DNA from: Candidatus Synechococcus spongiarum LMB bulk15M
GTDB lineage: Bacteria > Cyanobacteriota > Cyanobacteriia > PCC-6307 > Cyanobiaceae
DNA: 44,046 nt
Direction of reading: 5' to 3'
NCBI GenBank assembly: GCA_002018045.1
Contig: MWLD01000072.1
Coordinates: forward strand, 1,182-45,227
The notes beneath the pieces were generated by a model, which saw only the letters and a program-made list of their open reading frames with translations, did not search any database and was not told where the DNA came from. Each line of letters begins with the position of its first letter. Position 1 is the first letter of the stretch. Positions 1 to 44,046 of this stretch are shown here, one piece after another. A program made the position numbers and the translations under genes.

Positions 1-797
1 AACGGTCTCGGCACGGGACCACAACACCCAGGCGGAGAAGACGCCGTAGAAGAGAGTTTGCACCAGGGTGGAGCGGAAGAACCGGGCGCCTTTCTCCCCC
101 TCGAAGCGCACCCCCAGGCCTCCTCCAACGCTGACCGCACCGCCGCCAGTTGGGGGGCGTCCCCCGCCGTTTCCACCCGGGCCAGACCGTCGCGGGCATA
201 GGAGGCCAGCAGCCAGGCCAGATCCCCGGGTTCCGTCAGTGCAGCGCGATGACACAAGGCCCGGGCCAGGTATTCCCCCAGCCCGGCGCCGGCAGTGCGG
301 GCAAAGGCCTGTGGCTTTTCCAGTGCTTGCCAGAAGGCTTCGGCGCTCTCCGCCAGTTGGAATTTTTCCAGCTTGACGGGGCGGCCGGCGCTGTCCTCCC
401 CCACCAACACGAACTGGCGCAGGTTGGTGACCAACACCAGCCGGTAACGGTCCCAATAGCGACTCACCTGATCACTGGTTGCCGTGAGCCCTGCGTCATC
501 GTTGGCCCCTTTCACCTCCACCACGCCCCGCTCAGGAATCTGGCCCTGGCGGGGACGACCTTTCTGCACCTGCCTGGCTCCATACAGCCCGAAATCAGGA
601 TGGCCGGCGCCCTGGTTGGCCAGCTCGCCCACACAGAACACCCTGGGCTTCAGCAGTGCGCCCACCCCGTTGAGGAGAGTGGCCAGTGGACCGTAGCTGG
701 AGCGCTCGCCCGTGGCGCCGCCGGAGGCGCGCACACGGTGGAGTGAACCGCAATAGTCCTCCACCGCCTTTGCCAATTTGTCGCTGGTGGTTGTCAT
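1..797 (-). CDS. Type IIG/ISP-like restriction-modification fusion, N-terminal part, frameshifted
   Basis: The minus strand reads open from ATG at 797-795 to the left edge, so the gene is cut by the window. The first roughly 226 codons carry a PD-(D/E)xK-like nuclease signature: GHPDFGLYG near residue 65 and GVVEVKG near residue 92. Single-polypeptide restriction-methylase enzymes place such a nuclease before an N6-adenine methylase. Around 116-121 the frame changes. Before it the protein reads ALEEA; after it, in the neighbouring frame, it reads VRFEGEKGARFFRSTLVQT and then LFYGVFSAWVLW, which I recognise as the conserved segment just ahead of the methylase domain. One base appears missing beside a G5 run (C5 on the plus strand). 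This may be real inactivation, phase variation or an assembly error. The methylase motifs lie outside the window. Family call is fairly sure; exact type is inferred. Confidence 0.72.
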   Translation of the reverse strand, partial: MTTTSDKLAKAVEDYCGSLHRVRASGGATGERSSYGPLATLLNGVGALLKPRVFCVGELANQGAGHPDFGLYGARQVQKGRPRQGQIPERGVVEVKGANDDAGLTATSDQVSRYWDRYRLVLVTNLRQFVLVGEDSAGRPVKLEKFQLAESAEAFWQALEKPQAFARTAGAGLGEYLARALCHRAALTEPGDLAWLLASYARDGLARVETAGDAPQLAAVRSALEEAWGCASRGRKAPGSSAPPWCKLSSTASSPPGCCGPVPRP

Positions 798-979
798 GGT
801 CCGGGTTGTGGCCAAGCGGGGACCAGGGTGCAAAGGCCCATGGGGGTGGAGTGGTGCTGGTGGTGTGGAGCCATTGTGTCTGATGGGGTGGCTCGTTTTT
901 GGCGTCAACTGACGGGAATGTTTGGGAGACCGGTATTGACCCTGCTACGATGGAGCGAGCAACGTATCCGACAACCAGG

Positions 980-3739
980 ATGAGCAGACAGTCTTGGAAA
1001 TGGCCCGGTTCCCGCTGGTGGCGTGTTGATTTTCATACCCACTCGCCAGCCTCCTACGATTTCAACAGAAAAGAAGCAAATGCCGAGGATCATGAACGTT
1101 GGATCAAATGGATCACAGCAGCCCGTGATGCGGGTCTTGATGCCGTTGCGATTACCGACCACAACACAGCCGATGGAATCGAGCCCCTTCAGAAAGCTTG
1201 CTCACAAGTGGAAAATGCCCCTGTTCTGTTTCCGGGAGTTGAGATTACTGCCGGTGACGGATGCCACCTGTTGCTGATTATGGACCCGGATGATAGTCGT
1301 GATCACGTCAACGATTTTTTAGCTCGTGTGGGCATTACGCAAGAAACGCGCGGCAAACCAGAAGCGTATTCTTTACAGAGCGTTGAACATATATTAAAAC
1401 AATGTGACGATAATGTATTGATTTTAGGTGCTCATGTGAATAGTAAAGCTGCCGGTCTTTTGAAGTATGGAGGCCAGAAACGCATTGCCGAGTTGAATCA
1501 TCCCCGTCTGGCTGGCGTTGAAGTTGTCCCCGGCCAATGCGCAGAAGATGGGAAATTCCTTGCCCCCGAGGAGTATGAACCATGGCTTGATGGCAGTAAA
1601 CCAGAGATCAAACGCCGATTCCAGCCAGTGTGGTCATCCGATGCCCATCGCCTTGCAGATCTGGGCCGTCGCTGGACCTGGGTCAAGATGACCTTGCCAA
1701 CGCTGGAAGGCCTACGCTTGGCTTTGTTGGATGGGGATGGCTCTCTGAAGCCCTCGCAAGCCAAAGATGATCATCCCAATACGCCACCTGATCTGGCCAT
1801 TGAAAGCATCACAGTGGGTCAAGGAAAATTCATTGGTCGGCCTGAAGCAATAACCATCCCTTTAAATCCGTATCTAAACACAATTATTGGCGGACGCGGC
1901 ACTGGTAAATCAACCATTATCGATTTTTGTCGCATGACACTGCGACGGCAAGATGAACTTGGTAATCAGAAGAGAGAAGAACCCCTGAAAGATTCATTTA
2001 ATCGACGGATGAAAGTTCCGAAGGATCGAAAGGAAGCAGGGCTTCTTACACAACAGACAAAAACCGAAGTGGTCTACCGCAAGGACGGCCAGAGGTTTAT
2101 CCTCTCCTGGAGCCAGGATGGGTCCGCACGTTCCATAGCGCGTGTCAACGAGCAAGATCATAGCTCTAGTCCGGAAGAGGGTGATATTCGTGAGCGCTTC
2201 CCTGTTCGCATCTACAGTCAAAAACAACTGTTCACCCTGGCTCAAAATCCAAATGCGCTGCTCTCGGTCATTGATGACGATATCCCGACCCGTAGGGGCG
2301 AAATCAAGCGGAAAATTGAGGAGTTTCGTAATAGTTATCTGTTTCTGCGGGCAAGTGCCAGGGCAGCTCTGAAGCAATCAGAAGCCATATCGACATATGA
2401 AGGCTCATTGAGAGATGTGCGTCACAAGATCAATGTCCTCCAGGCTGGTAATCAGGCTCAAGTCATTAAACGACATCAACAGCTTCACAGCAAAGATAGT
2501 AGCTGGCAGCAGATCCTGGCGGCAGCTATGAATGCTATTGATTCCGTTAAATCGCAAGTCAGTGAATTAACGGTTGCCGATCTTATTACAGATGCTGCTA
2601 AAGATGATCAAGCCCAAGCAAGCCTTCAAAAAGTTCATGGGGAAATCAAAAAAACCATCAATCAACTTCGCCAGGATTTGAAGCAAAGAATTGATGTTGC
2701 TCAAAATGATATTGCACGAATTCAAGAAAGTGACGATGCAAAACACTGGCAAAATGAAATCATATCTATCCAGAAGAAATTAGCAGAAATAATGAAAAAT
2801 CTCACTCAGCAAGGTATTGCAAATCCTAATGAATATAGTGATCTCTTGAAAGTCTCAAAATCTCTTGAAGGAAAAATTCAAGACTGTAAGAATAAAAAAG
2901 AAGATGCAGAGAAATTAGAAAGGGATGCAGATAAAGTACTGAGAAATTATCGCGAATATCACATCAAGATGAATGAATTACGCCAGTCTTTCTTATTAGA
3001 AGTATCATCTAACAATGAGAATCTAATTAAAATCAAAATCAATCAACTTTCAAATCATGATAATCTTAGGGAACAAATCGGTGAAATTCTTGGTACCAGT
3101 GCATTTGAAAGAGATCGTGAAGAAATAGTCAAGAATATTGAGGGAGGTAATAGACAGTCATGGAGCTGGGAAAACTTGGATAAACTGATTACTGATATTC
3201 GCAAACTACCTGACCAGCAAATTTCATGGGACATTCAGGATAAGCGCTTCCTGGATTTTCTCCAAAAGTTGCCGCCTGAAAGAATTGATCGCTTAGCATT
3301 GTATTGTCCTGGAGATGAGGTGGAAGTGGAGTTCAGAGAAAAGAAAGTCGGCTCTTGGAAGTCACTACAACAAGGCTCACCCGGCCAGCAAGCTGCCGCG
3401 CTCTTGGCGTTTATCCTCGGACATGGCAAGGAGCCAATCATCATCGATCAACCGGAAGATGACCTGGACAATTCTCTGATTTATGAATTGTTGGTTCGTC
3501 GTCTTCGCGAGGTCAAGCAGCATCGCCAGGTCATCGTGGTGACCCATAACCCCAACATCGTCGTCAATGGCAATGCGGAGTTTGTGCTCTCACTCAAGGT
3601 GGAGTCGAGCCAAACCCGGATCGGTTGCTGTGGTGGGCTGCAAGACCAGTCTGTGCGAGACGAGATCTGCCGTGTGATGGAGGGGGGCCGGGAAGCGCTT
3701 GTGCGGCGCTATCAATGGATCCTGTTACCCGAGAGGTGA
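980..3739 (+). CDS. PHP-domain / SMC-like AAA ATPase (TrlF-like)
   Basis: Large protein, 919 residues from ATG 980; the frame is open further upstream, with an ATG at 950 and a TTG at 899. I prefer 980 because the PHP domain begins just after it. PHP phosphoesterase motifs are visible: VDFHTH (about 16-21), AITDHNT (57-63), GAHVNS (150-155) and SSDAHR (219-224), together supplying metal-binding His/Asp. An ABC/SMC-type ATPase follows: Walker A GGRGTGKST (304-312), a long coiled-coil middle (about 430-760), Walker B IIIDQPEDDLDN (820-831) and a THNPN switch (844-848). PHP plus SMC-like ATPase proteins are found in defence islands; my recollection is that similar proteins are named TrlF family. 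A nuclease or phosphatase controlled by ATP hydrolysis is inferred. It is followed after 4 bases by the AlbA gene, so they are probably co-transcribed. The coiled-coil part is AT-richer than its surroundings, suggesting acquisition. Confidence 0.8.
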   Translation: MSRQSWKWPGSRWWRVDFHTHSPASYDFNRKEANAEDHERWIKWITAARDAGLDAVAITDHNTADGIEPLQKACSQVENAPVLFPGVEITAGDGCHLLLIMDPDDSRDHVNDFLARVGITQETRGKPEAYSLQSVEHILKQCDDNVLILGAHVNSKAAGLLKYGGQKRIAELNHPRLAGVEVVPGQCAEDGKFLAPEEYEPWLDGSKPEIKRRFQPVWSSDAHRLADLGRRWTWVKMTLPTLEGLRLALLDGDGSLKPSQAKDDHPNTPPDLAIESITVGQGKFIGRPEAITIPLNPYLNTIIGGRGTGKSTIIDFCRMTLRRQDELGNQKREEPLKDSFNRRMKVPKDRKEAGLLTQQTKTEVVYRKDGQRFILSWSQDGSARSIARVNEQDHSSSPEEGDIRERFPVRIYSQKQLFTLAQNPNALLSVIDDDIPTRRGEIKRKIEEFRNSYLFLRASARAALKQSEAISTYEGSLRDVRHKINVLQAGNQAQVIKRHQQLHSKDSSWQQILAAAMNAIDSVKSQVSELTVADLITDAAKDDQAQASLQKVHGEIKKTINQLRQDLKQRIDVAQNDIARIQESDDAKHWQNEIISIQKKLAEIMKNLTQQGIANPNEYSDLLKVSKSLEGKIQDCKNKKEDAEKLERDADKVLRNYREYHIKMNELRQSFLLEVSSNNENLIKIKINQLSNHDNLREQIGEILGTSAFERDREEIVKNIEGGNRQSWSWENLDKLITDIRKLPDQQISWDIQDKRFLDFLQKLPPERIDRLALYCPGDEVEVEFREKKVGSWKSLQQGSPGQQAAALLAFILGHGKEPIIIDQPEDDLDNSLIYELLVRRLREVKQHRQVIVVTHNPNIVVNGNAEFVLSLKVESSQTRIGCCGGLQDQSVRDEICRVMEGGREALVRRYQWILLPER

Positions 3740-3743
3740 AACC

Positions 3744-4988
3744 ATGCAGGATGTTGACGCACTTGTGAAACGCATTCGCCTCGGCGAAGACGCTACGCTT
3801 GAATTCAAGCAGGTTCTCCTGGATGGGGACAAGGTGATTGGCCCCAAGCGCAATGCCTTTGCCGATGAATTGGCCGGCTTTGCCAATACCCGTGGTGGCA
3901 CCGTCCTGCTGGGTGTGGACGACAAGAGCCATGCAATTACAGGCATCCCCATTGAAAAACTGGATGCCGTAGAAAGCTGGGTGCAGGAGATTTGTAACGA
4001 CACCGTCAAGCCGCCACTGGACGCACTGATTCGCAAGATCTACCTGCCCGGTCCCGGTGGCGATGATGTGCCCATCATCCGTGTTGATCTATCCCGCAGC
4101 CTGTTCGTCCACAAAAGTCCAGGCGGATATTTCCGCAGGGTCGGCAGCGCCAAGCGGGAGATGGGCACTGACGTGCTGGCTCGGCTCTTGCAGGAGCGTA
4201 GCCAGAGCCGGGTGATTCGCTTTGACGAGTCTCCGGTCAGCAAGGCTTCCCCGGATTGCCTTGATGATGGATTGGTTCGCCGGTTCTTGCGACATGACGC
4301 TGTGGTGGATCTCGCCATGCTGCGCAAGCTGCGCGTCGTTGCAGACGATGAAAACGGCGCACCATGGGCAACCGTTGGCGGCATCCTCCTGTGTACACAC
4401 ACGCCGGAACAATGGTTACCCCAAGCACGGATTCAGGCCGTCAGCTATGCGGGGACGCGGCGGGATATCAATTACCAACTTGATGCACGGGATTGTGGAG
4501 GGCCGCTGGACCAGCAGGTGATTGAAGCGCTGCACTTTGCCTGCAGAAACATGCGGGTAGCGGCAAGTAAAGGCCTGGCCCGCCTCGACCGTCCCCAGTT
4601 CAGTGAACGCGCTCTTTTCGAGGCACTTGTCAACGCTGTGGCCCATCGGGATTACTCCATGGCTGGCGCCCGGATTCGTTTCCATCTATTCCAGGACCGC
4701 GTTGAACTCCATGTGCCAGGCGCTCTGGCCAATACGTTGACGCCAGACAGCATGGAGCTACGCCAGTACAGCCGCAACGAGTTGATCGTCTCTCTGCTGA
4801 CCCGCTGCCAGGTACCTGATCAGAGCGATGGCGCCCGATCCCACATGATGGAGCGGCGGGGTGACGGGGTGCCCATCATTCTAAACGATAGCCGGCAGCT
4901 TTCAGGACATACGCCTGAATATACTGTGATTGATGAGTCTGAGCTGCGGCTGATTATCTGGGCAGCTCAACATGAGGGTGAAAGATAA
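3744..4988 (+). CDS. AlbA_2 (Schlafen-type) domain plus GHKL-ATPase protein
   Basis: 414 residues. ATG 3744 is chosen over an upstream in-frame start at 3699 because GAGAGGTGA sits just before it as a ribosome-binding site and the upstream gene ends at 3739. The N-terminal AlbA_2/Schlafen domain is seen as EDATLEFKQV (about 13-22) and FANTRGGTVLLGVDD (about 46-60). The C-terminal half has the family's GHKL-like motif FEALVNAVAHRDYS near residue 295, with HRDY typical of this group. Such proteins are usually annotated as ATP-binding or putative transcriptional regulators, and the AlbA_2 domain is thought to bind or cut nucleic acid. Tight coupling to the PHP-ATPase and proximity to a restriction gene suggest a defence function, which is inference. 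Confidence 0.8.
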   Translation: MQDVDALVKRIRLGEDATLEFKQVLLDGDKVIGPKRNAFADELAGFANTRGGTVLLGVDDKSHAITGIPIEKLDAVESWVQEICNDTVKPPLDALIRKIYLPGPGGDDVPIIRVDLSRSLFVHKSPGGYFRRVGSAKREMGTDVLARLLQERSQSRVIRFDESPVSKASPDCLDDGLVRRFLRHDAVVDLAMLRKLRVVADDENGAPWATVGGILLCTHTPEQWLPQARIQAVSYAGTRRDINYQLDARDCGGPLDQQVIEALHFACRNMRVAASKGLARLDRPQFSERALFEALVNAVAHRDYSMAGARIRFHLFQDRVELHVPGALANTLTPDSMELRQYSRNELIVSLLTRCQVPDQSDGARSHMMERRGDGVPIILNDSRQLSGHTPEYTVIDESELRLIIWAAQHEGER

Positions 4989-5188
4989 CCACCCAGCGAC
5001 CGATAGATAGGCGATTGAATTCTTTTAGCCGAGGTTATAGAAGAGTTGGACACAACCGTACTGGCAGTATCGCCTTCCAGCGGATAGGGCACTCTCCCCT
5101 GACCAGCACCACCGTAGTAAGATCCCCCGATCAATAGCCGGTCAGGTTGAATGGGACAGCCTTGACACTTACTATGGAAGCCCGATTA

Positions 5189-5956
5189 CTAATCCACCAG
5201 ACGACGCTCCAGGGCATAACGCACCAGCTCGGTGCGGCTGGAGGTGGATGTTTTGCCAAACAGACGGCTTACATACTTTTCCACATTGCGAATAGAGGTA
5301 CCCAGTTGTTTGGCAATTTGTTTATTCATCAGTCCTTCCGCCACCAACTGGAGCACACTGGCCTCCCGTGGTGTGAACTGGTGTTGCGGCGCCTCGCCGC
5401 CGCCATGGCCACTTTGTTTGCCTGAGCTTCCCTGGCCGCCTTGACCCAGGAGACTACGGATCTCGGTGATCTGCTTGGCCAACCGACCCACATCGGCGTC
5501 TGCAAAGCGGGCCGCCTCAGCCAGCAGCCGCTGCTGACGGGCCAACACACTGCGCACCCGGGCCACCAACTCATCAGGATCAAACGGCTTGGGAATGTAG
5601 TCGTCCACACCGGCCATAAAGCCGGCAATGCGGTCCGCGGTCATGCCTCTGGCCGTGAGAAACACCACGGGTGTTCCGGACAACCGCTCATCCTCCCGCA
5701 GCCGGGCCAGCAGCCCGTAGCCATCCAGACGGGGCATCATCACATCACTGATCACCAGATCGGGAAGAAGTTGTTGCGCCTTCTCCCAACCCTCCTCCCC
5801 GTCTTTGGCGGTTTCCACACAAAAGGATTCCTCTTGCAGATATGCCCGGGTGGCCTTGCGGAGACCGGGTTCGTCGTCCACCAGTAGCAGCCGCGCTGAA
5901 CTGGCGGGGGGTTCCGCCGAAGCCTGATCAGGGGATTGGGGTGGAAGGACTGTCAT
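5189..5956 (-). CDS. NarL/LuxR-type response regulator (Ycf29-like)
   Basis: Two-domain response regulator, 255 residues from ATG 5956 (the frame is open to 6004; I chose 5956 because the receiver follows after a short linker). The receiver has LLLVDDEPG (acidic pocket), phospho-acceptor Asp in VISDVMMPRLDGYG (about residue 71), T in FLTARG and K in PKPFDPDEL. A glycine-rich linker leads to a LuxR/GerE helix-turn-helix: FTPREASVLQLVAEGL, then NKQIAKQLGTSIRNVEKYV. It resembles the Ycf29 group of cyanobacteria and red-algal plastids from memory. No histidine kinase is adjacent, so the input signal is unknown. It diverges from enolase and shares about 100 bases of upstream DNA with it. Confidence 0.88.
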   Translation of the reverse strand: MTVLPPQSPDQASAEPPASSARLLLVDDEPGLRKATRAYLQEESFCVETAKDGEEGWEKAQQLLPDLVISDVMMPRLDGYGLLARLREDERLSGTPVVFLTARGMTADRIAGFMAGVDDYIPKPFDPDELVARVRSVLARQQRLLAEAARFADADVGRLAKQITEIRSLLGQGGQGSSGKQSGHGGGEAPQHQFTPREASVLQLVAEGLMNKQIAKQLGTSIRNVEKYVSRLFGKTSTSSRTELVRYALERRLVD

Positions 5957-6039
5957 CACTGGCGGTAGCAACCCCATCAATCTAGCGAAGCGGCCCATGG
6001 TCATCCCGTTGGCAGCGACCGGTCAGGTCCCTAAGCTGA

Positions 6040-7368
<1,329 letters not shown>

Positions 7369-7387
7369 GCAACACACGCTTCTGCCC

Positions 7388-9088
7388 TTAGCCTCCCGGC
7401 AGACGCTCTTCCCGCCGCAAGCGCAGGTTGGCTTGGAGCCAGCCTTTGACCACAGGCGCCATGGCCACCAGCGGCAACAACGCCAGCCAGGGGGAGGAGC
7501 TCAGGCTGGTGGAGAGAATGGCTGCGGCAATGGCCAGGGCGCCCAGAAGTACGGCTTGACCACTGGATTGCTGCGCCAGCACCAGACGGCGCAGAATCCG
7601 CTCGCTATCGCCGGAGCGCACCTGCACCTGCAGATCTCCCTGCTCTAGCCGGGCCAGGCTTTCATCCAGGCGGCGCGGGATGCCCAGGGCACGGCTGCCC
7701 ACTTCCGCCGCCTGGCGGCCGAGATCACCAAGAAACGCATCGGTGCCTTTGCTTTTGCTGCTGCTGTTCTTGTTGTCCTGATTGCTCATGAGAGGAACGA
7801 GATAGGGCTTGGCAATATCCACCAGGGTAAAACCTGGATCCAGCGTGCGACCCACCCCTTCAAACGTGGAGAGGGCCCGCAACACAAAAATCAAATCCGG
7901 GGGCAGACGAAAGGGTTGGCCGTAAACGAGATCGTAAACGTCTCCGGAAAGCTTCTCCAGCACATGGGAGGAGAAGGGTGGGGTGAGCATTTCCGTAAGC
8001 ATCAGCCGCACCAGACGCCGCACAGGTCCCAGGTCGATGCCCTTGGCCAGCAGACCCACCCGTTGTAATTCCTCGGTGAGTCCGGCCGCATCGCGCGATG
8101 CAGCGTACGTCACCATGCGGCGGATACGGCTACGCAGCAGGGGTGACACCGTGCCCATCATACCGAAGTCGTAGTAGATCAAGCCACCGTCTTCGGCCAC
8201 AGCCAGGTTGCCCGGATGGGGATCCGCATGGAAAAAACCGAAGACCACCAGTTGGCGCAGGTAGCTGCCCAAGCCCCGGCTGGCCACCTCCCGGGGATTC
8301 AGGCCAAGCTCCAGCAATCCCTGACGGTCGGTGATCTTCAGTCCGGGCATGTAGTCCAGGCACAGCACGCGACGGCTGCAGAGTTCCCACACCACTGCGG
8401 GCACCCGCACCATGGGATCATCCGCGAATTGCTGCCGGAAACGGGCGGCATACTCCGCTTCCAGACCAAAATCCAACTCCCGTAGCAACACCCGACGGCA
8501 CTGGGCCGCCAGGGCTGGCCAATCCCGGCCCCGACCCCAACGGGGATGGCGCTGCAACAGCCCGGCCACCTGCTGCATCACGTCCAGATCCAACCGGAAC
8601 AATCTGTCCAGATTGGGGCGTTGCAGCTTCAGCACCACGGCGCGCCCGTCTTCAAGGCGAGCCTCATGCACCTGGGCCAGGCTGGCGGACCCCAGGGGCG
8701 TCTTCTCGATGAAGACAATCCGGTTCAGGCGTTCACCCAACTCCTCGCTCAGCAGTTGGCGGGCCAGGGAAAAGGGGAAGGAGGGCACTTGATCCTGCAA
8801 CCGGCTGAGTTGAGCCACGTAATCGGGTGGCAGCACGTCAGGGCGGGCAGAGAGCAGTTGCCCCAGCTTGATGAAGGTGGGGCCCAGACGAATGAGTTCC
8901 TGCAAGAGCCATTGTGCCCGCCGTCGCTGACGTCGGCGACGCCGCTCCTGCCGGTTGGGACCACGGCTAACCCATGGTTGTCGATCCCACCAGAGCCGTA
9001 GCAGGAGCAGGACGACAAACGTCCAGACGCGGGCAATGCGCCGCTGCCGCCAGAACCAGGGCGCCTCGCTTTTGTGTCGTGCAGTCAC
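7388..9088 (-). CDS. ABC1/UbiB (AarF) family atypical kinase
   Basis: 566 residues. Atypical protein-kinase-like ATPase family linked to prenylquinone metabolism in cyanobacteria and plastids. Family hallmarks are present: KxGQ in GPTFIKLGQLLSARPD, the Ala/Gly-rich nucleotide loop PLGSASLAQVHEA, Lys in VVLKLQRP, the catalytic loop FFHADPHPGNLAV and the DFG motif YYDFGMMG. The C-terminus has two hydrophobic segments (around LLGALAIAAAI and LALLPLVAMAPVV), as in UbiB-type membrane-anchored members. Its ATG overlaps the stop of the preceding small gene by 4 bases (ATGA), so the two are probably translationally coupled. The precise substrate is unknown. Confidence 0.92.
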   Translation of the reverse strand: MTARHKSEAPWFWRQRRIARVWTFVVLLLLRLWWDRQPWVSRGPNRQERRRRRQRRRAQWLLQELIRLGPTFIKLGQLLSARPDVLPPDYVAQLSRLQDQVPSFPFSLARQLLSEELGERLNRIVFIEKTPLGSASLAQVHEARLEDGRAVVLKLQRPNLDRLFRLDLDVMQQVAGLLQRHPRWGRGRDWPALAAQCRRVLLRELDFGLEAEYAARFRQQFADDPMVRVPAVVWELCSRRVLCLDYMPGLKITDRQGLLELGLNPREVASRGLGSYLRQLVVFGFFHADPHPGNLAVAEDGGLIYYDFGMMGTVSPLLRSRIRRMVTYAASRDAAGLTEELQRVGLLAKGIDLGPVRRLVRLMLTEMLTPPFSSHVLEKLSGDVYDLVYGQPFRLPPDLIFVLRALSTFEGVGRTLDPGFTLVDIAKPYLVPLMSNQDNKNSSSKSKGTDAFLGDLGRQAAEVGSRALGIPRRLDESLARLEQGDLQVQVRSGDSERILRRLVLAQQSSGQAVLLGALAIAAAILSTSLSSSPWLALLPLVAMAPVVKGWLQANLRLRREERLPGG

Positions 9089-9519
9089 AGGGTGGTTCGT
9101 TCAAGACACTGGTTGAGCCCAGCCACCTCGGCCCGCAACTGGTCAATTCTCTCCTGCACCTGGGCAGGACTGGCGCGCTTCCGGCTGGCGGACTGCTGCT
9201 GGTGACGGTCGTTGTCTTCAGGCTCCTGCTGTCCGTTCGCGTCAGGGTCCTGTCGGGACGTGGCGGGAGGGGACGGCTCCGACTCTGGCGCTTCTGCCTC
9301 CGGCCGCTCCAGCCGCTCCGCTTCCAGGACGACTTCCTGCCAGAAGAGTTGCCACTCCTGTTGCAACTGCTGCGCCGCAAACTCCGCTTCCGTGACAACC
9401 TGGGCAGTGGCATCCGCAAGGCCACTGCGAATACGGGATTGTAGCCGGCTTGCAGTAGCCAGGAGCAGCATCCGCGTTGACGGCATGCCTGAAATGCAAG
9501 GACTTGCAGTCTGAATCAT
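9085..9519 (-). CDS. Small hypothetical protein coupled to the UbiB-family gene
   Basis: 144 residues from ATG 9519; internal starts at 9486 or 9471 are possible. Nothing identifies a function. The N-terminal half is helical (LQSRIRSGLADATAQVV, FAAQQLQQEWQLFWQEVVLE), the middle is a low-complexity Pro/Glu/Gln/Asp-rich linker, and the end is a predicted coiled coil (VQERIDQLRAEVAGLNQCLE). It overlaps the downstream UbiB-family kinase by 4 bases, which supports a real gene in the same transcript. I recall similar small proteins beside ABC1 genes in marine Synechococcus, but cannot confirm conservation here. Confidence 0.7.
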   Translation of the reverse strand: MIQTASPCISGMPSTRMLLLATASRLQSRIRSGLADATAQVVTEAEFAAQQLQQEWQLFWQEVVLEAERLERPEAEAPESEPSPPATSRQDPDANGQQEPEDNDRHQQQSASRKRASPAQVQERIDQLRAEVAGLNQCLERTTL

Positions 9520-9573
9520 GGGGTCGGCAACTGCGTTGCCCCTGGTGTCGAGGGGCGAGGAGACGGGCCTGCC

Positions 9574-10158
9574 TCAGAACTCGAAGTCGACAGCGGGAGG
9601 GGGTGGAACTTCAGGGGCCTCAAAGGCCGGGGGAGGGAGGGTAAGGGGTTCTGCTGCGCCTGGTTCTACAGGAGTGGGGGGGCTGGGTCGGGGCAACGCA
9701 AGGGGAATCCGGTCTTGGGAAGGTCTGTCTTGTCTGTTGTCAGGAGTGGCTGGGGAGACGGCTGGGGCTGCCGGGGTGGCCGAATTGGCGTCACGCAACT
9801 GGAGCGTACCCTCCGCAACGGGATTCGGGTCCGGAAGTGATGGGGGTGGCGTAAAGCGGTCCGGCTGGGTGGCGGGATTCAGGAGCAGGGGCAGTTGGCT
9901 TCCATGGCGGCGGATGAGGTTGTCCAAGCTGGTGCCGGGTAAGGGCTTGGCGGCAAAGGGTGGGGAGAGGTCAAGGGGTTCGTAGCTCTTGGTCTGCTCC
10001 CACAATCGCAGGGTCACGTGAAATCCCAGGCTGAGGGCGACGCCGGCCACAGCGGGCCCCAGAGGCAACCAGGTGCCCCACCGCCAGGATGTGCTGCTGC
10101 CGCCAGGGGAGCGATTGCTGTTGGCGGCGGTTGTCCGGTTAGGTGGTGTAGTGGGCAT
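9574..10158 (-). CDS. Proline-rich single-pass membrane protein, unknown function
   Basis: 194 residues from ATG 10158 (MPTTPPNRTT). The frame extends to 10269, but that part lies inside argJ. One hydrophobic segment follows a short positively charged N-terminus (about residues 28-46, WLPLGPAVAGVALSLGFHV). The rest is Pro-rich and low-complexity, ending PPPPAVDFEF. The layout suggests a type II membrane protein with a long disordered tail, possibly in the periplasm. Its start overlaps the end of argJ by 20 bases, implying co-transcription. No domain recognised. Confidence 0.65.
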   Translation of the reverse strand: MPTTPPNRTTAANSNRSPGGSSTSWRWGTWLPLGPAVAGVALSLGFHVTLRLWEQTKSYEPLDLSPPFAAKPLPGTSLDNLIRRHGSQLPLLLNPATQPDRFTPPPSLPDPNPVAEGTLQLRDANSATPAAPAVSPATPDNRQDRPSQDRIPLALPRPSPPTPVEPGAAEPLTLPPPAFEAPEVPPPPAVDFEF

Positions 10159-11374
10159 TGATGCGAATGTACTCTTGTGACAGGTCGCAACCCCAAGCAG
10201 ATCCTGACGCCGGACCTGTACCCACCACCAGGTGGATCTCCACGCAGTCGTCCTGTAAATACGCACCACCGGCCCGCTCTTGCAGGTAGCGCCTCACGGT
10301 GGCGAGATCCGTCGCCAGCGGGCGGCCGTCCTTGAGCAACGGGTGGGGGCCGATCCGGAGGGCCAGGGCATCGGGATCCAGGGGCACCCCTGCCCGCCCC
10401 GCTGCTGCCACGATGCGGCCCCAGTTGGGATCACGGCCATGGATAGCGGTCTTCACCAGGGAGGAGCCACAAACGGTGCGGGCGACGGTCCTGGCCTCTG
10501 CGGCAGTGGCTGTGCCGGTCACCTGCACCTCCAGGAGACACGTGGCGCCCTCTCCGTCCCGGGCGACGGCCTTGGCCAAGCCACAACAGAGGCGCTCCAG
10601 GCCCAGCGCCAGTTGTGGCAGGTGCTCCGTCGGCAGTGGCGGGCCAGCGGCAAAAGCCAGAACGGTGTCGTTGGTGCTGGTGTCTCCGTCCACCGTAACG
10701 GCATTCAAGGAACGGTCCACCGCTGCTTGTAGAGCCTGCTGCCACCACTGGGGGTCAACACCCGCGTCACAGGTAACGAAGGCCAGCATGGTTGCCATAT
10801 CCGGGTGAATCATGCCCGAACCCTTGGCCATTCCTCCCAGGCGCACCCTACGCGCCCCGATTTGCGCCTCCAAGGCATAGTGTTTGCTCACCAGGTCGGT
10901 GGTGAGAATGGCTTCGGCAGCGGCAGCAGCGGCCTCCTTCGTTGCCGCCAGCTCTGCGGTGAGGGAAACCTGTCCCTTCAGCAGACGATCCATGGGCAGG
11001 GGTTGACCAATGACGCCGGTGGAGCAGATTTGAATCTGCTCCGGGGGAAGATTCAACCGCTGGGCCAGGGCCGTGGTGATGCGCTCGCTCTCTGCCCGCG
11101 CCATGTCACCCGTGCAGGCATTGGCCTGACCAGCATTGACGATCACAGCCCGGGCCTTCCCCCCGGTGCGCTGGAGCCGCTCGGCGCAGAGGTCCACACA
11201 GGCCGCCCGCACCTGATTGCGCGTAAAGACCCCGGCACAACTGGCCCCTGGTGGCGCCACCACCACTGCCAGATCCCGGGCGCCTGAAGGTTTCAGGCCT
11301 GCAGCCACACCACTGGCCCGGAAACCTTTCGGAGCCGTGATGCCTCCCGCAACGGGAGACCAGCAATCTTCCAT
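10139..11374 (-). CDS. argJ: Bifunctional ornithine acetyltransferase / N-acetylglutamate synthase
   Basis: Transfers acetyl from N-acetylornithine to glutamate, and in many species also uses acetyl-CoA, in the cyclic arginine pathway. 411 residues from ATG 11374, where the family N-terminus begins (WSPVAGGITAPKGF, then ASGVAAGLKPSGARDLA); the frame is open to 11482 but that extension lacks family similarity. The self-cleavage site with its nucleophilic Thr is in HPDMATMLAFVTCD, preceded by GGMAKGSGMI. Other conserved parts are VNAGQANACTG, VDGDTSTNDT, and DPNWGRIVAAAGRAGV near the C-terminus. Followed by a small membrane protein that overlaps its 3' end. Confidence 0.95.
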   Translation of the reverse strand: MEDCWSPVAGGITAPKGFRASGVAAGLKPSGARDLAVVVAPPGASCAGVFTRNQVRAACVDLCAERLQRTGGKARAVIVNAGQANACTGDMARAESERITTALAQRLNLPPEQIQICSTGVIGQPLPMDRLLKGQVSLTAELAATKEAAAAAAEAILTTDLVSKHYALEAQIGARRVRLGGMAKGSGMIHPDMATMLAFVTCDAGVDPQWWQQALQAAVDRSLNAVTVDGDTSTNDTVLAFAAGPPLPTEHLPQLALGLERLCCGLAKAVARDGEGATCLLEVQVTGTATAAEARTVARTVCGSSLVKTAIHGRDPNWGRIVAAAGRAGVPLDPDALALRIGPHPLLKDGRPLATDLATVRRYLQERAGGAYLQDDCVEIHLVVGTGPASGSAWGCDLSQEYIRINAHYTT

Positions 11375-12074
11375 GGCGCGATCAGGATGTGGGGGATGTA
11401 CGTCCAGGATTGCACGCCAGCGGTCCGATCCGGCGGCTTGAACCATCGGTCCAGGGCTCAGGATTTGTCCCGGGTTTTCCACCGGTTCCGGGTCAGGGCG
11501 TCGGGAAGAACGGGATCACCGTCCCTCATGCCCGACGGTGGGAACGATTGCTCCTTTTGCCGTAAGGATCAAGAGGAACGGCTCTCAACCTATAACGGTC
11601 TGAATAGTGTACTTGAGAAAATGCAACCGATCTGTTTGCGGATCTCGGATAACAATCAATTGTTGGAAATCAAGAAACCTCTGAATGAGATTCCTTAAGG
11701 GAATCCACTGGAAGCCGGCAACCGGGCAACCGGCAGTCAACTAACAGCCTGCCGTCGTTCGGTATCTAGTTCGCTACTGGAGTTTTCTCGTCAGGATGTA
11801 GAACATCCATCTGTCCGCTCTGCAGCGCCGGATTCTCTCCAGGGTTCTTTCGAGTTCGGCAAGAAAGGCTTGACGGACGCACGCTGGCTTCCCCTCACTG
11901 CGCCAAAACATGGGGCATCCCCTACTCCTGACGATTTCCGATGATTCCTATGGATGTGATTTGCCGCTTTTGGTGATTTCTCCATAGAAATAAGATCCTG
12001 GGCCGCAAGAACACAGCTTCGGAAGAAGCGTTTTTGAAAGAAGGCGGGTTATTGACCTGACCACCTGACTCCCC
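11375..12074. other. 700-base intergenic region, no confident gene
   Basis: Lies upstream of argJ and downstream of the aquaporin-family gene, both minus strand. I see no RNA gene and no protein family. A minus-strand ORF at 11774-11911 (45 codons, ending FYILTRKLQ) and the plus-strand tail ending near 11698 look more protein-like than random, but neither is recognisable. An imperfect direct repeat of CGGCAACCGG type occurs near 11714-11735. The argJ promoter should be in the part near 11375-11480. Confidence 0.5.
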
Positions 12075-12725
12075 TTACTCCCCGGAGAACAGCCAACTGA
12101 GCAACGGGGTCACCATAATCGCACTCAATAGTTGCATGGCCACAAACATGGGCACATGGACCGGCAGGATGCCGCTGAACGTGTCGGTCATTCCCCTGGC
12201 GATGGTGACAGCGGGATTGGCAAAGCTGGTGGAGGCGCTGAACCAGTAGGCACTGGTGATGTAGAGCGCCACCAATGCAGGCACGGCAGTTGGCTGATGG
12301 CGCCGTCCACCATGGATCATCAGTAACAGGCCTGCCGTGGCCAGCGCCTCTGCACACCATTGGCCAAAACCTGAGCGGGCCGTGGAGGACTGCTGCAGAA
12401 CCGCCAGACCAAACATCACATGGGTGGCCCATACTCCGAGGAGTCCACCCACCACCTGGGCCATGCCGTAGAGCAGCCCGTGCCGTACCGTGATTTCTTT
12501 CCGCAGCCAGAAGAACAGGGTCACCGCTGGATTGAAGTGGCCACCGGAGATGGGGCCCAGCACGGTAATCAGGCCATAGAGCATGGCACCCGTGCTGACG
12601 GCATTGGCCAGCAAGGCCAGCCCTGCATTGCCGTCCGCCAACTGCTCCCCCATGATGCCCGACCCCACCACCGCCATGAGCAGCAGGGCGGTCCCCACGG
12701 TTTCAGCGATAAGGGCGCGCTTCAT
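12075..12725 (-). CDS. Aquaporin / MIP-family channel
   Basis: 216 residues, typical for a bacterial AqpZ/GlpF-family channel in the inner membrane. Both pore-forming Asn-Pro-Ala half-helices are intact: GGHFNPAVTLFFWL (about residues 61-74) and SFANPAVTIARGMTD (about 166-180). Several hydrophobic segments surround them (LIAETVGTALLLMAVVGSG, VPALVALYITSAYWF, MFVAMQLLSAIMVTPLL). Arg follows the second NPA, as in the selectivity filter. Whether it passes water, glycerol or another small solute cannot be told. It lies 20 bases after the CobA/CobO-like gene on the same strand and could share its transcript. Confidence 0.9.
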   Translation of the reverse strand: MKRALIAETVGTALLLMAVVGSGIMGEQLADGNAGLALLANAVSTGAMLYGLITVLGPISGGHFNPAVTLFFWLRKEITVRHGLLYGMAQVVGGLLGVWATHVMFGLAVLQQSSTARSGFGQWCAEALATAGLLLMIHGGRRHQPTAVPALVALYITSAYWFSASTSFANPAVTIARGMTDTFSGILPVHVPMFVAMQLLSAIMVTPLLSWLFSGE

Positions 12726-12745
12726 GCTTGGAGGAAACCAGGAAC

Positions 12746-13876
12746 TCAGTAGTCCACACCCCGTTTCAGGCTTACGCCTTGCTGGGCATAATGTTTATGG
12801 CACACCATCTCGGAGTGGATATTGGCCAGGGCGAAGTAGGAGGGTAGGTTTTTGCAACGCCCCGTGATCACTACTTCCGTGAACTTGGGCTTGCGCAGCA
12901 GGGTCTGCACGATGGGCTCCACCGGTAACAATTCCAGGTCCACCGTAGGATTGAGCTCATCGAGAATCACCGTTTTGTAGAGGCCACTGCTGATGGCGGC
13001 CCGGGCAATTTCCCAGGCCCGCTCCGCTTCCACGTAATCAATGGGTTGTTGCTGGCCGCGCCAGACAATGGCATCGCGTCCACTGCGCAGGTGATCCACC
13101 AGGTGGGGGTAGCTCTGGCGCAATGCATCGATGGCAGCGTCTTCCGTGTAGCCCTGCCCACCCTTGAGCCACTGCAGGATCAACACCCGGTGGCTGGTGT
13201 CCTGGCTGATCCCTCGCCCAATGGCCTGGAGTGCCTTGCCCAGCGCACTAGTGGACTTCCCCTTGCCTTCGCCGGTGTAAATCTCGATCCCCCCGATCCG
13301 GTGATCTCCGGTGGGCTGGTGCTGATGGGGACAGATTTCCGAATGCAGGTCCGCGAGGCGGGTCAACTGCCGCGGCGCCCCTCGACCGGTGGCAATGATT
13401 TCCACGCCAGCGGGCATCTGTCCCATGGTCTTGATCACCTCGTCTTGATCCAGAAGGCCCAGGTCCAACACCGGATTGAGCTCATCCAGCACCAGAACGG
13501 AGTAGAGACAACTGGCCAGGGCGCCTTTGGCAATGTCCCACCCCCGCTGGGCTTCCTGGCGGTCAAATGCCGTCACCTCATCAGCGGAGAAGAACTCCGC
13601 CCGTCCGGTGCGCACCTGATCAATGAGGTGGGGAAACCCTTGTTGCAGCGCCTCGATAGCAGCGTCCTCATCGTAGGCGCGGCCAGGTCCTTTCAAGAAA
13701 CGCAACAGCAACACCCGGGTGTTTTGCCGCTCAAAAATGCCTAGACCGATGGTGCGCAACACCACCCCCAAGGCCGCCTGACTCTTGCCCTTGCCCTCGC
13801 CGTCGTAGATGTGCAACTGACCGCGGGTGCGCCCGTGGGCCGATGTGGCTGTGCGGATGCCGATGCCGCTGGTCAT
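12746..13876 (-). CDS. Tandem-duplicated CobA/CobO-like corrinoid adenosyltransferase P-loop protein
   Basis: 376 residues from ATG 13876 (the frame is open to 13957). Two CobA/CobO/BtuR-like domains stand in tandem. Each repeats the same signature: Walker A GEGKGKSQAALG in the first and GEGKGKSTSALG in the second; RVLLLRFLKGPG against RVLILQWLKGGQG; AIEALQQGFPHLIDQ against AIDALRQSYPHLVDH; VLDELNPVLDLGLL against ILDELNPTVDLELL; and IIATGRG against VVITGRC. Classic enzymes have one such domain of about 190-200 residues and transfer the adenosyl group of ATP to cob(I)alamin or cobyrinic acid diamide. Both P-loops look intact. The exact reaction of this double form is unproven. Confidence 0.82.
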   Translation of the reverse strand: MTSGIGIRTATSAHGRTRGQLHIYDGEGKGKSQAALGVVLRTIGLGIFERQNTRVLLLRFLKGPGRAYDEDAAIEALQQGFPHLIDQVRTGRAEFFSADEVTAFDRQEAQRGWDIAKGALASCLYSVLVLDELNPVLDLGLLDQDEVIKTMGQMPAGVEIIATGRGAPRQLTRLADLHSEICPHQHQPTGDHRIGGIEIYTGEGKGKSTSALGKALQAIGRGISQDTSHRVLILQWLKGGQGYTEDAAIDALRQSYPHLVDHLRSGRDAIVWRGQQQPIDYVEAERAWEIARAAISSGLYKTVILDELNPTVDLELLPVEPIVQTLLRKPKFTEVVITGRCKNLPSYFALANIHSEMVCHKHYAQQGVSLKRGVDY

Positions 13877-13955
13877 GGCAACGAAGATATGTTCGTAGCT
13901 TAGACGACAGAGCTGGAACCTGTCATGACCCTGCCCATGAACCTGCACTGTTCCC

Positions 13956-14798
13956 ATGGCTGAGTTGCCGCTGCAAGAGGAGTTGAGTCCCGGACTGCAA
14001 AAACAACTGGCGCAGTTGCGGGGCTGTCTACGCCGGTTCGGGGCGGTGGTGGTGGCCTATTCCGGTGGGGTGGACAGCAGCCTGGTGGCCGCCGTTGCGG
14101 TGGAGCAGTTGGGGGATACCGCCCTGGCTGTTACCGGAGTGTCTCCTGCATTGGCGCCCCACTTACGGCGTGAGGCCCGCTGGCAAGCCCAGTGGCTGGG
14201 AATACGCCATCAGGAGGTGGCCACCCGGGAACTGCACGTGGCGGACTATGCCAACAATCCACCGGAGCGCTGTTATGCCTGCAAGGCCACCCTCCACCAC
14301 CACCTGGCCAACCTGGAACCTGCTGCCGCTGGCGCCCAGGTGGTAGATGGTGTCAACCGGGACGACCTGGGAGATCATCGGCCCGGGATTGCCGCGGCCC
14401 GACAACGGGGAGGGCGCTCCCCTCTGGTGGACAGCGGCATCGGCAAGCTGCAAGTGCGCCAGTTGTCCCGTGCCCTGGGTCTGCCCTGGTGGGACAAGCC
14501 GGCACAGCCCTGCCTCAGTTCCCGCTTCCCCTATGGGGAACCCATCACTGCCCAGGGCCTGGAGCGGGTTGCGGCCGCAGAGGCCTGGCTTCTGGCGCGC
14601 GGGTATCGACAGGTGCGGGTCCGCAGCCAAGGCAGCACAGCGCGAATTGAAATCCCTGCCGCCGCCATTGCCGATTTCCTGAGCCATGTGGATCGCTCCC
14701 GGTTGGTCGCCCATTTCCGCAAGCTGGGGTTTACCGCAGTGGGCCTGGACCTGGAAGGCCTGGTCAGCGGCAAGTTGAACCGATCGTTGCTGAGTTGA
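13956..14798 (+). CDS. larE: LarE-type ATP-dependent sacrificial sulfur transferase
   Basis: 280 residues. LarE adenylylates and then thiolates the pyridinium dicarboxylate precursor of the nickel-pincer nucleotide, losing the sulfur of its own cysteine in some homologues. Seen here: the PP-loop VAYSGGVDSSLVAAVA (about residues 30-45), PERCYACK (about 106-113), DGVNRDDLGDHRPG, and QPCLSSRFPYGEP, which aligns with the segment holding the sulfur-donor Cys. The neighbouring CobA/CobO-like gene is divergent. No larB or larC is in the window. The decayed insertion sequence begins within about 10 bases of its stop. Confidence 0.88.
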   Translation: MAELPLQEELSPGLQKQLAQLRGCLRRFGAVVVAYSGGVDSSLVAAVAVEQLGDTALAVTGVSPALAPHLRREARWQAQWLGIRHQEVATRELHVADYANNPPERCYACKATLHHHLANLEPAAAGAQVVDGVNRDDLGDHRPGIAAARQRGGRSPLVDSGIGKLQVRQLSRALGLPWWDKPAQPCLSSRFPYGEPITAQGLERVAAAEAWLLARGYRQVRVRSQGSTARIEIPAAAIADFLSHVDRSRLVAHFRKLGFTAVGLDLEGLVSGKLNRSLLS

Positions 14799-14811
14799 CG
14801 AATTGACATCT

Positions 14812-14833
14812 TCCCCGCCGTAAAGGACGGGGA
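14812..14833. repeat. IS end hairpin, tnpB side (right end)
   Basis: TCCCCG pairs with CGGGGA, with an inner CC/GG pair and an unpaired A on the 3' side. It lies just beyond the tnpB stop and is the expected place for the right-end hairpin and the 3' end of any guide-like (omega/re) RNA. Confidence 0.65.
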
Positions 14834-14843
14834 TTTTCTTTCT

Positions 14844-15892
14844 TCAGGTTGCCCATAGTACTCCCTGATCAAGACGGGTTCCTGCTTCATAGCCCGGTAC
14901 CAGCAAGCTGGACTTACCCTCGGCTCCACAAGCGTTTAGTCTCTCCGCCTGTCCGACGGCGAGGATATTTTTTGCGGCATTGATATCACGGTCGTGCGCG
15001 GCGCCGCAAGCCGAGCAGGTCCAACGGCGGATGGCAAGAGATTTCTTGCCGTCGAGATGTCGGCAACTGGAACACCTCTGGGAAGTTGGTTCCCATCTGG
15101 AGATCACCTTGACCTCACGGCCATAGCAATTCGCTTTGTACTCCAGGAGAGTCCTGAACATCCGCCATCCGGAGTCGGAGATACTCTTGGCGAGACGGCG
15201 GTTCTTCAGCATTCCCGACACATTCAGATTCTCAAGTACGACCGTTTGGTTTTCGCGGATGTACTGGGTACTGAGTTTCTGCAAGAGATCCAGCCTTTGA
15301 TGAGCTACCTTCTCCTGGGCTCTCGCCACCAGAAGACGGGCCTTCTGTCGGTTACTGGAACCCTTCGCCTTTTGGCTCAGGTTCCGTTGTAACAGCTCAG
15401 GTCGATGCCGACTTCCTTGGGAGTCCAGGGGAGTTTGATCTCCTCCACCTCTACAACGAAGCTGGCGTAGTAGCGGTCAGAACATTCCTTAACGATAGTG
15501 ACGCTCGTTGGGGGAGAGGGCAGAGGTCGTGACCATTTCAGCTTGAGTTCTCCAATCTTCGGAAAGCGGACTCCCCTATCCGTCGGATAAAACTCTCTAC
15601 CGCAAACACCCATACTCTGACGGCTTCTCCGACTCTTGAAACGAGGGGCACGGACCCTACCTGTGCCTTTCCACCAGTTCTTGAACGCTTGGCTCAGGTC
15701 TCTGACGGATTGCTGAAGCATGGTATGGGATGCCTCAGCAAGCCAGCTTCGCTCCTCGCTTCGCTTTGCCCGAGTAATGCAACGCTTCATCAGATCCCCT
15801 GCGTCGAAGGACTTGGCCTCTTACTCATAGAGTTGCCTGTTCAGGGCCAACGCATCGTTCCACACCACACGAGCACTTTTCCTGTCATGTGC
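14844..15892 (-). pseudogene. tnpB: TnpB (IS605 OrfB-type RNA-guided nuclease), broken
   Basis: Pieces of one TnpB. The first piece reads SARVVWNDALALNRQLYE, then a TAA stop at 15823-15821, then DAGDLMKRCITRAKR onward to VGIDLS (RuvC-I Asp). There the frame breaks at about 15380: canonical TnpB has roughly 25-30 more residues before QRNLSQKAKGSSNRQKARLL, which appears here in another frame and leads into MARAQEKVAHQRLD. RuvC-II Glu (VVLENLNVSGM), the zinc finger (CSSC...CSAC) and RuvC-III Asp (AHDRDINAAKNIL) remain. The extreme N-terminus is absent. Nuclease function is therefore lost, unless the C-terminal piece has another role. Confidence 0.85.
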
Positions 15893-16283
15893 GAGTCCGT
15901 CCTGAGAAAGGGTCGTCACAGTGTGTCATGACTGGTTGTCCACCTGGTCTTCTCGACCAGGTACCGCAAGAGAATCCTGGAGAGCAACCACTTGGCACGG
16001 ATGCACTCCGTCTGCATCCGTGGCGCCGAGAAGAGCGGCTCTCAGTTGCTGAAGTTCAATGGGGAGCCGGACCACGTCCACCTCCTGATTGAGCACTCAC
16101 CCGCCACACCCGTGTCTCAGCTCGTTAGCCAAATCAAAGGTGTCACCAGTCGAGTGCTCAGGAAGGAATTCGGATTTCAAGGGGAGCACCTTTGCAGTCC
16201 CACTTACTTTGCCTCCAGCGCAGGAGGCGCGAGTATTGAGACCGTAAGGGAAGTACATCCAGAGCCAGGACGAACCTGATTAG
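15887..16283 (+). pseudogene. tnpA: TnpA (IS200/IS605 Y1 transposase), broken
   Basis: Reads MCESVLRKGRHSVS, then an in-frame TGA at 15929-15931, then LVVHLVFSTRYRKRIL and on through KFNGEPDHVHLLIEH, which holds the HUH motif (HVH), and IKGVTSRVLRKEF. The segment before SPTYFASSAGGA looks shortened compared with the family. Near 16247-16252 the frame shifts by one: the open frame ends HPEPGRT, whereas the neighbouring frame gives KYIQSQDEPD and a TAG at 16281. That piece contains the expected catalytic Tyr. One stop and at least one frameshift make it a pseudogene. Confidence 0.82.
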
Positions 16284-16321
16284 AGGACAGGCTGCGCACG
16301 GCTACGTTGGTCCCTATCCCC

Positions 16322-16346
16322 CTCCGCCCTACCCTAAAGGACGGAG
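16322..16346. repeat. IS end hairpin, tnpA side (left end)
   Basis: CTCCG pairs with CGGAG, with an inner CC/GG pair and an unpaired A, matching the plan of the hairpin at 14812-14833. It probably marks the other end of the IS605-type element. Confidence 0.55.
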
Positions 16347-16395
16347 CACCTCCCTCCATTCTGGTGGCCTGACCTTTCCTCCCGTGATCACAGGT

Positions 16396-16435
16396 GTCTC
16401 CCGTGATGGTGAGATCCGTGCAGCGCACGGGAGAC
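16396..16435. repeat. Perfect 10-base inverted repeat, 20-base spacer
   Basis: GTCTCCCGTG at 16396-16405 pairs exactly with CACGGGAGAC at 16426-16435. It lies between the insertion sequence and the flavodoxin gene, about 145 bases before the flavodoxin start. It could be a terminator-like hairpin without a T-run, part of the IS end, or an operator. Confidence 0.5.
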
Positions 16436-16580
16436 GATTTCCGGTTCAATTTGTGCTACCCAAGCCAGTGCATCGACTTTGCAGAAAATGTATCAATCGT
16501 CATTGGTAAATGTTCCTATTAATTTTCAATTCTGTTGAGCCTCTGCTTACTGTAGGCACGAATCCATGCTTTGTGATCTC

Positions 16581-17102
16581 ATGGCTGTTGGCATCTACTT
16601 TGCAACAACAACAGGAAAAACTCAGGATGTGGCCGAGCGACTCCATGCTTTGCTCAGCTCCGCCAATGCCCCCAAGGATCTGGCCGACATGGCCGACGTC
16701 AGCGAGTTCACCAAGCTTGATGGGCTGATCTGCGGCGTCCCCACCTGGAACACAGGCGCGGAAACGGAACGCTCGGGTACAGCCTGGGACGGGGTACTTG
16801 AGGACATCGCCGAGTTGGACCTCAGTGGTAAATTTGTGGCGGTCTTCGGCCTGGGGGATTCCGGAAGCTATACGGACAACTTCTGTGATGCCATGGAAGA
16901 GCTCCATAACTTCTTCAAGCAGGCCGGCGCCACCATGGTGGGCTGTATGGACAAAAGTAACTATACCTTTGAAGAATCCAAAAGTGTGATCGGAGACAAG
17001 TTCTGCGGTTTGGCACTCGACGAGGACAGTGAGTCCGACATGACAGACGATCGCCTTGCCAAGTGGGCCGAACAACTGAAACAGGAGATTCCAGGGCTGT
17101 GA
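16581..17102 (+). CDS. isiB: Flavodoxin
   Basis: 173 residues, a long-chain flavodoxin that carries electrons with FMN in place of ferredoxin, typically when iron is short. Start ATG 16581 gives MAVGIYFATTTGKTQDVAE, which contains the phosphate-binding loop (TTTGKT). The isoalloxazine-binding loops are GVPTWNTGAETERSG (Trp near residue 58) and FGLGDSGSYTDNFCDAM (Tyr). The acidic surface fits the family. It stands alone, with no isiA beside it. Iron control would be expected from the family, and a Fur-family gene occurs at 31.7 kb, but I could not identify a convincing Fur box in the AT-rich leader at 16480-16560. Confidence 0.95.
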   Translation: MAVGIYFATTTGKTQDVAERLHALLSSANAPKDLADMADVSEFTKLDGLICGVPTWNTGAETERSGTAWDGVLEDIAELDLSGKFVAVFGLGDSGSYTDNFCDAMEELHNFFKQAGATMVGCMDKSNYTFEESKSVIGDKFCGLALDEDSESDMTDDRLAKWAEQLKQEIPGL

Positions 17103-17162
17103 GCTCAACCACCTTCTACCTTTGATCTCTGATTGTGGCAAAGCCGTACCATAGCCTGTGAT

Positions 17163-17202
17163 ATTGAGAAGCTCACTCTCTTCCGGGAGCAGGCTTCTCA
17201 AT
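17163..17202. terminator. Inverted repeat after flavodoxin, possible terminator
   Basis: ATTGAGAAGC at 17163-17172 and GCTTCTCAAT at 17193-17202 are perfect complements with a 20-base spacer. It begins 61 bases after the flavodoxin stop. There is no strong T-run after it, so terminator function is tentative. Confidence 0.45.
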
Positions 17203-18875
<1,673 letters not shown>

Positions 18876-18899
18876 GCCTTCCTCCCTAGCGCCCACACC

Positions 18900-21480
<2,581 letters not shown>

Positions 21481-21539
21481 GATGAAGGTGCTCAGGGCTG
21501 GTTGGGGGCAGTTTGCCTCACTACTGTGTCAGCTTGAAG

Positions 21540-21980
21540 TCAATATAAACGATGTAAACCGGTTCCCCTGGCTGAACAGGTCAGGAGAAGTGGAAGTAAA
21601 TCGGATGAATCACTGAGCCATGTCTTATCACCAGTAAAGTAGTACTGGTAAATCTGCTGACTTTCATCTGTTCGCTTTCCGTTTTTATGATCAACGACAT
21701 CTACAAGCTGACTGAGAACAGGAAACAGCTTGACTAGACTGTCTAGCAAGCTTTCCGTAAAAAGAAATTTATCCGGTGGTACAAAGTAGTTTTCTGCAAA
21801 TACCAGTCAAAGAAATCCGATAGACAATCGTTCTCGCAGATTATACAACGAGTAGACTGGTGGCTTGGTATTCTCCATAATGCTCTCCAGCGCACCACGA
21901 AAATCGGACAACTTCTCCCATGGTATACTGTCTCGCCATAAGAACATCAGTGCTGGAAAGGGTTTTACATGAGCCAGCAG
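21540..21980 (-). pseudogene. Frame-broken remnant of an unrecognised gene
   Basis: On the minus strand, one frame reads LAHVKPFPALMFLWRDSIPW and on to RERLSIGFL, then stops (TGA at 21809-21807). A second frame overlaps and carries on with VFAENYFVPPDKFLFTESLL, then SLVKLFPVLSQLVDVVDHKN, ending in a TGA at about 21540. The composition looks like protein-coding DNA in both pieces, so I infer a decayed gene. I do not recognise the family. Confidence 0.4.
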
Positions 21981-21992
21981 ACTTGCAAATAG

Positions 21993-22106
21993 GGAAGTGG
22001 TAATTTTTCGTGGTGCTCTATTGATGCTGATCTTGATGTAAAGGCTAAGATAGAATTGGCTGCTTTAGGGAAAGCTAATCGCCATGGTTGGGCAATTCAA
22101 TTTTAA
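21993..22106 (+). pseudogene. Possible C-terminal remnant of an unknown gene
   Basis: Open stretch of 37 codons without a start, reading DADLDVKAKIELAALGKANR and ending HGWAIQF then TAA. It resembles the tail of a protein more than random sequence. No family recognised. Confidence 0.3.
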
Positions 22107-22258
22107 TTCGAGACTGATGTGAGATGGGAAAGAGAAGCTAGAGTGGAAACCTCAGTGAGGAAAGAGGTTTGGACTGTTTGGCACTTTGATATGTAAGTCC
22201 TCTTTCTATAATCTTCCTGACCGTAACTCTCATCTTCTGGCGGTGAGTCCTGAGCTAC

Positions 22259-24268
22259 CTAGGATGAACCCAGCAGCTTTTGCCTCAAAACTCGAATGCG
22301 ATCTCTTAGCTTGGCTGCCTCTTCAAATTTCAGGTCCTGGGCACAGACTTTCATCTGATCTTCCAGTTGACCAATGAGTTCGGGCAGGGCAGCAAGTGGC
22401 ATGTCGTTGTTTTCCGCTTGTACTGTTGCGGTTTCCAGTTGGCTCTGACTCAGTCGTCTGGACAATTCCAATTCTGCCAGAATGGGATTGCCTTTGGTTT
22501 TGGTGGCCACACCCCGAGGTATAATGCCGTGATCGCTGTTGTATTGCTGTTGCACTTGACGCCGCCGCTCTGTTTCTTCAATAGCTTTGGCCATGGAATC
22601 CGTCAACCGATCGCCATAAAGAATGGCCATGCCATGCACATGGCGAGCGGCCCGGCCAACGGTTTGAATCAGGGAGCGATCCGAGCGCAGAAAACCCTCC
22701 TTGTCCGCATCAAAAATGGCCACCAGAGACACTTCCGGTAGATCCAGTCCTTCACGCAGGAGATTTACACCCACCAGTACATCATAGGTACCAATACGAA
22801 GATCCTGAATGAACTCAATCCGTTCAATGGAGTGAATCTCGGAATGGAGGTATTGCACCTTGATGCCATGGCTGGCTAGATAATCGCACAGATCCTCGGC
22901 CATGCGCTTGGTGAGGGTGGTCACCAACGTGCGTTCACTCCGCCCACTGCGCAGGCGAATCTCTGCCAGCAAATCATCCACCTGCCCTGTGCTGGGTCGC
23001 ACACTGATCTCGGGATCCACCACACCCGTAGGGCGGATCACCTGGTGCCGGACAGCGTCTCCGGAGCGCTTCAACTCCCAATTCCCAGGCGTGGCGGACA
23101 CAAAGATGGCTTGCTTCACCTTGTTCCAGAACTCCTCGGCCTTCAGGGGCCGGTTGTCCGCTGCACTGGGCAGGCGGAAGCCGTGGTCAATGAGCACCTG
23201 CTTGCGAGATCGATCACCATTGTACATGCCCTGCAGTTGGGGACAGGTGACATGACTCTCATCTACTACCAGTAGCCAATCATCGGTGAAATAGTCCACC
23301 AGGCACTCTGGCGGGTTGCCCGCTGGGCGCCCCGTAAGATGACGGGCGTAGTTTTCCACCCCATTACAATATCCCGTTTCCCGAAGCATTTCCAGGTCAT
23401 ACATGGTGCGTTGCTCCAGACGCTGTGCCTCGACCAATTGATTCTGTTGATTTAGAATATCCAGTTGATCCGCGAGTTCTTCACGAATGGCCACCAGTGC
23501 AGCCTCCAGGCGCTCCTTGGGTGTTACAAAGTGTTTTGCAGGATAGATGCTAATACTTTCCAGGCTTTTCAAAATCTCCCCACTGATGGGATTCACATAG
23601 CGAATGGCTTCAATCTCATCACCAAAAAATTCAATTCTTATGAGGCGGTCTTCATAGGCAGGCCCAATCTCCAGCACATCTCCCCGTAACCGGAAACGCC
23701 CACGGCTGATTTCCAGATCGTTGCGGCTGTATTGGTTATTGACCAAAGCTCGCAGGGTCTGACGCAAGTTAATTGTCTCACCAACATAAAAAGGCACTGC
23801 TGCCTTAAGATATTCAGCCGGCATCCCTAAACCATAAATGCAGCTAATAGAGGCCACGACAATTACATCCTTGCGCTCAAATAATGAACGAGTTGCCGAG
23901 TGACGTAACATGTCTATTTCCTCATTGATAGATGCTGTTTTCGAGATATAGGTATCTGTAGATGGTACATAAGCCTCCGGCTGGTAATAATCGTAATAAG
24001 AGATAAAGTACTCCACGGCGTTGTTGGAAAAAAACTCCCGTAGCTCGTTGCAAAGCTGGGCGGCGAGAGTTTTGTTATGGGCCAAGACAAGGGTAGGCTT
24101 GCCAGTTTGGGCAATCACATTGGCAATGGTGAAGGTTTTGCCTGTGCCCGTGGCTCCCAGAAGGGTCTGATAGGGAAACTGATGCTGGACGCCATGGACC
24201 AACTCCGCAATCGCCCGGGGCTGATCCCCCATGGGCTGATAGGGGGCCGTGAGGGCAAATGGGCCCAT
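22259..24268 (-). CDS. uvrB: UvrABC system protein B (excinuclease subunit)
   Basis: 669 residues from ATG 24268; a TTG two codons upstream is also in frame. UvrB verifies DNA damage delivered by UvrA and recruits UvrC for nucleotide excision repair. Helicase-like motifs: Walker [17 protein letters not shown] (about 38-53), the beta-hairpin region with [18 protein letters not shown], Walker B-like VVDESHVT, and motif VI-type QTVGRAARH. The C-terminal UVR domain that binds UvrC is intact ([18 protein letters not shown]). It follows the ycf23-like gene with 6 bases between stop and start, suggesting one transcript. Confidence 0.97.
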
Positions 24269-24274
24269 TTCCAA

Positions 24275-25036
24275 CTAGCGGCGGATGGATGACTCTAGGG
24301 CTGGTGCAGCTCCAGTGGTTAAGGCTTGCCGCAGACTGCGCACCACGGCTACCATGGCGAGGGTATCCTCCAATCGGTTCACCGCACGACCCACCCCGAT
24401 GGCTGCGGCGCCAGCGGCAATAGCCATGGGCGCAGTCACCGCACTGAGGCCGGAGGCACACAGCACAGGCACCCGCACCGCACGGCTGACGGCGTGGGCG
24501 GCGGCCAGGGTGGGAACGGCCTTTTCAATCAGTCCCTGGATTCCGGCGCTCCGGGGGCTGCTGCTGGTTCCTCCCTCCGTCTGGATCAGGTCCGCACCAG
24601 CGGCCACCAACTGCTCCGCCAACCGCTGTTGCTCCGACAGGGGCAGGCGGTGGGGAACGGTTACAGACAGGGGCACATGGGCCAGCAGCGTCCGACTGCG
24701 CCGGGTCAGCTCCAGCACCTCAGCCCCGGTGAACTCCCGCCCCTGCTCGTAGAAGCAATCGAAGTTACCGATTTCCACCAGATCGGCACCGGCAGCCACC
24801 ACGGCGGGGAAGCGGTCCGGCTCCACAGCAGATACGCAGACGGTGGCCACACCACAGGATCGCGCCAAGCGGACCAACTGGGGGTCAGCGGCAATGTCCA
24901 CCAGATCGGCTCCACCCGAGACGGCAGCGTTGCACACCTGGCTCACCCGCTCGGGCGCAAAGGTTTGCAGGCCGGCAATGATTTTGAGTCCCTGGCGGGC
25001 GGCAAGGCACCCCGTAAGGCGAGCAGGAAGGGTCAT
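24275..25036 (-). CDS. DUF561 / Ycf23-like protein
   Basis: 253 residues from ATG 25036; the frame is open to 25147 but family similarity begins at MTLPARLTGCLAARQGLKII. A TIM-barrel-like protein of cyanobacteria and algal plastids (ycf23). Motifs: GGADLVDIAADPQLV, GADLVEIGNFDCFYEQGREF, GADLIQTEGGTSSSP, VPVLCASGLSAVTAPMAIAA and GAAAIGVGRAVN, a phosphate-binding style loop as in PLP- or flavin-using barrels. Biochemical role unknown. It is divergent from tilS, with 67 bases between starts, and leads into uvrB. Confidence 0.88.
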   Translation of the reverse strand: MTLPARLTGCLAARQGLKIIAGLQTFAPERVSQVCNAAVSGGADLVDIAADPQLVRLARSCGVATVCVSAVEPDRFPAVVAAGADLVEIGNFDCFYEQGREFTGAEVLELTRRSRTLLAHVPLSVTVPHRLPLSEQQRLAEQLVAAGADLIQTEGGTSSSPRSAGIQGLIEKAVPTLAAAHAVSRAVRVPVLCASGLSAVTAPMAIAAGAAAIGVGRAVNRLEDTLAMVAVVRSLRQALTTGAAPALESSIRR

Positions 25037-25103
25037 GGACGGAAGAACCGAAACAGGCACACTGAATGTTAGGTGCTCAGTCTGCAGAGGCTGGCCATTC
25101 ACC

Positions 25104-26171
25104 ATGGACCGTTCTTTTTCCCCTGGGCAACAGGCTCGATCCACCACATCCTGGAGCCGCTGGCATCACCGGCTGCACAAGGTCCTCCTGGCTTTTCCCA
25201 ACCTGTTGCCGTCTGGAGCCTCCCTCCTGGTGGCGGTGTCCGGAGGGCAGGATTCCCTCTGTCTGCTGCGTCTACTGCAGGACCTCCAGCGTCTCCACCA
25301 CTGGTCGTTACAGGTGTTCCACGGAGACCACCGCTGGCAGCCCGACAGTGCCGCCAATGCTGCCCATGTGCAGTCTCTCTGCACCACGTGGGGGCTCACC
25401 TGTCACCAGGTGGTGGCCCCCCGGCTTCCCGGTGAAGCAGCGGCGCGCCACTGGCGCTACGCCCGTGCCCGTGCCCTGTGCCGTCAACTGGGCTGCCACC
25501 ACCTGGTGACGGGTCACACCGCCACGGATCGTGCCGAGACCCTCCTGTTTCATCTTTGCCGTGGTAGCGGCAGTCGTGGTCTCGGTAGTCTCCGCCCCCA
25601 CCGTCAACTGGCGCCAGGCCTCCAACTCACGCGCCCCCTGCTCCATTTCTCCCGACAAGATACCCTCCAATGCTGCCAGGCGTTGCAGCTACCCATCTGG
25701 ACCGACGTCAGCAACGAAGACCAGCGATTTATGCGCAACCGCATTCGGAAACGGATTCTGCCTGAACTGGAACAGGTGAACAGCGCCGCTGTGGCCCATA
25801 TGGCGGCCTGCGCACAACAACTTGCCGAGGAAAGCGACCTGCTGGATCAACTGGCGCGGGAGGCCTTGTCCACCATGGGGGCAACCCGATCCGCAAGCCT
25901 CAGCCCGCAAGCGTTGGCGGCACTGCCCCGTGCTCTGGCCAGCCGCTGCCTGGTCCACTGGATTCGGCATCACACCGGCTGTGATCCTGATCGACAACGG
26001 ATCAGCCAACTGCTGCTCAGCCTGAACCGCCCAAAGACCACGATATTGCTGGGTCGGGGCTGGTATCTGCGCTGGCGGGGCGGGTGTATCCATCTGCAAA
26101 GGGGGAACTCTGAGGCAGCCCGACCTTCAACCACCCATGGATCTCCACCCCACCCGGCACCCCCGGAATGA
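25104..26171 (+). CDS. tilS: tRNA(Ile)-lysidine synthetase
   Basis: 355 residues from ATG 25104; a longer frame from 24843 runs antisense through ycf23 and is rejected. TilS joins lysine to C34 of the CAT-anticodon isoleucine tRNA using ATP, so that it reads AUA. PP-loop VAVSGGQDSLCLLRLL (about 46-61), then HGDHRWQPDSAANA, HHLVTGHTATDRAETLLFHL and RGSGSRGLGSL. A second domain follows (DVSNEDQRFMRNRIRKRILP). The length fits short cyanobacterial TilS lacking part of the C-terminal domain. A small gene overlaps its 3' end. Confidence 0.94.
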   Translation: MDRSFSPGQQARSTTSWSRWHHRLHKVLLAFPNLLPSGASLLVAVSGGQDSLCLLRLLQDLQRLHHWSLQVFHGDHRWQPDSAANAAHVQSLCTTWGLTCHQVVAPRLPGEAAARHWRYARARALCRQLGCHHLVTGHTATDRAETLLFHLCRGSGSRGLGSLRPHRQLAPGLQLTRPLLHFSRQDTLQCCQALQLPIWTDVSNEDQRFMRNRIRKRILPELEQVNSAAVAHMAACAQQLAEESDLLDQLAREALSTMGATRSASLSPQALAALPRALASRCLVHWIRHHTGCDPDRQRISQLLLSLNRPKTTILLGRGWYLRWRGGCIHLQRGNSEAARPSTTHGSPPHPAPPE

Positions 26172-26427
26172 AGCCGACGCAACAGAGACGACCTGCGGGG
26201 ACGGACGGACGGCTGCAGATGGGGGCCTGTTGGAGTTGCCCCTGCAAGAGCACCACCATCAAATCGTCTCTGCTTTTATGGAGGAGTACCAGCGCGACCC
26301 TTCCTCGGAAGGTTTCCGGAGGAGCAGCCGTCGTCCGGATCCACATGCTCTCCGGAGACTTGCCGTCCGGCTGAGGAGTTGGTGGGCACAACGCAAGTTG
26401 CCCCCATCAGCGCCTCCACAGGAATGA
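26137..26427 (+). CDS. Small hypothetical protein overlapping tilS
   Basis: 96 residues in a different frame, starting 35 bases before the tilS stop. The N-terminal third is low in structure, but LLELPLQEHHHQIVSAFMEE and then YQRDPSSEGFRRSSRRPDPH, RRLAVRLRSWWAQRKLPP look like a genuine helical, basic protein. The overlap suggests coupling to tilS. Function unknown. A competing frame starting at the tilS stop (ATGA, 26168-26374) looks less protein-like. Confidence 0.5.
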   Translation: MDLHPTRHPRNEADATETTCGDGRTAADGGLLELPLQEHHHQIVSAFMEEYQRDPSSEGFRRSSRRPDPHALRRLAVRLRSWWAQRKLPPSAPPQE

Positions 26428-26659
26428 GGTAAGGGCAAGGGTCAAAGGTCCACCACTGGCGCAAATCCGCCGAAGATTATCCGCTTGTCGTCAAACGGGT
26501 GTGGGTTCTGTGCCGGATCAAATCGGCGATCCGTCTTCATGAGATTATCCATGGCGTGCAAGACTCCCGCCCCTCCTGCAGCAGGCCTTCCCGGAGCGAG
26601 GCAACACGGCTGCGTTCGGCCAGGGGACCTTCTAGGATCCCTCCACCGGATAACTCCCC

Positions 26660-27844
26660 ATGACACAGTTGGAGACCCACACGGAACCCATGGTGGTCAA
26701 TTTCGGCCCCCACCATCCGTCCATGCATGGGGTACTCAGGCTGGTGGTGACCCTGGATGGGGAGGACGTGGTGGATTGCGAGCCCGTCATTGGCTACCTC
26801 CACCGGGGCATGGAAAAAATTGCCGAGAGTCGCACCAACGTCATGTTTGTCCCCTACGTGAGCCGTTGGGACTATGCGGCGGGCATGTTCAACGAGGCGG
26901 TGACCGTCAATGCGCCCGAGCGCCTGGCGGACATCACGGTTCCCAGGCGAGCCAGTTACATCCGGGTGCTGATGCTGGAGTTGAACCGCATTGCCAACCA
27001 CCTGCTCTGGCTGGGTCCGTTCCTTGCCGACGTGGGAGCCCAAACCCCCTTCTTCTACATCTTCCGGGAGCGGGAGATGATCTACGACCTTTGGGAAGCT
27101 GCCACCGGCCAGCGGCTGATCAACAACAACTACTTCCGCATTGGTGGGGTGGCGGTGGATCTGCCCTATGGCTGGCTGGAGAAATGCAGTGACTTCTGTG
27201 ACTGGTTTGGTCCAAAAATCGACGAGTACGAGCGGCTGATTACCGATAACCCCATCTTCCGTCGTCGCATCACGGGCCTGGGAACCATCAGCCGGGAGGA
27301 AGCCATCAACTGGAGCCTCTCCGGCCCCATGTTGCGGGCCTCGGGCGTCTGCTGGGACCTGCGCAAGGTGGACCATTACGAGTGCTACGACGACTTTGAT
27401 TGGGAGGTGGCCACGGCCGAAGAAGGGGACTGCTTTGCCCGCTACCAGGTGCGGATCCAGGAGATGCGGGAGTCGTTGAAAATCCTGCGCCAAGCCTGCC
27501 GCGGCATCCCCGGAGGCCCCACGGAAAGCCTGGAAGCGCACCGCCTGCAGGAGGGACGCAAGAGCCAGTGGTATGGCTTCGACTACCAGTACCTGGCCAA
27601 GAAGGTGGCGCCCACCTTCAGGATTCCCGACGGTGAACTCTACGCTCGCGTGGAGACCGGCAAGGGGGAGTTGGGGGTGTTTCTCATCGGCAGCAACGAC
27701 GTCACCCCGTGGCGTTGGAAGATCCGCGCACCGGACTTCAACAATCTGCAGATCCTTCCCCACCTGCTCAAAGGGGTCAAGGTGGCCGACATCATGGCCA
27801 TTCTGGGATCCATCGACGTGATCATGGGATCCGTAGACCGGTGA
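26660..27844 (+). CDS. ndhH: NAD(P)H-quinone oxidoreductase subunit H (NDH-1)
   Basis: 394 residues. The 49-kDa-type subunit of cyanobacterial NDH-1, in the peripheral arm at the thylakoid membrane, working in cyclic electron flow, respiration and carbon uptake. Hallmarks: [57 protein letters not shown] and the C-terminal [13 protein letters not shown], the usual ending. It is clearly full length. Its 3' end overlaps the convergent carotene isomerase gene by 23 bases. Confidence 0.98.
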
Positions 27845-29354
27845 GAAGGCCTAGATCGGCAGCAACACGGTGGGAACAGGCATAGCCGCTGAAGGCCACC
27901 GCATTGAGACCCTGGCCCGGAAAGCAGGAGTCCCCAACGCAGTAGAGGCCTGGAATTCCGGTGCGGTTAAAGGGCATGGGAAGCAACCCTGGCAGGCGAC
28001 GGGCGGGCACTGGACCGTAGCTGCCCCGGCTGCGGCCCAGAAAACGGCGGTGGGTGCGGGGTGTGCCGATGTCCTGATGTTCGATCACGCCTTCCAGACC
28101 TGGCCAAAGGCGACTCAGGCGTTGCACCAACCGTTGAGCGTCAGCCTCCTTTTTCTGGCGGTAGGCCGATGGACTCAAGCCTTGCCAATGCTCAACGTCA
28201 CTGGGGGTAAACGTGTGGACAATGTGGCGACCGGGTGGGGCCAAATCAGGATCCAGCAGGGTGGGGATCGACACAAAGGCGGTGCCCTGCTCGGCGTCCA
28301 TGTGCTCCCAGCGCTCCAGCAGCAGGTGGTGGCAATGGCTGTGGGGGGGGATGACCTCGGATTTCACCCCCAGGTGCAGGGAGAGGAAAGAGGGGGAGGG
28401 CTTGTAGCGCCGTCGCCATATCTTCTCCCGTTGGGGAACGTGCTCCTCCGCCACCAAGCTGCCGAAGGTGTCCCAACGGGTGGCGTTGGAAATCACCCGG
28501 CGGGCGTGCAGTTGCTCCCCGTTGGCCAGGATCACCCCAACGGCGCGATCCCGCTCCAGCAGCACCCGGGTCACCCGAGCGCCGTAGCGAACCTCTCCCC
28601 CGTGCCGCTGCAGACCCCGCACCAGCCGGCGGCTGATTTCCCCCACGCCGCCCTTGGGGTAGTTCACACCCCCCGCGTGGCGGTCAGCGAAGACCATGCC
28701 ACCGTTAATCATGGGTGTGCGGTCGGCCGGCATCACCGACCAGCAGTAGCATTCCATATCAATGAGGCGCAGCAACCGGGGATCACGGATGTGACGCCGC
28801 GCCACGTCCCCCACGTTCACGGGCAGCCAGCGGGCCAAGCCCAGGCAAGCCGGAGGATTGCGAAAAAAGACCTGGGCCAGGTAGCGCGGCTCCTCAAGGG
28901 ACTTGAGGGGAATGGCGTCCAGACAGCGAAACACGCGCCAACAGGTGTCGTAAAAGGCACGAATACCCCGGGCTTCCGCTGGAAACCGCTCCGTCAGGGT
29001 GGCAAGCCAGGTGTTGTAGTCCCGACTCACTGCCACGTCCAGGTGATCCGGCAAGTGGTAGTGCAGTTGAACGGGATCGGAGATGGTCTCCAGAGATTCC
29101 CCCACGTCTGCCAAGGCTCTGGTCAACAGGTTGGTGGTGCCCTGCTTACCAAAACCGAAAATCATGGAGGCGCCCACGTCAAAGCGGTAACCGGGCCGAT
29201 CAAAGCTGCCGGCACTACCACCAGGAATCAAATAACGCTCCAGCACCAAGGTGCGGGCACCCTTGGCGGACAACTGGGAGGCCGTGACCAGACCACCAAT
29301 GCCGGCACCGATGACAACGACATCCCAAGACGGGGTGGAGTGGGTCACCCCCAT
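27822..29354 (-). CDS. crtH: Carotene isomerase, CrtH/CrtISO family
   Basis: 510 residues. FAD-dependent isomerase that turns cis-lycopene into all-trans lycopene in the plant-like carotenoid route. The dinucleotide-binding motif [21 protein letters not shown] is at residues 11-31 (contiguous part [15 protein letters not shown]), followed by [14 protein letters not shown] and [20 protein letters not shown]. The C-terminal flavin motif [20 protein letters not shown] is intact. These are family features I recognise for CrtH rather than for phytoene desaturases. Convergent with ndhH, and 13 bases downstream of the psbY-like gene. Confidence 0.92.
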
Positions 29355-29367
29355 GGCCGGCGACGGG

Positions 29368-29487
29368 TCAGCGGAATTCCTTCATGGCGCCCTGGAACTG
29401 ATTGAGAGCGTCGCGACCAATGATAAAGACCACCCAACTCAGGGCAGCCAGTACGGGGAAGGCAACGAGGAGTAAACGCCAATCCAC
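29368..29487 (-). CDS. psbY: Photosystem II protein PsbY-like small membrane protein
   Basis: A 39-residue ORF with a GTG start at 29487, easily missed by length cut-offs. It begins with DWRLLLVAFPVLAALSWVVF and continues IIGRDALNQFQGAMKEFR, giving one transmembrane helix and a short basic tail. The order DWR-hydrophobic-PVL-A-W-V-x-x-I matches cyanobacterial PsbY, a peripheral one-helix subunit of photosystem II. It lies just upstream of crtH on the same strand. A real gene is likely; the family name rests on remembered sequence only. Confidence 0.7.
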   Translation of the reverse strand: MDWRLLLVAFPVLAALSWVVFIIGRDALNQFQGAMKEFR

Positions 29488-29516
29488 GGGTTCAGCAGAA
29501 ATTGTTGTCTTTCAAT

Positions 29517-30107
29517 CTACAACCCTGATCCTTCGGATGTGGAGCTGTGGGCGGCCTGGCCACAATCCGTGACCAACCTGTGACCAAACATGCCCTCCGG
29601 CCCCAGCTTTCCATGGGTGAGGGCCAGTTGGGCATAGAGATCCGCATGGCGGCGCTGCTCCTCCAGGGCCTCTTCACCGAGGGAGCGCACCGGCCGTGCG
29701 GGAACACCGGCCACCAGCATCCCGGGGGGCACGTCCCTGGTGACCACAGCCCCGGCGGCCACTACGGCCCCAGCTCCCACAGTGACCCCGTTGAGCACGA
29801 TGGCGCCGATGCCCACCAAGGCGCCCTCTTGCACACTGGCGCCATGAATCACGGCGCGGTGACCAACAGTGACCTGGGCTGCAATGACCACGGGAGCGCC
29901 CGGATCCCCATGGAGGATGGCCCCGTCCTGAACGTTGCTGTTGGGACCGACGTGGATGGAGGCCAGGTCCCCCCGAAGCACTGCCGTAGGCCAGACCGAA
30001 GCGCCGGAAGCCAGTTCCACATCCCCCACCACAACGGCAGAGGTGGCTACCCAGCTATCCGGAGCTCGGCGGGGTGAGGGCCAAGGAGCCGTAGCGGATT
30101 GAGACAT
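29517..30107 (-). CDS. Gamma-carbonic-anhydrase-like hexapeptide-repeat protein
   Basis: 196 residues from ATG 30107; a TTG two codons upstream is in frame. A left-handed beta-helix of hexapeptide repeats is plain: [55 protein letters not shown] and [19 protein letters not shown]. The His in ILHGD and the pair in VGHRAVIHG match the three zinc ligands of gamma carbonic anhydrases, so metal binding is plausible; carbonic anhydrase activity is not certain, since many relatives act otherwise. It lies just upstream of the tRNA gene on the opposite strand. Confidence 0.88.
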
Positions 30108-30155
30108 GGTCAAAGTGGCGCTTGCGTGATAGTCTCCATGGGATGACCTGATCCA

Positions 30156-30227
30156 GGGTCGCTAGCTCAGCGGTAGAGCATCCGGCTTTTAACCGGCTGG
30201 TCCTGAGTTCGAATCTCAGGCGACCCA
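30156..30227 (+). tRNA. tRNA-Lys (anticodon TTT)
   Basis: 72 bases. Acceptor stem GGGTCGC pairs with GCGACCC, discriminator A at 30227. The D arm is GCTC-AGCGGTA-GAGC, the anticodon loop CTTTTAA gives anticodon TTT, and the T arm is CTGAG-TTCGAAT-CTCAG. The outermost anticodon-stem pair seems mismatched, which is minor. CCA is not fully encoded. Confidence 0.96.
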
Positions 30228-30362
30228 TGCATGTTTCCCCCCTGAACTGTGTCCGGTCTGAAGGGTTTCAGGGCCAACCGTCCATATCACGGGGGGGCAT
30301 TCAACAGACTTTCTTCCAATCCGGTAAACTTTCCGTGACCACCGGACACTTCCTTCACTGCC

Positions 30363-31436
30363 ATGGCGCTGGTTCCCCTTCGACTTCTTCTCGACCATGC
30401 CGCTGAGAACGGTTATGGGATTCCTGCTTTCAACGTCAACAACCTCGAGCAGGTGCAGGCGATCATGGAAGCAGCCCATGAAACCGACAGCCCGGTCATC
30501 CTGCAAGCCTCACGAGGCGCCCGCAAGTATGCAGGCGAAACCTTCCTCCGGCATCTCATCCTGGCCGCCACGGAGACGTACCCCCACATCCCCGTGGTGA
30601 TGCATCAAGACCACGGCAACGCCCCCAACACCTGCTACTCCGCCATTACCAATGGCTTCACGTCGGTGATGATGGACGGCTCTCTGGAAGCGGACGCCAA
30701 GACACCCGCCAGCTACGACTACAACGTGAACGTCACCCGGACGGTAGTGGATGTGGCCCACTCCGTGGGTGTCAGTGTGGAAGGGGAGCTGGGTTGCCTG
30801 GGATCTCTGGAGACGGGCAAGGGTGATGCCGAAGACGGCCATGGCTTCGAAGGAGAACTCTCCCGGGATCAGTTGCTGACAGACCCTGGTGAAGCCGCCG
30901 ACTTCGTGGCCAAGACAAAGGTGGACGCCCTGGCCATTGCCATCGGAACCAGCCACGGCGCCTACAAGTTCACCCGCAAGCCTACAGGCGAGGTGTTGGC
31001 CATCTCCCGCATCGCGGAAATTCACAAGGCCCTGCCCAACACCCACTTGGTCATGCATGGCTCCAGTTCAGTGCCTAAGGAGTGGTTGGACATGATCAAC
31101 CAGCACGGCGGCAACATTCCCGAGACCTACGGGGTTCCCGTGGAAGAGATCCAGGAGGGCATCCGCAACGGCGTGCGCAAGGTGAACATCGACACGGACA
31201 ACCGTCTTGCCTTCACCGCGGCTGTGCGGGAGGCTGCCGCTGCCGATCCCGGCAACTTCGACCCCCGCCACTTCAACAAGCCGGCCCGTCAATACATGAA
31301 GCAAGTGTGCCTTGATCGCTATCAGCAGTTCTGGTGTGCCGGTAAGGCCAGCAGGATCAGACAGCAACCCATCAGTGTCTACGCGGATCTCTATGCCAAA
31401 GGCAGCCTGGATCCTCGCGTGGCTGTGACAGCCTGA
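30363..31436 (+). CDS. cbbA: Class II fructose-bisphosphate aldolase
   Basis: 357 residues. Zinc-dependent aldolase of the Calvin cycle and glycolysis; in cyanobacteria it also makes sedoheptulose bisphosphate. Metal-binding and catalytic segments: [14 protein letters not shown] (His and Asp), [14 protein letters not shown] (Glu), [10 protein letters not shown] (His) and [10 protein letters not shown] (His); [17 protein letters not shown] binds the substrate phosphate. ATG 30363 gives the standard [19 protein letters not shown] beginning. A strong hairpin follows the stop. Confidence 0.96.
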
Positions 31437-31475
31437 AGGAGGATCGTTCCCTCTCTTGCCTCGATGGGGGTTCTC

Positions 31476-31510
31476 AAGGGGGAGGGCCGGTAAAGTCGGT
31501 CCTCCCCCTT
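31476..31510 (+). terminator. Hairpin after class II aldolase
   Basis: AAGGGGGAGG (31476-31485) pairs exactly with CCTCCCCCTT (31501-31510) over a 15-base loop that can itself pair GCCG/CGGT-like. It starts 40 bases after the aldolase stop. No T-run follows, so it may act as a transcript-stabilising or factor-assisted terminator. Confidence 0.6.
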
Positions 31511-31733
31511 GGAGAAAGCAGGGGACTGATTCCGTAGGTTGTCATGGGTCAAGTCCACCATTCGTCCGGGACACGGGACGATCCGGACCGGCAAGCCAGC
31601 CCGTCCCGAGATGAACCACCGCAGTGAACCGGTAAGCCGAAAAGTCAGTTCATAATCATCTTTTCCGGTCGTTGTCTCCTGACTCAGCTTATCCTTCTGT
31701 AGCCTCTTTGTGGAACTTATAAGACCTGTTCCG

Positions 31734-32231
31734 ATGGCCCAACGTGTTCCCGTCGCATCAATCCAGCAGTACTCACAGGAGCATCTGCGGGAAGTTCTGA
31801 ACACGGCGGGTCGGCGGCTCACTCCTCAACGGGAAAAAGTTCTCTCTCTGTTTCAGAATCTGGGACCTGGCCATCACCTTACCGCTGATGACGTGCATCA
31901 CCACCTGAAGCAGTCGGGGAAGAAGGTATCTCTGGCCACTGTTTATCGCAGCCTCAAACTTCTGGTGGACATCAGGTTATTGGATGAGGGAGAATGGCAA
32001 GAGGGTTTGCATTGCTATGAATTGCGCCAGGGTGGCAGTAAGGCACACCACCATATGGTCTGTATGCGCTGCGGTCATACAGAGGAGTTTATCAGCGAGG
32101 TCATTACTGCGGCCTCCCGGGATGTATCTCAAGTTACGGGATTTGAGTTAACAGAGGTGCGCCTCATCTTGCGGGGAATCTGTAGACGCTGCCGGCAGCG
32201 CAGCAAGGCTACAGCAGAAGCACTTCTTTAG
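31734..32231 (+). CDS. Fur-family metal- or peroxide-responsive regulator
   Basis: 165 residues from ATG 31734; a GTG at 31710 is also in frame. DNA-binding winged helix: RRLTPQREKVLSLFQNLGPG and KKVSLATVYRSLKLLVD. The metal-binding dimer domain has HHHMVCMRCGHTEEF and, near the C-terminus, ICRRCRQ, forming the CxxC...CxxC structural zinc site. Members include Fur, PerR and Zur; the cluster HHHxVCxxC fits Fur or PerR best, but I cannot choose. Target genes might include flavodoxin (inference). Convergent with dnaA over a 10-base repeat array. Confidence 0.9.
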   Translation: MAQRVPVASIQQYSQEHLREVLNTAGRRLTPQREKVLSLFQNLGPGHHLTADDVHHHLKQSGKKVSLATVYRSLKLLVDIRLLDEGEWQEGLHCYELRQGGSKAHHHMVCMRCGHTEEFISEVITAASRDVSQVTGFELTEVRLILRGICRRCRQRSKATAEALL

Positions 32232-32257
32232 GCAACATTAGGAAGCATTAGGCAACA
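32228..32257. repeat. Three tandem 10-base repeats between the Fur-family gene and dnaA
   Basis: TTAGGCAACA, TTAGGAAGCA and TTAGGCAACA stand head to tail. The first copy includes the TAG stop of the regulator. The block sits in the 31-base gap between two convergent genes. Confidence 0.7.
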
Positions 32258-32262
32258 TCTCC

Positions 32263-33756
32263 CTAGTTGCGATTGCCACATGCTCCCATCAGGTTACACA
32301 CTTTTGCCGTCTTTCGGGCCAGTTCAAGGTCATTGTCCAGGGCCTTGCCAATGCGGCGAATTCCATAGAGAACTGTGGAGTGGTCTTTCCTCCCGAAGCA
32401 TTGGCCAATTTTGCCGAGAGACAGGCTCGTATGCTGCCGTAGCAGGTACATGGCCGTCTGGCGTGCCCGGCTTACAATCCGTTTGCGGCTACTTCCTCGT
32501 AGATCGTCCGCCTCCACTGCAAACACCTGGGCAACGCTTTCAATGACCCGTTTGGGGCTCACCTGCGCCGACTCGGTGGACATGTTCAGAATGGGACCCA
32601 CCGTCTTGGCGTTCAGTGGCTGGTCCGTAATGGAGCAGTAGGCCACCGCGCGGGTCAGCGCCCCTTCCAGCTCACGGATGCTGGAAGTGAAATTGCAGGC
32701 AATGTAGTGGGCCAATTCTTCAGGTAGCTGCACCTTGTCCTGGTCAGCCTTTTTGTGGAGGATGGCGATGCGGGTTTCCAGATCAGGGGGCTGAATGTCA
32801 GCCACCAGGCCCATTGAAAAGCGGGAGATGAGCCGCTTCTGGATTTGACGGATCCGGCCAGGAGGACGATCACTGGCCAACACAACCTGGCGGCCCGACT
32901 CATGCAGCCAGTTGAAGGTGTGGAAAAACTCCTCCTGCGTATACTCCTTGCCCTGAAGGAACTGGATGTCGTCCACCAGGACCAGGTCGGCTTGCCGGTA
33001 GTTCTCACGGAAGCTCTGCGTCCTGTCTGTGCGGATCGCCGTGATCAGTTCGTTGGTGAACTGCTCGGTCGTGATATAGACAACCCGGTCTTTCGGCTTG
33101 ACCTGAAGGCGTTGGTGACCGACGGCCTGCATGAGGTGGGTTTTCCCCAGTCCGACGTTACCGCAGAGAAACAGGGGGTTGAAACTCTTACTGGCGGACT
33201 CGGCTACAGCCATGCAGGCTGCATGGGCCATGTGGCTGTTGCACCCCACCACAAACCGACTGAAGAGGTAGCGGGGATTCAGGCCCCTACTGTTGGCAAG
33301 GGGCTGACAGGGCGCTGTGGCGGCGACTGCCACAGCCTGACGGGTAGGATCGGGGCTTGAGGGATCAGTCTGCGGGGCGCCCGTGCCTGGTGGTGCGTCG
33401 GAAGGATTGGCCTTCGCGGAAGACCGGTTACCGGGTGGAGCCTCTTTGATGCGTACCTGAACGGGCTTTTCGGTAATGCCGGAGGCTAGTTGGCTGATCA
33501 GGTCTTGATAGTTCTTCCGGAGCCAATTGGCTGCAAAGGGGTTGTGGGCGAGAAGCTCCAGACACTTCCCGTCAAATCCGGCTCCTCCAAGAGGGGCGAT
33601 CCAGGTGGCATAGCTAGGCTTGCTCAGGTTCTTCTGGAGCTCATGGCAGACGTCATGCCATAGCTCGGCACCTGACTGGTTCTTGTTCAACGGAGCGCTT
33701 GCGCCTTGCGGGATGGAGTTTGAGGCTCCACTCTCTAGCAGGAGTACGCCGTCCAT
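32263..33756 (-). CDS. dnaA: Chromosomal replication initiator protein
   Basis: 497 residues. AAA+ initiator that binds DnaA boxes and melts the origin. Domain I is at the start (LWHDVCHELQKNLSKPSYAT), followed by a Pro/Ala-rich domain II. Domain III has Walker A LFLCGNVGLGKTHLMQAVG, Walker B LVLVDDIQFLQGKEYTQEEF and the arginine-finger segment QKRLISRFSMGLV. Domain IV ends with the DNA-binding signature GRKDHSTVLYGIRRI. All are intact. I found no cluster of DnaA boxes beside it and no dnaN, so an adjacent origin is not supported. Confidence 0.97.
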   Translation of the reverse strand: MDGVLLLESGASNSIPQGASAPLNKNQSGAELWHDVCHELQKNLSKPSYATWIAPLGGAGFDGKCLELLAHNPFAANWLRKNYQDLISQLASGITEKPVQVRIKEAPPGNRSSAKANPSDAPPGTGAPQTDPSSPDPTRQAVAVAATAPCQPLANSRGLNPRYLFSRFVVGCNSHMAHAACMAVAESASKSFNPLFLCGNVGLGKTHLMQAVGHQRLQVKPKDRVVYITTEQFTNELITAIRTDRTQSFRENYRQADLVLVDDIQFLQGKEYTQEEFFHTFNWLHESGRQVVLASDRPPGRIRQIQKRLISRFSMGLVADIQPPDLETRIAILHKKADQDKVQLPEELAHYIACNFTSSIRELEGALTRAVAYCSITDQPLNAKTVGPILNMSTESAQVSPKRVIESVAQVFAVEADDLRGSSRKRIVSRARQTAMYLLRQHTSLSLGKIGQCFGRKDHSTVLYGIRRIGKALDNDLELARKTAKVCNLMGACGNRN

Positions 33757-33879
33757 GAAAGTGCTCCGTGAACCACACTGGCAACTGCACGCCCTTGGTC
33801 CGATTGGTGGATTTCCATGAGACCATTGGCCGCTGCCATTGCCTGGTCACGGAAGAAACGCCTAGAATCCGGTCTGCCT

Positions 33880-35097
33880 ATGGATCATGGGGTGAGCCGA
33901 TTCTCTGGCTGCCAGCGCCACCATTCCGTGCAACGTCCTCCGCTGCACGTGTCCACCCGGATTGTCCTGCCGGGCCTGTGCTGCTTCCTTGTGGGTTGTA
34001 CTTTCCTGCCTCCCTCCTGGCTGCCCTTCCGTCGTGATTCCTCGGATCACTCCGTTGCAGAAGGGAAGCAGGTGTTCACCAACGGTGCCCGAACCTCCCT
34101 GCTGGAGTCCCTTCCAGGAGATTTTGTCGTTGCGGCGGTAGAAAAGGTGGGTCCCAGCGTGGTGCGCATCGACACTCTCCAGGCACGAGATTCCTTCTCC
34201 TTCCCCCTGTTTCCAGGAGACGGTCCCTTGAACGACAATCTTCCCGAAGGCCAGGGCTCAGGCTTCATCACGCGCTCCGACGGCATCGTGCTGACCAACC
34301 ACCATGTCCTGGAAGGAGCGCAAAGGGTTACGGTGACCTTGCGTAGTGGTCGCAGTTACCCGGGTAAGGTGCTGGGCTCGGATGCGGTCACGGACCTGGG
34401 CATTGTCAAGATCGACGGCGCCGAGGATTTGCCTGTTGCCACGTTGGGCAACTCCGACGAGGTGCGCCCCGGAGAGTGGGCCATTGCCATTGGCAACCCT
34501 CTGGGCCTCAACAACAGTGTGTCGTTAGGCATCGTGAGCGCCACGGACCGCACAACCGGAGTTCCGGGGGGGTCACGGGTCTCCTACATCCAGACGGATG
34601 CGGCCATTAATCCCGGTAATTCCGGTGGGCCCCTGATCAACGACCATGCTCAGGTGATTGGCATCAACACGTTCATCCGCACGTCCCCAGGCGGTGGCAT
34701 CAGCTTTGCCATCCCCATCAACAAGGCCCGGGAGATTGGCGAGCAGATCGTTGCCCGGGGGAAGGCCAGCCATCCGTTCATTGGCGTGAGTCTGCGACGC
34801 ATCACCCAGGATCTTGCTGCCGGGATCAACCAGGCAGGGTCCCACTGCACCTACCCGGAGACCAGCGGTGTGGCTGTTGTGGAAGTCATGCCGGACCGTC
34901 CAGCCCAGCAGGCCGGTCTTCAACCCTGTGACGTGATTCGGAGCGTGGCGGGGGTCGAGGTGCATACACCCGCCCAGGTGCAGGTACAAGTGGACCGGGG
35001 TCGTGTTGGTGAGCCGCTAAAGCTGGGCATCGAACGGCAAGGGTTGCCCAAAACTCTGACGGTGGTGCCCAAGGAATTGGACCTGGAGTCGTTCTGA
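33880..35097 (+). CDS. HtrA/DegP-type trypsin-like serine protease with PDZ domain
   Basis: 405 residues from ATG 33880; in-frame alternatives are ATG 33817 and GTG 33949. Periplasmic or lumenal quality-control protease. The catalytic triad is His in VLTNHHVLEGA, Asp in DAVTDLGIVKIDG and Ser in INPGNSGGPLIND. One PDZ domain follows (SGVAVVEVMPDRPAQQAGL and CDVIRSVAGVEV). The N-terminus has a hydrophobic stretch ending LCCFLVGC, which reads as a lipobox, so it may be a lipoprotein anchored at Cys; the GTG start would give the cleanest signal. Divergent from dnaA. The glycosyltransferase gene follows at the next base. Confidence 0.93.
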   Translation: MDHGVSRFSGCQRHHSVQRPPLHVSTRIVLPGLCCFLVGCTFLPPSWLPFRRDSSDHSVAEGKQVFTNGARTSLLESLPGDFVVAAVEKVGPSVVRIDTLQARDSFSFPLFPGDGPLNDNLPEGQGSGFITRSDGIVLTNHHVLEGAQRVTVTLRSGRSYPGKVLGSDAVTDLGIVKIDGAEDLPVATLGNSDEVRPGEWAIAIGNPLGLNNSVSLGIVSATDRTTGVPGGSRVSYIQTDAAINPGNSGGPLINDHAQVIGINTFIRTSPGGGISFAIPINKAREIGEQIVARGKASHPFIGVSLRRITQDLAAGINQAGSHCTYPETSGVAVVEVMPDRPAQQAGLQPCDVIRSVAGVEVHTPAQVQVQVDRGRVGEPLKLGIERQGLPKTLTVVPKELDLESF

Positions 35098-35811
35098 ATG
35101 CCGTGGCGGCAGTCTCGTCGGGCAGGTCCGGTGTCGTTCCAACGCCCACCCTGGTTGGTGGTGGTCTTGTCACGCTGGCCTGCCCCTGGCCGCTGCAAGC
35201 GCCGTCTGGTCCACTCCATCCATCCGGTGGCGGCGGCAACCATTCAGTCTCGGCTCCTGATTCATGTGCTCTCCCTGACCCGACCTCTGGTGCGGGAAGG
35301 ACTGGTGCATCTCCACTTGGCGGTAACAGGGGCTGGCCTCAAGGCATGGCGCCGCTGGCTTGCGACGTTGGGATACTCCACCCACGGAACAAGCCTGAAC
35401 CAGCAAGGTGGGGGCAACCTGGGGTGCCGCATGGCCCGCCAGGTGCGCTGGGGGCTAGCCCGGCACTACCGTGGCGTGGTGCTCCTGGGCAGCGATTGCC
35501 CGGGACTGGAAACTACGGATCTGCGTCAAGCGCTCCAACTGCTCAATTTGGGAGAAAAGCCTCTCGTGCTGGGCCCGGCCCGGGACGGCGGATACTGGTT
35601 GATGGGGCAGCGCTGCTTTGACGCTTGCCTGTTCAGTGGCTTGCCCTGGGGTAGCGAAACGGTGGAAACCCTGACCAGAAACCGCGCTTGTGCCTCCGGT
35701 TTTCAGGTGCATACCTTGTGCTCTCGCTCGGATGTGGACCGCTTGGAGGATCTACAACCTTGGCTGGCAGCCTCAATTCAGCTTGCGCCGTCGGAAGATG
35801 TACATTTGTAA
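35098..35811 (+). CDS. TIGR04282-like (DUF2064) glycosyltransferase
   Basis: 237 residues, starting directly after the HtrA stop (TGA-ATG), so coupled. The family resembles nucleotidyl/glycosyl transferases of the GT-A fold and is annotated 'arsenosugar biosynthesis glycosyltransferase' (TIGR04282). Motifs: VVVLSRWPAPGRCKRRLV at the start (nucleotide-sugar site, with a Lys/Arg run), VVLLGSDCPGLETTDLRQAL (Asp metal site) and LGPARDGGYWLMG. The partner family TIGR04283 is encoded at 36185-36877, supporting the call. Actual product is unproven. The 3' end overlaps the convergent small gene by 39 bases. Confidence 0.85.
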   Translation: MPWRQSRRAGPVSFQRPPWLVVVLSRWPAPGRCKRRLVHSIHPVAAATIQSRLLIHVLSLTRPLVREGLVHLHLAVTGAGLKAWRRWLATLGYSTHGTSLNQQGGGNLGCRMARQVRWGLARHYRGVVLLGSDCPGLETTDLRQALQLLNLGEKPLVLGPARDGGYWLMGQRCFDACLFSGLPWGSETVETLTRNRACASGFQVHTLCSRSDVDRLEDLQPWLAASIQLAPSEDVHL

Positions 35812-36159
35812 GGGGCCCAGGTTGGTGATGTTGGTGAGCATCCAGCCTTTGCTGCCCATCTTGTTGAGGAAGCGGCCCAGTTGCTCCGCTGGATGAGGAG
35901 AGGGCTTACGCCCGTATTGGTCGGGAAACTGCCGCTCGATGAAGTCCGGGCTCATGGAGCCCCCCAGCTTCTCGCTGGCTGCTGTGGCAGACGGTTGCTG
36001 TGACGTGTCCTCGTTCACATGAATGACGCAGTACTCCCAACGCTCATGGTCCGGTAGGACAGTGCCCCCCAGGGCATCAAGGGGCTCAACGGAACCAGGA
36101 CGGTTGGTCCTGGCCTGCTGCTCGAGATGATGGGGTTCCTCGGGGGTATCGGTTGCCAA
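35773..36159 (-). CDS. Small hypothetical protein, cyanobacterial type
   Basis: 128 residues. No catalytic motif seen. The N-terminal part is low-complexity; the conserved-looking part is HERWEYCVIHVNED, SPDFIERQFPDQYGRKPSPH, AEQLGRFLNKMGSKGWMLTN and the end LQMYIFRRRKLN. The WEYCVIHV...GWML...YIFRR pattern recalls DUF4177-like small proteins. It lies between the two arsenosugar-type glycosyltransferase genes and 25 bases downstream of one on the same strand. Function unknown. Confidence 0.72.
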   Translation of the reverse strand: MATDTPEEPHHLEQQARTNRPGSVEPLDALGGTVLPDHERWEYCVIHVNEDTSQQPSATAASEKLGGSMSPDFIERQFPDQYGRKPSPHPAEQLGRFLNKMGSKGWMLTNITNLGPLQMYIFRRRKLN

Positions 36160-36184
36160 TGGTTGCCTGGTGCTGTAAGAGACC

Positions 36185-36877
36185 CTAGCTGTAGTAGTCC
36201 CGCTTGAGGGTTTCGCTATCTTCCCCCAGAACCCAGCGCAGCATCAGGATCATGTTGCGCAGGCTGGTGCCTGGTAGTCCGTGACGACGCCAGCGGCGGG
36301 CACTGGTGCAAATGCCATGGGGCAACTGTCGCACTCCACCCCAGGGACGCAGGCGCAAGACCAGATCCACGTCTTCCATCAGCGGAAGATCCCGAAAGCC
36401 GCCACAGCGTTCATAAAGGCGGCGATCCAGCACCAGTCCCTGGTCTCCGTACGGTAGCCCCAACACGGTCGTGCGCATGGCCACCAGCCACTCCAGGACC
36501 CGAAAGCATGGATTGGGATCGTCCACCTTCAGACGAAAGCAGTGGGCCCGACCAGGGGGCAACCGGCGGAGCTGCCGGCTCAACTCCGCACCACCGGCAA
36601 GACGGGAATCCGCATGAATCAACACGAAGCGATGTCCCTGGGCCAGGGTGACGCCGTGCCGCAACTGGCCGCCGCGGCTGGGGGGGGAAGACACCACGTG
36701 GGCCCCATGAAGCCGCGCCACCGTTGGGGTGTCGTCCTGGCTCTCCCCATCCACAACAATCAACTCATCCCCCTCTGCCAGCCCCTCCTGTACATCAGCC
36801 AGGAGCAGCGCCAACCCCCGGGCTTCCTCACGGGCGGGAATAATCCAGCTCAGGGTTACGTTCGCCTCAGCAGGCAT
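36185..36877 (-). CDS. TIGR04283-like family 2 glycosyltransferase
   Basis: 230 residues. GT-A glycosyltransferase: LSWIIPAREEARGLALLLAD at the start, DELIVVDGESQDDTPTVARL (nucleotide-sugar binding), SPPSRGGQLRHGVTLAQG, VLIHADSRL (the metal-binding Asp) and PYGDQGLVLDRRLYERCGGF followed by LPLMEDVDLVLRLR (acceptor-side). These match the 'arsenosugar biosynthesis-associated glycosyltransferase' TIGR04283. Its start overlaps the preceding GNAT gene by 11 bases, implying co-transcription with it. The real substrate is inferred. Confidence 0.88.
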   Translation of the reverse strand: MPAEANVTLSWIIPAREEARGLALLLADVQEGLAEGDELIVVDGESQDDTPTVARLHGAHVVSSPPSRGGQLRHGVTLAQGHRFVLIHADSRLAGGAELSRQLRRLPPGRAHCFRLKVDDPNPCFRVLEWLVAMRTTVLGLPYGDQGLVLDRRLYERCGGFRDLPLMEDVDLVLRLRPWGGVRQLPHGICTSARRWRRHGLPGTSLRNMILMLRWVLGEDSETLKRDYYS

Positions 36878-37409
36878 ACCAGAAACAGCAACGCTGGTTG
36901 TTGGGTTCTACCTCCCAGCCCTGGTTCTGGTAGAAGCGGATGACGCCGGGATCCGCAAACAGGGTGATCTGCTCCACACCCATGACCTGGAGTTGCTTGA
37001 CAACAAACGCCATGAGCCCATGCCCCAGCCCCACCCCTTGATAGGCGGGATGGATCACCACATCCCACACCGTGGCATTGATCACCCCATCTCCGATGCA
37101 ACGGGCAAAGCCCACCAGCCGAGGGAGAAGGGGGTCGTGACACCAGACTCCCACCACCAGCAGGCTATGGCAAAGGGCACGCCGCACCCGGCGTATCGGT
37201 CGCGGACGCCAACCGACTGCCGTGGTGAGCCTCTCCAGCTCCAGCAGATCCACCTGCCGCTCCAGGCTGAGGAACAGTCGCCGCTCGGGGTTGGGAACCT
37301 GCAACTCCTCGAAGCCGACGCCGTAGAGACGATGCAGTCGGTCGTTCTCGTCAACCGGGTCCTGGGCGGCATTGACATGCCAAGTCTCACGCAACGCGGA
37401 TGATGGCAT
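36867..37409 (-). CDS. GNAT-family N-acetyltransferase
   Basis: 180 residues from ATG 37409 (the frame is open to 37439). The acetyl-CoA-binding motif is VWDVVIHPAYQGVGLGHGLM, with VGLGHG as the pyrophosphate loop. The fold's late segment VEQITLFADPGVIRFYQNQG follows. It resembles the Ycf52-like GNATs of cyanobacteria and plastids, from memory. Substrate unknown. It overlaps the downstream glycosyltransferase by 11 bases. Confidence 0.85.
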   Translation of the reverse strand: MPSSALRETWHVNAAQDPVDENDRLHRLYGVGFEELQVPNPERRLFLSLERQVDLLELERLTTAVGWRPRPIRRVRRALCHSLLVVGVWCHDPLLPRLVGFARCIGDGVINATVWDVVIHPAYQGVGLGHGLMAFVVKQLQVMGVEQITLFADPGVIRFYQNQGWEVEPNNQRCCFWYAC

Positions 37410-37527
37410 TCGGGTTCGCCAAAGCACCAAGACACACAAGTGATTGCTTCATATCAGCTTAAGGTCCGGACGCCATACCGGACGGTGATCACGACGGCAA
37501 TCAACAGGGTGACGTGGAATGCCCACG

Positions 37528-38544
37528 TCAGTAGCCATGGCGCCCCAACTCCTCGGTGGCCTGGCGAAGCACCTCCAGACCGGCATCACGAACCATGGCC
37601 CCTTCACCGAGGCGGCGCCGCCAAGCCCGTGCACCGGGAACGCCCTGCACCAGTTGCAGGAGGTGGCGGGCCACGTCCCAGAGGCGTCCTCCCCGGGCCA
37701 TGTGGGCCTCGGCATAGGGAATCATGGCCTCCACAACGGCGGACGGCCGCGGTTGACGGCGGGGGGCATGGCCGTAAAAAACGGCATCCACGTCAGTCCA
37801 GCGCAGGGGGTGATCATAGGCGGCGCGACCTACCATGGCTCCGTCGCATATGGTCAGGGCCTGCTGACAGTCCGCCATGGTGGTCAGACCCCCGTTGAGG
37901 ACAAGGGACAAGCCGGGGCGCTCCTGCTTGAGGCGCGCCACCCAGTCGTAGCGCAGAGGGGGGATGGTGCGATTCTGTTTGGGGTTAAGACCTTGCAGCC
38001 AGGCCTTCCGGGCATGGACGATGAAACGCCGGGCGCCCGCCGCCGCCGTGGTATCCACGAATGCCAGTAAATGGTCGTAGCTCTCCTGGTGGTCAATGCC
38101 CAGGCGGTGCTTGACGGTGACCGGCAAGCTGCTGCTGGTGGCCATGGCCTCAATGCAGCGGGCCACGTGGTCGGGCTCCGCCATCAGGCAGGCGCCAAAA
38201 CGCCCCGCCTGCACCCGTTCACTGGGGCAACCCACGTTCAGATTCAGTTCGTCGTAGCCCCACACCTCCGCCATGCGCGCTGCCTCCGCCAACAGCGGGG
38301 GATCGTCACCCCCCACCTGGAGCGCCAGGGGACGTTCAACGGGGTCGTAATCCAGCAGGCGCTGTTTGTGGCCGTAGTGGAGTGCCTGGGCCACCACCAT
38401 CTCCGTATAGAGCAAAGCCTCACAGCTGATCTGACGCATCAGCACCCGGAAATGCCGATCCGTGCAGTCCAGCATCGGCGCCACGCTGAAGGGGTGCCGA
38501 CACACAAGGTTGGGGGCATGACGGTTACTGGAAACGACTGGCAT
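37528..38544 (-). CDS. dusA: tRNA-dihydrouridine(20/20a) synthase
   Basis: 338 residues. FMN enzyme that reduces U20 and U20a of tRNA using NADPH. Motifs: FSVAPMLDCTDRHFRVLMRQ at the start, LQVGGDDPPLLAEAARMAE, YDELNLNVGCPSERVQAG then RFGACLM (conserved catalytic Cys), VTVKHRLGIDHQESYD and VLNGGLTTMADCQQAL followed by DGAMVGRAAYDHP (FMN phosphate binding). The DusA-type PSERVQAGRFGACLM distinguishes it from DusB. ATG 38544 gives the family N-terminus. Divergent from msrB. Confidence 0.95.
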   Translation of the reverse strand: MPVVSSNRHAPNLVCRHPFSVAPMLDCTDRHFRVLMRQISCEALLYTEMVVAQALHYGHKQRLLDYDPVERPLALQVGGDDPPLLAEAARMAEVWGYDELNLNVGCPSERVQAGRFGACLMAEPDHVARCIEAMATSSSLPVTVKHRLGIDHQESYDHLLAFVDTTAAAGARRFIVHARKAWLQGLNPKQNRTIPPLRYDWVARLKQERPGLSLVLNGGLTTMADCQQALTICDGAMVGRAAYDHPLRWTDVDAVFYGHAPRRQPRPSAVVEAMIPYAEAHMARGGRLWDVARHLLQLVQGVPGARAWRRRLGEGAMVRDAGLEVLRQATEELGRHGY

Positions 38545-38595
38545 GGAACGGGATGGAGACCATTAGGATGACCTTCTGCAACGAGTTACAGCGCC

Positions 38596-39120
38596 ATGGC
38601 TTCATTGCTCAGCTCCGTGAGCCGCCGCAACCTGCTGCTGGGGCTTGTCACCTCTATGGTGGTGACTTTGAAGCCGTCCATGGCCAGCGCAGCATCTCCC
38701 GCAGGGGAACCCGCCTGGGATCTCAGTGAGTCCGAATGGCGCCAGCGACTCTCCCCGGAGGCATTTGACGTGTTGCGGCGAGAAGGTACGGAGCGACCCT
38801 TCACCAGTGCCCTGCTGGAAGAAAAGCGGGACGGCGCATTTGTGTGCAAAGGGTGTGAACTGCCCCTGTTTTCCTCGGCGACGAAGTATGAGAGCGGCAC
38901 CGGCTGGCCCAGCTTCTGGGAACCGCTCCCCGATAGCATTGGCACCAGGCTGGATTTCAAGTTGCTTCTTCCCCGCACGGAATACCATTGCCGTCGCTGT
39001 GGCGGGCACCAGGGGCACAGGTTCAAGGACGGTCCCCAGCCCACCGGCAAGCGCTATTGCAATAACGGCGTTGCCCTTGCGTTTGTCCCTGCAGATGCAG
39101 CAGAGACACCAGCGAGCTGA
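38596..39120 (+). CDS. msrB: Peptide-methionine (R)-S-oxide reductase, exported form
   Basis: 174 residues. Reduces R-methionine sulfoxide in proteins. MsrB features: zinc-type CKGC and CRRCGGHQGHRF, FSSATKYESGTGWPSFWEP, and the catalytic Cys in GKRYCNNGVALAFVP. The N-terminus has SRRNLLLGLVTSMVVTL followed by SMASA, a twin-arginine-like signal peptide with a possible cleavage site, so it probably acts in periplasm or thylakoid lumen. Typical cytosolic MsrB lacks this. Divergent from dusA, with the GNAT gene after it. Confidence 0.94.
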   Translation: MASLLSSVSRRNLLLGLVTSMVVTLKPSMASAASPAGEPAWDLSESEWRQRLSPEAFDVLRREGTERPFTSALLEEKRDGAFVCKGCELPLFSSATKYESGTGWPSFWEPLPDSIGTRLDFKLLLPRTEYHCRRCGGHQGHRFKDGPQPTGKRYCNNGVALAFVPADAAETPAS

Positions 39121-39156
39121 GGGGATACGGCACTCCCGGTTGCGGCCACACACGCC

Positions 39157-39654
39157 ATGGTCCGGATCCGTCCCCTGCTTCCGGAAGACTGGCCCGCCAC
39201 ATGGCATGTCATGAAGCCGGTGGTGCGGGCCGGTGAGACCCTGCCCTTCGATCCATCCATGGATGCCGAGGCAGGTTACGCCATCTGGGTGGAGGCTGCC
39301 CTGCAGGCCTTTGTGGCGGTGGCAGCAGATGGCCGGGTGCTGGGCACCTACCACATCAAGCCCAACGGCCCCACCCTGGCGGCCCACGTGTGCAACTGCG
39401 GCTACGTGGTGGCCGCCACGGCGCGACGGCAGGGGATTGGCAGTTTGATGTTCTCCCACTCCCGGGACCAGGCCCTGGCGCTTGGTTTTCGGGCGATGCA
39501 ATTCAATCTGGTTGTGTCGACGAACACCGCTGCGGTACAGGCCTGGCAGCGCAACGGCATGGCCGTTGTCGGCACCCTACCCGGTGCATTTCGCCATCAG
39601 CGATTGGGCTTTGTGGATGCCCATGTGATGTTCAAAGTTCTCAAGGGTGATTAA
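39157..39654 (+). CDS. GNAT-family N-acetyltransferase
   Basis: 165 residues, starting MVRIRPLLPEDWPATWHVMK. The acetyl-CoA loop is NCGYVVAATARRQGIGSLM (RRQGIG), followed by the helix SHSRDQALALGFRAMQFNLV and the C-terminal STNTAAVQAWQRNGM. Similar to widespread GNATs with a double-Asn/Ala segment; substrate unknown. It lies 36 bases after msrB on the same strand and may share its transcript. Confidence 0.88.
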   Translation: MVRIRPLLPEDWPATWHVMKPVVRAGETLPFDPSMDAEAGYAIWVEAALQAFVAVAADGRVLGTYHIKPNGPTLAAHVCNCGYVVAATARRQGIGSLMFSHSRDQALALGFRAMQFNLVVSTNTAAVQAWQRNGMAVVGTLPGAFRHQRLGFVDAHVMFKVLKGD

Positions 39655-39748
39655 TCGGATCCGTTGATTTCCTGAGGTCGCCTTGAAAAAGCGGACGGGC
39701 CGGATTCAAAACCACCTGGTTGACTTTTGGGAGGGGCAGGATTCGCCA

Positions 39749-40045
39749 CTAGTACCTGGCGTCGTTGAGTTGCCAGTAGACATCGATGCCTTTTAGGTGA
39801 GAACTTTCCTCAATCAAATCAGAAGCTGTCCGTCCATATCCGTCCCGTGCGCTTGGATCAGCGCCAGCATCCAGCAAAGCCTGCACTACTTCTGAGGTCT
39901 TGCTATCTCTTGCCGCAAAGTGGAGGGGTGTCCATCCATCTTCGTCCCGTGCGTTTGGCTCGGCGCCCTCCAACAGGCAACGGCCAACGTCATCTGACGA
40001 CGCTTCCATAAAGAACCTTGGCGAGTTCCACGCTGTACAAGCCAT
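39749..40045 (-). CDS. Ankyrin-repeat protein
   Basis: 98 residues from ATG 40045 (MACTAWNSPRFF); the frame is open to 40129. Two ankyrin repeats are clear: DVGRCLLEGAEPNARDEDGW followed by TPLHFAARDS, then VVQALLDAGADPSARDGYGR and TASDLIEESSH. The opening AWNSPRFFMEASSDDV is a lead I associate with small ankyrin proteins of sponge symbionts. These eukaryote-like repeats are thought to bind host proteins; no signal peptide is seen, so export would need another route. Inference beyond repeat content is weak. Confidence 0.85.
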   Translation of the reverse strand: MACTAWNSPRFFMEASSDDVGRCLLEGAEPNARDEDGWTPLHFAARDSKTSEVVQALLDAGADPSARDGYGRTASDLIEESSHLKGIDVYWQLNDARY

Positions 40046-40220
40046 GCGTGAACCTCCTCGGCAGCACAATTGCCTTGATCCACGTGCCGGATTGTGAGCC
40101 GACCATTCAATCCATACCTTCCCGTGCAAAAGTTATCCTGAGGAAACGCTGGAAAACCTCAAAGTAGGTCCCCGTAGAATTGGGGAAACGATTTTTCGCG
40201 GCGTCCCTGATTGATCCACC

Positions 40221-40682
40221 TCACGTGATCTTGAATTCCGCCAGAGCATGAACAAGGTTGTGGTGATCATGGCCAGGGCGCACCAGCTTGCACAGGGCAA
40301 AGCGCTCCAGTTCACTGAGCCGCCGCCATTGGCCCTGGCTCATGGAGTGTCCCATGGCGTGAAGGGCAGTGGTCACCCCAGCAGGGGGTTGCTCCTGCCG
40401 CCAGGGGGGAGCCTGGGGAATGGGCAGTTCCCCAACGGGTCCATCCGCCATGGCTGCAGTGCGCTGTTCGAGATGGACGGCAAAATCGCGGAGAGCCTGA
40501 GGTCCATCCGGCCAGTCCACCAACTGTTGACGTTCCCGCTGATCCAGGGCCAGCCAGTGGCGCAGCTTGAGCTTGATGCCGCTCAGGTCCAGCTTGCGGC
40601 GCACACAGAGGGGGATGCAGCGCCAACTGCCCGTGAAGTCTGCTTCAAAAGCAAAGCAGCGACTCGCCTCACTTAGCGGCAT
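40221..40682 (-). CDS. narM: Nitrate reductase-associated protein (NarM-like)
   Basis: 153 residues. The opening CFAFEADFTGSWRCIPLCVR and the phrases KLDLSGIKLKLRHWLALDQ, ERQQLVDWPDG and ELERFALCKLVRPGHDHHNL match the Nitr_red_assoc family; in cyanobacteria NarM is needed for an active ferredoxin-nitrate reductase. No narB or nirA is in the window. Its start overlaps the end of the TrpD-like gene by 10 bases, so they are probably one transcript. Confidence 0.82.
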   Translation of the reverse strand: MPLSEASRCFAFEADFTGSWRCIPLCVRRKLDLSGIKLKLRHWLALDQRERQQLVDWPDGPQALRDFAVHLEQRTAAMADGPVGELPIPQAPPWRQEQPPAGVTTALHAMGHSMSQGQWRRLSELERFALCKLVRPGHDHHNLVHALAEFKIT

Positions 40683-41746
40683 GTTGCATGTTGGCGTTGC
40701 GTTTCCATGCTCCGCAGCACATGACGGAGGCGATCCCGCTTCTGGCGCACCTGACCACTGGTCAGCAGCTCATCCGCCGCCGCCAGGCAATCAGGCAGGC
40801 AACGCTCACGGTTCAGGAACCACAGGTAGGAGCCACTATTCCAGATCACGGCCCGGCGCAGGGGGCCATGGCCCTCCAAGGCAGCGTCAGCCATCCGGGA
40901 CCAGGCCTTCTCACCGCTCCACACCAGATCCTCTCCGAAATAACCGTGGTCGCGAGGATGGAAGATCCGGCGCTCCGCCTGGCCATTGCGCACGTGGGCA
41001 AGGATACCGGCGCGGCTGGTGGGGATATCCGTGCTGCCCTCCAAACCCTTGACCGTGACAACGTTGTGTTCCCCATGTTCCGCCAGGGCTGCCCAGGCCC
41101 GGCTCTCTGTTGGCGGATGGACAAATCCGGAGACCAGCAGGTGTGCGCCCTTGTGGGGAGACCAGAGCAACTCCAGGCTTGCCACCGGGGGGCGCTTGCC
41201 CAGTTCGTCGCGAATCTCCACCAGTGTCTCGGCCTCGGGAAAGTGCAGCGGCTGATGGGTCAAGGCCAGGTTCTCCTGGTCAAGACAGTGCTGCACAGCG
41301 GCAATGGCGAGCCCGGAAAAGTCGATGCCCACATATTGAAACAGCTCCATGGGGGTGATGCCGTATTTGATGGGCATGCGTCGCCCCCCATGGAGAATGA
41401 CGGGATGGCCCGCTGTGGCCAACACCAGGGCTGTGAGGGGAAACACCGGTGCGGTCCTGGTGCGACCGTCGTAGGGCATCCCGAAGGAAACAGGCAGGTG
41501 AGGACCTTGGCTGTAAAGAGATGGACCATGGGCGTTGTAGTGATCCAACATGCCCGCCAACTCCTGGGGTTCCGGGCGGCGGATGCGGTGGGCAATGAGA
41601 AAAGCCCCCACCTGTGCGGGGGTTGCATCACCACTGAGCATCAGCGCCAGGGCCTCCGCGGCCTCCTCCCGGGAGAGACCGCGACTGGTGTGTTCACCAC
41701 TGCCAATTTTGCGCAGCAGCTCACGGAAGCGTTGCCGGCTCACCAT
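40673..41746 (-). CDS. Anthranilate phosphoribosyltransferase-like (TrpD2-type) protein
   Basis: 357 residues. A nucleoside-phosphoryltransferase-fold protein: an N-terminal helical domain (LSREEAAEALALMLSGDATP, GAFLIAHRIRRPEPQELAG) followed by the phosphoribosyl domain, where VILHGGRRMPIKYGITPMEL replaces the usual Gly-rich GNRSVSS-type motif of true TrpD. This fits the TrpD2/YbiB-like group, not tryptophan synthesis. It leads by a 10-base overlap into narM; I recall similar genes in nitrate-assimilation clusters of marine Synechococcus. Role inferred from context only. Confidence 0.82.
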   Translation of the reverse strand: MVSRQRFRELLRKIGSGEHTSRGLSREEAAEALALMLSGDATPAQVGAFLIAHRIRRPEPQELAGMLDHYNAHGPSLYSQGPHLPVSFGMPYDGRTRTAPVFPLTALVLATAGHPVILHGGRRMPIKYGITPMELFQYVGIDFSGLAIAAVQHCLDQENLALTHQPLHFPEAETLVEIRDELGKRPPVASLELLWSPHKGAHLLVSGFVHPPTESRAWAALAEHGEHNVVTVKGLEGSTDIPTSRAGILAHVRNGQAERRIFHPRDHGYFGEDLVWSGEKAWSRMADAALEGHGPLRRAVIWNSGSYLWFLNRERCLPDCLAAADELLTSGQVRQKRDRLRHVLRSMETQRQHATCR

Positions 41747-41797
41747 GACGACCCTCTTGAGACCGTCTCGGCAACCCCGCTGGCGATGATGCAGGGA

Positions 41798-41917
41798 TCA
41801 TCCATGCCATCTCGCAACATGCGGCCAACTCACACGGTCACACTCATCGGTCTCGAACAGGTCAGCCTTGAGCACGTCGATCTTGAACAGTGCAGTGTGT
41901 TGTTCCGGTCTTGTCAT
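41798..41917 (-). CDS. Possible 39-residue ORF
   Basis: In the gap upstream of the TrpD-like gene. ATG at 41917 is preceded by a GGGGGAAG-like ribosome site about 8 bases away. Product begins MTRPEQHTALFKIDVLKADL and ends in HVARWHG. No family recognised; it could be chance. Confidence 0.25.
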   Translation of the reverse strand: MTRPEQHTALFKIDVLKADLFETDECDRVSWPHVARWHG

Positions 41918-42125
41918 GGTGACAACTTCCCCCTGTAGTCGTAATTTTATGGAATGCTCGTGCATCCTGCTGAGCTAGCTGGACCCATCAAGTATCGGTT
42001 GCAACGGTTTTAGTCGCGTCCCTGTTGTTGGAGTTGTTGGAACTGGTGAAACGCCACGAGGATACACCAACGCAGGTCCGGCTTCTTATCGTTGAGCAAC
42101 CACTCTTTCCTGGACTGCTGTTGTC
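41918..42125. other. Intergenic region without recognised gene
   Basis: The 379-base gap from 41747 to 42125 contains only the doubtful ORF at 41798-41917. It should hold divergent promoters for the TrpD-like/narM pair and for the 42126 gene. No repeat or RNA seen. Confidence 0.4.
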
Positions 42126-42551
42126 ATGAACGCCTCCTATCAGGTCACCAGTCCGGAGCTTGCCCAGACCATTGCCAGTGTGGCTACTGCATTCCGCCAA
42201 CGTTTTCCCGATGGACGGGCTGATCTTTGCCCCTGGCGGGATGACCGGCGTACCCGCCGTTGGGAGCAGCCCAACTCCATTGACCTGGGATTTCACTTTC
42301 CCGGCTGGAGCCCACGCCTGGCCTGTCGCAGTGTGTTGGTGCAACTGCAATTCAAGACGCCGCCAGGGCAGCAGGGTCAACTGTTGGGCCTGGTGCTGCG
42401 GGGTATCAGCTTTCGGGGGGAGCAATGGCGTCTTGCCACTCTGGGGTCATGGCAACCGGAGGGCAAAGACACACCCACGGAGGATGTGAGCCAAGCATTG
42501 CAGCACTTTTGCCGCGATGTTTTCCAGTTGTTCGGCGCTGGCGCCAACTGA
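42126..42551 (+). CDS. Conserved-looking hypothetical protein
   Basis: 141 residues. It reads as a compact folded protein: YQVTSPELAQTIASVATAFR, LCPWRDDRRTRRWEQPNSID, LGFHFPGWSPRLACRSVLVQ and FRGEQWRLATLGSWQPEG. No motif allows a functional call. It has an ordinary start, codon use like its neighbours and no signal or membrane helix. It lies between the nitrate-type pair and a convergent GNAT gene. Confidence 0.68.
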   Translation: MNASYQVTSPELAQTIASVATAFRQRFPDGRADLCPWRDDRRTRRWEQPNSIDLGFHFPGWSPRLACRSVLVQLQFKTPPGQQGQLLGLVLRGISFRGEQWRLATLGSWQPEGKDTPTEDVSQALQHFCRDVFQLFGAGAN

Positions 42552-42586
42552 GGACAAGACGGCGGTTTGGCATCAGTGCCGCGCTG

Positions 42587-43216
42587 CTAGCTGTGGGGAT
42601 CCATCCGTGCTGAAGGCGGTGTGTGGCGGTACACCAGGTTGCCGTTGAGCAGAGCGGGCTCACACTGGGCGCCCAGTTTCTCCATCAAGGCAACGGCGCG
42701 GGTGTTCTCCGGAGAGACATAGCTCACCAGACGGGGAAACTCCAGTGCTCTGAAGGCGTAATCCCGTGCCACCCGGGCGGCCTCCAGGGCAAAGCCCTGG
42801 CCTTCAGCCGCCTGGGTGAGGGCAATCCCCAGTTCCGGATCCTGATCACCCGGCTCAAACCCAAGCAGAACCACACCCAACGGGACGTCATCCGCTTTCT
42901 GCATCATAACCCACGCACCATGGCCACGCCAGAGCCAGACGCTGCACGTGCGTGCAAAATCATCCCAGGCCTCCTCCCGTGTCATGGGACCTCCCAAGAA
43001 CCGGGCCCGTCGGGAGCAGGCGATCCGGGCATAGACCTGGAAATCCGTGATCAGAGGGGCCCGCAGCCGCAAACGTGCTGTCTCCAGGACCGGGATCTGC
43101 GCGGTGATGCGTTGGGCCAGCGCAGCCGCGGGTCCCCTTGGGGGACGCTCATGGGGACCGGGTCTCTCGGGTAGGTTCACAGCGCCATCATAGCCCCGTG
43201 ATGCAATAGCCCCCAT
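42587..43216 (-). CDS. GNAT-family acetyltransferase (RimJ-like)
   Basis: 209 residues from ATG 43216, which lies inside the end of fabI; a GTG at 43180 just beyond the fabI stop would give a 197-residue product and is equally plausible. Ribosomal-protein-type GNAT: LETARLRLRAPLITDFQVYA, WVMMQKADDVPLGVVLLGFE, LGIALTQAAEGQGFALEAAR (acetyl-CoA loop) and YVSPENTRAVALMEKLGAQ. The N-terminal 35 residues are Pro-rich and not part of the fold. Coupled to fabI by overlap. Substrate unknown. Confidence 0.85.
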   Translation of the reverse strand: MGAIASRGYDGAVNLPERPGPHERPPRGPAAALAQRITAQIPVLETARLRLRAPLITDFQVYARIACSRRARFLGGPMTREEAWDDFARTCSVWLWRGHGAWVMMQKADDVPLGVVLLGFEPGDQDPELGIALTQAAEGQGFALEAARVARDYAFRALEFPRLVSYVSPENTRAVALMEKLGAQCEPALLNGNLVYRHTPPSARMDPHS

Positions 43217-43970
43217 CCACGTAAAGAACCTGTCCGCTGATGCCGGAGGCCAGGGGGCTGGCCAGGAACGCGGCGGTGTTACCCACCTCCTGCTGGGTCA
43301 CGGTGCGGCGCAGAGGCGCCTTTTCCTCCACGTGATGGATCATATCCAGAATGCCCCCGACCCCGGAACTGGCGAGGGTGCGGATGGGGCCAGCGCTGAC
43401 GGCATTCACCCGCACCTGCTTCCCGGGACCCAACTCAGCCGCCAGGTAGCGCACGGAAGCCTCCAGAGCCGCCTTGGCCAGTCCCATGACGTTGTAGTTG
43501 GGAACGGCCCGCTCGGCCCCCAGGTAGGTCAACGTGATCACACTGGCCCCTTCCGAGAAGAGGGGCTTGGCCAGGCGACAGAGGGACGTGAGGGAGTAGG
43601 TGCTGATCTCCATGGCGGTGTGGAAACCCTGGGCCGTGGTGTTGCTGAAGTCCCCCGTCAGATCCGCCTTGTTGGCAAAGGCAAGGCAGTGAACGAGGAT
43701 GTCCAACTGGCCCCACCGGCTCCCCAACTGCTGGAACACAGCCTGCATCTGCTCCGGATTCTGCACGTCCATGGGCAGAAAGAGTCCGGGGCCGAGGGGC
43801 GCCGTGAGCTCCCGCACCTTGGCTTCGAACCGCCCCTTCTCGTCAGGGAGATAGGTGATGCCCAACTCGGCCCCGGCAAGGTGGAGTTGCCGGGCAATGC
43901 CCCAGGCGATGGAGCGGTTGTTGGCGATGCCGGTTACCAGGGCCTTCTTGCCGCTGAGATCAAGGAGCAT
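43188..43970 (-). CDS. fabI: Enoyl-[acyl-carrier-protein] reductase (NADH)
   Basis: 260 residues. Last reductive step of each fatty-acid elongation cycle. Rossmann start DLSGKKALVTGIANNRSIAW, with GIANNRSIAWGIA as the FabI nucleotide loop. The catalytic pair is a Tyr and Lys spaced Y-x6-K: YNVMGLAKAALEASVRYLA. TLTYLGAERAVPNY precedes it, and NAVSAGPIRTLASSGVGG and DGGYCITGL end the protein. Full length. The GNAT gene overlaps or follows it directly. Confidence 0.96.
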   Translation of the reverse strand: MLLDLSGKKALVTGIANNRSIAWGIARQLHLAGAELGITYLPDEKGRFEAKVRELTAPLGPGLFLPMDVQNPEQMQAVFQQLGSRWGQLDILVHCLAFANKADLTGDFSNTTAQGFHTAMEISTYSLTSLCRLAKPLFSEGASVITLTYLGAERAVPNYNVMGLAKAALEASVRYLAAELGPGKQVRVNAVSAGPIRTLASSGVGGILDMIHHVEEKAPLRRTVTQQEVGNTAAFLASPLASGISGQVLYVDGGYCITGL

Positions 43971-44046
43971 GACCGCAAAGAAGCGTGTGTTGTCATTCTC
44001 CCTTAGCGGGTGCCCCTTCTCGTGCTCGTGGGAGGGCTGATCCTCG

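What the first reader, a model, noticed from the sequence alone, without database searches (positions are those of the whole stretch)
980..4988. Candidate two-gene defence unit: PHP/SMC-like ATPase plus AlbA_2-GHKL protein
The sequence shows a PHP phosphoesterase with intact metal motifs fused to a complete SMC-type ATPase, followed after 4 bases by a Schlafen/AlbA_2 protein with a GHKL-like motif. Each family alone is known from defence settings. This pair as a unit, beside a restriction enzyme, is the best candidate here for an under-described system. Nuclease action and antiviral function are inference.
Basis: partly seen in the sequence, partly recalled or inferred. Interest (0 to 1): 0.7.

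Follow-up and report, generated by a model that had tools for sequence, protein, structure and literature searches.

The report
TrlF–TrlG two-gene defence unit
In a picocyanobacterium, next to a DNA-restriction enzyme, sits an intact gene pair (a nuclease-plus-molecular-motor protein and a Schlafen-like protein) that belongs to a widespread conserved pair known so far only as a 'temperature restriction locus' of Photorhabdus, and that most likely works as an anti-phage growth-stop system.

Summary
They are not nameless: gene 1 passes the NCBIfam cut-off for the TrlF family, sister of the anti-phage protein Ppl; gene 2 has the TrlG architecture. TrlF-TrlG is the published 'temperature restriction locus' of Photorhabdus. 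Of 76 scorable TrlF loci, 31 have a TrlG directly downstream (30 of 31 within 50 bases); partner distance matrices correlate at r=0.94. Neighbours are rich in BREX, type III/IIG R-M and other defence genes; enolase neighbourhoods in the same genomes are not. But TrlF also occurs alone in whole clades, as Ppl does. Most likely an abortive-infection-type unit: TrlF senses or processes DNA; TrlG, which keeps the Schlafen E-E-D triad, stops growth. Antiviral role and RNase activity are inference. In genus mates the module persists (dN/dS 0.21) or is deleted, as expected of island cargo. New reading of a known operon, not a new kind of system.

The parts
980..3739 (+). trlF: PHP phosphoesterase/nuclease domain (residues 12-262) fused to a complete SMC/Rad50-like ABC ATPase (271-901) with coiled coil (about 439-680)
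   Evidence: NCBIfam NF045780 TrlF 553 bits, cut-off 350; Ppl model 432 bits, cut-off 1000; PADLOC Ppl 4.9e-104; motifs; structure
3744..4988 (+). trlG: SLFN_AlbA_2 domain (1-126) with Schlafen-type triad E15/E20/D60, linker, GHKL ATPase HATPase_c_4 (about 227-412)
   Evidence: Pfam; triad aligned to rat SLFN13 E205/E210/D248; structure
1..797 (-). N-terminal part of a divergently transcribed type IIG-like restriction-modification gene (continues beyond the window; frameshift near 110-120; scaffold gap just outside)
   Evidence: N6_Mtase 3.6e-09, Eco57I 4.3e-06 on the contig-level frame; intact 1115-aa relative in G230 beside a TrlF remnant, further relative beside TrlF in G254
798..979 (.). 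intergenic region shared by the divergent restriction gene and trlF; no TrlR regulator gene of the Photorhabdus type
   Evidence: no TrlR match upstream outside pYR3

Best explanation
This is a TrlF-TrlG (TRL-type) operon acquired as cargo of a small defence islet. Shown: domain anatomy, intact motifs, conserved gene order, joint inheritance, defence-rich neighbourhoods. Inferred: TrlF, a PHP nuclease on a Rad50/SMC-like ATP-driven clamp (a one-chain analogue of Mre11-Rad50), detects or processes foreign or damaged DNA ends during infection and switches on TrlG; TrlG is the growth-stopping effector, using its Schlafen-type AlbA_2 domain (E15/E20/D60) to cut tRNA or other RNA under control of its GHKL ATP-binding domain, so that infected cells stop translating before phage is made. 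Confidence by step: it is a TrlF-TrlG unit 0.95; it serves defence 0.75; TrlG is an RNase-type effector controlled by TrlF about 0.45.
For: Identity. Conserved unit: 31 of 76 scorable TrlF loci have TrlG directly downstream, clustered on the tree, 30 of 31 within 50 bases; distance matrices correlate r=0.937 overall, 0.946 in the window's clade, 0 of 2000 permutations as high. Defence context: TrlFG lies between PglX and PglZ/BrxL in BREX islands L009 and L016, beside HmaA in L012, near BrxC in L049, with type III genes in L007; 363 summed PADLOC family hits among 147 neighbours against 35 among 132 enolase neighbours of the same genomes. Effector role of TrlG: in Photorhabdus all stable temperature-tolerant mutants whose lesion was found hit trlG and none trlF; 16 distinct trlG mutations, chance of none in the larger trlF about 5e-9 if both were needed (equal mutability assumed). 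Triad E-E-D in all 14 pairs of the window's clade. Schlafen and SAMD9 tRNase domains are structural matches. Selection: dN/dS 0.21 against G254.
Against: TrlF occurs without a neighbouring TrlG in many clades (45 of 76), and Ppl is a single-gene system, so TrlF may be effector by itself. The TRL paper does not mention phage. In the Photorhabdus-like branch (pYR3, L050, L057) the middle triad residue is Gln, so the growth arrest there may not be Schlafen chemistry. In G187 and G126 TrlF is wrecked, yet TrlG persists under purifying selection with E20 changed to Gly, so TrlG may have a role without TrlF or without that residue. AlbA_2 proteins with a GHKL domain are common in genomes and some are presumed regulators.
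Confidence: 0.5

Rival explanations
1. Ppl-like: TrlF alone is sensor and nuclease effector (PHP active site cuts phage DNA, Endonuclease Q/Mre11-Rad50 style); TrlG is an accessory regulator or silencer that adjusts its expression or activity.
For: Whole TrlF clades lack an adjacent TrlG, the nearest relative of the window's TrlF (35%) stands alone on Klebsiella-group plasmids beside a type II R-M, solo TrlF rides on phage-like elements, Ppl is named anti-phage, and the PHP domain best matches the DNA nuclease Endonuclease Q.
Against: Photorhabdus mutations that lift growth arrest are in trlG, none in trlF; the partners co-diverge strongly, more than an optional regulator would need.
Confidence: 0.27
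2. Toxin-restraint pair: TrlG is a constitutively harmful protein held in check by TrlF (as AriA holds AriB); heat or infection releases it.
For: Loss of trlG but not of trlF is selected at 36 C in Photorhabdus; where TrlF is wrecked (G187, G126) TrlG has lost triad residue E20; AriA is a sequence and fold match to TrlF.
Against: TrlG-like proteins with an intact triad occur without a neighbouring TrlF (six unpaired copies; 59 of 386 cyanobacterial genomes have a TrlG-like gene, only four have TrlF over cut-off); the E20G case is a single event. WonAB shows that ATPase-effector pairs need not work by sequestration (PMC12137116).
Confidence: 0.13
3. Stress-growth control locus (temperature restriction) that sits in defence islands but does not act on phages.
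For: The only experiment on a TRL operon found here shows a temperature phenotype and heat induction (PMC7554251).
Against: Patchy presence and plasmid, phage and BREX/R-M contexts across phyla, Ppl kinship; heat-triggered arrest could be a side effect of an abortive system (inference).
Confidence: 0.1

Closest known systems
Temperature restriction locus trlR-trlF-trlG of Photorhabdus laumondii (also Vibrio anguillarum and Yersinia ruckeri pYR3)
   Same: Same two proteins in the same order: TrlF (annotated histidinol phosphatase/TrlF family ATPase) then TrlG (AlbA_2 plus HATPase_c_4), nearly overlapping genes
   Different: No trlR regulator beside the window pair; TrlF 20% and TrlG 25% identical to pYR3, a different branch of the tree; TrlG triad E-E-D here, E-Q-D in pYR3
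Ppl (anti-phage polymerase/histidinol phosphatase-like protein, single gene)
   Same: PHP plus SMC-type ATPase over the full length; Ppl model 432 bits, PADLOC 4.9e-104
   Different: Below the NCBIfam Ppl cut-off of 1000 bits; has a TrlG partner
Schlafen-histidine kinase RNases linked to BREX (Nucleic Acids Res 2026, PMC12839542)
   Same: TrlG has this domain order; some TrlFG pairs lie inside BREX loci
   Different: The paper's text does not mention a PHP-ATPase partner; no BREX genes were seen in the window
PARIS (AriA-AriB) and WonAB
   Same: Work-alike logic: ABC ATPase plus a growth- or translation-stopping nuclease in two genes; AriA is a sequence and fold match to the TrlF head
   Different: AriB is Toprim (own knowledge) and WonB PD-(D/E)xK; TrlF has an added PHP nuclease domain

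Membership tests
TrlF family (NCBIfam NF045780) | Full-length match over the curated cut-off of 350 bits | tested here: met
   553.5 bits, residues 37-939 of the long frame
TrlF family (NCBIfam NF045780) | Intact PHP metal site and ABC ATPase motifs | tested here: met
TRL operon (trlF-trlG) | trlF followed directly by a SLFN_AlbA_2 plus HATPase_c_4 gene on the same strand | tested here: met
   4-base gap
Photorhabdus-type TRL (three genes) | Upstream trlR regulator gene | tested here: not met
   no match upstream of trlF; TrlR was found beside no other pair except pYR3, so it marks the Photorhabdus-type locus only and the window pair is not filed under that type
Photorhabdus-type TRL (three genes) | TrlG-dependent growth arrest at raised temperature | not testable with these tools
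   needs an experiment
Ppl (NF042955) | Equivalog cut-off of 1000 bits | tested here: not met
   432 bits: sister, not member
Schlafen-type RNase | Three catalytic carboxylates at the spacing of SLFN13 E205/E210/D248 | tested here: met
   E15/E20/D60 by alignment and fold
Schlafen-type RNase | tRNA/rRNA cleavage | not testable with these tools
   needs purified protein
BREX accessory | Lies within a BREX gene cluster | tested here: not met
   sampled genes of the window beyond 9 kb are housekeeping; met in relatives L009, L016

The most novel reading that the evidence does not exclude
TrlF-TrlG is an unlisted, phylum-spanning two-gene abortive-infection system in which a one-chain PHP-nuclease/Rad50-like DNA sensor triggers a Schlafen-type tRNase with a kinase-like switch, and the Photorhabdus temperature restriction is heat-triggered misfiring of this immune system.
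Probability: 0.35. Interest if true: 0.7.

Novelty: new variant of a known kind. Interest (0 to 1): 0.45.

Why it matters
It ties an orphan phenotype (heat-triggered growth arrest in Photorhabdus) to a widespread defence-associated gene pair, and links a known single-gene anti-phage protein (Ppl) to a probable partner effector related to animal Schlafens. Both claims become directly testable in one phage-challenge and TrlG-mutant experiment.

Tried and rejected
Chance adjacency: rejected; TrlG-like genes number from one to about 18 per paired genome, giving well under 1% chance per neighbour against 31 of 76 seen. Partner swap for the window (its TrlF groups with the solo plasmid TrlF L085 at support 94): not upheld, holding it with the paired clade is not rejected (AU p 0.47). 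A trlR gene upstream: not found. Flanking repeats marking a mobile element in the window: none. Literature: no paper in the held library was found that treats TrlF-TrlG as phage defence; search by the name Ppl gave only a table entry. The plasmid rows had to be left out of the structure alignments. Whether the genus is the sponge symbiont Candidatus Synechococcus spongiarum was not tested.

Full report
Observation. Gene 1 has every PHP metal residue and every ABC motif; its AlphaFold model (pLDDT 84) aligns over residues 12-262 with PHP enzymes, best with the DNA repair nuclease Endonuclease Q (Z 20.0, 223 residues, rmsd 3.2), and over 271-901 with SMC and Rad50 heads (5xei Z 19.7; 4ncj Z 18.6). 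Gene 2 (pLDDT 90) aligns over 1-126 with the catalytic lobes of SLFN11/13/14 (Z about 11, rmsd about 3.1), with the SAMD9 tRNase domain (Z 10.1), over 227-412 with GHKL kinases, and over its whole length with DIP2311 (Z 22.9).

Identity. NCBIfam names gene 1 as TrlF family ATPase (553 bits, cut-off 350); it is below the cut-off of the sister model, the anti-phage protein Ppl (432 of 1000), and PADLOC's best match is Ppl (4.9e-104). Gene 2 has SLFN_AlbA_2 and HATPase_c_4, the architecture of TrlG. TrlR-TrlF-TrlG is the temperature restriction locus of Photorhabdus laumondii (PMC7554251), with syntenic copies reported in Vibrio anguillarum and on Yersinia ruckeri pYR3; the pYR3 copy was read here. 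So the pair is known as an operon, though that paper never mentions phage.

Is it a unit? A scan of GTDB genome contigs with TrlF alone returned 80 loci. With the window and annotated plasmid and phage loci, 76 full-length TrlF genes have enough downstream sequence to score; 31 have a TrlG directly downstream, same strand, same order, 30 of them within 50 bases, median gap 3. The trait is clustered on the TrlF tree in several clades (8 changes against 25 for shuffled labels), while other clades, and the Klebsiella-group plasmid TrlF that is the window's nearest relative at 35%, stand alone. Pairwise distances of the two partners correlate at r 0.937 (0.946 within the window's clade; 0 of 2000 permutations as high). 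Thus TrlG is a frequent, co-inherited, but not obligatory partner.

Is the context defence? Among 147 neighbours of 29 paired loci PADLOC gives 211 and 152 family matches at 1e-10 in two batches, led by PglX, PglZ, BrxL, HEC-02A/B, AbiLi, type IIG, type II/III methylases and DrmD-like helicases. Among 132 enolase neighbours from the same genomes it gives 35, mostly methylase models that one protein each matches, and Cas6. PADLOC models overlap one another, so these are relative, not absolute counts. In L009 and L016 the pair lies inside a BREX locus (PglX, then TrlF-TrlG, then PglZ and BrxL), in L012 beside HmaA, in L049 near BrxC; in L007 TrlF and TrlG alternate with SNF2 helicase and type III Mod/Res genes. 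In the window the neighbour is a divergent type IIG R-M gene; the genes sampled from the rest of the window are housekeeping.

The window's own kin. In 299 genomes of the order only three, all of the same genus and counting the window's own, have a close TrlF. G254 has the same layout, with the R-M gene 79%, TrlF 83% (dN/dS 0.21) and the TrlG tail 86% on another contig. G230 keeps the R-M gene next to a TrlF stump that ends near residue 80, followed by unrelated genes. In another genus of the family (G126, G187) TrlF is reduced to a PHP stub plus the C-terminal tail, frameshifted in G187, but TrlG is intact, under purifying selection (dN/dS 0.145 between the two), and has lost triad residue E20. 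Over the phylum, TrlF above cut-off is in only 4 of 386 genomes while TrlG-like genes are in 59. This is the gain-and-loss pattern of island cargo.

Mechanism. TrlG carries E15, E20 and D60, which align with E205, E210 and D248 of rat SLFN13, each needed for full RNA cleavage (PMC5862951). All 14 pairs of the window's clade keep E-E-D; the pYR3 branch has E-Q-D. In Photorhabdus, growth arrest at 36 C is lifted by mutations spread over both domains of TrlG, none in the larger trlF; if both genes were needed and equally mutable, finding none of 16 distinct mutations in trlF has a chance of about 5e-9. This makes TrlG the growth-stopping part. TrlF, a PHP nuclease on a Rad50-like clamp, is the natural sensor; its coiled coil is its fastest part (15% identity to the clade against 53% for the C-terminal head). 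The order of events, the trigger and the RNA target are inference. The main rival is that TrlF is itself the effector, as Ppl must be.

Verdict. Observation confirmed; interpretation partly supported and sharpened. Known operon, known families, shown here to be a conserved, defence-associated pair over many phyla and found in a picocyanobacterium.

Noticed in passing
window 1-797 (-), continuing into G000:C41:1-1181: Type IIG-like R-M gene carries a frameshift near window position 110-120 relative to relatives (intact 1115 aa in G230), and a scaffold gap lies just before the window start, so its activity is uncertain.
   Followed up: partly
L151 (G254:C140) 185-347: A 163-base piece of the R-M gene (94% to G254's own copy) lies just behind the end of trlG, a possible recombination scar.
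   Followed up: no
L154 (G187:C1) and L155 (G126:C139): TrlF has lost its ATPase but the adjacent TrlG is intact and under purifying selection with E20 changed to Gly: TrlG seems to keep a role without TrlF or without that residue.
   Followed up: partly
L009 and L016, around TrlF: TrlF-TrlG is embedded in a BREX operon between PglX and PglZ/BrxL, with a second Schlafen-GHKL gene upstream in L009.
   Followed up: partly
L020 1-12048: TrlF without TrlG lies between what looks like a type III R-M pair and sbcD-sbcC-like genes (by eye from the translations), hinting at a link to DNA-end processing.
   Followed up: no
L007 2247-13575 (Xanthomonas): Order SNF2 helicase, TrlG, type III Mod, TrlF, Res: the two partners are split but kept in one cluster.
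   Followed up: partly
L088 (Microcystis phage Mwe-JY31) and L087 (Yersinia phage vB_YenM_42.18): Phage records carry a divergent solo TrlF-like gene.
   Followed up: no
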